The notes under the pieces are model-generated. The model worked only from the letters and a program-made list of their open reading frames with translations. It was not told where the DNA came from and searched no databases. From Rhodobacteraceae bacterium EhC02 (GTDB taxonomy: Bacteria; Pseudomonadota; Alphaproteobacteria; Rhodobacterales; Rhodobacteraceae), in NCBI GenBank assembly GCA_001650895.1, contig LXYH01000001.1, positions 1 through 64,000 on the forward strand: 64,000 bases of DNA, in the 5' to 3' direction. Of the stretch, positions 1 to 64,000 are shown piece after piece. Position 1 is the first letter of the stretch. Each line of letters starts with the position of its first letter. The translations under genes were made by a program, and so were the position numbers.

Positions 1-3
1 CCC

Positions 4-1026
4 GTGGTGCACCCCCTCATGTCCCCAGTCGCCCCCATGACCGATGCATCGGACCGGACGGCCCTCGTCTCGTGCATGCGCAACGAGGGGCTGTTTGTGC
101 TTGAATGGCTGGCCTATCATCAGGTGATCGGCTTTGACCATGTGGTCGTGGTCAGCAATGATTGCACCGATGGGTCTGATGCGCTGCTGGATGCGCTGGC
201 CGACGCGGGCCATCTGACCCATATCCGCCAGACCGTCCCCCATGGCACCCCGCCGCAGGACAGCGGCATGGCGCTGGTCCTTGACTGGGCGCGGGCAGAG
301 GGCGTGACATGGCTTTTGCACATTGACAGCGACGAATTCCTGAACATCACCGCAGGCGACGGGCGCTTGCCCACCCTGATGGCCAACGCGGTCGAGGCGG
401 ATGTCGTCGCGATCCCGTGGCAGCTGTTCGGTGATGCGGGCATCACCGAATGGGTCCCCGGCATGGCGGTGCTGCCCAGCTTCACCCGCGCCGAACCGGC
501 ACCAGAGCCGCGCGTGACCAAATCGAAATGCCTGTTCCGTGCCGCCAGCTTTGCCGCCGCCACCGATCACAACCCGCGCCATCCGCTGGTCGATGCACCG
601 CGCGTCGTGAACCCCGACGGCACCCCCCTGAACGCCGCAAGCCTCTACCAGGATCGTTCCAGCCGGTTTCGCCCGCATGATCTGGCCGCGACCAACGCGA
701 CCGCCCGGATCAATCACTATGCCGTCAAATCCCGTGATCTGTTCATGATGAAGAACGATCGCGGCGACGGGCAGGGCAAGATCGGCGAGACGAAATACCA
801 TCCGGGATCCAACTGGCACCGCAGCGCCAACAAGAACGATGTCGAGGACCGCAGGGTCCTGCGTCACTGGCCGGAAACCGAAGCGCGCCTGGCCACCCTC
901 CGGCAAGACCCCGCCATCGCAGCGGCGGAACAGGCCTGTTTCGACTGGTTCACCACGCGCAAATCCGCCATCCTGACGCCTGACACTCTGGCCATCTGGA
1001 CCCGCCGCGAAAGGCCGCAGACATGA
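4..1026 (+). CDS. Glycosyltransferase family 2 protein
   Basis: Probable cytoplasmic glycosyltransferase of the GT2-like group common in Rhodobacterales (Glyco_tranf_2_4 type). Near the N-terminus it has SCMRNEGLFVLEWLAYHQ followed by VVVVSNDCTDGSD, the nucleotide-sugar binding fold of this group. A DSDEF element (in LLHIDSDEFLNI) around residue 104 fits the metal-binding DxD-type motif. The acceptor is not evident. The start is uncertain: GTG at 4 and ATGs at 19 and 37 are in frame, none has a clear ribosome binding site, and the frame is open to the window edge, so it could begin upstream. Its stop overlaps the next ATG (ATGA), suggesting coupling to the MAPEG gene. Confidence 0.75.
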   Translation: MVHPLMSPVAPMTDASDRTALVSCMRNEGLFVLEWLAYHQVIGFDHVVVVSNDCTDGSDALLDALADAGHLTHIRQTVPHGTPPQDSGMALVLDWARAEGVTWLLHIDSDEFLNITAGDGRLPTLMANAVEADVVAIPWQLFGDAGITEWVPGMAVLPSFTRAEPAPEPRVTKSKCLFRAASFAAATDHNPRHPLVDAPRVVNPDGTPLNAASLYQDRSSRFRPHDLAATNATARINHYAVKSRDLFMMKNDRGDGQGKIGETKYHPGSNWHRSANKNDVEDRRVLRHWPETEARLATLRQDPAIAAAEQACFDWFTTRKSAILTPDTLAIWTRRERPQT

Positions 1027-1445
1027 CGCAGACCATGACACCGGAACTGACCGCGCTGGCCCTTGCCGGTCTGTTGCAGGTCGTGCAATTCGCGCTGATG
1101 TCGATCCCCGCCAATCTGGAACTGGGCCCCGGCAAGACGCTGGGCCCGCGCGATCCCGACCGGCTGGGCAAGCCGCTGATCGAACAGGTCAGCCCGCGCA
1201 CCGGGCGGCTGTTCCGCGCGCTGAACAACCATTTCGAAGGGCTGATCCTGTTCACCCTGGCGGTGGTCGTCGTCACCCTGTCGGGGCAATCCAGCGGCTT
1301 TACCGCTGCCTGCGCCTGGACCTACCTGGTCGCGCGCCTGCTTTACGTGCCCGCCTATGCTTTCGGCCTTGTGCCGTGGCGGTCGCTGATCTGGATGGTC
1401 GGCTTCGGCGCCACCACCCTCATGCTGCTGGCGGCGCTGGTCTGA
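1023..1445 (+). CDS. MAPEG family membrane protein
   Basis: A 140-residue integral membrane protein of the MAPEG superfamily (eicosanoid/glutathione metabolism-like; bacterial members mostly uncharacterised). It shows about four hydrophobic segments: the N-terminal LTALALAGLLQVVQFAL, a central LILFTLAVVVVTL, YLVARLLYVPAYAFG and the C-terminal FGATTLMLLAALV. The polar stretch GKPLIEQVSPRTGRLFRALNNHFEGL between the first two is typical, with the family-like R-x-x-R-A-x-x-N-x-x-E pattern. The ATG overlaps the glycosyltransferase stop by 4 nt. The substrate cannot be predicted. Confidence 0.8.
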   Translation: MTQTMTPELTALALAGLLQVVQFALMSIPANLELGPGKTLGPRDPDRLGKPLIEQVSPRTGRLFRALNNHFEGLILFTLAVVVVTLSGQSSGFTAACAWTYLVARLLYVPAYAFGLVPWRSLIWMVGFGATTLMLLAALV

Positions 1446-1502
1446 TGCCCATGCCGCAGCCCGAACCCTTTGCAATTCCCACGGCCTCAAGGAGATTTCC
1501 CC

Positions 1503-2891
1503 ATGGCAAGCTATGACGTGATCATCATCGGCGCAGGCCCCGGCGGCTATGTCGCCGCCATCCGCTGCGCCCAGCTGGGCCTCAAGACCGCCTGTGTCGA
1601 AGGCCGCGCCACCCTTGGCGGCACCTGCCTGAACGTCGGCTGCATCCCCTCCAAGGCCATGCTCCACGCCAGCCACATGCTGCACGAGGCGGAACACAAC
1701 TTCGCCAAGATGGGCCTCAAGGGGAAATCGCCCTCGGTCGACTGGAAACAGATGCTGGCCTACAAGGACGAAACCGTCGAGGGCAATACCAAGGGCATCG
1801 AATTCCTGTTCAAGAAGAACAAGATCGACTGGTTGAAAGGTTGGGGCTCGATCCCCGCGCCCGGCAAGGTCAAGGTCGGCGACGAGGTGCATGAGGCCAG
1901 GAACATCGTCATCGCATCGGGTTCCGAACCCTCCAGCCTGCCCGGCGTCACCGTCGACGAAGAGATCGTCGTCACCTCGACCGGCGCGCTGACCCTGGGC
2001 AAGATTCCGAAAACCATGGTGGTGATCGGCGCGGGCGTGATCGGCCTGGAACTGGGGTCGGTCTATTCCCGTCTGGGCACGCAGGTCACCGTGGTCGAAT
2101 ACCTTGACGCGATCACCCCCGGCATGGACGCCGAGGTGCAAAAGACCTTCCAGCGGATGCTGACCAAGCAGGGCCTGACCTTCGTGATGGGCGCCGCCGT
2201 GCAGGGGGTCGAGACCCTCAAGACCAAGGCCAAGGTCACCTACAAGCTGCGCAAGGATGACAGCGAACACGTGCTGGACGCCGATTGCGTGCTGGTGGCG
2301 ACGGGCCGCAAGCCCTTCACCGACGGGCTGGGCCTGGCCGATCTGGGCATCGAAACCTCCAAGCGCGGGCAGATCGTGACGGATGCCCATTGGCAGACCA
2401 ACGTGAAGGGCATTTATGCCATCGGTGACGCCATCGACGGTCCGATGCTGGCCCATAAGGCCGAGGATGAGGGCATGGCCGTCGCCGAGGTGCTGGCCGG
2501 CAAGCATGGCCATGTGAACTATGGCGTCATTCCGGGCGTGATCTACACACACCCCGAGGTCGCCAATGTCGGCAAGACCGAACAGCAACTGAAGGAAGAG
2601 GGCGTCGCCTACAAGGTCGGCAAGTTTTCCTTCATGGGCAATGCGCGGGCCAAGGCGATGTTCCAGGGTGACGGGTTCGTCAAGATCCTTGCCGACAAGC
2701 AGACCGACCGCATCCTTGGCGCGCATATCATCGGCCCCTCGGCGGGCGATCTGATCCACGAGATCTGCGTCGCGATGGAATTCGGCGCCTCGGCACAGGA
2801 TCTGGCCCTGACCTGCCACGCCCATCCGACCGTGTCCGAAGCCGTGCGCGAAGCAGCCCTGGCCTGCGGCGATGGCCCGATCCACGCGTAA
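1503..2891 (+). CDS. lpdA: Dihydrolipoyl dehydrogenase (E3)
   Basis: FAD-dependent E3 component of 2-oxo acid dehydrogenase complexes; it reoxidises dihydrolipoamide with NAD+. The 462 residues start with the FAD Rossmann motif (IIIGAGPGG), then the redox-active disulfide in [13 protein letters not shown] (C42, C47). A second [14 protein letters not shown]-binding motif follows, and the C-terminal His-Glu pair is in HAHPTVSEA (H441, E446). The ATG at 1503 is chosen because AAGGAGAT precedes it at good spacing; an upstream in-frame start at 1470 adds non-conserved residues. A strong terminator lies 22 nt past the stop. Which complex it serves (probably 2-oxoglutarate dehydrogenase) would be shown by genes left of the window. 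Confidence 0.97.
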
Positions 2892-2912
2892 GACGCGCCA
2901 CGCATGAACGCA

Positions 2913-2936
2913 AAAGGGGGCCGCTCGGCCCCCTTT
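2913..2936 (+). terminator. Rho-independent terminator of lpdA
   Basis: Perfect 10-bp stem AAAGGGGGCC / GGCCCCCTTT with loop GCTC, 22 nt after the lpdA stop. The A/T flanks make it usable in both directions, so it may also end the leftward transcript of the oxidase-like gene. Confidence 0.8.
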
Positions 2937-2998
2937 CTCATGCCGGGCAGTCGCCCTGCCCCGTCATCTTGCCCTGAATGTTCAAAATCCGTCGCCCG

Positions 2999-3601
2999 CT
3001 ACCACAGCGCCGCCAGCGACCGCTTTTCCCAATCGACGTCGAAATCGCTGCCGCCCATCTCGCCCGCCGTCACATCGGCGAGGATATCGCCCAGTGTCGG
3101 CAGCCCCGCCGCATCGTCACGCGCCCAGATCCCCGACCGCATCACCGCGCGCGAACACTGCGCATAGACCTCGTCCAGCCGGACCACGATCACCGTCGCG
3201 GGCAACGCGCCGTCACGCGCGAAACTTTCCCGCAAGCCGTCGTCCGCCGTCAGCTTGGCCTGACCATTCACCCGCACCATGATCTGCGATCCCGGCACCA
3301 GGAAGATCAGCGAAATCCGCCCGTCCGTCACGATATTGCGCAATGTATCCAGCCGGTTGTTGCCGCGCCAATCAGGCATGGCCAGTGTCTTGGGGTCCAG
3401 CACACGCACCACCGGGCCATCATCGCCGCGCGGGCTGCCATCGGTGCCGCCCTCGCCCACGGTCGACAGGATGCAGAAGCGCGATGCCTCGATCCAGCGG
3501 CGATAGCTGGGGGTCAAGTGTTGCGCCACCTTGCGCTGCGATCCGACAGATGCGGTGCCATAAAGCGCCTCAAGCCCCTCGGTCCGGTCGATGAATTCCA
3601 T
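2999..3601 (-). CDS. Pyridoxamine 5'-phosphate oxidase-like flavin protein
   Basis: A 200-residue protein of the split-barrel FMN-binding fold (PNPOx-like, MSMEG_1061 subgroup by resemblance). Recognisable elements are the early WIEASRFCILSTVGEGGTDGSPRGDDGPVVRVLD strand region, PDWRGNNRLDTLRNI and the later SLIFLVPGSQIMVRVNGQAKL. These are typical of general stress and heme-utilisation-type split-barrel flavoproteins rather than true pyridoxine 5'-phosphate oxidase. The real substrate is unknown. It begins 1 nt after the plsC stop, so it is the last gene of the leftward ftsE-ftsX-plsC run. Confidence 0.8.
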   Translation of the reverse strand: MEFIDRTEGLEALYGTASVGSQRKVAQHLTPSYRRWIEASRFCILSTVGEGGTDGSPRGDDGPVVRVLDPKTLAMPDWRGNNRLDTLRNIVTDGRISLIFLVPGSQIMVRVNGQAKLTADDGLRESFARDGALPATVIVVRLDEVYAQCSRAVMRSGIWARDDAAGLPTLGDILADVTAGEMGGSDFDVDWEKRSLAALW

Positions 3602-3602
3602 C

Positions 3603-4340
3603 TCAGGCCTCCTGCAGGCTGGCGCGGGCCTCGGCGATCAGGCGGTCGGACGCGGTCTCGACCTCCGACTCCAGCCGCTGCATGAAAGCATCCCGCTCCA
3701 GTCCGGGCGGGATGATCGGCAGGAACTCCGCCACGGCCAGGCCCGGCTTGCGGTAAATGCCGGTGCGGGGCCAGAACACGCCCACATTGGTTGCCACGGG
3801 CGCGCAGGGCTGTTCCATCTGCACGTAAAGCGCACCGGTCCCGACCTTGTAGGGGGCCTTCACGCCGGGGGCCACGCGGGTGCCCTGCGAATAGATGATC
3901 AGCTGCCCCGCAGGCGCGTGCCCTGTCGCCACATCGTTGAGCATCTTCTTGATCGCGATGCCGCGCTTGCCCCGGTTCACCGGGACGCAGCCCAAACGAT
4001 AGGCATAAAGCCCGATGATCGGTGTCCAGAGGATCTCGCGCTTCATGATGAAGATGGCAGAGGGCAGCGCATTGAAGATGATCAGGATATCCAGGAATGA
4101 CTGGTGCTTGGCCGCCACCAGCGCGCCCTCGGTAGGGGGCGTGCCACGCACCTCGCAGCGCAACCCCACCATCCAGCGCGCGGTCCAGAACACCCAGCGG
4201 CAATAGGCCTTGCAGCCGCGCCTTGCCCCTTCGGGTGACAGGATCGCGCCCGGCAGGTACAGCAGGCCGATCACCAGCATCATCGCATACATCTGGCCCA
4301 CGAACACAAGCGATCGCAGCCAGCGCCAGGCATGAGCCAT
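3603..4340 (-). CDS. plsC: 1-acyl-sn-glycerol-3-phosphate acyltransferase
   Basis: Membrane-associated acyltransferase making phosphatidic acid from lysophosphatidic acid. The catalytic HX4D motif is HQSFLD, and the substrate-binding block is near VPVNRGKRG; the later EGTR-type motif appears as SQGTRVAPG (S replaces E). There is an N-terminal hydrophobic anchor (SLVFVGQMYAMMLVIGLLYLPGAI). The ATG at 4340 overlaps the ftsX stop by one base (TGATG), and this fixes the start; an in-frame start 39 nt upstream would lie inside ftsX. 245 residues, a normal length. ftsE-ftsX-plsC is a recurrent alphaproteobacterial order. Confidence 0.93.
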   Translation of the reverse strand: MAHAWRWLRSLVFVGQMYAMMLVIGLLYLPGAILSPEGARRGCKAYCRWVFWTARWMVGLRCEVRGTPPTEGALVAAKHQSFLDILIIFNALPSAIFIMKREILWTPIIGLYAYRLGCVPVNRGKRGIAIKKMLNDVATGHAPAGQLIIYSQGTRVAPGVKAPYKVGTGALYVQMEQPCAPVATNVGVFWPRTGIYRKPGLAVAEFLPIIPPGLERDAFMQRLESEVETASDRLIAEARASLQEA

Positions 4341-5245
4341 CAGGACAACTCCTTCAAGGTACGATGGGCGGCCTGCCATGTGGCCGCATAGGCCACCGCA
4401 GCGCCAAGGATGGGGATGATCAGCGGCCAGACCCAGTGCCAGCCCTGAAAGCCGAGCCCGGTCAGGAAACCCGCCTCGGCCTGCGCCGATGGCAGCAGCA
4501 ATACCGCCAGCATCCCCAGAACCGTGCCCAGCGCGGCACCGGACAGCGCCCGCAAGGTGAACCGGCGCACGAAGGCCCCCGCGATATAAGCGTCGCGCGC
4601 ACCGACCAGGCGCAGCACGGCGATGACCTGCGCGTTCGCGGCCAATGCGGCCTGTGCGGCCATGGTGATCATCGCGGCCGTGGCCGCGCCGATCAGGCCG
4701 ATGGACAGCCAGCCCAGCAGCCGCAAACGGTCCGCCGCCGTGACCAGCGGACGCCGCCAGCGGGTATGATCATCCAGCACGGCGCCCGGCACTTCGGCGG
4801 CCAGACGCAAGCGCAGCCCGGCCGCGTCATAGCCCGCGTCATCTTCGATCACCTCGATCAGCTGGGGGATGGGCAGGCTTGCCACCGGCAGGTCGGGGCC
4901 GAACCACGGCTCCAGCAGGGCGCGCTGCTCGTCCTCGGACAGGGCGCGGGCCGCAGCCACGCCGGGGGTGGTTTCCAGCACCCGCAAGGCGGCTGCGGTC
5001 TGGGCCGCGCGCTGATCCATCGGTGCCGAGATCCGCAAGGTCGAGGCGCGCGCCAGTTCGTCGCCCCAGCGATCCGCCAATCGCCCCGTCGCCAGCGACA
5101 AGGCCATCGCGAAAACGGTCAGGAAGGCCATTGCGGCAGCGGCAAAGATCGTCAGCCGCGCGGTAAACCCCGTGGGTGGCACAAGCCGATCGGCCTGTGC
5201 GTCACCGGCCAGAAAGGCGGTCATGGCGGTCAGGTCGGGCTTCAC
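4340..5245 (-). CDS. ftsX: Cell division protein FtsX
   Basis: Membrane partner of FtsE in the divisome, coupling ATP hydrolysis to control of septal peptidoglycan hydrolases. 301 residues with an N-terminal cytoplasmic tail, TM1 at about 28-50 (TARLTIFAAAAMAFLTVFAMAL), a long periplasmic loop with the ECD-like segment, then three C-terminal TM segments including LLGWLSIGLIGAATAAMITMAAQ. VLRLVGARDAYIAGAFVRRF matches the FtsX coupling-loop signature. The start is GTG at 5245, overlapping the ftsE stop as GTGA; an internal ATG at 5224 is the alternative. Confidence 0.93.
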   Translation of the reverse strand: MKPDLTAMTAFLAGDAQADRLVPPTGFTARLTIFAAAAMAFLTVFAMALSLATGRLADRWGDELARASTLRISAPMDQRAAQTAAALRVLETTPGVAAARALSEDEQRALLEPWFGPDLPVASLPIPQLIEVIEDDAGYDAAGLRLRLAAEVPGAVLDDHTRWRRPLVTAADRLRLLGWLSIGLIGAATAAMITMAAQAALAANAQVIAVLRLVGARDAYIAGAFVRRFTLRALSGAALGTVLGMLAVLLLPSAQAEAGFLTGLGFQGWHWVWPLIIPILGAAVAYAATWQAAHRTLKELS

Positions 5246-5919
5246 AGGTCCGCCCCCGCCGTTTGAAGCCTGCGCTGCGAGATCCGCAGCACACGCGCCT
5301 GCACCTGGCTTTTGGCCGCGCGGATCAGGTTCATGTCATGGGTGGCGATCATGATGGTCTTGCCCATCCGGTTCAGTTCCACCAGCAATTGCAGCAGGCG
5401 TTGCGACATTTCCCAATCGATGTTGCCGGTGGGTTCATCGGCCAGGATCACCTCGGGCGACATGATGACGGCGCGGGCCAGCGCGGCGCGCTGCCGCTCA
5501 CCGCCCGAAAGCTCGGCCGGAAGGGCATCGGCGCGATGGCTCAGGCCCACCCATTTCAGAAGTTCGCGCAGGTTTTCAGCCTCGCTGTTGCGGTCGTGAC
5601 CCGACACGATCAGGGGCAGGGCCACGTTGTCGGCAACAGGCAGATGTTCCAGGAATTGCACATCCTGGTGGACAACGCCGATGCGTCGCCGCGCCAGGGC
5701 CACGTCATCGCGCGACATCGTGCGCAGATCGGCGCCGAACAGGCGGATATGCCCGGCCGTCGGCAGCAAGGCCCCGTAGCAGAGTTTCAGGAAGGTCGTC
5801 TTGCCCGCGCCGGATGGTCCGGTCAGGAAATGGAAGGACCCGGGCGACAGGGTCAGGGAAATGTCGCCAAACAACTCTCCCCCGCCGTAACTCATGGCGA
5901 CTTGTTCCAGTTCGATCAC
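5242..5919 (-). CDS. ftsE: Cell division ATP-binding protein FtsE
   Basis: Cytoplasmic ABC ATPase that pairs with FtsX. Walker A GPSGAGKT, ABC signature LSGGERQRAAL and Walker B VILADEPTGNID are all present. The GTG at 5919 (VIELEQVAMSYGGG) gives 225 residues, the usual FtsE size, and has AAAAGGGA upstream. The much longer open frame to 6165 carries a Cys-rich leader unlike any FtsE and overlaps the divergent zinc-ribbon gene, so it is not used. First gene of the leftward run; its promoter must lie in 5920-6100. Confidence 0.95.
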   Translation of the reverse strand: MIELEQVAMSYGGGELFGDISLTLSPGSFHFLTGPSGAGKTTFLKLCYGALLPTAGHIRLFGADLRTMSRDDVALARRRIGVVHQDVQFLEHLPVADNVALPLIVSGHDRNSEAENLRELLKWVGLSHRADALPAELSGGERQRAALARAVIMSPEVILADEPTGNIDWEMSQRLLQLLVELNRMGKTIMIATHDMNLIRAAKSQVQARVLRISQRRLQTAGADL

Positions 5920-6022
5920 GCCGCGATCCCTTTTCTGCCAGCTTCCCTCTTGCCTCAATGCGGGCAGTGTTGCAATCCGGTCGGCATGGGGTGGTACTGC
6001 ATCCTTTGCACTTTTCCACCAA

Positions 6023-6050
6023 TGTTTTACACCATATGGTAGACAAAACA
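6023..6050. promoter_or_regulatory. Imperfect palindrome between ftsE and zinc-ribbon gene
   Basis: TGTTTT-N2-ACCATATGGT-N4-AAAACA. The central 10 bp are a perfect palindrome, and the outer TGTTTT/AAAACA arms are complementary but offset by 2 bp. It sits in the 181-bp divergent gap, so it could be an operator controlling either gene. Not recognised as any named binding site. Confidence 0.35.
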
Positions 6051-6100
6051 CTGGACAGGCCCTGACAGCAGGCCATGCACCACAGCAGGCAGGTAGACAG

Positions 6101-7276
6101 ATGCGACTGATTTGCCCGAATTGCGGGGCACAATACGAAGTACCGCAGAGCGTCATTCCCGACACCGGGCGCGACGTTCAATGCTCCAGTTGTGGGCATA
6201 CCTGGTTCCAGAAACACCCGCTGCAGGACAATGTCCCCTCGGCTTACAGCGCCGATGACGACATGTGGGAAGACCACGAGACCGAGGACCGCCATGCGGA
6301 CGAGGCGGATGATCAATACGATTTCGCGGATGACGATGACGCGGACCTGACCGAGGACGATGAACCGCACCGGGATCAGGATGTCGCCAGCACCGAAGCG
6401 GTGCCGGAAACCACCGAGGACGAGACCGCCGAGGACGAATGGCAGGGCTTCCCGACCGATCCCGGCATGGATGACGCACCGACCGCGGACACGCGGCTTG
6501 TGCCCGACCCCGAGGATCCGTTGCCGCAATTCCCCATCGTGGACGAGGACGATTACGAGGAAGACCCGGCCCGCGACCTGCCCAGCCCGCGGCGTACCCT
6601 TGATACATCCGTGGCGGACCTGCTGCGCGAGGAAGCCGAGCGGGAGGCCCGCGCCCGCGCGGCGGAACGCGATCCCGGCCTTGAAAGCCAGCCCGAACTT
6701 GGCCTTGATGCCGGAATGACGCCCCTGCGTGAAAGCGATGCGGAACGCCGCGCGGCGGAATCGCGCGAACGCATGGCCCGCCTGCGCGGAGAAGAGCCGC
6801 CGGTCGCGCCCCCGGCCGAACCGCGTGTCGCACCGCCGCCGCCACCCAAGATCAGCCGGATCGAGCAGGACGATGACCGGATTGCCGCGGCAGCCGCCGC
6901 CGCCGTGGCCGATTCGCGCCGCGCCCTTCTGCCGGATATCGAGGAAATCAATTCAAGCCTCAGCTCGACCTCGGACCGGCGTCCGGCGCGGGCGGACGAT
7001 CACGAGAAACCCGGCAAGTCAGCCGATCCGCGCAATGCAAATGCAGCCCCCGAAAAGCCGCGCGGCTTTGCCCGTGGGTTTTCGCTTGTCCTGCTTCTGG
7101 CGGCCCTGCTTTTCGCGCTTTACATCTTCGCGCCGGCCCTGGCCGAGGCTTTTCCGGCGGCCGCGCCCGCCCTGGCAAGCTATGTCGAGGCGGTCAACGG
7201 CCTGCGCGTCATGCTGGATGCACAGTTCCAGAAGCTGTCGGTCTGGCTGGCGCAGATCGCAGGCCTGACGGGCTGA
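6101..7276 (+). CDS. Zinc-ribbon domain membrane protein with acidic linker
   Basis: 391 residues in three parts. The N-terminal MJ0042-type zinc ribbon has CPNC (C5, C8) and CSSC (C28, C31). A long very acidic region, roughly residues 50-170, is rich in D and E (for example DFADDDDADLTEDDEPHRD), followed by an Arg/Glu-rich charged part. One C-terminal TM is near residues 325-345 (SLVLLLAALLFALYIFAPALA). The ATG at 6101 starts exactly at the zinc-ribbon MRLICPNC; the longer upstream frame would overlap ftsE. Such proteins are common beside ftsEX in this order. Function unknown; possibly a membrane-tethered regulator. The family is known only by its N-terminal domain. Confidence 0.82.
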   Translation: MRLICPNCGAQYEVPQSVIPDTGRDVQCSSCGHTWFQKHPLQDNVPSAYSADDDMWEDHETEDRHADEADDQYDFADDDDADLTEDDEPHRDQDVASTEAVPETTEDETAEDEWQGFPTDPGMDDAPTADTRLVPDPEDPLPQFPIVDEDDYEEDPARDLPSPRRTLDTSVADLLREEAEREARARAAERDPGLESQPELGLDAGMTPLRESDAERRAAESRERMARLRGEEPPVAPPAEPRVAPPPPPKISRIEQDDDRIAAAAAAAVADSRRALLPDIEEINSSLSSTSDRRPARADDHEKPGKSADPRNANAAPEKPRGFARGFSLVLLLAALLFALYIFAPALAEAFPAAAPALASYVEAVNGLRVMLDAQFQKLSVWLAQIAGLTG

Positions 7277-7342
7277 TCACGCGCGCGGGACGCATGGCAC
7301 CGCCTGTGCGCGCATGCGCCCGCCCCCTGCCGCGCAATGCGG

Positions 7343-9985
7343 TCAGAACCGTTCCAGCAGCCGCTTGAGGTAATCCAGCTCTTCTTCCGGGCGAACCCCC
7401 TCACCGGACCGGCGCCGGATCTCGTCCAGAAGATCGCGGGCGCGGCGATACACATCCTCGCCCTGAAGCAGGTTCTCGTCGGTGCCGGTCTGCCCGCTGG
7501 TGCCGCTGTTGCGGCCCAGGGGGTCACGGCGTTCGCCACCCGCGTTGCCCATTTCCTGCCCTTCGCCGCCGCGCTGCTCGCGCTCGGCCTGCGCCAGGGC
7601 CTCGCCCATGTTGCGCATGCCTTCGCGCAGCGCATCCATTGCCTCGGCCTGACGGTCGATCGCCTCGGGCAGGTCATTGCCGCGCAGGGCCTGTTCGGCC
7701 CCATCCATGGCACGCCCGGCGCGATCCAGCGCCTCGCGCGCCGCCTCGCCGGCTTCGCCGCCAACACCGGGAAGATTGCCACGCTGGCGGTTCAGCTCAT
7801 TGCGCAGCGCCCGCTGGCGATCGGCAAGAGAGCCCTGCGCATCGCCCTGCCCGTCACCCTGCTGATCCGCGCGCTCCTGCCCCTGACCCTGCCCCTGCTG
7901 CTGGCCTTGGCCCTGTTGCTGCCCCTGACCCTGCTGCTGGCCCTGTTGGCCCTGCTGCTGGCCTTGTTGGCCCTGCTGCTGGCCTTGTTGGCCACCGGGG
8001 TTGAACTGCTCCTGCAGGTCGCGGAACGCCTGATCGGACAGGCCTTGCTGGTCGCGCAACGTTTCGGCCAAGCCTTCCATGGCCTGCTGGCCAGGTGATT
8101 GCTGACCCTGCCCGCCCTGGCCTTGCGTGACCTGCATGTTTTCCATCAGCCGCTGCAATTCCTCCAGCGCCTGCTGTGCCTCGGCCATGCGGCCCTGCTC
8201 CATCAGCTCCTGGATGCGGTCCATCATCGCCTGCAGATCGTCCTGCCCCATCTGCATGCCGCCTTCGGCCATCTGCTGATTGTCCTGGAAGGTGCCGTCG
8301 CGCATGGCCTGCTGGGCCAGCTGGTTCATGTAATTCTGCGTGGCATCCCGCAATTCCTGCATCAGCTCGGCGATTTCCTCGTTCGAGGCACCGTTTTTCA
8401 TCGCCTCCGACAGACGCTCCTGCGCGCGTTGCAGCCGCTCCAGCGCGTCGCCCAGATCGCCATCCTCCAACAACAGGGCCAGATCCCACAGGGCCTGCGC
8501 GATCTCGTCGCGCTGGTCGGAGGTCAGCCCGTATTCGGTCATCGCCTCAAGCCGGCGCAGGATCACGCGAAACCGCAGATAGGCGGTTTCCGAACGAAAC
8601 AACCCCTCTTCGGGGCGGTGCGACAGGGTCCGCATCACCTGCGCCACCCGCGTAGCATTGTCGCGGCTCCACAGCAGGTCGCGGCGCTGTTCGACCACCG
8701 CATTGGCCAGCGGATCGAAGAACCGGCGCGCGGGCAGCAGCATCTGCTCGGCCCCGCTGGACCCTTGCAGACCGGCTGCATCGTTCACCGTCAACTCGAC
8801 CGTCACGGGCAGATTGGCCCAAGGGTGCTGCGACAGGTTTTCGACCAGCGTTTCGGTAAAGGCGGCCCGATCACCCGTGATCGGCATGGGTAGATCCAGA
8901 ACGATCGCCTCTCGCGGTTCGGGATCGGTGGTCAGGCCATGCCGCCGCTGGATCGCGGCCAGGTCCAGCATGATCCGCGCCTGCCCGCCCAGCACGGCGT
9001 AATCGTCCCTGGCGGAAAAGGGCAGCGTCATCTGCCCCTCGGCCCGTGCCTGCGCCAGGGCCTGCATCTGGTCGGGTGTTTCTTGCGCCGTATCCCCGAA
9101 CGCCACGGTGGGCGGCGCATCCATGCGCATCACCAGGTCCCAGCCGCGGCCGCCCGGCCCTTCGATGGTCAGGCGTCCCGACCGGTTGAGCGTGAATTCC
9201 TGCGCCGGTGCAGCGGGATCGGCCTGATCGGCGCCCAGCGCCTCGGCCAGATCATGGGTCACGCTCAAGGCGCCAAGCTCACCGTAAAGGCGCAGGGTGA
9301 TGCGGCTGCCTTGCGGCGCCTCGATCACCTCGCCCGTCTGGTCCGCAAGGTAAAGCGTGGGCTGCCCGGTATAGGCGGGGGGTTCGATCCAGCCTTCCCA
9401 AGTGGGACCACCGGCCAGCGCCTGCGTGCCGCCCGGTGTCATTTCGGCCACCGAGCCCACGCGCAGGATCGACCCGAACAAAAGGGCCACCGCCAGCGCC
9501 AGAAGCGCCACGTAGCGGGTGGCAAAGGGGTCGCGGGGCGCCATGTCCAGATCGGGGGCCACCGGCTGCGCCAGTGCGGCGCGCGCCGCCATGCGCGCCT
9601 GATGCGCCTGCCACACCGCAACCGAGGCCGCATCGCCACTGCCGATCGCCTGCCGGTCCAGCACCGCCGAGATGGGCCGCCCGGGCAGGCTGGCATCCAG
9701 CCGCGCCAGCGCCTCGGCCTGCAGGGGCCAGCGGAACCGCCGGATACCGCGCACCGCAGCCCAGAGGGCCCCCAGCCCCGCGGCCATGACGCCACCCCAG
9801 ACCAGTTCGACCGGAAGCGTGTCCTGCAGACCCAGCATCAGGGCCGCCAGCACGAGAATCACAACGGACCACAAGGGCCAGAACGCCTGCCAGACCCGTT
9901 CGGCCAGAAGACCGGCCCGTGTCAGGAACAACGGCCACCGCAACCGCTTCAGAAGGCTTTCAGGGGTCTGTCCGGTGTCTGCCAT
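7343..9985 (-). CDS. DUF4175 / TIGR02302 family membrane protein with Gln/Gly tract
   Basis: 880-residue protein typical of alphaproteobacteria. Two N-terminal TM segments (near 35-55 and 60-80) and one near 165-180 anchor a large, probably periplasmic, domain. The C-terminal third is helical and Gln/Met-rich (ELMEQGRMAEAQQALEELQRLMEN). It is followed by a Gln/Gly low-complexity tract encoded in part by a 21-bp tandem repeat, and a conserved-looking tail (RARDLLDEIRRRSGE...ELDYLKRLLERF). The function is not known; the family is annotated only by domain. ATG at 9985; lysA follows downstream with a 33-nt gap. Confidence 0.85.
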   Translation of the reverse strand: MADTGQTPESLLKRLRWPLFLTRAGLLAERVWQAFWPLWSVVILVLAALMLGLQDTLPVELVWGGVMAAGLGALWAAVRGIRRFRWPLQAEALARLDASLPGRPISAVLDRQAIGSGDAASVAVWQAHQARMAARAALAQPVAPDLDMAPRDPFATRYVALLALAVALLFGSILRVGSVAEMTPGGTQALAGGPTWEGWIEPPAYTGQPTLYLADQTGEVIEAPQGSRITLRLYGELGALSVTHDLAEALGADQADPAAPAQEFTLNRSGRLTIEGPGGRGWDLVMRMDAPPTVAFGDTAQETPDQMQALAQARAEGQMTLPFSARDDYAVLGGQARIMLDLAAIQRRHGLTTDPEPREAIVLDLPMPITGDRAAFTETLVENLSQHPWANLPVTVELTVNDAAGLQGSSGAEQMLLPARRFFDPLANAVVEQRRDLLWSRDNATRVAQVMRTLSHRPEEGLFRSETAYLRFRVILRRLEAMTEYGLTSDQRDEIAQALWDLALLLEDGDLGDALERLQRAQERLSEAMKNGASNEEIAELMQELRDATQNYMNQLAQQAMRDGTFQDNQQMAEGGMQMGQDDLQAMMDRIQELMEQGRMAEAQQALEELQRLMENMQVTQGQGGQGQQSPGQQAMEGLAETLRDQQGLSDQAFRDLQEQFNPGGQQGQQQGQQGQQQGQQGQQQGQGQQQGQGQQQGQGQGQERADQQGDGQGDAQGSLADRQRALRNELNRQRGNLPGVGGEAGEAAREALDRAGRAMDGAEQALRGNDLPEAIDRQAEAMDALREGMRNMGEALAQAEREQRGGEGQEMGNAGGERRDPLGRNSGTSGQTGTDENLLQGEDVYRRARDLLDEIRRRSGEGVRPEEELDYLKRLLERF
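7931..7993 (-). repeat. Three 21-bp tandem repeats encoding GQQGQQQ units
   Basis: Units at 7931-7951, 7952-7972 and 7973-7993 read CTGCTGCTGGCC(C/T)TGTTGGCC on the plus strand; only one position varies. They encode the Gln/Gly tract of the DUF4175 protein, with looser versions continuing towards 7862. The low divergence suggests recent copy-number change. Confidence 0.85.
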
Positions 9986-10018
9986 GCGATGATCCCGCGG
10001 TCCTGCGCGGGGATCGCG

Positions 10019-11284
10019 TCAGAGCCATTCGGGAATGGTATCTCGATTTATCATTTCGTCAAAGGTCGGGCGTCGGCGGATAACCGCGAATTGATCGCCC
10101 TTCACCAGAACTTCCGGGATCAGGGGGCGGGTGTTGTATTCGCTGGCCATGACCGCGCCATAGGCACCGGCGGAACGGAAGGCCACCAGTTCACCCGCCT
10201 TCAGCGCCGGCAGGGGGCGCTGCCGGGCAAAGGTGTCCCCCGTCTCGCAGACCGGCCCCACCACGTCATAGGCGCGGTTTTCCGTGCCGGGCGCGGGTTC
10301 CACGACCGGCACGATGTCATGATGCGCGTCATACATGGCCGGGCGGATCAGGTCGTTCATCGCCCCGTCAAGGATCAGGAAATCGCGCCCCTCGCCTTCC
10401 TTCACATAGATCACTTCCGACACCATGATGCCGGCATTGCCCACGATCAGACGGCCCGGCTCGATCTCGATCTCGCAGCCAAGATGGCCCAGTTCCTCGC
10501 GAATCATCCCGCCATAGTCGATGGGCAGCGGCGGGGCTGCATTGTTGCGCTCGTAGGGAATGCCAAGGCCGCCGCCCAAGTCCAGCCGTTCGATCCTGTG
10601 ACCATCGGCGCGCAGCACCTCGGCCAGTTCGGCCACCTTGCGATAGGCCAGGCGGAACGGCTCAAGATCGGTCAGCTGGCTGCCGATATGCACGTCGATG
10701 CCGACCACCCGCAAACCCGGCAGGCGCGCGGCATGGGCATAGACCTCGCGCGCGCGCGAAATCGGGATGCCGAACTTGTTCTCGCTCTTGCCGGTCGCGA
10801 TCTTGGCATGGGTTTTCGCATCCACGTCCGGGTTCACGCGCACGGTGATGGGCGCGACCTTGCCCAGATCCAGCGCCACGCGGTTCAGCGCCTCCATCTC
10901 GGGTTCGCTTTCCACGTTGAACTGGCGCACGCCGCCTTCCAGTGCCAGGCGCATCTCGGCCTCGGTCTTGCCGACGCCGGAAAAGACGATCCGCTCGCCC
11001 GGCACACCGGCCGCCCTGGCGCGCAGATATTCGCCGCCCGACACCACATCCATGCCCGCCCCCAGAGCCGCCAGCGTCTTGAGGATCGCGACATTCGACG
11101 CGGCCTTCATCGCGTAGCAGACCAGATGGTCCATGCCCTCCAGCGCCTCGTCGAACAGGCGGAAATGCCGCTCCAGCGTGGCGGTGGAATAGCAATAGAA
11201 GGGCGTGCCGACGCTGGCCGCGATCTCGGACAGGGGGACATCCTCGGCGTGAAGCGAGCCGCCCCGATAAAGAAAATGATCCAT
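10019..11284 (-). CDS. lysA: Diaminopimelate decarboxylase
   Basis: PLP enzyme for the last step of lysine biosynthesis (meso-DAP to lysine). It has the PLP lysine in YAMKAASN, the glycine-rich phosphate loop (DLGGGLGIPY) and CETGD near the C-terminus, which contributes active-site residues across the dimer. The ATG at 11284 (MDHFLYRGG) has AGGGG upstream and gives 421 residues; GTG at 11308 is an in-frame alternative. It is the last of the argH-to-lysA leftward genes, separated from DUF2834 by 105 bp that hold the dispersed 3' motif, so it may also have its own promoter. Confidence 0.96.
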   Translation of the reverse strand: MDHFLYRGGSLHAEDVPLSEIAASVGTPFYCYSTATLERHFRLFDEALEGMDHLVCYAMKAASNVAILKTLAALGAGMDVVSGGEYLRARAAGVPGERIVFSGVGKTEAEMRLALEGGVRQFNVESEPEMEALNRVALDLGKVAPITVRVNPDVDAKTHAKIATGKSENKFGIPISRAREVYAHAARLPGLRVVGIDVHIGSQLTDLEPFRLAYRKVAELAEVLRADGHRIERLDLGGGLGIPYERNNAAPPLPIDYGGMIREELGHLGCEIEIEPGRLIVGNAGIMVSEVIYVKEGEGRDFLILDGAMNDLIRPAMYDAHHDIVPVVEPAPGTENRAYDVVGPVCETGDTFARQRPLPALKAGELVAFRSAGAYGAVMASEYNTRPLIPEVLVKGDQFAVIRRRPTFDEMINRDTIPEWL

Positions 11285-11356
11285 GCCGAAAATCCCCTGC
11301 TGCGTCACAGCCTCTTAACAGGTCGCGCGCGCCGATCAATGGCGCGCTGTCCCTTG

Positions 11357-11378
11357 CTTCACCTTGCCTTAAATATCC
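11357..11378 (-). repeat. Dispersed 3'-end motif, copy A
   Basis: On the minus strand: GGATATTT-AAG-GCAAGGTGAAG, starting 12 nt past the DUF2834 stop. It differs from the other three copies at two bases of the purine-rich half (AGGTG instead of AGAAG). See copies at 21895, 34633 and 48810. Confidence 0.6.
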
Positions 11379-11389
11379 GGATACCCCGG

Positions 11390-11710
11390 TCAGACCGGGC
11401 GCGTGCGCAGGAACAGGTAAAGCGGCAGGCCGCAGCTGACCCCGATGCAGAAGGTCGCCGGGATCGCGATCAGCCCCAGCCAGTTGCGCCGCACCGCCAC
11501 CTCGGCGATGATCCAGACCGTCAGGGTGATCGCCGCGATGGTCAGGTCCCATGTCAGCCCCGTGGTCGAGGCGTTCACATACCAGGCGTCGATCAGCCCG
11601 GACAGGCCGGTGCCGGTTTCGACCATATAGGTCACGAACCAGTACATCGGATGGATGGCGCCCCAGATCGCCAGCGCCAGGTAGATCATGCGCAGGGGCG
11701 ATATCGACAT
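11390..11710 (-). CDS. DUF2834 domain small membrane protein
   Basis: 106 residues, almost entirely membrane embedded: MIYLALAIWGAIHPMYWF, a middle TTGLTWDLTIAAITLTVWIIAEVAV and the C-terminal LIAIPATFCIGVSCGLPLYLFLR. The HP-MYWF and AEVAVRRNW elements fit the DUF2834 family, which has no assigned function. The ATG at 11710 overlaps the preceding lipoprotein stop by one base (TGATG), ruling out the longer frame that runs back through the lipoprotein gene. Part of the argH operon. Confidence 0.82.
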   Translation of the reverse strand: MSISPLRMIYLALAIWGAIHPMYWFVTYMVETGTGLSGLIDAWYVNASTTGLTWDLTIAAITLTVWIIAEVAVRRNWLGLIAIPATFCIGVSCGLPLYLFLRTRPV

Positions 11711-11886
11711 CACAGACCCACCCGCAGGCTGACCGGCCCCTTGCTGACGCCCACACCCACCGAAGGGAAGATGCCCCCCGGCGTGACCGAGACCCCTGCA
11801 TCCAGCGAGGGGCGCACCGGCGCGCCCTCGACCCCGCAGGCGGCCAGCGCGGCCAGACACAGACCACCGAATATCAAAGCCTTCAT
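11710..11886 (-). CDS. Small lipoprotein, LptM-like
   Basis: A 58-residue product. The signal peptide MKALIFGGLCLAALAAC ends in the lipobox LAAC (lipidated Cys17). The mature part starts CGVEGAPVRP and continues as a Gly/Val/Pro-rich tail (GVSVTPGGIFPSVGVGVSKG). The CGxxGxPxxP start resembles LptM-type lipoproteins (C-G-x-K-G-P-L-x-x-P), which are often encoded beside lysA and help mature the LPS translocon. The match is partial, because KGPL is replaced by EGAP. It lies 13 nt after the other lipoprotein and overlaps DUF2834, so it is translated within the argH operon. Confidence 0.7.
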   Translation of the reverse strand: MKALIFGGLCLAALAACGVEGAPVRPSLDAGVSVTPGGIFPSVGVGVSKGPVSLRVGL

Positions 11887-11899
11887 GTCATCCGTCCCC

Positions 11900-12073
11900 T
11901 CAATTGATCGTCCGGGTCACGCCGATCCGCGCCGACCCCGACAGGTTCACCCCGGTCTGCGACGGTACGGCCTGGCCGCCCCGGTCCGAATCCGTCCCGC
12001 CTGTCGGCACGGAGCAGGCGGCCAGCGCCAGCAGCGCTGTCCCGACCATGGCCATCCCGATGCCGCGTGTCAT
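11900..12073 (-). CDS. Small lipoprotein of the argH operon
   Basis: 57 residues with signal [20 protein letters not shown] (lipobox LAAC, Cys20). A short polar mature part follows ([14 protein letters not shown]...), ending in [16 protein letters not shown] at 12073 overlaps the argH stop (ATGA), a strong sign it is real despite its size. The C-terminal [12 protein letters not shown] looks like a short beta-strand pair. No function can be assigned; it is not obviously related to the next lipoprotein beyond the signal. Confidence 0.7.
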
Positions 12074-13461
12074 CCCAGCCGTTCCTTCCAGCGGGCCACC
12101 TGCGCGCGCACCTGCGCGGGCGCGGTCCCGCCATAGGACATGCGCGAGGCGACGGAATTTTCAACACCCAGCACGCCGAAGACATCGGCAGTGATGCCCG
12201 CGTGAACCGATTGCATGTCCTCCAGCGCCAGGTCGGGCAGGTCGCAGCCCCGCGCCTCGGCCATGCCCACAAGCGTGCCGGTGACGTGATGCGCCTCGCG
12301 GAAGGGCAGGCCCAGCGCCCGCACCAGCCAGTCGGCCAGATCGGTCGCGGTCGAGAAACCGGCCCCCGCCGCCGCCTGCATCGCCGCGCGGTTCGCCGTC
12401 ATGTCGCCCACCATCCCCGTCATCGCGGCCAGCGCCAGCATCAGGTTGTCGGCGGCGTCAAACACCTGTTCCTTGTCTTCCTGCATGTCCTTGGAATAGG
12501 CCAAGGGCAGGCCCTTCATCACCATCATCAAGGCCACATTCGCCCCGAAGATGCGCCCGATCTTGGCGCGGATCAGTTCCGCCGCGTCGGGGTTACGCTT
12601 TTGCGGCATGATCGACGATCCGGTCGACCACTTGTCCGACATCTTCACGAAGCGGAACTGCGCCGATGACCAGATCACCAGCTCTTCGGCAAAGCGCGAC
12701 AGGTGCATCGCGCAGATCGAGGCGCAGGACAGGTATTCCAGCGCGAAATCCCGATCACTGACCGCATCCAGCGAATTGGCGGTGGGCCGGTCGAAACCAA
12801 GGCTGTGCGCCGTCATCTCGCGGTCGATGGGAAAGCCCGTACCGGCCAGCGCGGCGGACCCCAGGGGCGACTCGTTCATCCGGCGGCGTGCATCGGCAAA
12901 GCGGCCGTGATCGCGGCCCAGCATCTCGACATAGGCCATCATGTGATGGCCCCATGTGACCGGTTGCGCCGTCTGCAGATGGGTGAAACCGGGCATGACC
13001 CAATCGGCCCCCGCCTCGGCCTGCGCCAGAAACCCGCGCTGCAACGCCTCGATCCCGGACATGGCCGCATCCATCTGGTCGCGCACCCACAGGCGGAAAT
13101 CGGTGGCCACCTGATCATTGCGCGACCGCGCGGTGTGCAGACGGCCCGCCGGTTCGCCGATGATCTCTTTCAGCCGCGCCTCGACGTTCATGTGGATGTC
13201 TTCCAGCGCGGTGGAGAAACTGAAACGTCCCGTCTCGATCTCTGACAAGACCGTGAGCAGGCCTTCCCGAATGGCGGCAGCGTCGCTATCACTCAGGATA
13301 CCTGTTGCCGCCAGCATTTCGGCATGGGCCCGCGAACCGGCAATATCCTGCGCCGCCATCCGCTGATCGAACCCGATCGAGGCATTGATCGCCTCCATGA
13401 TCGCGTCCGGGCCAGCGGCGAAACGGCCGCCCCACATCTGGTTCGAGGTCTTGTCGGTCAT
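12070..13461 (-). CDS. argH: Argininosuccinate lyase
   Basis: Last enzyme of arginine biosynthesis: argininosuccinate to arginine and fumarate. 463 residues starting [14 protein letters not shown], with the superfamily signature [12 protein letters not shown] (catalytic Ser loop) and [17 protein letters not shown] plus [16 protein letters not shown]. The ATG at 13461 fits the conserved MWGGRF start; the long upstream extension overlaps the divergent tlpA-like gene and is rejected. It heads the argH-lipoprotein-lipoprotein-DUF2834-lysA run. Confidence 0.97.
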
Positions 13462-13482
13462 ATGCTGCACCTTGGAGGGAAT

Positions 13483-14040
13483 ATGCGTCTTCTTCGTCAG
13501 ATCGTCCTTTATACGGCTCTTGCCCTTGGTGCAAACACCGCCCTTGCTGATGTGGCGGCGCTCGAGGCGCTGCGTGACGGCGACATGAAGAAGCTGAATT
13601 TCCATTCCGAACCGCAGCCCATATCCGCGCAGCCCTTCGCGACATGGGAAGGCGGCGAAGGCCGGCTGTCGGATTACGCGGGCAAATACGTCGTGCTGAA
13701 CTTCTGGGCCACATGGTGCGCGCCCTGCCGCAAGGAGATGCCGCAGCTTTCGCAGCTTCAGGCCGACTTGGGCGGCGAGGCCTTCGAGGTCGTGACCATC
13801 GCGACCGGGCGCAATCCGCCGCAGGCGATGCAGCGTTTCTTCGAAGAGATCGGTGTCGACAACCTGCCCCTGCACATGGACCCCAAGCAGCAACTGGCCC
13901 GCGAGATGGCGATCATGGGTTTGCCGATCACCCTGATCCTGAACCCCGAAGGCCAGGAAATCGCCCGGATGCGCGGCGACGCCGACTGGTCATCGGACAG
14001 CGCCAAGGCGATTGTCGCCGCGCTCGTGTCGGGCATGTGA
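13483..14040 (+). CDS. TlpA-like thiol:disulfide interchange protein
   Basis: Exported thioredoxin-fold protein. The signal peptide [22 protein letters not shown] is followed by a TlpA/ResA-like domain with the redox motif WCAPC (in [17 protein letters not shown]) and cis-Pro region GLPITLIL. Probably keeps periplasmic cysteines reduced, for example during cytochrome c or oxidase maturation. GGAGGGA lies 5 nt before the ATG. Only 21 bp separate its ATG from the divergent argH ATG. Its stop is directly adjacent to the tag stop on the other strand. 185 residues. Confidence 0.88.
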
Positions 14041-14610
14041 TCAGACCATCCGCGCCACTTCGGCATGGCGGGGGCAGCCGGTCAGGTGATCGTTGACCAG
14101 CCCCGCCGTCTGCATGAAGGCATAGGCGATGGTGGGGCCGCAGAACTTGAAACCGGCCCGCTTGAGGTTCTTGGACAATTGCACGGAAATTTCCGTCTGC
14201 GCCGGAACCTGCGCCATGCTGGCAAAACGGTTCTGCACCGGCTTGCCATCCACGTGATCCCAGACCCATGCGGCAAAGCCGCCGGATGCCTCGATCCGCT
14301 GAAAGGCCTGCGCATTCCCGATCATCGCCTCGACCTTGCCGCGATGGCGGATGATGCGCGGATCACCCATCAGCCGGGCAACCTCCACATCCCCCCACCC
14401 TGCAATCACATCAGGGTCAAACCCATGAAATGCCCCGCGAAATCCCTCACGCCGCTTGAGGATCGTGATCCAGCTCAGCCCGGCCTGGAACCCCTCGAGG
14501 CAGAGCAGTTCCCACAAGGCGCGGCCATCGCGCTGGGGCACGCCCCATTCGGAATCGTGGTAATCCAGATAGATCTGATCGGGCCCCACCCATCCGCATC
14601 TGCCATCCAT
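14041..14610 (-). CDS. tag: DNA-3-methyladenine glycosylase I
   Basis: Base-excision repair enzyme removing 3-methyladenine. It has the N-terminal CGW at residues 5-7, the YHDSEWGVP motif (His18) and the C-terminal CPRH, which together form the zinc-binding Cys/His set of Tag. Catalytic-region blocks ELLCLEGFQAGLSWITILKRREGFRGAFHGFDP and KNLKRAGFKFCGPTIAYAFMQ are well conserved. 189 residues, normal size. Convergent with the tlpA-like gene with no gap between stop codons. Confidence 0.95.
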   Translation of the reverse strand: MDGRCGWVGPDQIYLDYHDSEWGVPQRDGRALWELLCLEGFQAGLSWITILKRREGFRGAFHGFDPDVIAGWGDVEVARLMGDPRIIRHRGKVEAMIGNAQAFQRIEASGGFAAWVWDHVDGKPVQNRFASMAQVPAQTEISVQLSKNLKRAGFKFCGPTIAYAFMQTAGLVNDHLTGCPRHAEVARMV

Positions 14611-14731
14611 CCGCCTGCCCTCCCCGGCCTTTCCGGCGACTTTAGGAAAATTAGAACAAAAAGGGAATATTATCTCTTTGATAACGTGTTTCGCGCCAAT
14701 CTCCGGTCGGGATCAGCGCAGAGGGCGGAAC

Positions 14732-15583
14732 ATGCGGAAAGGCAAGGGAAGATTCGCGGATTTGGAACCGGGCGACACCTCGCCGCTGGATTACGCGGTG
14801 ATCACGCGTGACCGCGGCACGATGGCCATGGTGGCAAATGCCCTGCGCCACCGCGACACGATGCTGGCCTTTCAACCGGTCGTGCAATCGCATCGCACCG
14901 ATCGCGTCGCATTCTACGAAGGTTTGATCCGCGTTCTGGATGATACCGGGCGGGTCATTCCCGCGCGCGATTTCATCGATGCCGTGGAAGCCACCGAAAC
15001 CGGGCGCATCCTGGATTGCGTCGCGCTGGAAACCGGCCTGCGGGTTCTGCAAAAGACACCGCAGATCCGGCTTGCCATCAACATGTCGGCCCGCTCCATC
15101 GGATTTCCGCGATGGATACGCAGCCTCAAACAGGGGTTGATGGGCGATCCGACGATCGGGGAAAGGCTGATCCTTGAAATCACCGAACGCAGCGCGATGA
15201 CCGTGCCCGAACTGGCGGCGCGCTTCATGTCCGACCTGCAAAAGCGCGGGATCGCCTTTGCGCTGGACGATTTCGGATCGGGCTACACCTCGCTGCGCTA
15301 CCTGCGCGACTTCCATTTCGACCTGGTCAAGATCGACGGCGAATTCGTGCGCGGCGTCCACGCGAACGCGGACAACCAGGTCCTGACCCGCGCCATGGTG
15401 GATATCGCACGGCAGTTCGACATGTTCACCGTGGCGGAATCCGTGGAAAGCCTTGCCGACTCGCGCTGGCTGTCCAGCATCGGCATCGACTGTCAGCAAG
15501 GATATTTCTTTGGCGCGCCGACCGTGAACGCCCCCTGGGACACGACCACCCCGCTGCGCGCGCCCCTCTATCGAACGGGATAG
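14732..15583 (+). CDS. Stand-alone EAL-domain c-di-GMP phosphodiesterase
   Basis: 283 residues consisting almost only of an EAL domain; no GGDEF, PAS or membrane segment. Key residues are present: EGL (variant of EAL) at E63, N118 in INMSA, the EITE segment around 149-152, DDFGSGY with D179/D180, K200 in LVKIDGEF, E236 in AESVES and Q256 in QQGYFFGAP. This predicts an active cytosolic c-di-GMP hydrolase. ATG at 14732 is preferred (GAGGGCGG upstream). The 121-bp gap to tag contains an AT-rich patch (14641-14700) that probably holds the divergent promoters. Confidence 0.9.
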
Positions 15584-15705
15584 AACAGAAGTGCAGTTGC
15601 CGCAGCACCCGCCTTCCATTATCACCTTCGCCAAGGCGGGGAGTCCGGTACCCGCACATTCGCGTGCCGGATGTTCCTCGATCTTCAAATTGGTGGAGGA
15701 TAAAC

Positions 15706-16881
15706 ATGACCAATGTCGTAATCGCCTCGGCGGCGCGCACCGCTGTCGGTTCTTTCGGGGGCGCATTCGCAAACACGCCCGCACATGACCTTGGGGCCGC
15801 CGTGCTCGAAGCCGTTGTCGCCCGCGCGGGCATCGACAAGTCGGAAGTCTCCGAAACCATCCTGGGCCAGGTGCTGACCGCGGGCCAGGGCCAGAACCCC
15901 GCGCGCCAGGCGCATGTCAATGCCGGCCTGCCGATCGAATCCTCGGCCTGGTCGATCAACCAGGTCTGCGGCTCGGGCCTGCGCGCCGTGGCGCTGGCAG
16001 CCCAGCACATCCAGTTGGGCGATGCGTCGATCGTCGCTGCCGGCGGCCAGGAAAACATGACCCTCAGCCCCCATGTGGCGCATCTGCGCGCCGGCGTGAA
16101 GATGGGCGACGTCTCGTACATCGATTCGATGATCCGCGACGGTCTTTGGGATGCCTTCAACGGCTACCACATGGGCCAGACCGCTGAAAACGTTGCCGAA
16201 AAATGGCAGATCAGCCGCGACGCGCAGGACGAATTCGCGCTGGCCAGCCAGAACAAGGCCGAAGCCGCGCAAAAGGCTGGCCGCTTCGACGACGAGGTGA
16301 TCGATTTCATCGTGAAGTCGCGCAAGGGCGAGATCATCATCAACAAGGATGAATACATCCGCCACGGCGCGACCTTGGACGCGCTGCAGAAACTGCGCCC
16401 CGCCTTCACCCGCGACGGATCGGTGACCGCAGCCAACGCATCCGGCCTGAACGACGGCGCCGCCGCCGTGCTGCTGATGACCGCAGATGAGGCGGAAAAG
16501 CGCGGGATCACCCCGCTGGCGCGCATCGCATCCTATGCCACGGCAGGTCTTGATCCGTCGATCATGGGCGTGGGTCCGATCCATGCCAGCCGCAAGGCCC
16601 TGGCCAAGGCAGGCTGGTCGGTCGACGATCTGGACCTGGTCGAAGCGAACGAGGCTTTTGCCGCACAGGCCTGCGCCGTGAACAAGGACATGGGCTGGGA
16701 TCCGTCGATCGTGAACGTGAACGGGGGCGCCATCGCCATCGGCCACCCGATCGGTGCCTCGGGTTGCCGCATCCTGAACACGCTGCTGTTCGAAATGCAG
16801 CGCCGCGACGCCAAGAAAGGCCTGGCCACCCTGTGCATCGGTGGCGGTATGGGCGTCGCCATGTGCCTTGAACGGGTCTGA
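15706..16881 (+). CDS. phaA: Acetyl-CoA C-acetyltransferase (beta-ketothiolase)
   Basis: Condenses two acetyl-CoA to acetoacetyl-CoA, first step of polyhydroxybutyrate synthesis. 391 residues with nucleophile C88 (NQVCGSG), H347 (GHPIGASG) and C377 (CIGGGMG), the complete thiolase triad. The ATG at 15706 follows GGTGGAGGATAAAC. A terminator after the gene and a separate control region before phaB mean phaA and phaB are at least partly separate transcripts. A GTGC-N10-GCAC sequence at 15591-15608 upstream shares its outer arms with the phaB palindrome. Confidence 0.97.
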
Positions 16882-16908
16882 TCCGTCTTGGTCGGACGAA
16901 TATCAACA

Positions 16909-16936
16909 GGGGCGCCCATGTGGCGCCCCTTCTTGT
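16909..16936 (+). terminator. Rho-independent terminator of phaA
   Basis: Perfect 8-bp stem GGGGCGCC / GGCGCCCC with loop CATGT, followed by TTCTTGTTT; 27 nt past the phaA stop. Confidence 0.8.
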
Positions 16937-16975
16937 TTGTCGTGCGTAAGAATACATCGGTTTAGACAAAAATCA

Positions 16976-16996
16976 GTGCGCAATAATCTTGCGCAC
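16976..16996. promoter_or_regulatory. Perfect inverted repeat upstream of phaB (candidate PhaR-type operator)
   Basis: GTGCGCAA-N5-TTGCGCAC, 8-bp perfect arms; each arm also contains the self-complementary hexamer TGCGCA. The centre holds AATAAT (16982-16987), a good -10-like box, so a bound repressor would block initiation; the TTTAGA upstream is a weak -35. A second small repeat, GTAAC-CAA-GTTAC, lies at 17011-17023. PhaR in related bacteria binds TGC/GCA-rich dyads, which makes it the first candidate; this is inference. Confidence 0.5.
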
Positions 16997-17051
16997 AAAT
17001 GCCATTCAAAGTAACCAAGTTACCAAAGCTCAAGCCAGACTGGAGGATATC

Positions 17052-17774
17052 ATGGCAAGAACAGCACTCGTCACGGGCGGATCACGCGGGATCGGCGCAG
17101 CCATTTCCATCGCATTGCGCGATGCAGGCTACACCGTCGCGGCCACCTATGCCGGCAATGACGAGGCCGCCGCGGCATTCACCAAGGAAACCGGCATCAA
17201 GACTTACAAGTGGAATGTCGGCAATTACGAGGAATGCGCTGCCGGTATCGCAGGCGTCGAGGCCGATATCGGCCCCATCGACGTGCTGGTGAACAACGCG
17301 GGCATCACCCGCGACGCGCCTTTCCACAAGATGACGCCGCAGCAGTGGCATGACGTGATCGACACCAACCTGACTGGCGTGTTCAACATGACCCACCCGA
17401 TCTGGCCCGGCATGCGCGAGCGCAAATTCGGCCGTGTCATCATCATCTCGTCGATCAACGGCCAGAAAGGCCAGTTCGCACAGGTGAACTATGCCGCGTC
17501 CAAGGCGGGCGATCTGGGCATCGTCAAGAGCCTGGCACAGGAAGGCGCGCGCTTCGGCATCACCGCCAATGCGATCTGCCCCGGTTACATCGCCACAGAC
17601 ATGGTCATGGCGGTGCCGGAAAAGGTCCGCGAAAGCATCATCGCGCAGATCCCCGCAGGGCGTCTGGGCGAGCCCGAGGAAATCGCGCGCTGCGTCGTTT
17701 TCCTGGCTTCCGACGATGCGGGCTTCATCAATGGCTCGACGATTTCCGCCAACGGTGGTCAGTTCTTCGTCTGA
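17052..17774 (+). CDS. phaB: Acetoacetyl-CoA reductase
   Basis: NADPH-dependent short-chain dehydrogenase reducing acetoacetyl-CoA to (R)-3-hydroxybutyryl-CoA for PHB. It has the cofactor motif TGGSRGIG, NNAG and the catalytic Ser-Tyr-Lys set (S133/S134, Y147, K151 in VNYAASKAG). GKGQFAQVNY-like spacing and the C-terminal ISANGGQFFV are characteristic of PhaB. ATG at 17052 follows TGGAGGATATC. 240 residues. The PHA synthase gene is not in the window. Confidence 0.96.
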   Translation: MARTALVTGGSRGIGAAISIALRDAGYTVAATYAGNDEAAAAFTKETGIKTYKWNVGNYEECAAGIAGVEADIGPIDVLVNNAGITRDAPFHKMTPQQWHDVIDTNLTGVFNMTHPIWPGMRERKFGRVIIISSINGQKGQFAQVNYAASKAGDLGIVKSLAQEGARFGITANAICPGYIATDMVMAVPEKVRESIIAQIPAGRLGEPEEIARCVVFLASDDAGFINGSTISANGGQFFV

Positions 17775-17795
17775 CCCGAAACAAGCTGGCATTCG

Positions 17796-17826
17796 GCCCC
17801 CCGCCCCCGTGGCCGGGGGGCTTTTT
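17796..17826 (+). terminator. Rho-independent terminator of phaB
   Basis: Stem GCCCCCCG / CGGGGGGC with a 10-nt loop followed by TTTTT, 21 nt past the phaB stop. Confidence 0.85.
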
Positions 17827-17934
17827 CATGCCCGGCACACGGCCGCGCTGTGCGATCCTGCACAGAATACGCGCCGGGATGCGTATTTTCTGCGCAGCCT
17901 TGCAGCGCATATCCTTTCGTAAAGGAGAACCGAC

Positions 17935-18867
17935 ATGCTGACCCAGATCAACGGACTGCACCATGTGACCTCGCTGGCGAGCGGGGCACAATCGAACAAT
18001 GATTTCTTCACCAAGGCCCTCGGCCTGCGCCGCGTCAAGAAAACCGTGAACTTCGACGCGCCAGAGGTCTATCACCTCTACTATGGCGACGAGATGGGCA
18101 CGCCCGGATCGGTGATGACCTACTTCCCCTTCCCCGGCGCGCGCCGCGGCCGCCCCGGCGCGGGCGAAGTCAGCATCACGACTTTCGCGGTGCCCAAGGG
18201 ATCGCTGCGCTTCTGGGCGGACCGCCTGGCCACCTTCGATGTCAAGAACATCAAGGCCGAAACCCGCTTTGGCGAAAACCGCCTGCGCTTCGACGGGCCT
18301 GACGGCGACGGTTTCGCCCTGGTCGAGGTCGATGATGCGCGCAGCCCCTGGGAAGGCCAGGGCGTCAGCGCCGATCACGCCATCCGCGGCTTTCACTCGG
18401 CCGACATGCGCCTGCGCGACGCGGGCGCCAGCGCCGAATTGCTGCGCTTCATGGGCTATGAGCAGATCGAGACCGAGGGCGACATCACCCGCTTCCGCGT
18501 GCCCGGCGGCAATGGCGCCGATGTCGTGGATATCGAAACGCTGCCCGGTGCCGCCCCCGCGCAGCAGGGTGCGGGTTCCGTGCATCACCTGGCCTTTTCG
18601 GTCACCGATCGCGCCGCCCAGCTTGAGGTGCGCAAGGCGCTGCTGGATACCGGCTGGCAGGTGACGCCCGTGATCGACCGGGATTACTTCTGGGCGATCT
18701 ATTTCCGCACACCCGGCGGCGTTCTGTTCGAAGTGGCAACCAACGAACCGGGCTTCGACCGGGACGAGGACAGCGCCCACCTGGGGCAGGCGCTGAAACT
18801 GCCGCACCAGCACGAGCATCTGCGCCAGACGCTGGAAAGCCGCTACCTGGAGCCGATCCGTGACTGA
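17935..18867 (+). CDS. Ring-cleaving dioxygenase-like VOC family protein
   Basis: Two tandem glyoxalase/bleomycin-resistance (VOC) modules in 310 residues: first GLHHVTSLASGAQSNNDFFTKALGLRRVKKT, second VHHLAFSVTDRAAQLEVRKALLDTGW with the C-terminal FEVATNEPGF. Metal ligands are likely the His of GLHHVT, the His of SVHHLAF and the Glu of LFEVATNEPGF. It resembles the MhqO/MhqA group, linked to quinone and hydroquinone stress. AAAGGAG precedes the ATG. It overlaps the esterase gene by 8 nt, the same pairing as mhqO-mhqD in other bacteria. The substrate cannot be read from sequence. Confidence 0.85.
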   Translation: MLTQINGLHHVTSLASGAQSNNDFFTKALGLRRVKKTVNFDAPEVYHLYYGDEMGTPGSVMTYFPFPGARRGRPGAGEVSITTFAVPKGSLRFWADRLATFDVKNIKAETRFGENRLRFDGPDGDGFALVEVDDARSPWEGQGVSADHAIRGFHSADMRLRDAGASAELLRFMGYEQIETEGDITRFRVPGGNGADVVDIETLPGAAPAQQGAGSVHHLAFSVTDRAAQLEVRKALLDTGWQVTPVIDRDYFWAIYFRTPGGVLFEVATNEPGFDRDEDSAHLGQALKLPHQHEHLRQTLESRYLEPIRD

Positions 18868-19465
18868 CAGCACCTATATCCATGCCACGACACGGGGGCG
18901 CGCGGGTGCGCCCCTGCTGATGACCTTTCACGGCACGGGCGGCAATGAACACCAGTTTCACGGCTTTGCCGAACGGCTGATCCCCGGCGCGCATGTGGTC
19001 TCGCCACGCGGCGATGTGCTGGAAGGCGGGATGAACCGCTATTTCCGGCGCACCGGGGAAGGTGTCTACGACATGAAGGATCTTGCCCTGCGCCAAGACC
19101 GGATGGCGCGGTTCATTCAGGATCAGAAGGCGCGCACAGGGGCGGCGCATGTGGCGGGACTTGGCTATTCCAACGGGGCCAATATCCTGATGGCCGTGGC
19201 CCTTGAACACCCCGACCTGGTGGACAGGATGGCCCTGATGCACCCGCTGATCCCCTGGACCCCCGCACCGCAACAGGGCCTTGCCGGGCGGCGCATCCTG
19301 ATTACCGCGGGCCAGCGCGATCCGATCTGTCCCGCGCCCTTGACCCAGGCCCTTGCGGATTACCTGGTGCAACAGGGCGCCGAGGTCACGCTGGAATGGC
19401 ATGCCGGTGGGCACGAGATCACCCAGGGCGAGGTTCAGGCTGTCACGGACTTCATGGCCGCCTGA
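18860..19465 (+). CDS. Alpha/beta-hydrolase (MhqD-like carboxylesterase)
   Basis: 201-residue phospholipase/carboxylesterase-type hydrolase. The oxyanion region is FHGTGGNEHQF, the nucleophile elbow GYSNG (GLGYSNGANIL), the acid Asp in ITAGQRDPICP and the His in AGGHEIT, so the triad is complete. GTG start inside the end of the VOC dioxygenase gene (8-nt overlap) implies translational coupling. Probably acts with it on an aromatic or quinone-derived compound; that is inferred from pairing only. Confidence 0.85.
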   Translation: MTDSTYIHATTRGRAGAPLLMTFHGTGGNEHQFHGFAERLIPGAHVVSPRGDVLEGGMNRYFRRTGEGVYDMKDLALRQDRMARFIQDQKARTGAAHVAGLGYSNGANILMAVALEHPDLVDRMALMHPLIPWTPAPQQGLAGRRILITAGQRDPICPAPLTQALADYLVQQGAEVTLEWHAGGHEITQGEVQAVTDFMAA

Positions 19466-19480
19466 CGCGGTCGCGCCGCA

Positions 19481-19513
19481 AAAAAGAAGGCCAGCCTGTG
19501 TCAAGGCTGGCCT
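19481..19513 (-). terminator. Rho-independent terminator of the DUF465 gene
   Basis: Perfect 10-bp stem AGGCCAGCCT / AGGCTGGCCT, loop of 6, with a T-run (CTTCTTTTTTG) only on the minus-strand exit side, 45 nt past the DUF465 stop. Confidence 0.75.
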
Positions 19514-19557
19514 GTCCCCTGCAGCGCAAGGGCCTTTTCATGTCATGGAGGGGAGGG

Positions 19558-19728
19558 TCAGGCGTTGGCGCTCAAACGCTCGATTTCTTCTTTCAGACGA
19601 AGCTTCTGTTTCTTGAGAGTGGCGATTTCGGCGGTGCTGATGCCGGGGGCGCGCTGCGCCTCTTCCACCTTATCCGAGAGCTTGCGGTGTTTCTTCTTCA
19701 GTTCCTCGACATGTGAACTCAAGCTCAT
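19558..19728 (-). CDS. YdcH/DUF465 small coiled-coil protein
   Basis: 56 residues, MSLSSHVEELKKKHRKLSDKV then EEAQRAPGISTAEIATLKKQKLRLKEEIERL: two basic/acidic helices forming a hairpin coiled coil, the DUF465 pattern. AGGAGAC lies upstream of ATG 19728. The longer frame back to 19857 is Cys-rich and not conserved in type. Cellular role not established for the family. It has its own terminator, so it is likely monocistronic. Confidence 0.85.
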   Translation of the reverse strand: MSLSSHVEELKKKHRKLSDKVEEAQRAPGISTAEIATLKKQKLRLKEEIERLSANA

Positions 19729-19857
19729 GGGCAGTCTCCTCTCTTGTGTAACGTCTACATGACAAGTGCAGCACAGAATCGGCTGCAAGTCACGCTGCGG
19801 GCGCAGCATCCGGCAAAGAAATTCCGATGCATTTGATACAGCGCATGGTTGCGCCAT

Positions 19858-20610
19858 TCAAAAGGGCAGAGCCGCACCTTCCCTGAGCACCGAGGTCACC
19901 AGCGCGGTATAGTCGTCGCGGTCCCCGTCATGGGTTTCGCCCACATGCATCAGAATCGGATCCAGCAACCGGAATGCGGCGCGCCCGCCCTTGCGTCCGC
20001 GGATCAGCACCAGTTGCGCGGCACGTCCCCGGCGCGGCGCGAAGGGCAGAACCTCGACCGATCCCAGCCGCACCGACATCAGCCCGATCAGTTCCGGCAA
20101 GCGTTCCGTGCGCTGGATGAAAGTCACATGGCCGCCATCGACGACCCGGCGCGACGCCACCTCGACCCAAAGGCCAAGGGCGGTACCTTCACCAAGGGCG
20201 GTTTCCCGTCCCGGATCCTGTGCGGGCATGCTCCGGTCGCGCTGGAAATAGGGCGGATTGGCGATCACGTGATCGAACTGCCGCTGGCGCAGGCTATCCG
20301 GCATACGGGTCAGGTCGCCGGTTTCCACCTGCAGGGGATGCCCCGTCTCGGCGGCGTTGCGGCGCGCCAGATCGGCATAGCCTGGCTGGATCTCGACACC
20401 TGCCAGATGCAGCCCGGACACCCGCGCCGCAAGGCAAAGCGATGCAACCCCCACCCCGCAGCCCAGCTCCAGTACCGATTGGCCCGCCCGCGCGGGTACA
20501 GATGCCGCCAGAAGGACCGGATCGACCCCGGCCCGGTATCCTTGCCTTGGCTGCCAGATCATCAACCGCCCGCCAAGAAAGGCGTCGCGGCTCAGGTCGG
20601 CGTCATCCAT
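19858..20610 (-). CDS. tRNA1(Val) (adenine-N6)-methyltransferase-like protein
   Basis: Class I SAM methyltransferase of the TrmN6/YfiC group. It has QGYRAGVDPVLLAAS, motif I VLELGCGVGVASLCLA and the N6-adenine catalytic motif NPPYFQ (in HVIANPPYFQRD). These together are typical of TrmN6, which modifies A37 of tRNA-Val. 250 residues with the start at 20610 (MDDADLSRDAFLGG), which overlaps the DUF2007 gene by 8 nt; ATG at 20625 is an alternative. No strong ribosome binding site, consistent with coupled translation. Confidence 0.85.
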   Translation of the reverse strand: MDDADLSRDAFLGGRLMIWQPRQGYRAGVDPVLLAASVPARAGQSVLELGCGVGVASLCLAARVSGLHLAGVEIQPGYADLARRNAAETGHPLQVETGDLTRMPDSLRQRQFDHVIANPPYFQRDRSMPAQDPGRETALGEGTALGLWVEVASRRVVDGGHVTFIQRTERLPELIGLMSVRLGSVEVLPFAPRRGRAAQLVLIRGRKGGRAAFRLLDPILMHVGETHDGDRDDYTALVTSVLREGAALPF

Positions 20611-20818
20611 CGGGACCCATGCCATTGTCGGTGATGACCCGCAGGGCCGCGTCATAGTCTTCCTCGCGCACCATGAGACGGCGCGGCAGGATACCGATGC
20701 TGCCTTCAAGGACGCTCATGTTTACGTCGATTTCAAAGCAGTCTATACCCTCGCCCTGAAGCAGGGATGTCGCGATGGCCATCGAGACGGGGTTGTTGGT
20801 GCGCATCAGCTGTTTCAT
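20603..20818 (-). CDS. DUF2007 small protein
   Basis: 71 residues: MKQLMRTNNPVSMAIATSLL, GEGIDCFEIDVNMSVLEGSIGILPRRLMV, REEDYDAALRVI. This matches the DUF2007 (putative signal-transducing, GlnB-like fold) pattern with the conserved NxPVxMAIAxSLLxxxGI start. ATG 20818 is 55 bp from the divergent prenyl synthase ATG; upstream frame extension overlaps that gene and is discarded. Biochemical role unknown. Confidence 0.82.
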   Translation of the reverse strand: MKQLMRTNNPVSMAIATSLLQGEGIDCFEIDVNMSVLEGSIGILPRRLMVREEDYDAALRVITDNGMGPDG

Positions 20819-20873
20819 GAAGGGCAGATAAGGGCATGGCGTGCGATTTGTCGACCCGTGCAGCAGGGAAAAC

Positions 20874-21887
20874 ATGAGCCTCGACCGCGCCGCGGCAACC
20901 GCCGCCACCAAACCGCATGAACAACTGGCCAGCCACCTTGCCGCAGGCATGGAGGCGGTCAATGCCCTGATCGGGGAACGGATGGCGTCGGAACATGCGC
21001 CGCGCATTCCGCAGGTCACGGCGCATCTGGTGGGGGCCGGCGGCAAGCGTCTGCGCCCGATGCTGACCCTCGCCGCGGCGGAGCTCTGCGGCTACGACGG
21101 CCCCTTCCATGTGCACCTGGCGGCGACAGTCGAATTCATCCACACCGCCACGCTGCTGCATGACGACGTGGTCGATGAAAGCAGTCAGCGGCGCGGCCGA
21201 CCCACCGCGAACCTGCTCTGGGACAACAAGTCATCAGTGCTGGTGGGGGATTACCTTTTCGCCCGCGCCTTCCAGTTGATGGTGGAGCCGGGCAATCTGC
21301 GGGTGCTGGAAATCCTGTCCAACGCCGCCGCGACGATTGCCGAGGGCGAGGTGCTGCAACTCAGCGCGGCGCAGGACCTCAAGACCGATGAAGGCATCTA
21401 CCTCAAGGTGGTGCGCGGCAAGACGGCCGCACTTTTTTCCGCAGCCACCGAATCGGGCGGCGTGCTGGCCGGGGCGACGGCGACGCAGGTTCAGGCGCTC
21501 TTCGATTATGGCGATGCGCTGGGCATCGCCTTCCAGATCGTCGATGACCTGCTGGACTATGAGGGTGACAGCGGCGCCACCGGCAAGAATGTCGGTGACG
21601 ATTTCCGCGAACGCAAGCTGACGCTGCCGGTGATCAAGGCCGTGGCCCTCGCCGACGCCGAAGAACGCGCCTTCTGGGCGCGCACGATCGAAAAGGGCGA
21701 TCAGCGCGAGGGTGACCTGGATCACGCCATCGCCCTGATGCGGCGCCACGGCACGCTTGAGGCGACGCGCCGCGATGCGCTGGACTGGGCCGCGCGCGCC
21801 AAGGATGCGATGCAGACCCTGCCCGATCATCCGCTGCGCCAGATGCTGGTCGACCTCGCCGATTACGTGGTTGCCCGCCTGCGCTGA
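20874..21887 (+). CDS. Polyprenyl (octa/decaprenyl) diphosphate synthase
   Basis: Long-chain trans-prenyltransferase that makes the ubiquinone side-chain precursor. First aspartate-rich motif is DDVVD (LLHDDVVDES), second DDLLD (QIVDDLLDYEGD); the GGKRLRP substrate site and KTAALF are also present. 337 residues. The residue just before the first motif suggests a long product, but chain length (C40 in E. coli IspB, C50 in many alphaproteobacteria) cannot be fixed by eye. ATG 20874 is preferred over 20841. ubiA, which uses the product, is 30 kb away at 51579. Confidence 0.92.
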   Translation: MSLDRAAATAATKPHEQLASHLAAGMEAVNALIGERMASEHAPRIPQVTAHLVGAGGKRLRPMLTLAAAELCGYDGPFHVHLAATVEFIHTATLLHDDVVDESSQRRGRPTANLLWDNKSSVLVGDYLFARAFQLMVEPGNLRVLEILSNAAATIAEGEVLQLSAAQDLKTDEGIYLKVVRGKTAALFSAATESGGVLAGATATQVQALFDYGDALGIAFQIVDDLLDYEGDSGATGKNVGDDFRERKLTLPVIKAVALADAEERAFWARTIEKGDQREGDLDHAIALMRRHGTLEATRRDALDWAARAKDAMQTLPDHPLRQMLVDLADYVVARLR

Positions 21888-21894
21888 AGCTGCG

Positions 21895-21916
21895 CTTCTT
21901 CTTGCCTGAAATATCC
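21895..21916 (-). repeat. Dispersed 3'-end motif, copy B
   Basis: On the minus strand: GGATATTT-CAG-GCAAGAAGAAG, beginning 38 nt past the ispE stop and ending 7 nt from the convergent prenyl synthase stop. Preceded by a G/C-rich run (GGCGG). Confidence 0.65.
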
Positions 21917-21954
21917 CCGCCGGAGGCATCCGCCCCCGCAGCCTGCGCGCAGGT

Positions 21955-22806
21955 CTAGGATAGACGCGCCGCACGCACCCACCAACCCGGCCGCGCCAGC
22001 GATGCGGCCGCACGGCCCGCCGCCTGCGTATCGGCATAAAGCCCGAAACAGGTCGCACCCGATCCGGACATGCGCGCCAGAAGGCAGCCATCCGTCGCCG
22101 CGATCGCCGCGATCACCTGCCCCACCAGGGGTTCTGCGGCAATGGCTGCGGCCTGCATGTCATTGCGCTGCACCGCCAGCCAACCGGCAAGCGCCGTGGC
22201 ATCGCCCCAGCCCGGCAGGATTTCAGGCATCGGGGGATTGTCCTTGCGCGCAAGGCTGCGAAAGATCGTGGCGGTGGACACGGCAATGCCGGGATTGACC
22301 AGAACGGCATGCAGCGGCGGCAGATCATCGACCGGGCTTACCCGCTCGCCGATCCCTTCCATCCGCGCGGCCCGCGCCCTCAGGCAGACCGGCACATCCG
22401 CCCCCAGCGAAAGGCCCTGATCCGGCGGCAGGCCAATGTCAGGCCGCAAGGCGGCGATCCCGCGCAGCACGGCGGCGGCATCGGATGATCCGCCTCCGAT
22501 CCCGGCTGCGGCGGGCAGGTGCTTGTCCAGCCGGATATCAAGCGTAACGCCCATGCGGGCCGCCGCGCGCAGCACCAGGTTCTCGGGCCCCGTGGGCACG
22601 ACCTGCGCCATGGGCCCCGACACATGCAGCGCGGGCGACGCCGCCGCTGCCAGGCTCAGATGATCACCGAGATCCGCAAAGACCACCAGGCTGTCCAGCA
22701 GGTGATAGCCATCGGCGCGCTGACCTGTGACATGCAGCGTCAGGTTGATCTTGGCCGGGGCAAACGCGTCATGGCGGCCCGCAGGCTGGCCATCGTCAGT
22801 TGCCAT
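21955..22806 (-). CDS. ispE: 4-diphosphocytidyl-2-C-methyl-D-erythritol kinase
   Basis: GHMP kinase of the MEP isoprenoid pathway. APAKINLTLHVTGQRADGYH is the conserved N-terminal block, PAAAGIGGGSSDAAAVLR the ATP-binding GHMP motif, and SGSGATCFG the C-terminal glycine motif. 283 residues from the ATG at 22806; an in-frame TTG at 22812 is less likely. It overlaps the upstream TPR gene by 11 nt. Supplies precursors for the adjacent prenyl diphosphate synthase, although the two genes are convergent. Confidence 0.95.
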   Translation of the reverse strand: MATDDGQPAGRHDAFAPAKINLTLHVTGQRADGYHLLDSLVVFADLGDHLSLAAAASPALHVSGPMAQVVPTGPENLVLRAAARMGVTLDIRLDKHLPAAAGIGGGSSDAAAVLRGIAALRPDIGLPPDQGLSLGADVPVCLRARAARMEGIGERVSPVDDLPPLHAVLVNPGIAVSTATIFRSLARKDNPPMPEILPGWGDATALAGWLAVQRNDMQAAAIAAEPLVGQVIAAIAATDGCLLARMSGSGATCFGLYADTQAAGRAAASLARPGWWVRAARLS

Positions 22807-24508
22807 TCGCAACCTGTTTCAGGGGCGCGGCACCTTCTTCTGCCAGCACCGCGTCCAGGCCGACCTCAAGCTTGCGGCGGATGCGGGTCGCGTCCTTCTC
22901 CTCGGGGTCGAAGGACAGCGCGCGCGTCCACTGGAAACGCGCCTCGCGGATGCGGCCCACGGACCACAGCACATCGCCAAGGTGATCGTTCACGATCGGA
23001 TCGACCGGCATCAGCTCGGCTGCCCGTTCCATGTGCACGATCGCTTCCTCGTAGCGGCCGAGCCGGTAGAGGACCCAGCCAAGGCTGTCCACGATATAGC
23101 CGCTGTCGGGACGCGCCGCGACCGCACGCTCGATCATGTCCAGCGCCTCGTCCAGCTTCATCTGCTTTTCCACCAGGGAATAGCCAAGATAGTTCAGAAC
23201 CTGCGGCTGGTCCGGGTTCAGCGCCAGCGCCTTGCGGAAATCCGCCTCGGCCTTGTCCCAGTTGTCCTGCCGTTCATGCGCGATGGCGCGGGCGTAATGG
23301 ATGAACCATTGCCCCTGCTCTTCCGTCGCATAAAGCGCAAGCGCCTTGTCATAGGCGGTCACCGCATCGGCGAACCTTTCCATCTGGCGCATCAGGTCGC
23401 CCAGCGTCACGTGAACGATGGGCAGGTCGCCATGGCTGCGCACCAGTTGCTCCAGCACTTCGACGGCGGCATCGACACGGTCCAGACGACGCAGCGCCTC
23501 GGCGCGGCCCAGCTCGGCCGCGTGGAAGGACGGATCGCTGGCGGGCACCTTCTTGTAGGTCTCGACCGCAAGCGCGAAGCGTTCCATCGATTCCAGAAGC
23601 GATGCGGTCATCAGCAGCGCATCGGTATGGTCAGGCCGCAGATATGTCGCCACGCGCGCGTAAAGCAGCGTGTATTCATCCCCGGCCTCGCGGCGCAGAA
23701 AGGACGAGACCGAGAAATAGACCTCGGCGATCCCGTCCACCGGGTTTCCGATCATGGTGAAGGGCAACACCTCGTTGGCCGACAGCGCCACATGCATCGC
23801 GGCCAGCGCCGGGTCAAGATCGCTGCCGAACATCTCGTCCAGCAGGGCCACGGCATCGGCATCGCGGTCAAGCTGGCTGAGGATCTGCACCCGCGCGATG
23901 GCGGCCCGGCGGGTCAGCAACAAGGGCCCCGCCGCATCCGAGGCCATCAGCGCCTCGGCCCCTTCGAAATCGCCGACCATCGCCAGCGCCAGCGCCTTGT
24001 GATAGCTGGCGAAAGGGCCAAGCCCCGGCTGGTTCGCAAGATCGTCGAACGCTTTCAGGGCTGCGGATACATCGCCCTTGCCCATATGCGCCCATGCGGT
24101 GGTCAGACCGTCGACAAGGGGGCCGGTGCCGCGCCCGTCGGCCATGCGCGACAGCAGCACTTCGAAATCACCCGAACGCGCCTCGGCGGCCCCAAGGATC
24201 ATGCTGGCGATCTGGCTGTTCAGCCCCTCGGCTTCCATCCGCTGGGCAATCGGCAAGGCGCGATCAAGGTCCCCGAGAGACAGATAGGACAGCGCCGCGT
24301 TTTCCAGGATCATCGGATTCGACGGATCGCGCGTCAGCGCCAGCGTGAAATATTCCGCCGCAGACCTGTAATCCCCCATCAAGACGGCTTGGCGCGCGGC
24401 CAGGTAGGCACCGGTATTCGGCTCCGCCTGCGCCGGTGCGCCCCCAACCAGGAATGCGGCGCATGCCGCCAGGGCCAGTGACCGTACCGCCCGAATTCTG
24501 CCCGCCAA
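22796..24508 (-). CDS. Exported tetratricopeptide repeat protein
   Basis: 570 residues. A signal peptide (LAGRIRAVRSLALAACAAFLVGGAPAQA) is followed by many TPR helical pairs, e.g. YRSAAEYFTLALTRDPSNPMILENAALSY, DNWDKAEADFRKALALNPDQPQVLNYLGYSL, DSLGWVLYRLGRYEEAIVHMERAAELMP. The start is assigned to TTG 24508 because GGGAGG lies just upstream and the signal peptide begins there; ATG 24556 gives an extra non-signal-like 16 residues. This is the widespread alphaproteobacterial TPR protein next to ispE; it probably scaffolds envelope assembly, but its partner is unknown. Confidence 0.85.
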   Translation of the reverse strand: MAGRIRAVRSLALAACAAFLVGGAPAQAEPNTGAYLAARQAVLMGDYRSAAEYFTLALTRDPSNPMILENAALSYLSLGDLDRALPIAQRMEAEGLNSQIASMILGAAEARSGDFEVLLSRMADGRGTGPLVDGLTTAWAHMGKGDVSAALKAFDDLANQPGLGPFASYHKALALAMVGDFEGAEALMASDAAGPLLLTRRAAIARVQILSQLDRDADAVALLDEMFGSDLDPALAAMHVALSANEVLPFTMIGNPVDGIAEVYFSVSSFLRREAGDEYTLLYARVATYLRPDHTDALLMTASLLESMERFALAVETYKKVPASDPSFHAAELGRAEALRRLDRVDAAVEVLEQLVRSHGDLPIVHVTLGDLMRQMERFADAVTAYDKALALYATEEQGQWFIHYARAIAHERQDNWDKAEADFRKALALNPDQPQVLNYLGYSLVEKQMKLDEALDMIERAVAARPDSGYIVDSLGWVLYRLGRYEEAIVHMERAAELMPVDPIVNDHLGDVLWSVGRIREARFQWTRALSFDPEEKDATRIRRKLEVGLDAVLAEEGAAPLKQVANGN

Positions 24509-24609
24509 TACCTTGCCTCCCGGTTGATGCCAGCCTGCTACGGGGCCCGCCTCCACGCAGGCCCACCAGCTTTGAAATGGAATCTAACGGTTCTGCGCAC
24601 AAACGCAAT

Positions 24610-24634
24610 GAGAGGCGGCAATTCGCCGCCTCTC
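24610..24634 (-). terminator. Hairpin downstream of the ETF-QO gene
   Basis: Perfect 10-bp stem GAGAGGCGGC / GCCGCCTCTC with loop AATTC, 53 nt past the ETF-QO stop. The following T-tract is weak, so termination efficiency is uncertain. Confidence 0.5.
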
Positions 24635-24686
24635 TGATCGGGTTTCCGCCGCAAAACGCGGCAATCGCATCCGCTGCGGACGGATT

Positions 24687-26336
24687 TTACATGTTGGGAT
24701 AGTTGGGTCCGTCACCGCCCTGCGGGGTCGCCCAGTTGATGTTCTGGCTGGGATCCTTGATGTCGCAGGTCTTGCAGTGAACGCAGTTCTGGAAGTTGAT
24801 CACGAAGCGCGGGTCCTTGCCCTCTTCGGCCACCACCTCGTAGACGCCGGCCGGGCAATACCGCTGCGCCGGTTCCGCGTATTTCGGCAGGTTGACCGCG
24901 ATCGGGACCGAGGCATCGCGCAGTTGCAGATGGCAGGGCTGGCTTTCCTCGTGGTTGGTCATCGAGAAGCTGACGTTGGTCAGACGGTCGAAGGACAGCT
25001 TGCCATCGGGCTTGGGATAGTCGATCGGCTTGTGCTTGCTGGCCTCTTCGGTCGCCGCGGCATCGGTCTTGCCATGGCCCAGCGTGCCGAACAGCGAAAA
25101 GCCAAGCGTGTTGGTCCACATGTCGAACCCGCCCAGCGTCAGGCTGGCCGTCAGGCCATATTTCGACCACAGCGGCTTGACGTTGCGCACCTTCTTGAGG
25201 TCCTTGCCGATGGCGCCTGTCCGCACTTCGGTCTCATAGGCGGTCAGCTCGTCGCTGGCACGACCCGCGGTGATCGCCGCGAACGCGGCTTCCGCCGCGG
25301 CCTTGCCCGACAGCATCGCGTTGTGGTTGCCCTTGATGCGCGGCACGTTGACCATGCCGACCGAACAGCCCAGCAGCGCGACACCCGGCGCGACCATCTT
25401 GGGCATCGACTGATAGCCGCCCTCGGAAATCGCGCGCGCGCCATAAGCCACCCGCTTGCCGCCTTTCAGGAGTTCCGCCACCATCGGGTGATGCTTGAAG
25501 CGCTGGAATTCCATGTAGGGAAACAGATGCGGGTTCTTGTAGTTCAGGTGCACCACGAAACCCACGTAGACCTGGTTGTTCTCGAGGTGATAGATGAACG
25601 ACCCGCCGCCCGCATTGCTGCCCAGCGGCCAGCCCATCGTATGGGTCACGGTGCCGATCCGGTGCTTGGCCGGGTCAATTTCCCAGATTTCCTTCATGCC
25701 AAGGCCGAATTTCTGCGGCTCCTTGCCCTTGGACAGATCGTATTTCGCGATCACTTCCTTGGCCAGCGACCCGCGCACGCCTTCGGACAGGAAGACATAT
25801 TTGCCGTGCAGTTCCATCCCCGGCTCATAGGCGTCGCCGATGCTGCCATCGGGATTGCGGCCGAATTCACCCGCGACCACGCCCTTGACCTCGCCTGCAT
25901 CGCCGTAAACCAGCGCGGAACAGGACATGCCGGGGAAAATCTCGACACCCAGTTCCTCGGCCTGTTCGGCCATCCAGCGGCAGACATTGCCCATCGACAC
26001 GATGTAATTGCCGTGGTTGTTCATCAAGGGCGGCATCGGGAAATTGGGGATGCGGATCTCGCCCGCCTCGCCCAGCATGTAGAAATTGTCCTCGGTCACC
26101 GGCACGTTCAGCGGTGCGCCCTTTTCCTTCCAGTCGGGGATCAGCGCATCCAGACCGCAGGGGTCCAGCACCGCGCCCGACAGGATATGCGCGCCCACTT
26201 CCGAGCCTTTTTCCAGAACGACCACGTTCAGATCGGCATCCAGCTGCTTCAGCCGGATCGCAGCCGACAGACCGGCAGGACCGGCGCCCACGATGACGAC
26301 GTCGTATTCCATGGTTTCACGTGTGATATCCGACAT
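24687..26336 (-). CDS. Electron transfer flavoprotein-ubiquinone oxidoreductase
   Basis: 549-residue membrane-bound FAD/4Fe-4S enzyme passing electrons from ETF (fatty-acid and amino-acid dehydrogenases) to ubiquinone. It has the FAD motif VIVGAGPAGLSAAIRLKQ, the central GGYQSMPKMVAPGVALLGCSVGMVNVPRIKGNHNAML block, and the C-terminal cluster ligands CPAG plus NCVHCKTCDIKDP. Length and domain order match ETF-QO (ETFDH). It supports the acyl-CoA dehydrogenase encoded at 31802. The 249 bp between its start and greA show no further gene. Confidence 0.96.
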   Translation of the reverse strand: MSDITRETMEYDVVIVGAGPAGLSAAIRLKQLDADLNVVVLEKGSEVGAHILSGAVLDPCGLDALIPDWKEKGAPLNVPVTEDNFYMLGEAGEIRIPNFPMPPLMNNHGNYIVSMGNVCRWMAEQAEELGVEIFPGMSCSALVYGDAGEVKGVVAGEFGRNPDGSIGDAYEPGMELHGKYVFLSEGVRGSLAKEVIAKYDLSKGKEPQKFGLGMKEIWEIDPAKHRIGTVTHTMGWPLGSNAGGGSFIYHLENNQVYVGFVVHLNYKNPHLFPYMEFQRFKHHPMVAELLKGGKRVAYGARAISEGGYQSMPKMVAPGVALLGCSVGMVNVPRIKGNHNAMLSGKAAAEAAFAAITAGRASDELTAYETEVRTGAIGKDLKKVRNVKPLWSKYGLTASLTLGGFDMWTNTLGFSLFGTLGHGKTDAAATEEASKHKPIDYPKPDGKLSFDRLTNVSFSMTNHEESQPCHLQLRDASVPIAVNLPKYAEPAQRYCPAGVYEVVAEEGKDPRFVINFQNCVHCKTCDIKDPSQNINWATPQGGDGPNYPNM

Positions 26337-26585
26337 GGCAGGCCCCTTCCGACAGTTCGCGCAACAAAATTGCCGCGATGGTTACCGCGCCGCAGCATTG
26401 CGCGTCAATTGCGACACGACGTTACAAGCGCCAAAAGCGCCAGAGGGGGGCAGATTGGCACTGTTGCGCCGCTGCATGGCTTCGACTATTGCAATGCCTG
26501 CGCGCCCTGGGGCAGGGTGTAGCGCACCAATGCCCGATTGCAAACCCGACCCTTTCCCGCAGACCAGTTAGACGGAACCCGTTCG

Positions 26586-27056
26586 ATGGAAAAGATACCC
26601 ATGACCCGCGCAGGTCACGCCGCACTTGAGGCCGAGTTGAAGCAACTCAAATCCGTCGAGCGTCCGGCCATCATCAAGGCGATTGCCGAAGCGCGCGAGC
26701 ATGGCGACCTGTCCGAGAATGCGGAATACCATTCGGCGCGCGAAAAGCAGTCCTTCATCGAAGGCCGCATCAAGGAACTTGAGGGGATCATTTCCCTGGC
26801 CGAGGTGATCGACCCCAAAAGCCTGTCCGGCGCGATCAAGTTCGGCGCGACCGTCACGCTGGTGGATGAGGATACGGACGAGGAAAAGACCTGGCAGATC
26901 GTGGGCGAACACGAGGCCAGCATCGAAAAGGGTCTTCTGAACATCCGCTCGCCCATCGCGCGCGCGCTGATCGGCAAGGACGAGGGCGATTCCGTGGAAG
27001 TGCGCACGCCCGGCGGCGAAAAGTCTTACGAAATCGTGAAAATCGCCTATATCTGA
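26586..27056 (+). CDS. greA: Transcription elongation factor GreA
   Basis: 156 residues. The N-terminal coiled coil has the acidic tip [21 protein letters not shown], used for RNA cleavage in backtracked polymerase, and the C-terminal FKBP-like domain has [11 protein letters not shown] and [21 protein letters not shown] at 26586 ([18 protein letters not shown]) is the conserved start; 26538 is upstream without support. No strong ribosome binding site is visible. Confidence 0.96.
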
Positions 27057-27084
27057 CGCCGTTTCGCAGGGAAGTACTGGTTCA

Positions 27085-28101
27085 ATGGTTGGCAGGAACG
27101 ACGGCAAATCGACCCCGCTCGGGATCTATGACCGTGCGCGCACGGCGCAGATCACCTCGATCGAGGTGGTCGCGATTGCGTTGTCTTTCGTCTGGCTGCT
27201 TCTGTGCGGGCTGTTCTTCATGATGGTCCCCTCTGCGGAGGCACCGGATGAGGGCGGCGCGCTGCGCTTCATGATGACCATGCTGGCGATGTTCATGCCC
27301 GTCGCGATGATCTGGGTTGCCGCCACCGCCGCGCGGGCCAGCCGCGTGATGCGCGAGGAAAGCCAGCGCCTGCAAGCCGCGATCGACGCGATCCGCCAGG
27401 CCTATGTGGCGCAATCCCAGGGCCGCGTGCTGGGCACCGAACCCTCGGTCGCCCGCAAGCTGGATGAAATCGCGGCCGCAACCCGCAAGACCGAAACCGA
27501 ACTGGCCAAGTTCACCTCGAGCCGTCCGCAGGGCGTGCCGCTGCGCCCAAGGCCAGAGGCGCAGGCGAAGGCTGCCCCCGAGGATCAGGCCGCGCTGCCG
27601 CTTGGCACCCCTGCCGAGGAAATCGGCCCGCCCCTGTCGCGCGAGGATTTCATCCGCGCGCTGAACTTTCCCGAAACCGCCGAGGACGAGGAAGGCTTTG
27701 CCGCCCTGCGCAAGGCCCTGCGCGACCGTCAGGCGGCACAGCTTGTGCAGGCCAGCCAGGATGTGCTGACGCTGCTGTCGCAGGATGGCATCTACATGGA
27801 TGATCTGCGCCCCGACATGGCCCGGCCCGAAATCTGGCGCCGCTTCGCCGGTGGCGAACGCGGGCGCGCCATCGCCGCGCTGGGCGGGATCAGGGATCGT
27901 TCCTCGCTGGCGCTGACCGTCGGGCGGATGAAGCAGGATCCGATCTTCCGCGATGCGGCCCATCATTTCCTGCGCCGATTCGACAAGATGTTCACCGAAT
28001 TCGAACGCGACGCCACGGATGCCGAAATCTCGGACCTGTCCAACACCCGCACCGCCCGCGCCTTCATGCTGCTGGGCCGCGTGGCCGGAATTTTCGACTG
28101 A
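27085..28101 (+). CDS. Membrane protein of unknown function
   Basis: 338 residues. Two TM segments at about 26-48 (EVVAIALSFVWLLLCGLFFMM) and 62-82 (FMMTMLAMFMPVAMIWVAATA) are followed by a helical, probably cytoplasmic region (ESQRLQAAIDAIRQAYVAQS). A Pro/Ala linker and a C-terminal globular domain (residues 205-338: REDFIRALNFPETAEDEEGF...MFTEFERDATDAEISDLSNTRTARAFMLLGRVAGIFD) complete it. The tail looks conserved and specific. The gene starts 28 nt after greA and may share its transcript. I do not recognise a named family. Confidence 0.75.
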   Translation: MVGRNDGKSTPLGIYDRARTAQITSIEVVAIALSFVWLLLCGLFFMMVPSAEAPDEGGALRFMMTMLAMFMPVAMIWVAATAARASRVMREESQRLQAAIDAIRQAYVAQSQGRVLGTEPSVARKLDEIAAATRKTETELAKFTSSRPQGVPLRPRPEAQAKAAPEDQAALPLGTPAEEIGPPLSREDFIRALNFPETAEDEEGFAALRKALRDRQAAQLVQASQDVLTLLSQDGIYMDDLRPDMARPEIWRRFAGGERGRAIAALGGIRDRSSLALTVGRMKQDPIFRDAAHHFLRRFDKMFTEFERDATDAEISDLSNTRTARAFMLLGRVAGIFD

Positions 28102-28221
28102 CCGCCTGAAGCCCCGCATGCAAACGGCCTTGGCCCCGCGCACCTGCCCTGACCTATCGGGAATTGAATCTCCCTCTGGCACCGCTTAGGGGTGTGTCAC
28201 GCCCTGATCCGAAGGCACCAG

Positions 28222-28935
28222 ATGACCGTCACCACCCCACATTCCGCCTATTGGGAGGGCGTCCGCGATGGGCTGCCCTTTATCCTTGTCGTGGCGCCCT
28301 TTGCCCTGCTGTTCGGCGTTGTCGCCACCGAAGCGGGCCTGACCGTCTGGGAAACGCTGGCCTTTTCCGTGGTCGTGATTGCCGGTGCCGCACAGTTCAC
28401 CGCCTTGCAACTCATGCAGGAAAACGCGCCAACCGTGATCGTCCTGGCCTCGGCGCTGGCGGTGAACCTGCGCATGGCGATGTATTCGGCCTCGCTGACG
28501 CCGCATCTGGGGGCCACACCGATCTGGCAGCGGGCGCTTGCCGCCTACATGATGGTGGACCAGTCCTATGCCTGTTCGATCCTGGCTTACGAGCGTAACC
28601 GCGACTGGACGCCCATGCAGAAGATGGCCTTCTACTTTGGCGCGGTCACGCCCGTGATCCCGGTGTGGTACGCGATGACCGTCGCCGGTGCGCTGATCGG
28701 ATCGTCGATGCCTGCCGGGCTGGCGCTTGATTTCGCCGTGCCCATCACCTTCATCGCGATGATCGCGCCTGCGCTGCGCACCCTGGCGCACAAGGCGGCG
28801 GCCACCGCGTCGGTCGTGCTGGCGCTTGGCTTTGCCTTCGTGCCCTTCAACCTTGGCCTGATCATCGCGGGAATCGGCGGGATGATGGTGGGCGCGCAGG
28901 TCGAACTCTGGATGGACCGGAGGGCACGGACATGA
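28222..28935 (+). CDS. azlC: AzlC family branched-chain amino acid exporter subunit
   Basis: 237-residue membrane protein with the AzlC pattern: GVRDGLPFILVVAPFALLFGVVATEAGL, SVVVIAGAAQFTALQLMQENAP and NLRMAMYSASLTPHL. It forms the large subunit of a two-component exporter with AzlD for branched-chain or related amino acids. ATG 28222 is chosen (GAAGGC upstream). It overlaps azlD by 4 nt. Confidence 0.9.
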   Translation: MTVTTPHSAYWEGVRDGLPFILVVAPFALLFGVVATEAGLTVWETLAFSVVVIAGAAQFTALQLMQENAPTVIVLASALAVNLRMAMYSASLTPHLGATPIWQRALAAYMMVDQSYACSILAYERNRDWTPMQKMAFYFGAVTPVIPVWYAMTVAGALIGSSMPAGLALDFAVPITFIAMIAPALRTLAHKAAATASVVLALGFAFVPFNLGLIIAGIGGMMVGAQVELWMDRRART

Positions 28936-29270
28936 CCGATCCGATCATCGCCAAGGGAACCCTCTGGACCGTGATCATCCTGCTGGGGCTAGGCAGTTTC
29001 GCGCTGCGCTTTGCCTTCCTCGGGCTGATCGGCAACCGTCCGATGCCCGACTGGATCATGCGCCACCTGCGCTATACCGCCGTGGCGGTGCTGCCGGGGC
29101 TTGTCGCGCCGCTGGTAGTCTGGCCGGGTGCCACGGATGGTGTGCTGGACCTGCCAAGGCTGACCGCCGCGCTGACCACGCTTGTCGTCGGCTATCTGAC
29201 CAAGAACGTGCTGGCCGCGATCTTTTCAGGCGCGGGGATGCTTTATCTGTTGCTCTACCTGATGGGCTGA
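28932..29270 (+). CDS. azlD: AzlD family small exporter subunit
   Basis: 112 residues with about four TM helices; LLGLGSFALRFAFLGLIGNRPMPDWIMRHLRYTAVAVLPGL is the AzlD signature region. Always paired with AzlC, as here (ATGA overlap). Specific substrate not predictable. Confidence 0.88.
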   Translation: MTDPIIAKGTLWTVIILLGLGSFALRFAFLGLIGNRPMPDWIMRHLRYTAVAVLPGLVAPLVVWPGATDGVLDLPRLTAALTTLVVGYLTKNVLAAIFSGAGMLYLLLYLMG

Positions 29271-29307
29271 GCGGACAGGCCGCACAGATCAGCCTGCCGG
29301 GCGGGGA

Positions 29308-29970
29308 TCACTCGGCCTTGGCCGCCTCCTGCGCCTCGCGCGAGGCACGGACACGATCGGGATCGAAGGATTCCAACGCCTTGAACCGATCCGCATCGTC
29401 GTATTCGTAAAGGCGTTGTGTCGTGGCCCCCGGCAGATTGCCGAATTGTTCGGCCAGCTGGTTGGGGAACCACGTGGTGCGGATCGCACCGTTCAGCCCC
29501 GGCACATCGCGCAACAGGCTGGAGGTGCTGAGCGCGCATTGCGCACGCGGCACGGGCCCCGCGACCAGGATGCGCCGCAGCACATCTTCGGCTACCTCGG
29601 GCGGGACTTCGACCTGCTGCACGATCACATGGAAGGTCTCGCGCGCATGAAACCGGGTATAGGTGTCTTCCATCACCGGGGTCACGCCATAGACCACGTC
29701 ATTCTTCGTGGCGATGCGCGGATGACGGAACGAGCCGGCCGGGTCGAAGATGACCCGCTGGCTGCCATTCACCATCAATGACGTATGTGCCCCAGAACCG
29801 TTGGAGTTGTTGACCATCGTGTAAAGGGTCAACGAGGGCGGTCCGTCGTGGCGATAGACCTGCGCCGCGATCTGGTCATCGGGCAGCGATTGGGCAGGTT
29901 CGGGCTGTGGCGCACAGGCGCCGATTGCTGCGACCAGCCCAAGGGCCAGAATGATGCGCGACACAGACAT
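29308..29970 (-). CDS. Putative lipoprotein
   Basis: 220 residues with lipoprotein signal MSVSRIILALGLVAAIGAC (lipobox AIGAC). The mature domain contains LTLYTMVNNSNGSGAHTSLMVNGSQRVIFDPAGSFRH, in which the His-Thr-Ser-Leu and DPAGSF pieces suggest a papain/NlpC-like or DUF4105-like fold, but this is only a resemblance. Two later cysteines are few, C-terminus is Glu/Ala-rich. No convincing functional assignment; likely periplasmic, anchored to a membrane. Confidence 0.75.
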   Translation of the reverse strand: MSVSRIILALGLVAAIGACAPQPEPAQSLPDDQIAAQVYRHDGPPSLTLYTMVNNSNGSGAHTSLMVNGSQRVIFDPAGSFRHPRIATKNDVVYGVTPVMEDTYTRFHARETFHVIVQQVEVPPEVAEDVLRRILVAGPVPRAQCALSTSSLLRDVPGLNGAIRTTWFPNQLAEQFGNLPGATTQRLYEYDDADRFKALESFDPDRVRASREAQEAAKAE

Positions 29971-30010
29971 CAGTAACCCCTGACAGCCCGACGGCCCGAA
30001 AGCCTTCGGA

Positions 30011-30145
30011 TCAGCTGTTGACCAGCGCCATGAACAGCAGGATGCCGATGATCACCATAACGGACCGGATGGTGAAGGTCACAAAGCCCTCAAAGGTCTT
30101 TTCCTGCACTTCAATGTTCATCTCGCCATGCTTGTGTTCGGCCAT
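30011..30145 (-). CDS. aa3-type cytochrome c oxidase subunit IV
   Basis: 44 residues: MAEHKHGEMNIEVQEKTFEG then one TM helix (FVTFTIRSVMVIIGILLFMAL). This is the small subunit IV (COX4_pro_2 type) of alphaproteobacterial aa3 oxidase, known from Paracoccus and Rhodobacter structures. ATG 30145 has GAGGAAG upstream; 30211 would add non-conserved basic residues. Encoded away from the main oxidase genes, as is usual. Confidence 0.88.
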   Translation of the reverse strand: MAEHKHGEMNIEVQEKTFEGFVTFTIRSVMVIIGILLFMALVNS

Positions 30146-30275
30146 CGGGGTCTTCCTCTGCTTGGGTGTCCTGTGCCGGTCCGGCACCTGTCTGGGCAGC
30201 GGATACCGCAATTTTTTCCGCGTGTCATCCAGTCAAAACGGCGCAGCAGGCCGAATTTTGACCCTGTGCGACACC

Positions 30276-30731
30276 TCAGCCCTTGTCCAGACGCCGTGCC
30301 AGGCGGAAACCGATGCGCTTGGGCGGCTCCTCTTCGGTGGCCTTGGGCATGGCCCGCAGAATCACGCTCAACTGGCTGACATGCTGGATCAGCTGGGTCG
30401 GCACGCCATCCTCGTCCGTGCCGTAGAAGGTCAGGATATCGGGGTCGAAAAAGCCCATCCCCTCGATCTGCAGGATACCGGCCTCGCTGCCGGCAAAGCC
30501 CATGGCAACCTCGTGCTGATTGTCCAGCTGATCCTCGAACTCCTGGATATAGATCACCAGCCGTTCATAGGCCCATTCGGCCTCGCTCTTGTCGGCGATA
30601 TCGACGGCGTCCAGATCCTCGACCAGCTTGCCGACAGCCGCCTCATCCGCATCGGCGCGCAGGTCGCAGCGGCGCGGCATCAGCGGATCGCGCTCGTTCG
30701 CCTCGGCCACGGTGCTGATCTTGGTTTCCAT
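30276..30731 (-). CDS. Conserved acidic protein (DUF6173-like)
   Basis: 151-residue soluble acidic protein. Central part DIADKSEAEWAYERLVIYIQEFEDQLDNQHEVAMGFAGSEAGILQIEGMGFFDPDILTFYG is compact and conserved-looking, ending with IQHVSQLSVILRAMPKATEEEPPKRIGFRL. It resembles the DUF6173 group of Rhodobacterales by memory only. No signal or TM segment. Possibly cytoplasmic; function unknown. It lies 27 nt upstream of nothing on its strand: the MBL gene (30759) is transcribed towards it, so co-transcription with MBL is likely. Confidence 0.72.
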   Translation of the reverse strand: METKISTVAEANERDPLMPRRCDLRADADEAAVGKLVEDLDAVDIADKSEAEWAYERLVIYIQEFEDQLDNQHEVAMGFAGSEAGILQIEGMGFFDPDILTFYGTDEDGVPTQLIQHVSQLSVILRAMPKATEEEPPKRIGFRLARRLDKG

Positions 30732-30758
30732 CGCAGCGCCCTTCCCTGAACCGGGGGA

Positions 30759-31802
30759 TCAGCGCACCGCCTGCCAGAGCCAGGCCCCGTCCTCGCGCGC
30801 CACCCGCGTCACCTGACCGAGTCTATGCAGATGGTTCAGATGTGCAACCGTCTCGACCAGCGCCAGCCCATAGGTGCCCGCATCGATGCGCCGCTTGAAC
30901 AGCGGGGCAAAGCAGTCACCCGCCACGCGCGGCTGATCCAGATGCGCCAGCAGGCGACGCAAGCCGCCGTGATGGTTGTCGATCAACTGGCGCATGCGGA
31001 ACGGCAGGCCCGTGAACGGCAGCTTGTGCCCCCCAAGCACCAGGTGATCCTCGCGCGCCAACTGGCCCAGCCGCTCGCAGGCCTCCAGCCAGTCGGCCAG
31101 CGGGTCGGCCTCGGGCTCGGTCGCGTAGACACCGATATTCGGGCTGATCGAGGGCAGGATCTGATCGCCCGAGATGACAAGGTTGCAGTCCCTGCTCCAC
31201 AGCGTCAGGTGCTCGGGCGCATGGCCCGCGCCGATATGCACGTCCCAGTCGCGCCCCGCCGACCGGATCACGTCGCCCTGCTGCACCCTGTGATAGCCCA
31301 CCGGCAAGGGATGCGCGATATCGGCAAAGTTGAAGGGCCGCTCGCTGCTGCGTTTCGCATAGATCTCCGCATCCATCCCCGCGCTGCGCCAGAAGGCCAG
31401 GGCCTGCGGGCTGGGCCGGTCCTCGGCATCAAGGATCAGCATCCGCGCCATCAGCCAGGCGGTACGCGTTGTCCACAGTGCGGCGCCCTGGTGCTGCATC
31501 AGCCAACCGGCCATGCCGACGTGATCGGGATGGTGATGCGTCAGGATCACCCGGCCCACGGGCTTGCCGCCCAGCGCGCCTGTCAGCAACTCTTCCCACA
31601 GGGCGACCGATTTGCGCGAATGCACCCCGGTATCGACGATGGTCCAGTGATCGCCCTCGTCCAGCGCATAGACATTGACATGATCCAGCGCCATCGGCAG
31701 CGGCAGGCGGATCCACAGGATGCCCTCTGCCACCTGCACCGTCTCTCCGGTCGCCGGGGCGGCCTCCCATGGGTATCGGATGCCCGCGCCCGCGCCGTCC
31801 AT
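30759..31802 (-). CDS. MBL-fold metallo-hydrolase
   Basis: 347 residues. The metallo-beta-lactamase motif HHHPDH (ILTHHHPDHVGMAGWL), later His in GAGHAPEH, Asp in ISGDQILPSISP and His in VLGGHKLPF supply a dinuclear metal site. A C-terminal helical region (HLDQPRVAGDCFAPLFKRRID) resembles the tail of LACTB2-like hydrolases. ATG 31802 overlaps the acyl-CoA dehydrogenase stop by one base (TGATG). Probably hydrolyses a thioester or similar ester made by the preceding fatty-acid enzyme; inference. Confidence 0.88.
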   Translation of the reverse strand: MDGAGAGIRYPWEAAPATGETVQVAEGILWIRLPLPMALDHVNVYALDEGDHWTIVDTGVHSRKSVALWEELLTGALGGKPVGRVILTHHHPDHVGMAGWLMQHQGAALWTTRTAWLMARMLILDAEDRPSPQALAFWRSAGMDAEIYAKRSSERPFNFADIAHPLPVGYHRVQQGDVIRSAGRDWDVHIGAGHAPEHLTLWSRDCNLVISGDQILPSISPNIGVYATEPEADPLADWLEACERLGQLAREDHLVLGGHKLPFTGLPFRMRQLIDNHHGGLRRLLAHLDQPRVAGDCFAPLFKRRIDAGTYGLALVETVAHLNHLHRLGQVTRVAREDGAWLWQAVR

Positions 31803-33520
31803 CACGCGCACAACTCTGCATCGGTCATCGCATAGAGATCCTCGGCCCCCGCCATCGCCTGCGCCAGAAGCGCCTGATGTTCCGGCAAGAGACGGTTCAC
31901 GTAGAACCGCGCCAGCTTGACCCGCGGGCCTTCCCCCCCTTCGGCCAGCGCCGCCTTGAGGTGGAAATGCGCCCCCAGCACCCGCGCGAAAGCCCGCAGA
32001 AAGGGGACCGATCCCGCGAAACGGGTCGTCATGTCGGATTGCGCCACCAGCCATTCCACCGCCTCGCGCAGGGTTTCGGTGGCCTGCCAGACCTTTTCGG
32101 CCATGACGGGATGGATGGTGCGGGCGGTTTCGGCATGGGCCTCGATCTCGTCCAGCAGGCGGAACGCAGCCTCGCCCCCGTCCATCATCTTGCGCCCCAC
32201 AAGGTCCATCGACTGGATGCCGTTGGTCCCCTCGTAGATCGCGGTCACGCGCACATCGCGGCTGAACTGCGCGGCACCCGTTTCCTCGACAAAGCCCATG
32301 CCGCCATGCACCTGCACACCCATCTCGGCCACGCTGATGCCCACATCCGTGCCGAACGCCTTGGCAATGGGCGTCAGCAGCGCCGCGCGCGCCTTGCATT
32401 CGGCCTCGCCCGTGGCGGTCCCCAGGTCGATCGCAACGGCGCAGGCCAGCGCGATCGACCGCGCGGCAAAGGTCTCGGCCTTCATGGTCAGAAGCATCCG
32501 GCGCACATCGGCATGATCCAGGATCGGCCCGCGCCCCTCTCCGACGGGGGTGCGGCCCTGCCGGCGGTCCGCCGCATAGGCCAGCGCATGTTGCGTTGCA
32601 GCCTCGGCGATGCCGATACCCTGGCAGCCCACGCCAAGGCGGGCGTTGTTCATCATGGTGAACATGGCGGCCATGCCGTCATGTTCATGTCCGATCAGCC
32701 AGCCGGTCGCACCCTCGTACTGCATCACGCAGGTCGGGCTGCCATGCAGGCCCATCTTGTGCTCAAGGCTCACCACCTTCAGGCTGTTGGCCACCCCCGG
32801 ATTTCCCCTGGCATCCGGGATCAGCTTGGGCACCAGGAAAAGGCTGATCCCCTTGGTGCCGGGCTTGCCGTCAGGCAGCCGCGCCAGCACCAGGTGGCAC
32901 ACATTGCCGCTGAAGTCATTGTCGCCCCAGCTGATGTAGATCTTCTGCCCGGTGATCGCATAGGTCCCGTCACCGTTCGGCACCGCCCTGGTGGTCAGCG
33001 CCCCCACGTCGCTGCCCGCCTGCGGTTCGGTCAGGTTCATGGTGCCGCACCATTCGCCCGTGACCAGCCTGGGCAGGTAAAGCGCCTTGATCGCATCACT
33101 GGCGTGATGTTCCAGCGCCTCGATCTGGCCCTGCGTCATCAAGGGGTTCAGCTGCAGCGACAGGCAGGCGCCGCTCATCATCTCGTTGACCGCGGTGGTC
33201 ACGGTCATCGGCAGGCCCATGCCCCCGAATTCGGGGCTGGCCGCGATCGACACCCAGCCGCCCTCGGCGATGGCGGCATAGGCTTCGGCGAAACCGGGCG
33301 AGGTCCGAACCTTGCCATTCTCCAGGCGCGCGGGATGCAGATCGCCGGTACGCTGCAGGGGCGCCAGCTTGTCCTCGCACAGCTTGCCCGCTTCGATCAG
33401 GATCGCATCGGTCACATCGACCGTCGCATCGGCGAAACGGTCCGTGGACGTGACCCGGCCGATCTCGGCAATGTGGTTGAAGATGAAGCGGAATTCCTCG
33501 ACAGGGGCGCGGTAGGTCAT
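31802..33520 (-). CDS. Acyl-CoA dehydrogenase (DmdC/FadE-like)
   Basis: 572-residue FAD enzyme. Blocks: GGWVSIAASPEFGGMGLP, GEWCGTMNLTEPQAGSDVG, HKMGLHGSPTCVM, ARLGVGCQGIGIAEAATQHALAYAADRRQGR and the catalytic-base region IYEGTNGIQSMDLVGRK. The extra ~150-residue C-terminal domain is that of the long acyl-CoA dehydrogenases, which include DmdC (methylthiopropionyl-CoA) and FadE13-like enzymes. Electrons would go to ETF and the ETF-QO at 24687. Substrate cannot be read from sequence; neighbour is a hydrolase, not a dmdD gene. Confidence 0.9.
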   Translation of the reverse strand: MTYRAPVEEFRFIFNHIAEIGRVTSTDRFADATVDVTDAILIEAGKLCEDKLAPLQRTGDLHPARLENGKVRTSPGFAEAYAAIAEGGWVSIAASPEFGGMGLPMTVTTAVNEMMSGACLSLQLNPLMTQGQIEALEHHASDAIKALYLPRLVTGEWCGTMNLTEPQAGSDVGALTTRAVPNGDGTYAITGQKIYISWGDNDFSGNVCHLVLARLPDGKPGTKGISLFLVPKLIPDARGNPGVANSLKVVSLEHKMGLHGSPTCVMQYEGATGWLIGHEHDGMAAMFTMMNNARLGVGCQGIGIAEAATQHALAYAADRRQGRTPVGEGRGPILDHADVRRMLLTMKAETFAARSIALACAVAIDLGTATGEAECKARAALLTPIAKAFGTDVGISVAEMGVQVHGGMGFVEETGAAQFSRDVRVTAIYEGTNGIQSMDLVGRKMMDGGEAAFRLLDEIEAHAETARTIHPVMAEKVWQATETLREAVEWLVAQSDMTTRFAGSVPFLRAFARVLGAHFHLKAALAEGGEGPRVKLARFYVNRLLPEHQALLAQAMAGAEDLYAMTDAELCA

Positions 33521-33573
33521 CGGTCGTCTCCTTCAGGCCGTCGGATCCTCGCCACGGCCCTGCAGCCGGAAGC

Positions 33574-33602
33574 TTGGCAAAGACGCACGGCACTTGTATG
33601 CA
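33574..33602 (+). promoter_or_regulatory. Possible sigma70 promoter of tsaC
   Basis: TTGGCA (-35) and TATGCA (-10) separated by 17 bp, 72 bp upstream of the tsaC ATG. The -35 box matches 5 of 6 consensus bases; the -10 box is weaker. Confidence 0.35.
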
Positions 33603-33674
33603 ACGGTGTTTCCGCAACGTGAACCCAAGCGCGGCGGCCTTCAACAGAAACGCGGCGTCATTGGACAAGACAGC

Positions 33675-34646
33675 ATGACCAGCACCGAACTGCTTGCCCC
33701 CGATGAGGCCGGTATCGCCCGCGCCGCCAGTCTCCTGGCGGCGGGTGGTCTGGTCGCCTTTCCCACCGAGACGGTGTACGGGCTGGGTGCCGACGCGCGC
33801 AACAGCCTGGCCGTGGCCCGCATCTTCGAGGCCAAGGGAAGGCCCCGTTTCAACCCGCTGATCGTGCATGTGCCCGATGCCGATGCCGCGCGCCGCCATG
33901 TCCAGTGGTCCGACACGGCCGAGGCTTTGGCCCGCGCCTTCTGGCCCGGCCCCCTGACCCTTGTGCTGCCGATCCGCGCGGATTCCGCGCTGTCCGATCT
34001 TGTCACCGCCGACCTGCCCAGCCTCGCGATCCGCGTGCCGGCACATCCTTTGGCGCGCCGCCTGCTCGCGGCCTTCGGCGGCCCCGTCGCCGCCCCCTCG
34101 GCCAATCCCTCGGGCCGGATCAGCCCGACCACGGCCGCCCATGTGATGGCGGGTCTCGATGGCCGGATCGAGGCCGTGCTGGATGGCGGCCCCTGCCCCG
34201 TGGGCCTCGAATCCACCATTCTCGGCCTGACGGGCGCGCCCACCCTGCTGCGCCACGGCGGCCTGCCCGCCGAAGAGATCGAGACCTGCCTCGGCCACCC
34301 CCTCGCCCAGGACATCACCCCGCGCAAGCTAACGGCGCCGGGTCAGATGGAATCCCATTACGCGCCCGACGCGCTGTTGCGCCTGAACGCAACCTCCGCC
34401 GCCCCCGGTGAACTGATGCTGGGCTTCGGCGCGATGGACTGCGACCTGAACCTTTCGCCCACGGGCACCCTGACCGAGGCGGCGGCCAATCTCTTTCCGC
34501 ATCTGCATGCGCTGGACGGGCGCGGCGCGGCCCGCATCGCCGTGGCCCCGATCCCCGACACCGGGCTGGGCCGCGCGATCAACGACCGCCTGCGCCGCGC
34601 CGCCGCCCCGCGTCCCCAGGCGACGCCGCCCGTTTCTTCTTGCTGA
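33675..34646 (+). CDS. tsaC: Threonylcarbamoyl-AMP synthase (Sua5/YrdC)
   Basis: Makes threonylcarbamoyl-adenylate for t6A37 of ANN-decoding tRNAs. 323 residues: the YrdC domain (GGLVAFPTETVYGLGADA, KGRPRFNPLIVHV, PSANPSGRISPTTAAHV, LESTIL) and a C-terminal Sua5 domain (PGQMESHYAPDA...), so the long Sua5 form. The last residues and the stop lie inside dispersed motif copy C, so the C-terminus may be shaped by that element. ATG 33675; no strong ribosome binding site. Confidence 0.93.
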   Translation: MTSTELLAPDEAGIARAASLLAAGGLVAFPTETVYGLGADARNSLAVARIFEAKGRPRFNPLIVHVPDADAARRHVQWSDTAEALARAFWPGPLTLVLPIRADSALSDLVTADLPSLAIRVPAHPLARRLLAAFGGPVAAPSANPSGRISPTTAAHVMAGLDGRIEAVLDGGPCPVGLESTILGLTGAPTLLRHGGLPAEEIETCLGHPLAQDITPRKLTAPGQMESHYAPDALLRLNATSAAPGELMLGFGAMDCDLNLSPTGTLTEAAANLFPHLHALDGRGAARIAVAPIPDTGLGRAINDRLRRAAAPRPQATPPVSSC

Positions 34647-34654
34647 AAATATCC
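34633..34654 (-). repeat. Dispersed 3'-end motif, copy C
   Basis: On the minus strand: GGATATTT-TCA-GCAAGAAGAAA, beginning 27 nt past the yqgE stop. Its right half overlaps the last codons and stop of tsaC on the plus strand. Confidence 0.65.
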
Positions 34655-34681
34655 CCGCGCGGAGCGCAACCAGCGCGGCAG

Positions 34682-35293
34682 TCAGGCGCGGCCCGCAGCC
34701 GAGGACAGCGCCAGCGCATCCACACCCAACCGGCGCAGCGCTGCATCCCATTTGACCGCATCGGCCGTATCGAACACCAGTTCAGCCGCGGCATCCACGG
34801 TCAGCCAGCCATTCTGCGCGATTTCACGCTCCAGCTGCCCCGGCCCCCATCCCGCATAGCCCAGCGCCACGATGGCGCGCGCGGGTCCGTGGCCCGCACC
34901 GATATCCTCCAGCACATCCAGCGTGGCGGTCATTCCGAAACCGCCCGCCACCTCCAGCGTGGTCACGCGCGAGCGGTAGTCGCCCGAATGCAGCACGAAT
35001 CCGCGCGCATGTTCGACGGGCCCGCCGAAATGCACGGGCCTGTCGGCCAGCCCCGGCACGACACTGACCGATACCTGTTCCAGCAACATGCGCAGGCTCA
35101 GATCGACGGCGGGCTTGTTCACGATCAGCCCCATCGCCCCATCGGCGGAATGGGCGCAGAGGAACACGACCGACCGGGCAAAGCGGGGATCCTCCATCGC
35201 GGGCATGGCGATCAGCAGTTTTCCGGTCAGGTCCAGCCTGCCGGCTCTGCCCGGTTTGCCCTGTTGCCCTGATGTCGGATCCGCCTTGTCCAT
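34682..35293 (-). CDS. UPF0301 / YqgE (AlgH) family protein
   Basis: 203 residues: GKLLIAMPAMEDPRFARSVVFLCAHSADGAMGLIVNKP and VHFGGPVEHARGFVLHSGDY, GYAGWGPGQLEREIAQNGWL are the family blocks. AlgH/YqgE proteins are small cytoplasmic factors with no settled biochemical role. ATG 35293 (MDKADP) is preferred; the longer frame extends into the divergent gap. Divergent from the DsbD-like gene with 182 bp between. Confidence 0.92.
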   Translation of the reverse strand: MDKADPTSGQQGKPGRAGRLDLTGKLLIAMPAMEDPRFARSVVFLCAHSADGAMGLIVNKPAVDLSLRMLLEQVSVSVVPGLADRPVHFGGPVEHARGFVLHSGDYRSRVTTLEVAGGFGMTATLDVLEDIGAGHGPARAIVALGYAGWGPGQLEREIAQNGWLTVDAAAELVFDTADAVKWDAALRRLGVDALALSSAAGRA

Positions 35294-35475
35294 GCCCCAG
35301 ATATATGTCCCGTGCTGCCTCTTGCCAGACTGCATCCCAAAACAGCCACAGGCAAGCAGGCATCTGCCAAAGCGGCGGGCAGGCCGCAGCCCGGTGATCA
35401 CGGTTAGGTCAGAACGCCGCAACATCTCCCGAATGTGAGTTGTCCTTGAGCAGAGATTCGCGCATCACCAGACGC

Positions 35476-36312
35476 ATGACCGCCTTGCATCCTTCCCTTG
35501 CCGCCCGCCTTCTTCTGCCGCTGCTTCTGGTGGCGGGACTGTCCATGCCTGCGCAGGCCGGCAGCGACAGCCCGGCCGACATGGTGCGGATCGAGGTGCT
35601 GCCGGGCTGGAGCACGGAAGGCGGACAGCATGTCGTGGCACTGCATCTTGCCCTGGCGCCCGGCTGGAAAACCTATTGGCGTGCGCCCGGTGATGCGGGC
35701 ATCCCCCCGGCGATGGAGTTTCATGGCGCGCATAACCTTGCCTCTGTGGATCCGGTCTGGCCGACGCCCCGGGTCTTCAGCCAGAACGGCCTTCAGACAG
35801 TCGGATATGCCGACGAACTGGTCCTGCCCCTGCTGGTGGCGCCCCGGGATCCCGGTCAACCCGCCCGCCTGTCGGCCCGTCTGCAGATCGGGATCTGCAG
35901 CACGATCTGCGTGCCGGTCGAATTCGATCTCGCGCTGGACCTGCCCGCAAGGGGCAGCGATGCGCAGCAGGCGATGATCCGGGCCGCCCTGGCCGATCAG
36001 CCGGTGACCGCGGCGCAGGCCGATGTGCGCCGCGTGACCTGCAGCCTCAGCCCGATCAGCGATGGCTTGCGCCTCTCGGTCGAGATCGACATGCCCAGCG
36101 CCGGCGGGACCGAGACCGTTCTGGTCGAAACCGCCGATCCGCAGGTCTGGGTGGCCGAAACCGAAAGCACCCGAAAGGGTCAGACGCTGCGCGCAGTGAC
36201 CGAACTGGTCCATGTGTCGGGGCAGGCCTTCGCGCTTGATCGCTCCGGCCTCAGGATGACGGTTCTGGGGGCCGAACGCGCCGTGGACATTCACGGCTGC
36301 ACGTCGGATTGA
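35476..36312 (+). CDS. Exported DsbD N-terminal-domain-like protein
   Basis: 278 residues. A signal peptide (LAARLLLPLLLVAGLSMPAQA) is followed by a DsbD alpha / DsbC-DsbD N-terminal-type immunoglobulin-like domain (VALHLALAPGWKTYWRAPGDAGIPPAMEFHG, GYADELVLPLLV, ICSTICVPVEFDLALDLPA). C-x-x-x-C in ICSTIC could be the redox pair. This stand-alone form occurs in many alphaproteobacteria, probably taking reducing power from a CcdA-type membrane protein. ATG 35476 assumed; TTG 35440 is an alternative with no better ribosome binding site. Confidence 0.82.
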   Translation: MTALHPSLAARLLLPLLLVAGLSMPAQAGSDSPADMVRIEVLPGWSTEGGQHVVALHLALAPGWKTYWRAPGDAGIPPAMEFHGAHNLASVDPVWPTPRVFSQNGLQTVGYADELVLPLLVAPRDPGQPARLSARLQIGICSTICVPVEFDLALDLPARGSDAQQAMIRAALADQPVTAAQADVRRVTCSLSPISDGLRLSVEIDMPSAGGTETVLVETADPQVWVAETESTRKGQTLRAVTELVHVSGQAFALDRSGLRMTVLGAERAVDIHGCTSD

Positions 36313-36351
36313 CCGGGGGATTGACCGGGCCGCGCGCCGCGGCCCTTGGGG

Positions 36352-39300
36352 TCATGCCTCGCGCGCGGCGCCACGCGCCTTGCGCGACTGCCACAGGATG
36401 ATCGCGCCGAAGGCCACCACCAGGCCACCTGAGATACCCCCCAGGAACAGCAACAGCGCCGCCATCATGGGCGTGCCCTGCGCAAGCCCCGGCATCAGCC
36501 CGGCCAGCACGGCGGGCAAGGCACCCTGCCAGGCCACCATGCCAAGCGTCGCACCCAGCCAGGCAAGGCCCGACGCCGCCACCAGCCTGAGCGGCAGCGC
36601 GGTCCGCCGCTGGCGCAGCCCGCGCCGGAACGCTTGCACCTGCCGCGCCACATCCTGCTGGATCGCCATCAGCGCAGGCACCACCAGCAGCACCAGCACC
36701 ATCCCGAAACCCAGGCCGTAAACCAGCGTGATCACCGTCGGCTTGAGGAATTGCGCCTGCGACGATGTCTCGTACAGCAGCGGCGCAAGGCCCAGCACCG
36801 TCGTCAGCGTCGTCAGCATCACGGCCCGCAAACGGTCTGCCGTCCCGTCGATGATCGCGGGAACCAAGCCGCGCTCGCGCGCCTTTTCGTCGATGGTCGT
36901 GACCAGCACGATGGAATCGTTGATGATGATCCCCGTCATCCCCAGCAGACCCACGATGGTGAACATCGACATCGGCACATCCCACAGCGCATGGCCCCAT
37001 ATCGTGCCGACCAGTCCGAAGGGGATGACAGCCATCACCACGACCGGGCGGGTCCAGCTGGCAAAGATCCAGGCCAGAACAAGGTAGATCCCCGTCAGGC
37101 ACAGGATCAGGCCGGTGCGCGCATCCGACAGGAACGCATCCTCCTGTTCCGACAGTCCCGCCAGACGATATTCCAACTGCATCTCGGAGGCGATGCGCGG
37201 CAGGATCTCGTCCGTCAGGGCCTGCATCACGGCGGCGGCGCGGGCGGGATCGTCCTCGGATATGTCGCCGGTCACAGTGATCACCCGCAGGCCGTTTTCC
37301 CGGCGCACGGTCGAAAAGCCGGCCCGCGCCGCGACGCTGACGATATCGGCCAGCGGCACATAAGCGCCCGATGGCGCGCGCAGCAGCATCCGCTCCATGA
37401 AATCGCCGGTCAGCTCATCGCCGGGCAGTTCCACCCGGATCGCGGCGCTGCGCGGCCCCTCGGGATAGGTCGCGGCCTCCAGCCCGTTCAGCCGGTGCCG
37501 CAGCACCCGGCCCAGATCGTCGATGGCAAACCCCATGGCCTGCCCCTGCGGCGTCAGTTCGAGGATCAGCTCTTCCTTGTCATAGGCCAGCGTATCCTCG
37601 ACCGCCGACACCTCGGAAAAGCGCGCCAACTCGGTCTTGAGCGCCTCGCTCGCCGCCTTCAGCCCCTCTGCGGTGGCGCCATAGAACTGCACGTTCAGCG
37701 CCTCGCCCGCCGGGCCTGACCGCCAGCCCCGGAAACTGACGGTTTCGGCCAGGGGATGCATCTGCACCGCGTCCTGCAGATCTGCCACGAAGGCGAAGGA
37801 CGAATAGGGCCGCAGATCCGGGTCGATCATCTCGATCGACAACCCCCCAAGCAGATCGGCCTCGGTATCCTCGGCACCGGGCAGGGACCGGCCCGAGTTG
37901 CCGCCGATTTCCGCGATCATGTAGGCGATGGGATTGCGGCCATGCTCGGCCTCGTAGCGCGCGGCAACCTCGATGGCGGCGCGCTGCATCTCGTGCATCA
38001 TGGCCAGCGTGTCGCTGCGGCTGGCGCCCTGCAGCATCGCGAAATTGCCCGTGATGCTGCCCTGTTCGGGCGAGTTGAAGAACCGCCAGGGCACATCGCC
38101 CCGCACCAGCGCGGCCACCTGCACCGCCAGCAGCAGGATCACCCCCGCCAGCACGGGATAACGCGCCCTGACCACCAGCCCCATCAGCGGCCGGAACCCC
38201 CGGTCGCGCAACCAGTCGAAGCCCCGGTTCACGGCGCGGCTGGGCAGGTCATACCAGTGATCCCGGACGGCATGCGCCAGCGCATGAGACATGTGATTGG
38301 GCAGGATCAGGAAGCATTCCACCAATGACGCCGCAAGGACCACGATCACCGTAAAGGGAATATCGGCGATCAGCGTGCCCATGCGCCCGCCCACGACGAC
38401 CAGCCCGAAAAAGGCGATCACCGTGGTCAGCATCGCGGCGAAAACCGGCATCGCCATGCGCCGCGCGGCATTCTCGGCGGCCACGACAGGCGGCTCTCCC
38501 ATGCGGTAGCGCGCATCGGCATGCTCGCCCACCACGATGGCATCATCCACCACCAGCCCCAGCGTGATGATCAACCCGAACAGGCTGATCATGTTCAGCG
38601 TCAGCCCGAAGGCATACATCAGCGCGATCGCCGCCAGCATCGCCACCGGGATACCCGCCGCCACCCAGAAGGCGGTGCGCGCGTTCAGGAACAGGAACAG
38701 CAGCCCCACCACCAGCGCCAGACCCGTCAACCCGTTCGAGATGAGCAGGTCCAGACGTCCGGTGATCTGTTCGGCGCGGGTACGGATCAGATCGACCGTC
38801 ACGCCCGCAGGCAGCATGGCCTGCAATGCCGCCGCCGCCTTTTCGACCTGCGCCTGCGCGCGGATCGCATCACCACTGGCCGAGCGATCGACGCGGATCG
38901 TCATGGCCGGGTTGTCGCCCACGAAATACCCCCGCTCGCGGTCCACGCCCAGCTTTTCGACTTGCGCCACGTCCGACAGCCGCAGAACCGATCCGTCCGG
39001 GTTCGACCGCAGCACGATCTGCGCAATCTGGTCGGGCGCGGTGCGGCCCGACCCCGTGCGCACCCGCGCATTCGCACCGGTCACGTCACCGGCAGGATCG
39101 GCCGTCACCTCGGCCGCGATGACGGCCGCGATCTCGGCGATGGAAATGTCATGCGCCATCAACTTGACCGACGCGACCTCGATCAGCGTTTCCGGCGCAG
39201 CCACACCGCGCACCGTGGTCCGCGTGATGCCTTCCGCGAAAAGCCGCGTCACCAGTTCATCGGCAAAGCGCGCCAACTGGTCCACCCCGACCGGGCCGGT

Positions 39301-39750
39301 GATCACCACGTCGGTGACGCGATCACGCCAGATGCCGCGCTGCACCTGTGGCTCCTCCGCCTCGTCGGGCAGGGTCGTGATCTGATCCACGGCGGCCTGC
39401 ACATCCTCGGCGGCGCGGCCCATGTCCCAACCGGGTTCGAACTCCAGCCGGATCGACGCGCGCCCCTCGCGGCTGGAGGATGACGACGACGCGACCCCTT
39501 CCACCGACAAGAGCGCCGGTTCCATCACCTGCACGATGGCATTGTCCACGTCTTCGGCCCCGGCCCCTTGCCAGGCCACGCTGACGGTGACGTCATCGAC
39601 GACCACATCGGGAAAGAACTGCGCGCGCATGTTGGGCGCGGCGGCCAGCCCGGCCACGACCATCAGCACCAGCAGCAGGTTCGCGGCCGTCCTGTGCCGC
39701 GTGAAATAGGACAGGATGCCACCGGCGACGGGGGGGATGCCGCGCACCAT
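36352..39750 (-). CDS. RND efflux transporter inner-membrane permease
   Basis: 1132-residue HAE/AcrB-type proton antiporter, in line with RND size. About 12 TM segments in two halves with two large periplasmic loops. Recognised blocks are the N-terminal RHRTAANLLLVLMVVAGLAAAPNMRAQFFPDVVVDDVTVSV, TM4-region LGLVVDDAIVVGEHADARYRMGEPPVVAAENAARRM and repeat-2 TGIIINDSIVLVTTIDEKARERG. It is of the CusA/AcrB-like family that lacks the classic N-terminal porter loops seen in multidrug MexB; the substrate is unknown. It is 5 nt after the adaptor gene. Confidence 0.92.
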   Translation of the reverse strand: MVRGIPPVAGGILSYFTRHRTAANLLLVLMVVAGLAAAPNMRAQFFPDVVVDDVTVSVAWQGAGAEDVDNAIVQVMEPALLSVEGVASSSSSSREGRASIRLEFEPGWDMGRAAEDVQAAVDQITTLPDEAEEPQVQRGIWRDRVTDVVITGPVGVDQLARFADELVTRLFAEGITRTTVRGVAAPETLIEVASVKLMAHDISIAEIAAVIAAEVTADPAGDVTGANARVRTGSGRTAPDQIAQIVLRSNPDGSVLRLSDVAQVEKLGVDRERGYFVGDNPAMTIRVDRSASGDAIRAQAQVEKAAAALQAMLPAGVTVDLIRTRAEQITGRLDLLISNGLTGLALVVGLLFLFLNARTAFWVAAGIPVAMLAAIALMYAFGLTLNMISLFGLIITLGLVVDDAIVVGEHADARYRMGEPPVVAAENAARRMAMPVFAAMLTTVIAFFGLVVVGGRMGTLIADIPFTVIVVLAASLVECFLILPNHMSHALAHAVRDHWYDLPSRAVNRGFDWLRDRGFRPLMGLVVRARYPVLAGVILLLAVQVAALVRGDVPWRFFNSPEQGSITGNFAMLQGASRSDTLAMMHEMQRAAIEVAARYEAEHGRNPIAYMIAEIGGNSGRSLPGAEDTEADLLGGLSIEMIDPDLRPYSSFAFVADLQDAVQMHPLAETVSFRGWRSGPAGEALNVQFYGATAEGLKAASEALKTELARFSEVSAVEDTLAYDKEELILELTPQGQAMGFAIDDLGRVLRHRLNGLEAATYPEGPRSAAIRVELPGDELTGDFMERMLLRAPSGAYVPLADIVSVAARAGFSTVRRENGLRVITVTGDISEDDPARAAAVMQALTDEILPRIASEMQLEYRLAGLSEQEDAFLSDARTGLILCLTGIYLVLAWIFASWTRPVVVMAVIPFGLVGTIWGHALWDVPMSMFTIVGLLGMTGIIINDSIVLVTTIDEKARERGLVPAIIDGTADRLRAVMLTTLTTVLGLAPLLYETSSQAQFLKPTVITLVYGLGFGMVLVLLVVPALMAIQQDVARQVQAFRRGLRQRRTALPLRLVAASGLAWLGATLGMVAWQGALPAVLAGLMPGLAQGTPMMAALLLFLGGISGGLVVAFGAIILWQSRKARGAAREA

Positions 39751-39755
39751 CCCGC

Positions 39756-41237
39756 TCAGCCCCCGATCCGCTGTTCAAGCCGCTGCACGACGGCGGCCGG
39801 CACGCGATCTTCCTGCAGCTGCGCCAGCAGCCGGTTGCGCATCTCGGCGGGCATGCGGGTATTGCCCTCGACGAAGGCCACAAGGCGGGCGCGCCGCTCG
39901 GCTGTCAGTTCCAGAAGTTCCGGCGCCGTCGGGGCTGCTTGCGCCTGATCGTCCTGCGCATCCGTGGCGCGCAACGGGCGCACGCCGATGCCTGCCCCCA
40001 GCAGCGGGGTGCGCCGGGTCACGATCTCGCGCCCCTCAAGCCCTGCGGCGGCCACCAGGATGTCATTGCCCTGCCGACGCAGCAAGGTGACTGGCAGCAC
40101 CTCAAGCCGGTCGCCATCGCCCAGCGCCAGAACGGTGCCCGCGCTGTCCATCGCAGATCCCGGCAGGCGCACCACGTCGGTCAATGCAGGCTCGTCCACC
40201 TCGACCGTCACGAAATCGCCGGGCTTCAAACCGCCCGGATCATCCAGCGCGGCATAGATCAGCCGCCCCGATTGCCCCTCGGCCACCGTCGCATTGTCAC
40301 GGGTCAGACGGCCCGCGCGTTCCAGTTCCAGGCCAAAGGCATCAAGGCGCACCCGCACCGGCAGATCGGCCAGACGCCCCTGCCCGTCCAGCAACCGGCC
40401 ATGCTGCGCGGTCGAGACGCGAAAGGCCACATCAAGACTGTCTGGGTCTATCAGCAAACCCAGTTGTTCATTGGCCGACACCAGGCGGCCCTCGACAAGG
40501 CTGACACCCCCCAGAACACCGCTGAACCGGGCGCGGATCACCGTATCCTCCAGCCGTCGCTCGGCCTCGGCCAAGGCGATGGCCGCGCGCTCCTGCCGGG
40601 TTGCGGATTGGGCCAGCCGCGCCTCGGCCTGCGCGATCGCCTGGCGACGGGTCAGAACCGCCTGACGCGCCGCACTTGCCGCCAGTTCGGCGGTTTCCAC
40701 CGCCGCATCAGACCCGACCCCGCGCGCCGCGATGTCGCGCTGCCGCAAGGCCGCGCGTTCGCGCAAGGCAACCTGATCCTCGGCCGCGACCAATTCGGCG
40801 CGCGCCAGATCCAGCGCCACGGCCGCATCGCGCGCCTCGGCGGTGGCGTCGCGTGCATCGGCCTGCGTCCGCGCCAGCGCATCCTGTGCCGCGGCAGGAT
40901 CAATCCGCACCAGCACCTGCCCTTCGCGCACGCTGCCGCCTTCGACGAATTCGGGCGCGATCTGCAGCACCGCGCCGCCCGTCGCGGCCCGGATTTCAAG
41001 CGTCCGGCGGCTTTGCACCTGTCCATAGGCGGTCAGCACCGGGATCACATCCTGCGCCTCGGCCGCGACCACGTTCACGGAAAAAAGCCGCTCGCGCGCT
41101 TCGGGCATCCGGGCTTCGCGCGACAGGCGGTCCTGCACGGCCTCGCGCAGGGTCTGCCCCGCCATGACCAGAAGGGCCAGCGTCAGGAAGATCAGGAAAA
41201 GGCCGCTCAGGCCCCGGCGCAGAAACCGCATCGTCAT
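39756..41237 (-). CDS. RND efflux periplasmic adaptor (HlyD/MFP)
   Basis: 493 residues. N-terminal TM anchor (RRGLSGLFLIFLTLALLVMAGQTL), lipoyl/barrel-sandwich halves (VQSRRTLEIRAATGGAVLQIAPEFVEGGSVREGQVLVRIDP), a long Ala/Arg-rich coiled coil (residues 115-215) and beta-barrel plus membrane-proximal domains (RLIYAALDDPGGLKPGDFVTVEVDEP). ATG at 41237 (MTMRFLRR); ATG at 41231 is a close alternative. A C-terminal Gln/Arg-rich tail of about 60 residues (ELLELTAERRARLVAFVEGNTRMPAEMRNRLLAQLQ) is longer than usual. Confidence 0.9.
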   Translation of the reverse strand: MTMRFLRRGLSGLFLIFLTLALLVMAGQTLREAVQDRLSREARMPEARERLFSVNVVAAEAQDVIPVLTAYGQVQSRRTLEIRAATGGAVLQIAPEFVEGGSVREGQVLVRIDPAAAQDALARTQADARDATAEARDAAVALDLARAELVAAEDQVALRERAALRQRDIAARGVGSDAAVETAELAASAARQAVLTRRQAIAQAEARLAQSATRQERAAIALAEAERRLEDTVIRARFSGVLGGVSLVEGRLVSANEQLGLLIDPDSLDVAFRVSTAQHGRLLDGQGRLADLPVRVRLDAFGLELERAGRLTRDNATVAEGQSGRLIYAALDDPGGLKPGDFVTVEVDEPALTDVVRLPGSAMDSAGTVLALGDGDRLEVLPVTLLRRQGNDILVAAAGLEGREIVTRRTPLLGAGIGVRPLRATDAQDDQAQAAPTAPELLELTAERRARLVAFVEGNTRMPAEMRNRLLAQLQEDRVPAAVVQRLEQRIGG

Positions 41238-41314
41238 TCGATCCTTGCATTCAGGGGTCAAGCCCCGGCCGCATAGCCTAGCGGGATCGCAACACTTGCC
41301 AAGCCACAAGCCCG

Positions 41315-41327
41315 TGACGCCGCGTCA
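41315..41327. promoter_or_regulatory. Palindrome upstream of the RND operon
   Basis: TGACGC-C-GCGTCA, perfect 6-bp arms with a 1-bp centre, between moaB and the adaptor gene. Placed about 80 bp upstream of the adaptor ATG it could be an operator, but short GC-rich palindromes are common by chance here. Confidence 0.25.
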
Positions 41328-41352
41328 TCAGCCGTTGATACGCAACAGAACC

Positions 41353-41895
41353 CTATTTCCGTCGCTTGTGTTCCTCGAGGCGCGGAAAGATCTCGACGAA
41401 GTTGCAGGGACGGTGCCTGTAATCCAGCTGCAGCGCCAAAATCTCGTCCCAGGCATCACGGCATGCACCGGGGCTGCCGGGCAGCGCAAACAGGTAGGTG
41501 CCCCCCGCCACACCCGCCGTCGCGCGGCTTTGCACGGCGCTTGTGCCGATCTTCTTCATCGACACGATGGTGAAGACCGTGCCGAAGGCGTCGATCTCCT
41601 TTTCATAGACGTCGCGATGCGCCTCGACCGTCACATCACGCCCGGTCAGGCCGGTGCCACCCGTCGAAATGATCACGTCAATTGCGGGATCGGCAATCCA
41701 TTCGCGCAATTGTTGCGCAATATCGGCGCGTTCATCGCGGATAATTGCACGTTCAGCCAGAACATGCCCCGCCGCCGTCAAACGTTCGACCAGCGTATCG
41801 CCGGACCGGTCATCCGCAGCCGCGCGCGTGTCCGACACGGTCAGAACCGCGATACGCACCGGCACGAATTCCTTGCTCTCATCGATCCGCGACAT
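41353..41895 (-). CDS. moaB: Molybdenum cofactor biosynthesis protein B
   Basis: 180 residues of the MogA/MoaB family, which adenylates molybdopterin. IAVLTVSDTRAAADDRSGDTL, STGGTGLTGRDVTVEA and LFALPGSPGACRDAWDEIL are the family blocks. A companion moaD and moaE sit at 60421 and 59963, so part of the pathway is spread over the window. It starts 3 nt after the LysE gene and is likely co-transcribed with the two genes upstream of it. Confidence 0.93.
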   Translation of the reverse strand: MSRIDESKEFVPVRIAVLTVSDTRAAADDRSGDTLVERLTAAGHVLAERAIIRDERADIAQQLREWIADPAIDVIISTGGTGLTGRDVTVEAHRDVYEKEIDAFGTVFTIVSMKKIGTSAVQSRATAGVAGGTYLFALPGSPGACRDAWDEILALQLDYRHRPCNFVEIFPRLEEHKRRK

Positions 41896-41898
41896 GGA

Positions 41899-42534
41899 TC
41901 ATCCTTTCTGCATCAGGGCCAGCCTGAGGGCGAGGCCAGTGAATATCCCGGCGCTGATCCATCCCAGCAGCCGGGCCAACCGCAGATTGCCCGCAAGACG
42001 GCCCGCAACCCCTGCGGCAAAGACGCCCACCGCACCGTTGATCACGAAACCGCCCAGGGACAGAACCGCGCCATAGATCAGGAACTGCGCCAGCACCGCA
42101 CCACGGGCGGGGTCCACGAATTGCGGCACGAAGGCCAGCACGAAGAGGATCACCTTGGGATTGGTCAGGTTCACCGCCAGACCGTGCAAAAAGGCGCGAA
42201 AGGCCGCGCGGGGGCGTATCTGGCGCGCCTCGGCCATCTCGATCGGCCCCACGCGCAACGCCTGCACGGCGAGAAAAAGCAGATAGGCGACCCCGATCCA
42301 GCGGATCACGTCCAGTGCGCCAGGCATCACCGCGATCAGGGTACTGAGGCCCAGCCCCGCAATCGCGGCATGGCAGAGACCGCCAATCGCGATTCCTCCG
42401 CTGGCCGCGATGGCAGGCCGCGCACCGGCCCTCATTCCCTGGCCCAGACAGAACATCATGTCGGCCCCCGGCGTCAGGTTCAGCGCCAGCCCGGCGGGCA
42501 GAAAGGCCAGAAGCAGCAGGGGATCGACGATCAT
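41899..42534 (-). CDS. LysE family amino-acid exporter
   Basis: 211 residues, about six TM helices. PGADMMFCLGQGMRAGARPAIAASGGIAIGGLCHA is the LysE/RhtB signature, and GLAVNLTNPKVILFVLAFVPQFVDP is the second conserved block. Exports an amino acid or related metabolite; substrate unknown. Its ATG overlaps the uracil-DNA glycosylase stop (ATGA), so the order udg-lysE-moaB forms one leftward transcript. Confidence 0.9.
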   Translation of the reverse strand: MIVDPLLLLAFLPAGLALNLTPGADMMFCLGQGMRAGARPAIAASGGIAIGGLCHAAIAGLGLSTLIAVMPGALDVIRWIGVAYLLFLAVQALRVGPIEMAEARQIRPRAAFRAFLHGLAVNLTNPKVILFVLAFVPQFVDPARGAVLAQFLIYGAVLSLGGFVINGAVGVFAAGVAGRLAGNLRLARLLGWISAGIFTGLALRLALMQKG

Positions 42535-43352
42535 GTAGCGCGTGCCAAACGGTTCTGGATCGCCAGCAGGTCAGCCCAAGCCTCGCGCTTGGCGGCAGGG
42601 TTGCGCAGAAGATAAGCCGGATGCGTCATCGGCATCGCGGGCAGACCCGCGGCCTCGGCCCATGTGCCGCGCAGGCGCAGGATACCCTTGCGCTGCAACA
42701 GGGCATCACAGGCGTGATTGCCCATCAGGATCAGGATCTCGGGGCGCGCCAGCGCGATATGCCTCTCGAGGAAGGGGCGCATCATGGCGATTTCAGCAGC
42801 TTCGGGGTCACGGTTTTGCGGCGGACGCCAAGGCAGGACATTGGTGATGTAGACAGACCCGTCCACCTGATCGGAACCGCGCGCCAGCCCGATCGCGGCC
42901 AGCATGCGGTCCAGCAACTGACCCGCCGGCCCCACGAAGGGCCGCCCCTCCAGATCCTCTTCGCGCCCCGGCGCCTCGCCCACGATCATGACGCGCGCGC
43001 CGGGCATACCGTCGGCAAAGACGAAATTGCGCGCCCCGCGCCTGAGGTCGCAAAGGGAAAACCCCTCCATCGCCTCCCGGAGGGCGGGCAGATCGGCGGC
43101 GGCCGCGGCGGCGCGACGCGCCTCGGCCACGGGATCGACCTGCGCCATGGGCACGATGCGGGCAGGCTGCGGCGCGCCCGTTCCGGGTGCGTCCGGGGCG
43201 GGGGCTGCCGCCATCTTGCGCACCGAAACAGGGGCTGCATCCGGCAACTCGTAGCGGTTGACCGGCATGTCCTGGATGCATTCATCCGCCCCCAGCGCGA
43301 TATGCCAGTCCAGAAGCGCCCTTGCGCTGCGGTGATCCAGTACCGATTCCAT
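42531..43352 (-). CDS. Family-4-type uracil-DNA glycosylase
   Basis: 273 residues. An Ala/Pro-rich N-terminal extension (residues 1-85) precedes the UDG4 fold: motif A GEAPGREEDLEGRPFVGPAGQLLD, YITNVLPWRPPQNRDP, and motif B HPAYLLRNP. Removes uracil from DNA. Unusual: only three cysteines exist in the whole protein (C25, C101, C215), and the expected Cys in the NVxxCRPP block is Trp175, so a four-Cys [4Fe-4S] cluster cannot be built as in the archaeal and thermophilic enzymes. The core fold and motifs still support activity. Confidence 0.88.
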   Translation of the reverse strand: MESVLDHRSARALLDWHIALGADECIQDMPVNRYELPDAAPVSVRKMAAAPAPDAPGTGAPQPARIVPMAQVDPVAEARRAAAAAADLPALREAMEGFSLCDLRRGARNFVFADGMPGARVMIVGEAPGREEDLEGRPFVGPAGQLLDRMLAAIGLARGSDQVDGSVYITNVLPWRPPQNRDPEAAEIAMMRPFLERHIALARPEILILMGNHACDALLQRKGILRLRGTWAEAAGLPAMPMTHPAYLLRNPAAKREAWADLLAIQNRLARAT

Positions 43353-43402
43353 GGCGTCACTCTATCCCGCCGGCCCGGACAGCGAAAGCATGCCACGCAT
43401 CC

Positions 43403-43431
43403 TTGCCGCAGGCGCACGGGCTTTCTATAAG
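43403..43431 (+). promoter_or_regulatory. Sigma70-type promoter of pyrB
   Basis: TTGCCG and TATAAG with exactly 17 bp between. TATAAG is 26 bp from the pyrB ATG, leaving a short leader with AAGGAGG at the right distance for ribosome binding. The hexamers match 4 and 5 bases of consensus respectively. Confidence 0.55.
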
Positions 43432-43457
43432 CAGGCCATGAACCCAAGGAGGCCCGC

Positions 43458-44414
43458 ATGAGTTTCGCCCAAAGACATCTGCTGGGGATCGAACCGCTGG
43501 CCCCGCAGGAAATCACCACGATTCTGGACCTTGCGGATCAATATGTCGCCCTGAACCGGCGCGATGTGAAACATGGCGATGTGCTGGCGGGCCTGACCCA
43601 GATCAACATGTTCTTCGAGGCCTCGACCCGCACACAGGCCAGTTTCGAACTGGCGGGCAAGCGGCTGGGCGCGGATGTGATGAACATGTCGATGCAGGCC
43701 TCGTCCATCAAGAAGGGCGAGACGCTGATCGACACGGCAATGACCCTGAACGCGATGCATCCCGACCTGCTGGTGGTGCGCCATCCGCATTCCGGCGCGG
43801 TCGACCTGCTGGCGCAAAAGGTCAATTGCGCCGTGCTGAACGCAGGCGACGGGCGGCACGAACACCCCACGCAGGCCCTGCTGGACGCGCTGACGATCCG
43901 CCGCGCCAAGGGCCGCCTGCACCGGCTGAACATCGCGATCTGCGGCGACATCGCCCACAGCCGCGTGGCCCGCTCGAATATCCTGCTTCTGGGCAAGATG
44001 GAGAACCGCATCCGCCTGATCGGCCCGCCCACCCTGATGCCGGCGGGCATCGGCGATTTCGGGGTCGAGGTCCATGAGGACATGCGCGCAGGCCTGCAGG
44101 ACGTGGATGTGGTCATGATGCTGCGGCTGCAGAAGGAACGGATGGACGGCGGCTTCATCCCGTCCGAGCGCGAGTATTACCACCGATTCGGGCTGGATGC
44201 CGAAAAGCTGGCCCATGCGAAGCCCGACGCGATCGTCATGCACCCCGGCCCGATGAATCGCGGGGTCGAGATCGACGGCACGCTGGCCGATGACATCAAC
44301 CGTTCGGTCATCCAGGAACAGGTGGAAATGGGCGTGGCCGTCCGCATGGCGGCGATGGACCTTCTGGCGCGCAACCTGCGCGCGGCGCGCAGCACGGCCG
44401 GTGTGATGGTATGA
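43458..44414 (+). CDS. pyrB: Aspartate carbamoyltransferase catalytic subunit
   Basis: Second pyrimidine-pathway enzyme: carbamoyl-phosphate + aspartate to carbamoyl-aspartate. Carbamoyl-phosphate motif [22 protein letters not shown]-rich [11 protein letters not shown] and the aspartate-binding [11 protein letters not shown] are intact. 318 residues. AAGGAGG precedes the ATG. Next genes overlap by 4 and 1 nt. The pyrC-like gene 2.4 kb downstream lacks metal ligands, consistent with the pyrB-pyrC' type of non-catalytic partner known from Pseudomonas. Confidence 0.97.
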
Positions 44415-44971
44415 CCGATCCGCTGCATGTCCGCGACGCCGAATTCGGCACCGTGCGCATCTTCGGCCTGCGCGGCACCGAGGCCGAGATCGCCCGCATG
44501 ACGGAACGGCGGCCGGATGCCGAAGGCAAGCTGCACTGGCCCTTGCTGGCCGAACTTGGCGTCGATCACCTGGACGAAAGCCATGTCGAGGTTTTCGATG
44601 TGGCGCAACTGGGTGACATCGGGCTGACCGGCTACATGGAAGAGGGGCTTGGCATCCCCGCCGCGCAGATCGCCGCACATCGCGCGCTGCTGGAAAACGA
44701 AGGTGGCAAGGTCGTGATCCTGCTGGCCGGGGCCTTTGGCGGACAGGCGGCGCAGATTGCGCCATCGGACAAGCTGACCTTTCTGGGCCTCTTCACCGAG
44801 GAACGCCCCCCGGTGACCTTCGACCCGCTGCCCACGGGTGGCGCGAAGGGCGCGCCCCTCTCGGGCGGGCGCAAACCCGTCTCGGATGCCGCCATGTCGG
44901 GCCGGATCGCGATGGTCGCCTTGCTGGTGCTTTTCGTGCTGACGGGCCTTGTCGTCTGGATGGCCGGGTGA
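44411..44971 (+). CDS. Hypothetical protein in pyrB operon, one C-terminal TM
   Basis: 186 residues. The soluble N-terminal part (residues 1-150) reads [34 protein letters not shown] and [42 protein letters not shown], and a single TM closes it ([21 protein letters not shown]). The order of pyrB, this protein and the next small membrane protein, with overlapping stops, suggests it is translated with pyrB. I do not recognise a family; it may be specific to the order. Confidence 0.75.
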
Positions 44972-45423
44972 TGGACAGCGCCCAATCCCATGCGCTGACC
45001 CCGACCGCGCCATTGGCGGATGGCGAAACCGTTCTGCACAGCTTCCGCGCCGACCGGGCCACCTATTGGCGCGATCACGCCTGGATGGCGGCCGGGGCCA
45101 TGGGCCTTGGCATGGCGATCCTCTGGGTGATCGGAAACCCTCATGTCTGGACAGGTGCCGTGGGCGGCCTTGCCGCGATCGCGATCCGCGCGGGCTATGT
45201 CGCCTCGGACGAACTGGGGGTGCGCTGGGATCTGACCGACCGGCGCCTTCTGGGACCCGGCGGCCGCGCGGTGTCCCTGCGCGGGATCAAGGCGGTGAAC
45301 AAGCTGGGATCAGCCGTGCAGATCGTGACGCACGGGGGCGACAAGCACCTGATCAAGTACCAGTCCGACGGCGCGGCCGCCCGTGCACGACTGGAACGGG
45401 CCATGGCAGGGGCCACGGGCTGA
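44971..45423 (+). CDS. Small membrane protein with PH-like C-terminal domain
   Basis: 150 residues. An N-terminal cytoplasmic piece, two TM helices (AWMAAGAMGLGMAILWVIG and AVGGLAAIAIRAGYVA) and a C-terminal bPH2-like domain (LTDRRLLGPGGRAVSLRGIKAVNKLGSAVQIVTHGGDKHLIKYQ). ATG 44971 overlaps the previous stop by one base (TGATG). Its 3' end is followed by an opposed gene, ending the pyrB-side transcript. Function unknown. Confidence 0.75.
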   Translation: MDSAQSHALTPTAPLADGETVLHSFRADRATYWRDHAWMAAGAMGLGMAILWVIGNPHVWTGAVGGLAAIAIRAGYVASDELGVRWDLTDRRLLGPGGRAVSLRGIKAVNKLGSAVQIVTHGGDKHLIKYQSDGAAARARLERAMAGATG

Positions 45424-45477
45424 GGCAGGCAACACGCCATGCCTTGCCCGGAAAGGCCTGCAAGGGTCGTGCGATCC

Positions 45478-46443
45478 TTACGATTTGTCCGCAGTCAGCG
45501 CGCGCGACTCGATCATCATCAGCCCGAAGCACAGCGCCGACAGCAACTCTCTGAGTTCGGGCACCCGGAAACCGGGGATGACGCCGAACAGGCTGTCGGT
45601 GACCTGTTCTTGAAAGAGGGTTATCCCCAACATGGCAAGGCTCAGGCCAGCGCTGGGGATGGGAATCCCGAGGCGGCTCTGCACCCAGCACCAGACCGGC
45701 TCGAACCAATAGAGCAAAGGCAGAACACAACCCCAGACGAAGAATCCCAGAATGAACAGGTGATCGAAAAGATAGCCAAAGGAATTATGGAGATTCGTTT
45801 CACCCTGGACATTGATCTGCGCCAGTGTATCCGGCGTCGAAAAGCCCAATAACCTCTGCCCCCAGCTGATCTCTTCCCCCAGCATCACGAAAAACAGAAC
45901 GCCCAGAAACAAATGCATCCCGGCATGCGCCTTGTCGGGCATTCTGCTGGCGACGCGAAATGCGGTCAGACAGGCAGCAAGAAGCAGCAGCGCGGAGGTC
46001 CATTCGATGAACCCGTCCTCCTGGCTGACCAAACCCTGCGTTTGGCTGCCAAAGCGACTGCCCAGCCAGATATAAAGGCTTGCAGCAACCAAGCTTGTCA
46101 GGGCGACAAGCGCCGTACCATGGAAAACCCTGCGTTGTTGTTGCTCGTAATATTTCGGAAACGTCGATCCTTCGCGGATGCAGCGCTGAAAGAACGCAGA
46201 TGCTTCGATCCTCGGGGCAGCCAGTGCCAGGGTGGCCAGAAGCATGCCGCAAACCGCAAGGCCGATACGGGCGAAAAGAATGAGCCTCAAGGCTGACTGG
46301 CGCGTCAGCGGGTTATCTGACGTCAGCGACGAATCCATGATGCCGAAAGAGGCCAATCGTTCAGGCGTCACGACAAGCGCAAGACCCGCGAGGCAGATTG
46401 CGAGAAAAAGAAAGACAGAACGGCGATTGATCAATGACTTCAT
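45478..46443 (-). CDS. Polytopic membrane protein of unknown function (GEEISWGQ family)
   Basis: 321 residues with about eight TM helices. Polar residues cluster in and after a TM segment: GEEISWGQ (189-196), then N211, Q213, E215, N217, H219, N220 (INVQGETNLHN), plus QEDGFIEW (141-148). Such conserved E/H/N sites in membrane helices suggest an intramembrane enzyme, but no function is known to me. It lies opposite to the pyr genes, and base composition is visibly lower (about 57-65% G+C in sampled lines, against about 72% in pyrC-like). Ends convergently with the gene at 44971. Confidence 0.8.
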   Translation of the reverse strand: MKSLINRRSVFLFLAICLAGLALVVTPERLASFGIMDSSLTSDNPLTRQSALRLILFARIGLAVCGMLLATLALAAPRIEASAFFQRCIREGSTFPKYYEQQQRRVFHGTALVALTSLVAASLYIWLGSRFGSQTQGLVSQEDGFIEWTSALLLLAACLTAFRVASRMPDKAHAGMHLFLGVLFFVMLGEEISWGQRLLGFSTPDTLAQINVQGETNLHNSFGYLFDHLFILGFFVWGCVLPLLYWFEPVWCWVQSRLGIPIPSAGLSLAMLGITLFQEQVTDSLFGVIPGFRVPELRELLSALCFGLMMIESRALTADKS

Positions 46444-46862
46444 ACCCTTCCAATGGAAGAAAAAATTTCAATACTCAACCAATCAGGTTTTTTTGAGACG
46501 TCGAAACACAATATTTTTCGAAATCTTGGACATGTCTGTCCGCACTCTGCCGCATGCTCAGGACAAGATCGCAAGGCGGATCACCCTTGCATAATGATGT
46601 GCTTCAGGTTCATTTTTCACGCCCCGCCGCCCTTCGATGCACGATGGCTGTGCGGCGCAGGACGCCGGAACGGGTCACCAGACCTGCCAAACCATCCCCA
46701 ACCGTTAAAATTTCCCTAAAACGCACCGCCAACCCATTGAAAACGCTTGATCCGTCTTTTGTCCCATCATGGGACATGCCCAAGGGGCGGCCCTGTTATC
46801 CCGCTGGACCGGAGGAACGGTGCAGGGTAAGACGGCGCTGACGCCACAGACCGGGGGGCCGC
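46444..46862. other. AT-rich intergenic stretch before the pyrC-like gene
   Basis: About 420 bp without a convincing gene; small frames inside it lack ribosome binding sites and conserved features. Its left part is AT-rich (21 of 60 G+C in the line starting at 46441). It contains a perfect 17-bp palindrome near 46768 and presumably the promoters of both flanking genes. No inverted terminal repeats or transposase remnants were seen. Confidence 0.6.
46760..46776. promoter_or_regulatory. Perfect 17-bp palindrome upstream of the pyrC-like gene
   Basis: TGTCCCAT-C-ATGGGACA, 8-bp arms with a 1-bp centre, about 95 bp upstream of the ATG. The arms are long enough to be unlikely by chance in a 400-bp gap. 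It fits a dimeric repressor or activator operator; the protein is not identified. Confidence 0.5.
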
Positions 46863-48143
46863 ATGACCACCACGCTATTCCACAATGTCCGGCTGATCGA
46901 TCCCGAAGCGGGCACCGTGACGCCCGGATCGCTGCTGATCCGTGACGGCCAGATCGCGGCCCTTGGTGCCGAGGTGGCGATACCCGAAGGCGCCCATGTG
47001 ATTGACGGTCGCGGCGCCTGTCTGGCACCCGGCATCGTCGATATCGGCGTGAAGGTCTGCGAACCCGGCGAGCGGCACAAGGAAAGTTTCCGCTCCGCCG
47101 GTCTGGCCGCCGCCGCAGGCGGCGTGACCACCATGGTGACCCGCCCCGACACCACCCCCGCCATCGACAGCCCCGAGACGCTGGAATTCGTCACCCGCCG
47201 CGCGAACGAAGCCGCCCCCGTGCGCGTCCTGCCCATGGCAGCCCTGACAAAGGGCCGCGAGGGCCGCGAGATGACCGAGATCGGTTTCCTGATGGACGCA
47301 GGCGCCGTGGCCTTCACCGATTGCGACCACGTGGTGCGCAATACCAAGGTGCTGTCGCGCGCGCTGACCTATGCCCGCAGCCTTGGCGCGCTGGTGATCG
47401 GGCATCCGCAGGACCCCGGCCTGTCGGACGGGGCCTGTGCCACCAGCGGCAAGTTCGCCAGCCTGCGTGGCCTGCCCGCCGTGTCGCCCATGGCCGAACG
47501 CATGGGTCTGGACCGCGACATCGCATTGCTGGAGATGACCGGCGCGCGCTATCACGCCGACCAGGTCACCACCGCCCGCGCCCTGCCCGCCCTGATGCGC
47601 GCCAAGCGCAACGGGCTGGACATCACCGCCGGCACCTCGATCCACCATCTGACCCTGAACGAGCTGGACCTGGCCGATTACCGCACCTTCTTCAAGGTCA
47701 AGCCGCCCCTGCGCGCCGAGGATGACCGCCTGGCCGTCGTCGAGGCCCTGCGCGACGGGCTGATCGACACGATCAGCTCGATGCACACGCCGCAGGACGA
47801 GGAAAGCAAGCGCCTGCCCTTCGAAGAGGCCGCATCCGGCGCCGTGGGTTTGGAAACGCTGCTGCCCGCGGCCCTGCGCCTGCACCATGCGGGTGACCTG
47901 ACCCTGCCGCAGCTGTTCCGCGCCCTGTCGCTGAACCCGGCCAAACGGCTGGGCCTGCCCCAGGGGCGGATGGCTGTCGGCGCACCTGCGGACCTGGTGC
48001 TGTTCGATCCCGATGCGCCTTTCGTGCTGGACCGTTTCGCGCTGCGGTCGAAATCCAAGAACACGCCCTTTGACGGTGCGCGCCTGCAAGGCAAGGTGCG
48101 CGGCACATTCGTGAACGGCGCCTGCGTCTTCGGAGAGTTGTGA
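46863..48143 (+). CDS. Dihydroorotase-like protein lacking metal ligands (PyrC'/PyrX type)
   Basis: 426-residue amidohydrolase-fold protein in the pyrB region. In true dihydroorotase the N-terminal metal motif is D-x-H-x-H; here it is D60-I-G-V-K64 (LAPGIVDIGVKVCEPG), so both His are absent. The catalytic Asp-His near the C-terminus (TDHAPH) is replaced by S-S-M-H (DTISSMHTPQ). The remaining fold is well kept. Such non-catalytic pyrC-like proteins form a complex with ATCase in Pseudomonas (PyrC'). An active dihydroorotase is expected elsewhere in the genome. A stop-start overlap (TGATG) couples it to plsY. Confidence 0.9.
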   Translation: MTTTLFHNVRLIDPEAGTVTPGSLLIRDGQIAALGAEVAIPEGAHVIDGRGACLAPGIVDIGVKVCEPGERHKESFRSAGLAAAAGGVTTMVTRPDTTPAIDSPETLEFVTRRANEAAPVRVLPMAALTKGREGREMTEIGFLMDAGAVAFTDCDHVVRNTKVLSRALTYARSLGALVIGHPQDPGLSDGACATSGKFASLRGLPAVSPMAERMGLDRDIALLEMTGARYHADQVTTARALPALMRAKRNGLDITAGTSIHHLTLNELDLADYRTFFKVKPPLRAEDDRLAVVEALRDGLIDTISSMHTPQDEESKRLPFEEAASGAVGLETLLPAALRLHHAGDLTLPQLFRALSLNPAKRLGLPQGRMAVGAPADLVLFDPDAPFVLDRFALRSKSKNTPFDGARLQGKVRGTFVNGACVFGEL

Positions 48144-48748
48144 TGCCCCTGATCGAGACAACCGCCGCACTGCTGCTGCTTTGGGCCGTGATCGGCTATC
48201 TGCTGGGATCGGTCCCTTTCGGGATGGTGCTGACCCGCGTCATGGGCCTTGGCAACCTGCGCGACATCGGATCGGGCAATATCGGCGCGACCAATGTGCT
48301 GCGCACCGGCAGCAAGACGGCGGCCGCCCTGACCCTGCTGCTTGACGGCGGCAAGGGGGCTTTCGCGGTGCTGCTGGCCCGTGCCATGGCCGGTGAGGAT
48401 GCGGCACAGATCGCCGGACTGGCGGCCATGCTGGGCCATTGCTACCCGGTCTGGCTGCGCTTCAAGGGCGGCAAGGGTGTTGCGACCTATATCGGCCTGG
48501 TGCTAGCGCTGGCCTGGCCCGTGGGCCTGGCCGTCTGCGCCACATGGCTGGTCGCCGCAGCGGCAAGCCGCACCTCATCGCTGGCGGCGCTTGCCGCAGC
48601 CGCGCTGTCGACATTCTGGATGGTGCTGCTGGGCCAAGGTCACGCGCTTGTCCTGGGGGCGCTGCTGACCTTGCTGATCTTCTGGCGGCACCGCGCGAAC
48701 ATCACCCGGCTGCGCGCCGGCACCGAACCAAAGATCGGGCAGAAATAA
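48143..48748 (+). CDS. plsY: Glycerol-3-phosphate acyltransferase PlsY
   Basis: 201-residue integral membrane enzyme acylating glycerol-3-phosphate with acyl-phosphate. It shows VIGYLLGSVPFGMVLTRVMG, DIGSGNIGATNVLRTGSK and LDGGKGAFAVLLAR, and later LGHCYPVWLRFKGGKGVATYIG, the conserved PlsY motifs. ATG 48143 overlaps the pyrC-like stop by one base. The GTG at 48140 is in frame but not needed. Followed by hairpins and the dispersed 3' motif. Confidence 0.94.
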   Translation: MPLIETTAALLLLWAVIGYLLGSVPFGMVLTRVMGLGNLRDIGSGNIGATNVLRTGSKTAAALTLLLDGGKGAFAVLLARAMAGEDAAQIAGLAAMLGHCYPVWLRFKGGKGVATYIGLVLALAWPVGLAVCATWLVAAAASRTSSLAALAAAALSTFWMVLLGQGHALVLGALLTLLIFWRHRANITRLRAGTEPKIGQK

Positions 48749-48761
48749 CCGCAGGGCCGGA

Positions 48762-48801
48762 GGGGGGCTGTCTGCCCCCCGCGTCGAACCTTGTTCGACG
48801 C
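48762..48801 (+). terminator. Two adjacent hairpins downstream of plsY
   Basis: First stem GGGGGGC / GCCCCCC (loop TGTCT, 48762-48780), then GCGTCGAAC / GTTCGACGC (loop CTT, 48781-48801). No T-run follows; instead C-rich sequence and the dispersed motif come next, so this may be a 3' stabilising structure rather than an intrinsic terminator. Confidence 0.5.
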
Positions 48802-48809
48802 CCCCCCGA

Positions 48810-48831
48810 GGATATTTCGCGCAAGAAGAAG
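48810..48831 (+). repeat. Dispersed 3'-end motif, copy D
   Basis: On the plus strand: GGATATTT-CGC-GCAAGAAGAAG, 62 nt past the plsY stop and right after a C-run and two hairpins. Identical to copy B outside the N3 spacer; it ends 22 nt before the convergent gshA stop. Confidence 0.65.
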
Positions 48832-48853
48832 CAGCGCGGCGCGAGACCCGCGA

Positions 48854-50224
48854 TCAGTAGCTGTAGTCGGAATAGATCCGCGACAGATCCCCGTTCCATT
48901 CGCCCTGGTACTTCTCGAGCAGTTCATCGGCCGGTGTCTTGCCGGTTTCGATGCTTTCCTTGAGTGCATTGAGGAAATGGGTTTCGTCGGGCACAAGCCC
49001 CCCCGCACCGGCACGCGCGCGCGCCTTGAGGCCTGCCTCGGACAGGGCCAGCACCTCGCGCGCCAGATCGTGCATATTGATGTCGCCGACACGGGCCTGC
49101 AGCCCGTCCACGCTGGCGGCAACGCGCAGCGCCTCGCGGGTTTCGGCATCCCAGCCCTTGGCGATGTCCCAGGCCGCGTCCAGCGCCGACTGGTCATACA
49201 TCAGCCCGACCCAGAAAGCGGGCAGCGCGCAAAGCCTGCGCCAGGGGCCGCCATCGGCGCCGCGCATTTCCATGTATTTCTTGATCCGCGCCTCGGGGAA
49301 GGCGGTGGTCAGGTGATCCGCCCAATCGCTGAGGGTCGGGGTTTCGCCCGGCAGGGCAGGCAGCTTGCCCGCCATGAAGTCACGGAAGGACATGCCCAGC
49401 GCGTCGATGTACTTGCCATCGCGATAGACGAAATACATCGGCACATCGAGCGCGTATTCCGCATAGCGTTCAAACCCGAACCCCTCCTCGAAGACGAAGG
49501 GCAGCATGCCGGTGCGCGAGGCATCCAGATCGCGCCAGATCCGGCTGCGCCAGCTTTTGTGGCCGTTGGGCTTGCCCTCGAAGAAGGGCGAGTTGGCGAA
49601 GAGCGCGGTCGCGACGGGCTGCAGCGCGATGGCCACGCGGAGTTTCTTGACCATGTCCGGTTCCGAGGCGAAATCGAGGTTCACCTGCACCGTGCAGGTC
49701 CGGTACATCATGGATTTGCCCATGGTCCCGACCCGGTCCATGTAGGAGGTCATCAGCTTGTAGCGCCCCTTGGGCATCTGCGGCATCTGATCATGCGTCC
49801 AGATCGGGGCGGCGCCCAGACCGATAAAGCCGACACCGACCTTGTCGGCCACATCCTTGACCTCGCGCAGGTGCTGGTTCACCTCGTCGCAGGTCTCGTG
49901 GATGGTGTCGAGTGCGGCACCGGACAGTTCCAGCTGCCCCCCCGGTTCCAGGCTGACATTGGCGCCGTCCTTGACAAGGCCGATCAGCTTGCCCGCCTCT
50001 TCGACAGGCGCCCAGCCATGGGCGTCGCGCAGCCCTTCCAGCACAGCCCGCACCGAGCGCGGCCCCTCGTAGGGGATCGGCAGCAGGCTGTCCTTGCAGT
50101 AGCCGAACTTTTCATGCTCGGTCCCGATGCGCCAATCCGCCTTGGGCTTGCACCCGGAGGCGAGGTATTCGGCCAGTTGGGAAGGATGTTTGATCGGCCC
50201 GCCGCCGGACTGAGGGATGGACAT
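48854..50224 (-). CDS. gshA: Glutamate-cysteine ligase (plant/alphaproteobacterial type)
   Basis: 456-residue enzyme for the first step of glutathione synthesis. WRIGTEHEKFGY at the N-terminus (Glu-binding), VSLEPGGQLELSGA and TCTVQVNLDFAS are the conserved blocks. Its length and sequence resemble the GshA form shared by alphaproteobacteria and plants, unlike E. coli GshA. ATG 50224 (MSIPQSGGGPIKHP) is the conserved start; the longer upstream frame overlaps the next gene. Ends convergently with plsY; a dispersed motif lies between. Confidence 0.95.
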   Translation of the reverse strand: MSIPQSGGGPIKHPSQLAEYLASGCKPKADWRIGTEHEKFGYCKDSLLPIPYEGPRSVRAVLEGLRDAHGWAPVEEAGKLIGLVKDGANVSLEPGGQLELSGAALDTIHETCDEVNQHLREVKDVADKVGVGFIGLGAAPIWTHDQMPQMPKGRYKLMTSYMDRVGTMGKSMMYRTCTVQVNLDFASEPDMVKKLRVAIALQPVATALFANSPFFEGKPNGHKSWRSRIWRDLDASRTGMLPFVFEEGFGFERYAEYALDVPMYFVYRDGKYIDALGMSFRDFMAGKLPALPGETPTLSDWADHLTTAFPEARIKKYMEMRGADGGPWRRLCALPAFWVGLMYDQSALDAAWDIAKGWDAETREALRVAASVDGLQARVGDINMHDLAREVLALSEAGLKARARAGAGGLVPDETHFLNALKESIETGKTPADELLEKYQGEWNGDLSRIYSDYSY

Positions 50225-50277
50225 GCTGGGCTCTCCGAATTCTCTTGCGCGTCTGTTCAGTCGGCAGGAGTGCCGCG

Positions 50278-50805
50278 TCAACGCGGAAGTGTCAATCGCG
50301 CAAGCGGCGCATCGCGCTGCCAGATCACGACGATGTGCGCCCCGTGCGGGCGCATCTGCGTCAGCAGCCGTTCCGTGCTGAGACCCGGCAGGGATGCAAA
50401 GACATCGAACAGCGCGGCGGCATTCTGTGCGGTCAAAGGAATTTCGAGCAGGGGCTGGCCCTGTTGGTGCAAGCGCCAATGGACCGGTTTCGCCCCATGG
50501 TCGATGTCCAGCCGCACCAGTTCCGACAGGGCCACGACGCCCCCGGTCAGCGGTCCGAAATAGGCCACCTGCCCTTCGGTGATGCTGACCACGCCGGGGC
50601 CGTCCTGCCCCGTGGCAAAACGGATCCGCTGCAGCCCCGTGAAGGCCAACGCAAGGCCCGCCGCCAGAACCGCCCAGCCGATCCAGGACAGCACGCCGAA
50701 ACCGGTGACGATCCACCACAGGCCGATGGCCGCGACAGCCGTGCCACCCAGCACGCCGCGCCAGCGGCGCAACAGGGCCAGGGCCTCGGGGCGCAGGAAA
50801 CTCAT
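50278..50805 (-). CDS. Small membrane protein of unknown function downstream of rsmE
   Basis: 175 residues. Two TM segments near 20-60 (VLGGTAVAAIGLWWIVTG, VLSWIGWAVLAAGLALAFTG) and a soluble tail (residues 65-175) of beta-rich character: VVSITEGQVAYFGPLTGGVVALSELVRLDID and LLEIPLTAQNAAALFDVFASLPG. ATG 50805 overlaps the rsmE stop (ATGA). gshA begins 53 nt after its stop on the same strand. Not a recognised domain; conserved position next to rsmE in this order is suspected only. Confidence 0.72.
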   Translation of the reverse strand: MSFLRPEALALLRRWRGVLGGTAVAAIGLWWIVTGFGVLSWIGWAVLAAGLALAFTGLQRIRFATGQDGPGVVSITEGQVAYFGPLTGGVVALSELVRLDIDHGAKPVHWRLHQQGQPLLEIPLTAQNAAALFDVFASLPGLSTERLLTQMRPHGAHIVVIWQRDAPLARLTLPR

Positions 50806-51566
50806 GCCGGCAGGTCCCAATCACCCAGCCGCATCTGCCACAGCGTCAGCGCAGCGACTGCCGCCGTGTCCGCGCGCAGGATGCGGGGGCCAAGGCTGAC
50901 CGGGTGGCTGAAGGACAGCCCATGCAGACGGGTGCGTTCGGCCGGGGAAAAGCCGCCCTCGGGTCCGATCAGGATCGCCCAGGGTTGCGGGGGCTGGCCG
51001 GACGTGCGCACCGGCAGGGCCGGGGCGGGCTCGGTGGCGGCACCGCCATCGGCAAACCCCTCGTCGCAGAACATCAGCTGCCGCCCCGCAGGCCAGTCGG
51101 CCAGCAGACGGTCCAGCCTCACAAGATCCGCCACTTCGGGGACATGGGTGCCGCCGCATTGTTCCGCCGCCTCGACCGCATGGGCCTGCAGGCGATCCTG
51201 CCGGATCCGTTCGGCATTGGTGAAATCGGTCTGCACCGGCACGATCCGGGCCGCCCCCATTTCGGCGGCCTTTTCCACGATGAAATCGGTGCGCGCTTTC
51301 TTTATCGGGGCAAACAGGAGCCACAGGTCGGGCGGCATCCGCAAGGGACGCGTCTGCGCCTCGCAGAGCAGCATCCCGCCGCGCTTGCCCGCCTCGGTCA
51401 CGCGGGCCAGCCATTCGCCGTCGCGCCCGTTGAACAGCAGCACCCCGGCCCCTTCCGACAGCCGCATGACCCCGAACAGGTAATGCGCCTTGTCGCGGTC
51501 CAGAGGAACGGTTTGCCCCGCACCCAGCGGTTGGTCTACATAGAGGCGGATTTTCGCATCAGTCAT
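50802..51566 (-). CDS. rsmE: 16S rRNA (uracil-1498-N3)-methyltransferase
   Basis: 254-residue SPOUT methyltransferase. N-terminal PUA-like domain (IRLYVDQPLGAGQTVPLDRDKAHYLFGVMRL), then IKKARTDFIVEKAAEMGAARIVPVQTDFTN, and the knot region IGPEGGFSPAERTRL and SLGPRILRADTAAVAAL. These are the RsmE blocks. ATG 51566 is only 12 bp from the divergent ubiA ATG. The long upstream frame is antisense to ubiA and rejected. Confidence 0.94.
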   Translation of the reverse strand: MTDAKIRLYVDQPLGAGQTVPLDRDKAHYLFGVMRLSEGAGVLLFNGRDGEWLARVTEAGKRGGMLLCEAQTRPLRMPPDLWLLFAPIKKARTDFIVEKAAEMGAARIVPVQTDFTNAERIRQDRLQAHAVEAAEQCGGTHVPEVADLVRLDRLLADWPAGRQLMFCDEGFADGGAATEPAPALPVRTSGQPPQPWAILIGPEGGFSPAERTRLHGLSFSHPVSLGPRILRADTAAVAALTLWQMRLGDWDLPA

Positions 51567-51578
51567 GAGGCAGACAAT

Positions 51579-52550
51579 ATGACCGCGCCGGACCAGACGC
51601 CAGAGGCCAAAGGACAGGTTTCCGATGCCGTGCGCGGCAATTGGGTGGACCGGCTGGCACCAGCGGCCACCCGCCCCTATCTGCGCCTGAGCCGGGCGGA
51701 CCGGCCCATCGGCACATGGCTTTTGCTGTTGCCCTGCTGGTGGGGGCTGACGCTGGCGATCCTGCATGACGGGCAGGCGCGGCTGTTCGACCTGTGGATC
51801 TTCGCGGGCTGCGCGGCAGGGGCTTTTCTGATGCGTGGCGCGGGCTGCACATGGAACGATATCACCGACCGCGAATTCGACGCGGCGGTGGCGCGCACAA
51901 GGTCGCGGCCCATCCCTTCGGGGCAGGTCACGGCGAAACAGGCGGCGGGCTGGATGATCGCCCAGGCGCTGGTGGCCTTCGGCATCCTGCTGACCTTCAA
52001 CACAGCGGCGATCGTGCTGGGAATCGTCGCGCTGCTGCCGGTGGCGGTCTATCCATTCGCCAAGCGCTTTACCTGGTGGCCCCAGGTCTTTCTGGGGCTG
52101 GCCTTCAACTGGGGTGCTTTGCTGGCCTGGACGGCCCATACCGGCAGCCTGGGCTGGCCGGCGGTGATCCTTTATGTGGCGGGGATCGCCTGGACGCTGT
52201 TCTACGACACGATCTATGCCCATCAGGACACCGAGGATGACGCGCTGATCGGCGTCAAATCCACCGCGCGGCTGTTCGGCGAAGCCAGCCCGCAATGGCT
52301 GACGGGGTTCATGTATGCCACGACGGCCCTGATGGTGATTGCCGTTCTTGCGGCGACCCGCGCCGTCGGGGCGGACATCCTGCCCAGCCTGATCGCCCTG
52401 GGCGGGGCGCTGGCGATGCTGTTGCACATGCGCTGGCAGCTGGCGCGCTTTGATGCGGATGACATGGGCGGGCTGCTGCGCCTGTTCCGGTCCAACCGGG
52501 ATGCGGGCCTTTTGCCTGTGCTGTTTTTCGCCTGTGCCGCGCTGGTGTGA
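51579..52550 (+). CDS. ubiA: 4-hydroxybenzoate polyprenyltransferase
   Basis: 323-residue polytopic membrane enzyme that prenylates 4-hydroxybenzoate in ubiquinone biosynthesis. First Asp motif NDITDREFD (G-C-T-W-N-D-I-x-D-R), second YDTIYAHQDTEDD, plus RSRPIPSGQVT, all UbiA-type. An N-terminal soluble extension of about 40 residues precedes the first TM. The prenyl donor would come from the synthase at 20874. Starts 12 bp from the divergent rsmE ATG. Confidence 0.93.
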   Translation: MTAPDQTPEAKGQVSDAVRGNWVDRLAPAATRPYLRLSRADRPIGTWLLLLPCWWGLTLAILHDGQARLFDLWIFAGCAAGAFLMRGAGCTWNDITDREFDAAVARTRSRPIPSGQVTAKQAAGWMIAQALVAFGILLTFNTAAIVLGIVALLPVAVYPFAKRFTWWPQVFLGLAFNWGALLAWTAHTGSLGWPAVILYVAGIAWTLFYDTIYAHQDTEDDALIGVKSTARLFGEASPQWLTGFMYATTALMVIAVLAATRAVGADILPSLIALGGALAMLLHMRWQLARFDADDMGGLLRLFRSNRDAGLLPVLFFACAALV

Positions 52551-52610
52551 TTGCACCCGGCCCGACAGCACCCTAAGACAGGGACATACAGAACCACGCA
52601 TCGGGGTTTC

Positions 52611-54539
52611 ATGCGCTTCTCCGCCATCGCCATCGTCTCAATGACATTTCTTGCTGCCGCAGGCCTGAGCCTTGTCGCAGCAGGCTTTTCCGTCAGGGCG
52701 ATCGAGGACAATTCCGAGTATGGCGTGCGCCTTGCCCTGGACGAGAACGAACTGCCATGGGCCGAGGTGCAGGCCAACGGGCTTCAGGTCGTTCTGACCG
52801 GCACCGCCCCGTCCGAGGCGTTGCGCTTCAAGGCGCTGTCGACAGCCGGGGGCATCGTCGATGCGGCGCGCGTGATCGACGGGATGGATATCCGCGACAG
52901 CGGCGGCATCGAGGCGCCGCGCTTCTCGGTCGAGATCCTGCGCAACGAGGGTGGGATTTCCCTGATCGGCCTTGTGCCTGCCTCGATCGACCGGGACAGC
53001 ATCATGGCGCAGCTGTCCCCGATGGCCGGTGGTGCGGCTGTGACCGATCTGCTGGAAACGGCGGACTATCCGGTGCCGGACAACTGGGACAGGGCGCTGA
53101 GCTTCGGGATCAAGGCGCTTGAGACCATGCCGCGGGCGAAAATCTCGATCGCGGCGGACAGGGTCGCCATCACCGCCATGGCCGACAGCACGGAAGAGCG
53201 GCGCAAGCTTGAGGTGGACCTGGCGCGCCGGGTTCCCAGCGGGGTCAGGCTGGCGCTGGACATCTCGGCACCGCGTCCGGTGATCACGCCGTTCAACCTG
53301 CGTTTCCTGATCGACAGCGGCAAGGCGCGCTTTGACGCCTGTTCCGCCGACACCGAAGAGGCGCAGACCCGCATTCTTGCCGCCGCGCGTGCGGCGGGGA
53401 TGGAAGAAAAAGGCATCTGCACGATAGGTCTGGGTGTGCCCTCGCCGAACTGGGCGCGCGCCGCAGAGCAGGCCATTGCGGCCCTGGCCGAGATCGGGGC
53501 GGGATCGGTCACATTCACCGATGCCGACATCACCCTCATGGCGGCGCAAGGCACCGAACAGGCCCTGTTCGACCGTGTCGTGGGCGAGCTGGAAAACAGC
53601 CTGCCCGAGGTTTTCGCGCTGACGGCCGTGCTGCCCGCGCCCGAGGTTGCCGAAACCAGGGGGCAGGTCGAATTCACCGCGCTGCTGGCCGAAGACGGCA
53701 AGGTACAGCTGCGCGGCCGGATCGGCGATGCCACCAGCCGGACCATCATGGAAACCTTCGCCCAGGCGCGCTTCGGCTCTGAGGTGGTGCAGTCCTCGGT
53801 GCGCAGTGACGATACCCTCAACCAGGACTGGACCGTCCGGGTTCTTGCCGGGCTCGAGGCCCTGTCGCGCCTGACCTCGGGACAGACGACCGTCACGCCG
53901 GACCAGTTGACCGTGACCGGCACCACCGGAAACGACCGCGCCAGTGCCCAGATAGCAGCCCTGCTGGCGCAGAAGCTGGGCGAGGCCGCGGAATACACGA
54001 TCAACGTCACCTATGACGAAACGCTTGACCCGGTTGCAGCCCTCCCCACACCGCAGGACTGCATCCGCCGGATCAATGCCATCCTGGCGACCCGCAAGAT
54101 CAATTTCGAACCGGGCTCGGACACGCCGGATGCCGCGGCGGCCGGAATCATCAATGACATTGCGGATATCCTGAAGGAATGCGGCGAACTCAGGCTCGAG
54201 ATCAGCGGCCATACCGACAGCCAGGGCCGTGCCGTGATGAACCAGCGCCTGTCCGAGGCGCGGGCGCTGGCGGTTCTGAACGAATTGCGCACACGCCGCG
54301 TGCTGACTTCGTCCATCACCGCCGTCGGATACGGCATGGATCAGCCCATCGCGGACAATGGCAGCGAAGAGGGCCGCGAGGCCAATCGCCGGATCGAATT
54401 CCGCCTGGTCGGGATCGACGCCGAGGGCGAGCAGCCAGCCGCCCCGGCAGATGAAGCCGACGCGCCGGATGCAGCCAGCGCTACGGACGGCAGCGGTGCC
54501 GGCGCAGACGACACACCAACGCAAGGAACGCGCGAGTGA
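52611..54539 (+). CDS. OmpA-family envelope protein
   Basis: 642 residues. Signal peptide or anchor (AIVSMTFLAAAGLSLVAAGFSVRA), BON-like/periplasmic modules of mixed alpha/beta in residues 30-480, and a C-terminal OmpA peptidoglycan-binding domain (NAILATRKINFEPGSDTPDA...LEISGHTDSQGRAVMNQRLSEARALAVLNEL...GYGMDQPIADNGSEEGREANRRIEF). The tail is acidic and Ala/Asp-rich. Its stop overlaps the next start (GTGA), so it pairs with the coiled-coil membrane protein. Likely links an inner-membrane complex to the wall. Confidence 0.85.
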   Translation: MRFSAIAIVSMTFLAAAGLSLVAAGFSVRAIEDNSEYGVRLALDENELPWAEVQANGLQVVLTGTAPSEALRFKALSTAGGIVDAARVIDGMDIRDSGGIEAPRFSVEILRNEGGISLIGLVPASIDRDSIMAQLSPMAGGAAVTDLLETADYPVPDNWDRALSFGIKALETMPRAKISIAADRVAITAMADSTEERRKLEVDLARRVPSGVRLALDISAPRPVITPFNLRFLIDSGKARFDACSADTEEAQTRILAAARAAGMEEKGICTIGLGVPSPNWARAAEQAIAALAEIGAGSVTFTDADITLMAAQGTEQALFDRVVGELENSLPEVFALTAVLPAPEVAETRGQVEFTALLAEDGKVQLRGRIGDATSRTIMETFAQARFGSEVVQSSVRSDDTLNQDWTVRVLAGLEALSRLTSGQTTVTPDQLTVTGTTGNDRASAQIAALLAQKLGEAAEYTINVTYDETLDPVAALPTPQDCIRRINAILATRKINFEPGSDTPDAAAAGIINDIADILKECGELRLEISGHTDSQGRAVMNQRLSEARALAVLNELRTRRVLTSSITAVGYGMDQPIADNGSEEGREANRRIEFRLVGIDAEGEQPAAPADEADAPDAASATDGSGAGADDTPTQGTRE

Positions 54540-54862
54540 ACAGAACAGAATTCATCATCGCGACAGCAGTCATCCTGTTCGTGGCTTTCTGCCTGGGCTG
54601 GTTCGCCAACTGGCTGATCCATCGCTTCACCCGCGTGTCCAAGGCGGATATCGGCGAATTGGAGCGCATGGCGCAGGAATTGCACGAGGCCGAGGAAACG
54701 CGCGACCAGGCGATCACCTACATGCAGCAGCGCGAGGCCGAGCTAAGCAATCAGCTGGCCCAGACCGAAGCCGAGCTGTCGGCCACGATGGAAGGTCTGC
54801 GGGAAGCCCGCCACGAGGCCGAGGAAATGCGCGCCTATATCGAGCGGATGAACAGCCGCTGA
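54536..54862 (+). CDS. Small TM plus coiled-coil protein paired with OmpA-family gene
   Basis: 108 residues from GTG 54536. One TM near residues 5-28 (FIIATAVILFVAFCLGWFANWLIHRF) precedes a long coiled coil (AQELHEAEETRDQAITYMQQREAELSNQLAQTEAELSATMEGLREARHEAEEMRAYI). The overlap with the OmpA-type gene points to a joint function at the envelope. No named family. Confidence 0.78.
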   Translation: MNRTEFIIATAVILFVAFCLGWFANWLIHRFTRVSKADIGELERMAQELHEAEETRDQAITYMQQREAELSNQLAQTEAELSATMEGLREARHEAEEMRAYIERMNSR

Positions 54863-54885
54863 TCCGTTGCGCGGCGCCGCATCCG

Positions 54886-56154
54886 TCAGTCTGCCGGGAC
54901 GATCAGGGATTCACCCTCGAACGCGCCCAGAAGGTTCGCCACATCGGCCGCGATCTGCGCGGGCGTGGCGTCCGTGAAAACCTCTGCCAGCAAATCGGCA
55001 ATGTCCTGACCGCTGATCGGCTCTTCCAGCAGTGACCAGATGGCCCGCGCCACGGGATTGAGGTGGAAGTAGCTGTATTCGGTCGCGTGCCACAGGAACA
55101 GATCATCCTGCACCGCGCGCACCGCCACATGCGGGCTGCGCTTGTAGCCCTGCGCCAGATCCGCAGGAGGGCGCACAACGGCAGCGATCTCGGCGGGAAG
55201 GGGCGGTGCGACAGGCGCGCCCAGTCGCGCCAGCTGGTCCGTGGCAAAGGCGCGGCGCAGCAGGGCCACCGCCTCTTCAAGATCGGAATAGGCCAGCTTG
55301 AGGCAGAGAACCCCCTCGACCATGCCCGTGACCTGGTCGAAATGTTCGGTTCCCTCGCCGGGGGCAGAGATGTTCTGCCGCACAAGATGCTGGACCGCTT
55401 CGGTCGGTTCCATGCGGTGAAGTTGCGCCGGAATATCCGTGCCGCGCGCCAGCACGATGAAGGCCCCGACCGCGGCCCGCGTGCCATGCGGCGCGATGTT
55501 CGGGCCGCAAAGATAGCCGTAGCGCCGATCGGCTGGCCCCATATGGGCCGCCACATGGGCGCGAAAATCATCCGTGACGCTGTCGGGCAGCGGCAGGCGC
55601 AGACGGGGCGCCAGCCCCAGGCCAAAGGCCAGCCCATCCTCCAGAACCGGCAGGATGTCATCGCAGAACACGGTCATGTCCGGCTCGGCGGTCAGCCGCG
55701 CGATCAGCGTGCTTTTGCCTGCCCGCGCGGGGCCGGTCAGCACGATCAGATGTCCGTTGATCTGGACCGCCCCGCAATGCAGGCCCAGACAGCCGCGATG
55801 CTGGTTGCAGAACGCCTGCGAGATATCGGCCACGACACCACAGGCCGCACTGGCCGCCATCAACCCTTTAAGCGGCGTGCTGAGCCAGGGCGAATGCAGA
55901 TCGAAACGCGCATTCCTGCCGCGGACCCTGGACACATGGTCGGGCAGGTCGGCGGCATTGTCCGCGAAAGACATCGCGACCGCATCAGGCGCCCAGCCCA
56001 CCATCAGGCCGTCGAGGGCTTCAAGAACACCTTGCGCATTTTCCAGGACAACGGCGCCGCGCAAGCCGGGATATGTCAGGTGCTGCACGACGGAAGGAGG
56101 CGCGCGGTCATCGCGCGCCTCCGCATTGACCTGCGCACTATCGCAGGCCGGCAT
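54886..56154 (-). CDS. HPr-kinase-like P-loop protein fused to a PqqD-like domain
   Basis: 422 residues. The N-terminal ~125 residues are unassigned. An HprK-like P-loop GPARAGKST (141-149) is followed by the paired acids CDD (D165-D166), where HPr kinases carry their catalytic DD. The middle segment (residues 170-330) has no clear match. The C-terminal PqqD-like domain (about 337-420: SPHVAVRAVQDDLFLWHATEYSYFHLNPVARAIWSLLEEPISGQDIADLLAEVF) is of the peptide-chaperone type used in RiPP and HPr-rel-A-type systems. The ATG is 1 nt after the Ser-rich gene's stop. Plausible activity: phosphorylation of a peptide presented by the PqqD part; inferred. Confidence 0.78.
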   Translation of the reverse strand: MPACDSAQVNAEARDDRAPPSVVQHLTYPGLRGAVVLENAQGVLEALDGLMVGWAPDAVAMSFADNAADLPDHVSRVRGRNARFDLHSPWLSTPLKGLMAASAACGVVADISQAFCNQHRGCLGLHCGAVQINGHLIVLTGPARAGKSTLIARLTAEPDMTVFCDDILPVLEDGLAFGLGLAPRLRLPLPDSVTDDFRAHVAAHMGPADRRYGYLCGPNIAPHGTRAAVGAFIVLARGTDIPAQLHRMEPTEAVQHLVRQNISAPGEGTEHFDQVTGMVEGVLCLKLAYSDLEEAVALLRRAFATDQLARLGAPVAPPLPAEIAAVVRPPADLAQGYKRSPHVAVRAVQDDLFLWHATEYSYFHLNPVARAIWSLLEEPISGQDIADLLAEVFTDATPAQIAADVANLLGAFEGESLIVPAD

Positions 56155-56155
56155 A

Positions 56156-56524
56156 TCAGCGGCGACCCGCGCCCGAAGGACCGGACGGACCCGAGGAGCT
56201 CGAAGAGCTGGACGAGCTGGACGAGCTTGAGGAGCTCGAAGGACCGGACGGACCCGACGGACCCGAAGGGCCGGACGGACCAGAGGCACCGGATGCGCCC
56301 GAAGAACCGGATCCGCCGGGGCCGGATCCACCACCGGAGCCACCGCCCGATCCACCGCCAGAACCGCCTGCCCCACCGCCGGAGCCTCCTCCCGAGCCGC
56401 CCGATGCATGGGCGGCGCCCAGGTGCATCATCACGGGTGCGACATAGAGCACGCCCGAGGCAAGGCCGAGGCGCGCCAGCAATGCGCGGCGCGAAACGCT
56501 TGTCTTGGAATTCTGTTCAGACAT
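56156..56524 (-). CDS. Exported Gly/Ser/Pro-rich small protein with a poly-Ser tract
   Basis: 122 residues. The N-terminus MSEQNSKTSVSRRALLARLG...AHA is a Tat-like signal (SRR at 11-13), cleaved probably at AHA|SGG (residue 40). Then Gly/Ser repeats (GGGS, GASGAS), five GPS-type triplets, a run of 16 Ser (96-111) and the end GPSGPSGAGRR. The serines use mixed codons (TCG, AGC, TCC, TCA, TCT). Its N-terminus matches that of the subtilase gene downstream. ATG 56524 follows AAAGGAAT. Candidate substrate of the P-loop/PqqD protein that is 1 nt away. Confidence 0.8.
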   Translation of the reverse strand: MSEQNSKTSVSRRALLARLGLASGVLYVAPVMMHLGAAHASGGSGGGSGGGAGGSGGGSGGGSGGGSGPGGSGSSGASGASGPSGPSGPSGPSGPSSSSSSSSSSSSSSSSGPSGPSGAGRR

Positions 56525-56597
56525 GTTTTTATTCCTTTCCACTCATGATGCCGCAACACAAAGCGGGCATGCAGTGAAAACGGCGCAGCGGGATGAT

Positions 56598-58010
56598 CTA
56601 TTCCCCGCTGACCGAAAAAACTTCGCTGGCCTCGCCCTTGCAATACCCCGGCGCCGAAATCAGGCCGTTTCCATAAACCGGGTCATAGCCGGCCTTGCCC
56701 AGATCCGTCGCGCAGTCGATCAGATGCTTGATGCTGCGTTGCAACGGGACTTTCGGCTCTCGCATGCGCTGTACCGCCAGAGCAGCCGTCACGAATGGGG
56801 CCGCATAGGATGTTCCGGATTTGAGCCGACCGCCTGAAATCGAGGCGGCTGTCCAGATCCCGACACCTGGCGCCGAAAGCGTGATGTAGGGACCCTGGTT
56901 TGCCTGTCGATAGATGCGTTGCCGACTGTCCACCGCGGTGACCGCGATCACATGAGGCCAAGCGGCGGGATAGGCCGGTTTGGCCCCGGCCCCACCATTG
57001 CCCGCTGCGGCAACAAGGGCCACCGACCGCGACGCGGCCCGCGCCGTCACCTCGCGCAGGACGGCGTTTTCCGGCCCGGAGAAGCTGAGGTTGATGACGC
57101 TGACACCTTCTGCCAGCAGCAGGTCCACTGCGGTGGCAAGAGAAAAGGCATCGGCCTGATCGCCGCCACGCCCGCGATGGAATGCTTCCACCGCGACCAA
57201 CCGGGCATTGGGCAGAAGTCCCGGCGTGCGGCTGTCCATGCGCCCCAGCAGAAGGGCGGCAATCGCCGTACCATGTTCGCGCCCCGAGGCGTTCCGGTCA
57301 CCGATGTCAGCTTGAAAGACCTTGAGTTTCTGTCCCCGTAGCGCCTCGTGACCGACATTGATGCCGGTGTCGATCATCCCGATCTTGGGGGCGAAGGCAC
57401 TGGGCCACCCCGACCAGCTGATCATCTCATGGGCCGCGCATGATCCATCCCGGCACATGAAGTCATCAGTTGTGTAAAGATGGTTCGCATCCGCCGTGGA
57501 TCCGGGGATGCGGTTCGTCAGCTCGGCCCGGGCCTGCGCCGCGCTGCGGCCTGCCGGCAATTCAAGCCGGACCAGACGCCGGTTGAGCGTGCGGTTGTTG
57601 CGCGATCCCAGCACGCGGTATCCCAATGCCTCGATCGCGGCCGTGCCCTGCCCCGCTGGCAACGCCAAAAGCATTTCCTCGCGACCGCCGCCATCGCCCT
57701 CTTCGTTGATGGACTGAGAGACCCCGGACGGTCCACTGGTGCCGGATGCACCGCTTGCACCGCCACTGGCGCCACCGCTTGCCCCGCCGCTTCCGCCACC
57801 GCTTCCGCCGCCACCGCTGCCGCCGCCGCCACTTCCGCCGCCGCCACCACCGTCGCCGCCGTCACCGCCCGACGCATGCGCCATGCCCAATGCCGTCAGC
57901 GCCGGTGTCGTGTAGGCGATGGTCCCTGCCAGACCGATCCGCCGCAGCAAGGCGCGCCGCGACAAGTCTGCACCCTGCTTGGCCCCGGCCACGGTTTTCT
58001 TTTCGGGCAT
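56598..58010 (-). CDS. Exported subtilisin-like (S8) serine protease with Gly/Ser linker
   Basis: 470 residues. N-terminal signal with SRR at 17-19 (LSRRALLRRIGLAG) cleaved near AHA|SGG; a Gly/Ser linker (48-96); an I9-like prodomain (110-165); and the S8 catalytic domain with D214 (IGMIDTGI), H246 (EHGTAIAALL), N338 (AAAGN) and S401 (SGTSYAAP), all four intact. ATG 58010 with AAAGGAG upstream. Cys pair C186/C191 and C433/C457 may form disulfides. First of three leftward genes, divergent from the sigma factor. Confidence 0.92.
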   Translation of the reverse strand: MPEKKTVAGAKQGADLSRRALLRRIGLAGTIAYTTPALTALGMAHASGGDGGDGGGGGGSGGGGSGGGGSGGGSGGASGGASGGASGASGTSGPSGVSQSINEEGDGGGREEMLLALPAGQGTAAIEALGYRVLGSRNNRTLNRRLVRLELPAGRSAAQARAELTNRIPGSTADANHLYTTDDFMCRDGSCAAHEMISWSGWPSAFAPKIGMIDTGINVGHEALRGQKLKVFQADIGDRNASGREHGTAIAALLLGRMDSRTPGLLPNARLVAVEAFHRGRGGDQADAFSLATAVDLLLAEGVSVINLSFSGPENAVLREVTARAASRSVALVAAAGNGGAGAKPAYPAAWPHVIAVTAVDSRQRIYRQANQGPYITLSAPGVGIWTAASISGGRLKSGTSYAAPFVTAALAVQRMREPKVPLQRSIKHLIDCATDLGKAGYDPVYGNGLISAPGYCKGEASEVFSVSGE

Positions 58011-58285
58011 CACTCATGCTCCTTTGACAAACGGACTGGCACCTTGCACCACGGATCCGGTTTCCCGCCTACCCTGCCTGACCATGGCCCCCAAAAAACA
58101 AGAGCCGCCCTGCAAGCCGTCGGGTATTACGACAATGACACGGAACAACAACGCTGGCGATCAGCCTGCTATTCCCGCTCCCTCGCAATTATTTGTCCCT
58201 TTGGGGAATAAAGTCACCACCCTGCCGTTTTCTTTCCGATAGCTTTTTTTAACAGTCGCCGCTGGTACCAAGGGGAAACGCGTTC
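58011..58285. promoter_or_regulatory. Divergent control region, protease vs sigma factor
   Basis: 275 bp between the protease ATG and the sigma-factor GTG, with no gene. It contains an imperfect dyad TTATT-N2-TCCC-N3-GGGGAATAA (58189-58211) and a T-run near 58245. No clear ECF-type -35/-10 pair could be assigned on either strand, although the sigma factor probably drives at least the leftward operon. Confidence 0.35.
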
Positions 58286-58825
58286 GTGTCCGAAGCAATC
58301 CGCAACGAGATGATACAGATGTTGCCGCGCCTGCGCGCCTTCGGGCGCAGTCTGACGGGGGTGCAGGATCAGGCCGACGACCTGGTTCAGCAGACCGTGG
58401 AGAAGGCCTTGCGCAATATCGACAGCTATCAGCCGGGCACACGGCTGGACAGCTGGATGTTCCGGATCATGCGAAACGCGTGGATCGACGGACATCGCGC
58501 GCGCCGCAGTACGGTGACGCTGGATGACGTGGACGCCGTCCAGCCGCTGATCGGTGAGGACGGGCGCGACGTGACCGAGAACCGCCTCTATCTCGCGCAG
58601 GTCTGCGCGGCGATGGATGCCCTGCCGGAAGATCAGCGCGCCGTGCTGATGCTGGTCTGCGTCGAGGGCCTGCGCTACCGCGAGGTGGCCGAGGCGCTTG
58701 GCATTCCCGAGGGCACGGTCATGAGCCGTCTGTCACGGGGCCGCATCGCGCTGGCACAGGCGTTGAACATGACGACCCATCCAGATGGCCAGACGGCCGG
58801 ACACATCCAGGGGAAAACCCGATGA
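58286..58825 (+). CDS. ECF-type RNA polymerase sigma factor
   Basis: 179 residues. Region 2 (PRLRAFGRSLTGVQDQADDLVQQTVEKALRNIDSYQPGTRLDSWMFRIMRNAWIDGHRARR) and region 4 (LPEDQRAVLMLVCVEGLRYREVAEALGIPEGTVMSRLSRGR) are standard ECF. Start is GTG 58286 with AAGGGGAAA 7 nt upstream. Its stop overlaps the anti-sigma ATG (ATGA). Expected to activate its own operon and the divergent protease operon in response to an envelope signal. Confidence 0.95.
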   Translation: MSEAIRNEMIQMLPRLRAFGRSLTGVQDQADDLVQQTVEKALRNIDSYQPGTRLDSWMFRIMRNAWIDGHRARRSTVTLDDVDAVQPLIGEDGRDVTENRLYLAQVCAAMDALPEDQRAVLMLVCVEGLRYREVAEALGIPEGTVMSRLSRGRIALAQALNMTTHPDGQTAGHIQGKTR

Positions 58826-59559
58826 CACAGAAACCAGAATCGAATGTGAGCGATGACATGCTGATGGCCCTTGCAGATGGCGAATTGACCAGCCCCGATG
58901 CCAGCAAACTGCTTGCGCAGATCAAGGCCAGCCCGGAGTTGAGCGCACGCTATGCGATGTTCACCGGAACGGCCGCCGCCTTGCGCGACGCTTTGGACCC
59001 CGGCCCGGTTCCGGATCACCTGATCTCGACCGTGCTGACGGCACCCATGGGTGGCGCGCCGGAACAGCCGCAGGATGCCACGGTCATACCGCTGCGCGCA
59101 AAGGGCAAAGCCACGCCGACATGGTCTGTCTGGCCGATGGCGCTGGCCGCGTCACTTGCCCTGGCCATGGGGATCGGCGGCTTTCTGACCGGGCGCAGCA
59201 TGACCCCCGTTCCCGCAGGGCTGGAAACCGCGGCCATCGCGCTGACCGGCACAACGACCGGCGGCAGCACGATGCTGGCCGATGGCAGCACGGCCCGCGT
59301 GCTTGGCAGCTTCGACACCGATATCGGCCTGTGCCGCCTGATCGCCGTGGATGGGGCGGATGGCCACATGGACCGCGCCGTGCTCTGCCGGTCGGAGCCC
59401 GATGTCTGGCGCACGGCGCTTGCTGTCTCGGAAGGGTCGTCGAACATGTTCCTGCCCGCATCAGACATGGCCGTCGGCCTGATCGACGACTTCCTGAACG
59501 GGATCGGAGCCAACGCGGCGATGAACCCCGAGGACGAGGCCCGCGCCCTGTCGCGGTGA
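58822..59559 (+). CDS. Membrane-bound anti-sigma factor
   Basis: 245 residues. Cytoplasmic N-terminal anti-sigma part (residues 1-100, SDDMLMALADGELTSPDASKLLAQIKASPELSARYAMFTG), one TM at about 104-124 (WPMALAASLALAMGIGGFLTG) and a periplasmic C-terminal domain with C171 and C189. There is no HxxxCxxC zinc motif, so it is not the ChrR/RsrA zinc type. The exported domain could be a sensor, possibly cleaved by the divergent S8 protease; inference. Confidence 0.88.
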   Translation: MTQKPESNVSDDMLMALADGELTSPDASKLLAQIKASPELSARYAMFTGTAAALRDALDPGPVPDHLISTVLTAPMGGAPEQPQDATVIPLRAKGKATPTWSVWPMALAASLALAMGIGGFLTGRSMTPVPAGLETAAIALTGTTTGGSTMLADGSTARVLGSFDTDIGLCRLIAVDGADGHMDRAVLCRSEPDVWRTALAVSEGSSNMFLPASDMAVGLIDDFLNGIGANAAMNPEDEARALSR

Positions 59560-59569
59560 CAGGGCCTGC

Positions 59570-59866
59570 TCAGGCGGTCAGGATCGCGCTGACCTTGAGG
59601 GCGCGTTGCAGGCTGCCGTCGACCTTGAGCTTGCCCATCATGAAGGCGGTCGCCGGGTTCTGATCGCCCGACAGGATATTGCGGAAGACTTGCTCGGCAG
59701 CAGCAAGGGTCACGTCCGCCGCCTCGTCACCCTCGGCGCGGCGGGCACCATCCTGATCCAGCATGAGCGCACCTTCGCCCGTGATCTCGAGCCGGGCGGT
59801 GCCCTGAAGCTGCCCCGTCACGCGCGGACCAAGGAACGCGATGAATTCTTCGACAATGGCGGACAT
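59570..59866 (-). CDS. SCP2 sterol-binding-domain protein
   Basis: 98 residues: RVTGQLQGTARLEITGEGALMLDQDGARRAEGDEAADVTLAAAEQVFRNILSGDQNPATAFMMGKLKVDGSLQRALKVSAIL. This is the SCP2 lipid-binding fold with the conserved GKLKVDGxxxxAL end. ATG 59866 (MSAIVEEF) is the first sensible start. Ligand unknown (lipid or fatty acyl). Confidence 0.9.
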   Translation of the reverse strand: MSAIVEEFIAFLGPRVTGQLQGTARLEITGEGALMLDQDGARRAEGDEAADVTLAAAEQVFRNILSGDQNPATAFMMGKLKVDGSLQRALKVSAILTA

Positions 59867-59962
59867 GATGCGCACTCCGGCGGGCAAGATTTGGCAACGC
59901 CCCCGCAGGTCAACCGATTGCGGGACGATTTGCCAAGCACGACCTTGCGTCAGCCGGACCCG

Positions 59963-60406
59963 CTACCAGCGGGTCAGGGCGTCTTCATCCTCGTCCTTGG
60001 CGGCAACCCAGGCGTCCCCCTCGACACCCTGTTCCTTTTTCCAGAACGGCGCGCGGGATTTCAGATAGTCCATCAGGTATTCGGCCGCCTCGAAGGCGTC
60101 GCGGCGATGCGGCGCAGCGGTGGCGACCATCATGATCATCTCGCCCGGCTGCATCGGCCCGAAACGGTGGATCACCAAAGCATCGCCCAACGACCAGCGC
60201 GCCTGTGCTTCGGCCGCGATCTTTTCCAGCGCCTTTTCCGTCATGCCGGGGTAATGCTCGATCACCATCTGGCGCAACGGATGCGCGGGATCGTCACGCA
60301 CAACGCCGGAAAACGTGACGATCGCACCCATGTCGGTGCGGCCGGATGCAAAGGCATTTGCCTCTGCGCCCAGATCGAAGGGGTTTTCCTGAACCACGAT
60401 CCGCAT
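59963..60406 (-). CDS. moaE: Molybdopterin synthase large subunit
   Basis: 147 residues. Features: ENPFDLGAEANAF, GAIVTFSGVVRDD, IEHYPGMTEKAL, and KSRAPFWKKEQ containing the catalytic Lys. Works with MoaD (directly upstream on the same strand, 14 nt away) to insert dithiolene sulfur into molybdopterin. Confidence 0.95.
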   Translation of the reverse strand: MRIVVQENPFDLGAEANAFASGRTDMGAIVTFSGVVRDDPAHPLRQMVIEHYPGMTEKALEKIAAEAQARWSLGDALVIHRFGPMQPGEMIMMVATAAPHRRDAFEAAEYLMDYLKSRAPFWKKEQGVEGDAWVAAKDEDEDALTRW

Positions 60407-60420
60407 GACAGCCCCCTTTT

Positions 60421-60669
60421 TCAGCCGCCCGTCATCGGTGGGAAGAACGCAACCTCGCGCGCGCCGGCAAGCGGCGCGTCGAAATCGGTCAGATCCTGAT
60501 CAACGGCGACGCGCAGCGCCGACAGGTCCGAAAAGGCCAGGGCATAGCGTTCTTCGCGGGCGCGCAGCTCCGCAACCAGATCGGCGACGGTCGCCGCCTG
60601 GGTATCGACCTGTTCGCGCGCCAGCCCGATCCGTTCACGGACCCAGGCGAAATAGAGAATGTCGATCAT
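60421..60669 (-). CDS. moaD: Molybdopterin synthase small subunit
   Basis: 82 residues of the ubiquitin-like MoaD fold, ending in the required Gly-Gly (PPMTGG) that becomes thiocarboxylated. Starts MIDILYFAWVRERIGLAREQV. The ATG at 60669 overlaps the pgsA stop (ATGA). Small size may have hidden it in automatic calls. Confidence 0.93.
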   Translation of the reverse strand: MIDILYFAWVRERIGLAREQVDTQAATVADLVAELRAREERYALAFSDLSALRVAVDQDLTDFDAPLAGAREVAFFPPMTGG

Positions 60670-61331
60670 CTGTCTTCCTTCAGGAGCGGCTGCGCCTTGC
60701 GGAAATAGTCCACCCCGGTGATCAAGGTCAATGCCGCCGCGATCCACAGCAGGGTCAGGCCGATATTGCCCGACCAGATCATGCCTTCCAGCTTCCAGCG
60801 CAGCCCGTGCAGATCCGGTTGCCGGCCCTCGATGACGGCCAGTACCGTCGCCTCGTCCATGCCATAGATGATCATGCCGAAGTAGTGTTCGAACACGCCT
60901 TGGGCAAAGAGCACGGCGATGGCGACCATCTGGGCGGTGGTCTTCCACTTGGCCAGTTTCGTGACTTTCAGCGTGCCTGCCACATCGCCCAGGAATTCGC
61001 GCAAGCCCGACACGAAGACCTCGCGGAACAGGATCACGGTTGCCGGAAGCACCAGCCAGGGCGACATCGACGAATAGCCCACGATCACCATCAGCGCGAT
61101 CACCACCATCGCCTTGTCGGCGATCGGGTCCAGCATCGCGCCCATCTTGGTTTCCTGCTTCCACTCACGCGCAAGATAGCCGTCAAACCAATCGGTAACC
61201 GCCGCCGTCACGAACAGCATCAGCGCGAACCAGTCAGCATAGGGCCTTGTGAAATAAAGAAACATCACCGCCACGCCGGGGGCAGCCAGCAACCGTCCAG
61301 CGGTCAGGATATTCGGCAAGGTCCATGTCAT
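60666..61331 (-). CDS. pgsA: CDP-diacylglycerol-glycerol-3-phosphate 3-phosphatidyltransferase
   Basis: 221-residue membrane enzyme making phosphatidylglycerol phosphate. The CDP-alcohol phosphotransferase motif D-x2-D-G-x2-A-R-x8-G-x3-D-x3-D appears intact as DWFDGYLAREWKQETKMGAMLDPIAD. Start MTWTLPNILTAGRLLAAPGVAV is conserved. Heads the pgsA-moaD-moaE order seen in relatives. Confidence 0.95.
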   Translation of the reverse strand: MTWTLPNILTAGRLLAAPGVAVMFLYFTRPYADWFALMLFVTAAVTDWFDGYLAREWKQETKMGAMLDPIADKAMVVIALMVIVGYSSMSPWLVLPATVILFREVFVSGLREFLGDVAGTLKVTKLAKWKTTAQMVAIAVLFAQGVFEHYFGMIIYGMDEATVLAVIEGRQPDLHGLRWKLEGMIWSGNIGLTLLWIAAALTLITGVDYFRKAQPLLKEDR

Positions 61332-61438
61332 GCCTCATACCTAGCGGGTCTTTTGCGCACTGGGAAGGCGATAAGATAGCCACCAATGCGCACAACTGAC
61401 AGGGCAGATCAGTATTTCGGGAACGTTGAAGCGGCAGG

Positions 61439-62203
61439 TCAGGATTGCGGGCGTTCGGCCCAGCCTGCAAAGATCCGCTCGAGCGCGACGACAGCGTAAT
61501 AGAGCACGATCCCCAGCACGGCGAGCGCGATCAGCACCGCGAACATCAGCGGATAATCGCCGTTCGTCTCACCGGATTTGAACAGCGCCCCCAGACCGCG
61601 CCCATGGGGCGAGACGATCTCGACCAGGTTGGTGCCGATGAAAGCGAGCGTGACCGACACCTTCAGCGCCCCGAAGAATTCGGGCAGGGTCTTGGGCAGG
61701 GCGATCTTGCGGAAGATCGTGACCCGCGACGCCCCGAGGCTGCGCAGGATATCGCGGTATTCGGGTTCCAGCGTGGACAGACCGATACCCACCGACACGG
61801 CGATGGGAAAGAACGAGATCAGGAAGGCCATCAGAACGGTGTTGAAGTCATGCTGCCCGATGAAGATCAGCGCGATGACCGGCACCAGCGTGGCCTTGGG
61901 AATGGCGTTGAAGCCCACCAGCAAGGGATAAAGCGCATCGCGCGCGATGCGGGAAAAGCCCATCGCCATGCCCAGAAGCGTGCCGAACAGAACCGCCAGC
62001 CCAAGACCCGCCACGGTCCGCCAGAGTGTCTGCCAGCCCATTTCGATGAACAGGTTGGAATAGCGCGCAAAGGCAGGCGGCAGGTCGGATGGCGAGGCCA
62101 TCTTGTAATTGGGCCAGTCATTGACCCAGACGATGAATTCCCAAAGCCCAAGGAAGGCCAGAATGGCAAGGGTCGGCACCGCGATTTTCTGCAGGGTTTC
62201 CAT
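61439..62203 (-). CDS. ABC transporter permease (SsuC/TauC-like)
   Basis: 254 residues, about six TM helices, with the BPD_transp_1 EAA-type loop DILRSLGASRVTIFRKIALPKTLPEFFGALKVSVTLAF. Works with the ATPase and binding protein to import an organic nitrogen- or sulfur-type solute (nitrate/sulfonate/taurine/pyrimidine family). Overlaps the ATPase stop by 1 nt. Confidence 0.88.
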   Translation of the reverse strand: METLQKIAVPTLAILAFLGLWEFIVWVNDWPNYKMASPSDLPPAFARYSNLFIEMGWQTLWRTVAGLGLAVLFGTLLGMAMGFSRIARDALYPLLVGFNAIPKATLVPVIALIFIGQHDFNTVLMAFLISFFPIAVSVGIGLSTLEPEYRDILRSLGASRVTIFRKIALPKTLPEFFGALKVSVTLAFIGTNLVEIVSPHGRGLGALFKSGETNGDYPLMFAVLIALAVLGIVLYYAVVALERIFAGWAERPQS

Positions 62204-62991
62204 CAGTGCACCTCTCCGTCACGGCCTTGGGCGATCCGGATCTGGTCGCGTAGCAGATGCAGCATCTCGGCCGCCTCGGGCGTATAGAGGCTGTCAATGG
62301 TGCGGTCGGCGGGCAGATCCACCCGCAGCACATGCTGCGTGCGCGCCGGGCGGCCAGACAGGACGATCACCTGATCCCCCAGAAACACGGATTCGCGCAG
62401 ATCATGGGTGATCAGAACGCAGGTGAAGGGTTCGGCCGCGCGCAGATCGCGCATCGTCTGCCACAGATCCTCGCGCGTGAAGGCATCAAGCGCGCCGAAG
62501 GGTTCATCCATGATCAGCACATCGGGCTTGTGCACGATGGACCGGCAGAGCGAAGCACGCTGGCGCATCCCGCCTGACAGTTCCGAGGGGCGCTTGCCCT
62601 CGAAACCCTTCAGGCCCACCATTTCCAGCAGGTGCATCGCGCGCGCCTCGCGGTCACGCTGCGGCATGCGGGGGGCCACGATTTCCAGCGGCAGGATCAC
62701 GTTGTCAAGGATCGTGCGCCATTCCAGCAGGACCGGGTTCTGAAACGCCATGCCCACGGTCTTGCGCGGGGATGTCACACGCTCGCCATGCAGCCAGACT
62801 TCACCCTGATCAGGTTTCATCAGCCCGGCCACCAGCCGTGTCAGGGTGGATTTGCCGCAACCCGACGGGCCGACCACGGCGCAGAATTCGCCCTCGGGGA
62901 CCGATACGTTCAGATTGTCCAGCACCGGCAGGGGGCCTGCCTTGGTGCGATAGGCGTGGGTCACGCCCTTGATCTCGATAAGGTTCGACAT
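62203..62991 (-). CDS. ABC transporter ATP-binding protein (SsuB/TauB-like)
   Basis: 262 residues. Walker A GPSGCGKST, ABC signature LSGGMRQRASL, Walker B VLIMDEPFGALD, and H-loop LITHDLRES are intact. Sequence pattern matches the nitrate/sulfonate/taurine family ATPases. Followed by an 80-bp gap holding a terminator that separates it from the binding-protein gene. Confidence 0.92.
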   Translation of the reverse strand: MSNLIEIKGVTHAYRTKAGPLPVLDNLNVSVPEGEFCAVVGPSGCGKSTLTRLVAGLMKPDQGEVWLHGERVTSPRKTVGMAFQNPVLLEWRTILDNVILPLEIVAPRMPQRDREARAMHLLEMVGLKGFEGKRPSELSGGMRQRASLCRSIVHKPDVLIMDEPFGALDAFTREDLWQTMRDLRAAEPFTCVLITHDLRESVFLGDQVIVLSGRPARTQHVLRVDLPADRTIDSLYTPEAAEMLHLLRDQIRIAQGRDGEVH

Positions 62992-63023
62992 GTGCTGGAA
63001 CGATCCTGATAGGCGTCACATGG

Positions 63024-63052
63024 AAAAAGGCGCCCCCCGACAGGGAAGCGCC
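63024..63052 (-). terminator. Intercistronic terminator between binding-protein and ATPase genes
   Basis: On the minus strand GGCGC-TT-CCC (loop TGTC) GGG-GG-GCGCC, with the two T residues forming G-U pairs, followed by TTTTT; 20 nt past the binding-protein stop. It probably lets more binding protein than ATPase be made, by partial read-through. Confidence 0.7.
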
Positions 63053-63071
63053 ATGTCTTGGGTCCTGTGGA

Positions 63072-64000
63072 TCACTCCAGCATCAGGCTGCCATCGGTGG
63101 GCAGGTAGTCAGCGGTGAAATAGAGCGAGGCATCGGGCGCATTCACGAAGCTGTAGACCGATTTGGTCTGCTCAATCGCGGTTTCCATCCGGGCCGGGTC
63201 GATATTGCCCATGCCGTTGGCCTTGACCCAATCGGTGACCACATTGGCGTCCACGGCCATTTGCAGGCGGCGCTTTTCCAGCGCGGGATCAGCCGCGGGG
63301 TTGCGCTTGACCAGCGCCTCGATCGCCATGTCGGGATCGGCGATGGCATCTTTCCAGCCCATCGCAACGGCGCGCAGAAAGCCGGTGACGGCCTGCGGGT
63401 TGGCGGCGGCGAAATCCGTGTTCACGATCACCGCGTTGCCATAAAGCGCCACGCCGTTATCGGCCATCAGCAGAACGGTGATGTCATCCTCGGGCACGCC
63501 CAGACGGATCAGGTTCAGCGTCGACGAGAAGGAAAAGCCGGTCACCGATGCCACCTTGCCTTCGGCCAGCATCGGTTCGCGCACGGGGAAACCCACCGGT
63601 TCAACGGTGATCGACGCCATGTCGAGACCGTTCTCGGCGGCGAAGATCGGGAACTGCGCCCATGCGCCATCGGGCGGCGGCGCGCCCAGAACCTTGCCCG
63701 CCAGATCGGCCGGCGCGTTGATGCCCAGCGACTTGCGGCCCACCACGGCGAAGGGCGGCTTGTCATAGACCATCATCGCGGCAATGACCGGCGCACCGGG
63801 GTTCTGATCGAGGAATTTCATCAGGCTGTTGATATCGGCAAAGCCCACGGGAAACGCGCCGGTGGCGACTTTCGGGATCGCGTCAAGCGAACCTGCGCCT
63901 TCGGAAATCTCGACCGACAGGCCTTCAGCTTCGAAATGGCCCTTGTCCACCGCAACGAAATAGGGCGCGGCCGGTCCCTCGAATTTCCAGTCGAGCGCGA
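63072..64000 (-). CDS. ABC substrate-binding protein (NMT1/THI5-like), 5' end outside window
   Basis: At least 309 residues, cut at the right edge (start not present). Begins in the window with LDWKFEGPAAPYFVAVDKGHFEAEGL, typical of NMT1/SsuA-like periplasmic binding proteins, and continues with GAGSLDAIPKVATGAFPVGFADINSLMKF and SVTGFSFSSTLNL. Periplasmic by family. The substrate is not certain: pyrimidine (thiamin precursor), sulfonate or hydantoin-like ligands are all possible. Confidence 0.85.
   Translation of the reverse strand, partial: ALDWKFEGPAAPYFVAVDKGHFEAEGLSVEISEGAGSLDAIPKVATGAFPVGFADINSLMKFLDQNPGAPVIAAMMVYDKPPFAVVGRKSLGINAPADLAGKVLGAPPPDGAWAQFPIFAAENGLDMASITVEPVGFPVREPMLAEGKVASVTGFSFSSTLNLIRLGVPEDDITVLLMADNGVALYGNAVIVNTDFAAANPQAVTGFLRAVAMGWKDAIADPDMAIEALVKRNPAADPALEKRRLQMAVDANVVTDWVKANGMGNIDPARMETAIEQTKSVYSFVNAPDASLYFTADYLPTDGSLMLE

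Follow-up and report, generated by a model that had tools for sequence, protein, structure and literature searches.

Gene content and distribution of the locus

What could be made by a locus in which a sigma factor and an anti-sigma factor lie beside a subtilisin-like protease, a Ser-rich protein and a kinase fused to a PqqD-like domain? Such a locus was found in the window, the whole stretch of 64,000 nucleotides from Rhodobacteraceae bacterium EhC02 that was analyzed, and the first-pass annotation had described it as a unit of five adjacent genes. On re-reading of the gene calls all five genes were judged real and their positions were unchanged. The sigma and anti-sigma genes overlap by ATGA, and the single nucleotide reported between the stop codon of the Ser-rich gene and the ATG of the kinase gene was correct.

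54886..56154, minus strand: predicted HprK/PEPCK-fold kinase with C-terminal RRE (PqqD) domain, 422 aa (Pfam, structure, conservation)
56156..56524, minus strand: Ser-rich precursor and putative client, 122 aa; predicted Tat-type leader followed by a tail of SGG, SGP and poly-Ser
56598..58013, minus strand: S8 (subtilisin-like) protease, 471 aa; shared leader type, Gly/Ser linker
58286..58825, plus strand: ECF sigma factor, GTG start, 179 aa
58822..59559, plus strand: anti-sigma factor, 245 aa, one probable membrane segment; position after the sigma gene

Pfam models were matched for PqqD (7.9e-12), Peptidase_S8 (1.6e-29) and sigma-70 regions 2 and 4, and the anti-sigma protein matched NF052375 antisigma at 1.7e-11, under the curated cut-off. 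The arrangement was found again on Paracoccus and Shinella plasmids and in many chromosomes, and because of this recurrence it is more than chance. The genes thus do occur together in other genomes, as the idea of a unit requires. Control by the sigma factor and a link to the protease held up as parts of that idea, but the conserved unit is two genes, the predicted kinase-RRE fusion and the small protein directly upstream. Of 56 loci with a fused kinase, 53 had a precursor in the orthologous place.

Contigs were scanned for kinase homologs with a 7-row subset alignment, since the 20-row alignment was too diverse. The kinase and precursor pair was present in Alpha-, Beta- and Gammaproteobacteria and in Desulfovibrionaceae. 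Among 199 genomes of the family, a profile of the precursor leader, itself derived in part from genomes of this family, found the leader in 19 of 19 kinase-bearing genomes versus 1 of 180 without the kinase; in this sole exception the contig ends beside the precursor.

The kinase and its RRE domain

54889..55149, minus strand: predicted RRE (PqqD-like) domain, approximately residues 336-422 (profile matches, conservation)
55708..55734, minus strand: P-loop GPARAGKST, residues 141-149; A145, G146 and K147 invariant in 35 homologs

The predicted structure of the fusion (AF2 pLDDT 89.1, pTM 0.82) was HprK/PEPCK-like with an RRE, in agreement with the first reading of the protein. A Foldseek search with this model matched PEPCKs (E=2.5e-8, probability 1.00) and also TbiB1. 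The P-loop and the D165-D166 pair had been assigned correctly, and H126, K147, D165 and D166 were kept in 35 of 35 homologs. By its predicted fold, P-loop and acidic catalytic residues, the kinase domain is placed in the HprK/PEPCK superfamily. Sequence similarity to HprK was marginal (3tqf, E=0.038; 1jb1, E=0.47). Membership in TIGR04352/TIGR04353 was rejected, as the window kinase scored 44.9 bits and the tested homologs at most 60.1 against a cut-off of 200. The earlier HprK-like label is appropriate for the fold, but the named HprK_rel_A family is only distant kin.

The C-terminus is predicted to be a lasso-type RRE (RiPP recognition element) of the winged-helix PqqD/B1 fold that retains the residues of the leader-binding pocket. 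Profile matches were to TbiB1 (2.5e-10), LppB (8.8e-7), PbaB1 (2.5e-6) and TfuB1 (5.3e-6), and the structural match to TbiB1 had a TM-score of 0.85 on the length of TbiB1. In LppB the leader is contacted by N33 and D70 (PMC13381572), with which N366 and D404 of the window RRE align, and the Tyr- and Pro-contacting residues of the pocket were kept (D404 in 34/35, N366 in 33/35).

A leader shared by several proteins

56402..56497, minus strand: small-protein leader VSRRALLARLGLASGVLYVAPVMMHLGAAHAS; twin Arg, YxxP, AxA; leader profile 2.4e-14
57870..57965, minus strand: S8 protease leader LSRRALLRRIGLAGTIAYTTPALTALGMAHAS; leader profile 6.1e-13

With its twin Arg, hydrophobic stretch and AxA, the leader is predicted to be a Tat-type signal. 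Across 36 aligned leaders R3, R4, Y18, P21 and A31 were invariant, and the invariant YxxP sits inside the hydrophobic part of the twin-Arg signal. It is to YxxP that the RREs of lasso peptides and of linear polyphosphorylated peptides (LPPs) bind (PMC13381572). The Ser-rich protein had been described as exported, which remains the reading, but its signal now appears to be Tat-type and to contain the RRE motif. An Oxalobacter precursor without the twin Arg counts against the explanation favored below.

The S8 protease, in which D215, H247 and S402 fit a catalytic triad, has the leader type and the Ser repeats of the small protein, a resemblance overlooked at first. The leader profile also identified an orphan gene, at another site in the genome, with both leader and Ser repeats. 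Because the protease and the orphan protein share these features, both are probable clients of the kinase alongside the small protein, which would make three. It had been proposed that the protease exists to process the exported poly-Ser protein. The two genes are adjacent and have a promoter motif in common, but the protease shares the leader and the Ser repeats and so resembles a client itself. Furthermore, many loci, including those of Betaproteobacteria and Desulfovibrionaceae, showed no adjacent S8 gene, which rules out the protease as an obligatory adjacent partner, and in genome G026 the S8/ECF genes were at a separate locus. Since the S8 protein is itself leader-bearing and in many loci non-adjacent, its proposed role in processing the Ser protein is very improbable.

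Serine in the repeat tails

56192..56239, minus strand: run of 16 Ser, read from sequence

The 16-Ser run emphasized in the first-pass annotation is present, but poly-Ser is merely one form of Ser/Thr-repeat tail, and tails of SR, SA, SE, TR and SG repeats rule it out as the defining feature. The repeats varied among (SGG)n, (SGP)n, (PSR)n, (SAA)n and (PSE)n, and some tails were TRP repeats. The constant element was Ser (or Thr), usually at every third residue, while the surrounding composition changed. In 46 distinct tails, chosen by leader only and without a Ser filter, Ser made up at least 10% of each tail and the 3-residue spacing of Ser/Thr was strong (z=27); Gly, Arg, Pro and Ala varied among tails, and Ser was the one residue retained. 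Some split-gene relatives (L045 and L059) had Ser-poor tails, which counts against the favored explanation.

The 16 Ser are encoded by five different codons (TCG, TCC, AGC, TCT and TCA), so the run is not a simple nucleotide repeat, and nucleotide slippage as its sole cause is unlikely. GC-rich repeat growth may be a partial cause of the low-complexity tails.

Regulation and a possible link to Tat

58205..58229, plus strand: promoter-like GGAATA-N15-CGTT before the sigma gene, 57 bases to the start codon
58150..58175, minus strand: promoter-like GGAATA-N16-CGTT before the S8 gene (motif match)
56579..56604, minus strand: promoter-like GGAATA-N16-CGTT ahead of the precursor-kinase pair, 55 bases to the start

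A conserved promoter-like motif, GGAATA-N15/16-CGTT, was found upstream of the sigma, protease and precursor genes, which supports the earlier suggestion that they are under control of the sigma factor. The tatABC genes in this genus are also preceded by the GGAATA/CGTT motif, at tatA. Two observations count against the favored explanation: the tatA site is restricted to the genus, and no promoter motif was found near the orphan client.

The sigma motif at tatABC also bears on a different role for the fusion, mainly as a Tat proofreading chaperone, in which the RRE would mask the signal, ATP at the P-loop would time its release and the repeats would be unmodified flexible tails. The position of the RRE motif within the Tat-type hydrophobic segment and the inclusion of a folded enzyme, the S8 protease, among the probable clients are consistent with such a chaperone. 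However, the HprK catalytic residues are all conserved, and a pure chaperone would have no need of Ser, which alone is retained in the tails, making this alternative unlikely.

Proposed mechanism

The best explanation, to which a probability of about 0.7 is assigned, is that a system under ECF control produces repeat proteins which an RRE-guided kinase modifies on Ser/Thr and which Tat exports. The first proposal, of a guided kinase whose substrate is an exported Ser-rich protein, is supported by the co-occurrence of the genes, the predicted fold and the RRE match, and we infer that the fusion phosphorylates Ser/Thr. The leader would be bound in the cytoplasm by the RRE, at the YxxP and the hydrophobic residue that follows it, and the bound RRE would present the repeats to the HprK-type kinase domain of the fusion for phosphorylation of Ser/Thr. 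RRE binding may also hide the signal from TatBC until modification is complete; the modified protein would then be exported by Tat and the leader cleaved after AxA. The anti-sigma factor would hold the sigma factor until an envelope signal frees it, and freed sigma would induce the sigma, protease, precursor and kinase genes and, in this genus, also tatABC. As a guess, the product could serve as a phosphoserine-rich envelope or extracellular polymer, for example metal-binding or structural.

LppK, which is HprK-like and whose RRE is separate, transfers phosphate to a Ser of a linear peptide, and multiple phosphates on Ser have been shown for it (PMC13381572). This enzyme modifies one Ser and does not accept Thr, and some tails here are TRP repeats, which counts against the proposed mechanism. 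Alternatively, the kinase might begin other chemistry, such as elimination to dehydroalanine or attachment of a group to the phosphate, and the end product would not be phosphoserine. The HprK-like kinases of LPP and paeninodin systems adjoin a nucleotidyltransferase that is presumed to attach a group at the phosphate (PMC13381572), but the window and the listed neighborhoods showed no gene for a lyase, cyclase, radical SAM enzyme or transferase next to the conserved pair, and this outcome is considered quite unlikely.

On balance, the pair is likely to represent a class of RiPP-like phosphoproteins, exported by Tat, that is widespread and undescribed and in which the leader doubles as Tat signal and RRE recognition sequence, one segment gating modification before export, with a Ser/Thr-repeat polymer as the core and, in some species, a dedicated ECF sigma factor coupling the system to tatABC. 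If true, RRE-guided modification is not confined to small natural products but includes exported repeat proteins as well as a protease, and peptide-natural-product chemistry is joined to the Tat export pathway, in a testable case of a signal peptide gating modification ahead of Tat export. It would also give a role to the kinases and small proteins that in many proteobacteria carry no annotation beyond 'PqqD family protein' and 'hypothetical protein', and would point to a way in which bacteria could make dense phosphoserine polymers.

Comparison with known systems

The system is a variant among RRE-guided peptide kinases and is apparently undescribed; a literature search found no paper joining these features (PMC12826043 was unrelated). 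HprK (HPr kinase/phosphorylase) is alike in fold superfamily, P-loop, upstream His and Asp-Asp, but here an RRE is fused and no HPr link was seen. The HPr-rel-A system (TIGR04352 HprK_rel_A with TIGR04353 PqqD_rel_X) similarly combines an HprK-related kinase with a PqqD-family chaperone, whereas the kinases here score 22-60 bits against its cut-off of 200, have a fused RRE and lie among other neighbors. Paeninodin-type lasso clusters have HprK kinase tailoring and a discrete RRE, B1, and the RRE here is closest to the B1 proteins TbiB1, PbaB1 and TfuB1. Their products are short knotted peptides rather than the long repeat proteins found here, and neither the lasso Asn-synthetase-like macrolactam cyclase nor the B2 peptidase had a match among the five proteins.

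The nearest described system is that of the LPPs of Bacillota (2026, PMC13381572). LPPs (LppA/LppK/LppB/LppS) likewise have an HprK-like kinase with an RRE, a linear precursor, a YxxP leader and no macrocyclase. An SpI (archaeal-type signal peptidase), a nucleotidyltransferase and an MsbA-like exporter were absent from the five genes and from the annotations near the plasmid homologs. In contrast to the LPPs, the kinase and RRE here are usually fused, the leader carries a twin Arg and keeps YxxP while departing from the rest of the YxxPxVLxHQxIxFETxxS consensus, and the system is distinguished by its Ser/Thr-repeat tail, ECF control, S8 protease and proteobacterial hosts.

The fused kinase and its upstream small protein

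The five genes of the divergent unit were borne out in position by reading the sequence, as were the ATGA overlap of the sigma and anti-sigma genes and the stop codon of the Ser-rich gene 1 base ahead of the kinase ATG. Pfam matches agreed with the assignments made in the first-pass annotation: S8 protease (Peptidase_S8), ECF sigma factor (sigma-70 regions 2 and 4), and the C-terminal PqqD domain of the fusion, its RiPP recognition element (RRE). The genes also co-occur elsewhere, and the divergent order, ECF sigma and anti-sigma against S8 protease, small protein, and PqqD protein, recurs on plasmids of Paracoccus marcusii and Shinella, where the genes of the unit are annotated piecemeal.

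A contig scan yielded 41 kinase loci, most in Rhodobacteraceae and the others in Limnobacter, Oxalobacter, Desulfovibrio, Mesorhizobium, and Oceanibaculum. The minimal unit consists of the fused kinase and, immediately 5' of it, the small protein. By manual count, this arrangement holds at 53 of 56 fused loci (49 of 52 after removing duplicates). The exceptions were L093, where the S8 protease alone carries the leader, and two Neomegalonema loci, in which no leader-type precursor was found upstream of the kinase and the kinase ORFs are too short for an RRE:

L094 5477-6427 (+), kinase ORF, 316 aa
L095 5423-6382 (+), kinase ORF, 319 aa

In other Alphaproteobacteria, kinase and RRE are separate neighbouring genes, some overlapping by a few bases, and a precursor of like kind is present. 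Precursors of the form (YSRPx)n were found in four genomes of one family in a different class of the phylum, taken to be Gammaproteobacteria.

A shared leader marks the putative clients

Thirty-six leaders aligned nearly gap-free, with RR, Tyr18, Pro21, and Ala31 invariant. From its RR, hydrophobic stretch, and AxA, the leader is a predicted Tat-type signal. When the own genome was searched with a leader profile, three genes scored 52-56 bits, and nothing else in that genome exceeded 13.4 bits. Two of the three encode the small protein and the S8 protease; the third is an orphan on a different contig that played no part in building the profile. The orphan is distant from the kinase, and the sigma motif was not found near it. 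By its leader the S8 protease is a putative client as well, and it may act outside the cytoplasm.

The kinase was present in 19 of 199 family genomes, and the leader in all 19. In one further genome with the leader (G197, completeness 64%), about 280 bases separate the precursor from the end of its contig; the other 179 gave no strong leader match, and these negatives are unaffected by the profile having been built partly from leaders of several of the 199 genomes. Some kinase loci encode a second client, with leader, Ser-rich segment, and C-terminal PepSY-like domain.

Own genome, contig C35:30772-31104 (= L136 6773-7105) (-), orphan client, same leader with SYSRPSYSRPSFSRPSR tail
L016 956-1459 (-), PepSY-like client
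L017 878-1435 (-), PepSY-like client
L011 2736-3158 (+), PepSY-like client

Some loci encode a second type of S8 protease, which lacks the RR/YxxP leader and has instead a Sec-like signal and a run of Asp residues. In L087 and L091 this gene too is preceded by the sigma motif.

L075 7984-9399 (+), second-type S8 protease
L087 425-1843 (+), second-type S8 protease
L091 2215-3585 (+), second-type S8 protease

Proposed leader recognition and the kinase domain

Within the leader lies YxxP, followed one residue further by a hydrophobic residue. Lasso RREs recognise [Y/W]xxPx[L/V/I/A/F/Y], and in crystal structures N33 of LppB, from the linear polyphosphorylated peptides (LPPs), fixes the kink at the leader Pro while D70 holds the leader Tyr (PMC13381572). 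The RRE family matched these structures (TbiB1, 2.5e-10; LppB, 8.8e-7; PbaB1, 2.5e-6), and its conserved N366 (33/35) and D404 (34/35) correspond to LppB N33 and D70 in the HMMER alignment. Together, the invariant leader YxxP and the conserved putative YxxP pocket of the RRE are the strongest mechanistic evidence. One Oxalobacter precursor still has YxxP and Ser repeats but no longer the twin Arg; its export may therefore bypass Tat:

L090 4936-5289 (+), Oxalobacter precursor

The HprK-type fold predicted for the fusion was supported by an AlphaFold2 model (pLDDT 89.1, pTM 0.82), in which the kinase part matches PEPCKs and the RRE part TbiB1; HPr kinase and PEPCK belong to one superfamily. All 35 homologues retain H126, the P-loop Lys, and D165-D166, which lie where the His, P-loop, and Asp-Asp of HprK would be expected. 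The fusion kinases and tested homologues reached none of the cut-offs of the named HprK groups.

Ser/Thr-repeat tails

Choosing tails by leader alone, with no Ser criterion, gave 46 distinct sequences. All 46 had at least 10% Ser in the first 60 residues, and Gly, Arg, Pro, and Ala were each missing from some. Ser/Thr spacing showed a strong 3-residue periodicity (z=27 relative to shuffled sequences), the best lag being 3 in 28 tails and 6 in 9. Examples are SGGGSGG (the window), PSRPSRPSR, PTRPTRP, SAASAAS, PSEPSEP, and YSRYSRYSR. The 16-Ser run at 56192-56239 uses five different Ser codons, which argues that Ser itself is retained. Ser repeats are poor in some split-gene relatives (L045 and L059), so the rule is not absolute.

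A common promoter motif

GGAATA-N16-CGTT was found in 11 of 12 sigma/S8 intergenic regions (dyad search, either strand counted). Across a wider set it occurred with N15 or N16 ahead of the genes for sigma, S8 protease, and precursor, in most cases 30-60 bases from the gene start, and many sites lay outside the discovery set, for example at precursor promoters and in L071, L075, L080, L082, L087, L088, L091, L099, and L100. The loci hold 50 copies of the exact GGAATA form, compared with an expectation of 0.65 from shuffles. The own genome has only six N16-17 sites. Two belong to the locus, and another lies 159 bases upstream of tatA, a gene of the tatABC operon:

Own genome, contig C3:83439-83464 (= L141 1501-1526) (+), GGAATA-N16-CGTT before tatA

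The tatA site was retained in all three congeners in which both kinase and tatA were found, one reading GGAATT. It was missing in the congener that lacks the kinase (79% complete), as it was in the other genera examined. In genome G026 the S8, ECF, and anti-sigma genes lie at a distance from the precursor and kinase genes and the motif precedes sigma, which argues for a functional link, not mere proximity; no motif was found ahead of the G026 precursor (L079). One further match in the window is probably due to chance:

48869-48895 (+), GGAATA-N17-CGTT, antisense within an apparent glutamate-cysteine ligase gene (48854-50824, -)

Proposed mechanism and relation to known systems

What can be read in the sequences is a two-feature shared leader, Ser/Thr-repeat clients, a kinase that combines intact predicted catalytic residues with an RRE, and a common promoter. 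We propose that an envelope signal would activate sigma, the RRE would bind the leader YxxP, and the kinase would phosphorylate Ser/Thr of the repeats; export would be held back until the client is modified, and the modified client would then leave via Tat. A natural guess for the product is a phosphoserine-dense envelope or extracellular polymer. A literature search, with most subscription journals outside its reach, did not find this system described, which is weak evidence of absence. For Ser phosphorylation of linear peptides by an RRE-associated kinase there is a precedent in LppK, although it acts on one Ser and rejects Thr (PMC13381572). The mode of working is like that of the LPPs, but the full LPP leader consensus is not present here, nor is the defining set of SpI, transferase, and exporter among the five genes or the annotated neighbours of the plasmid homologues. 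Because these two defining features differ, we class the system as a variant of the RRE-guided peptide kinases and not as an LPP.
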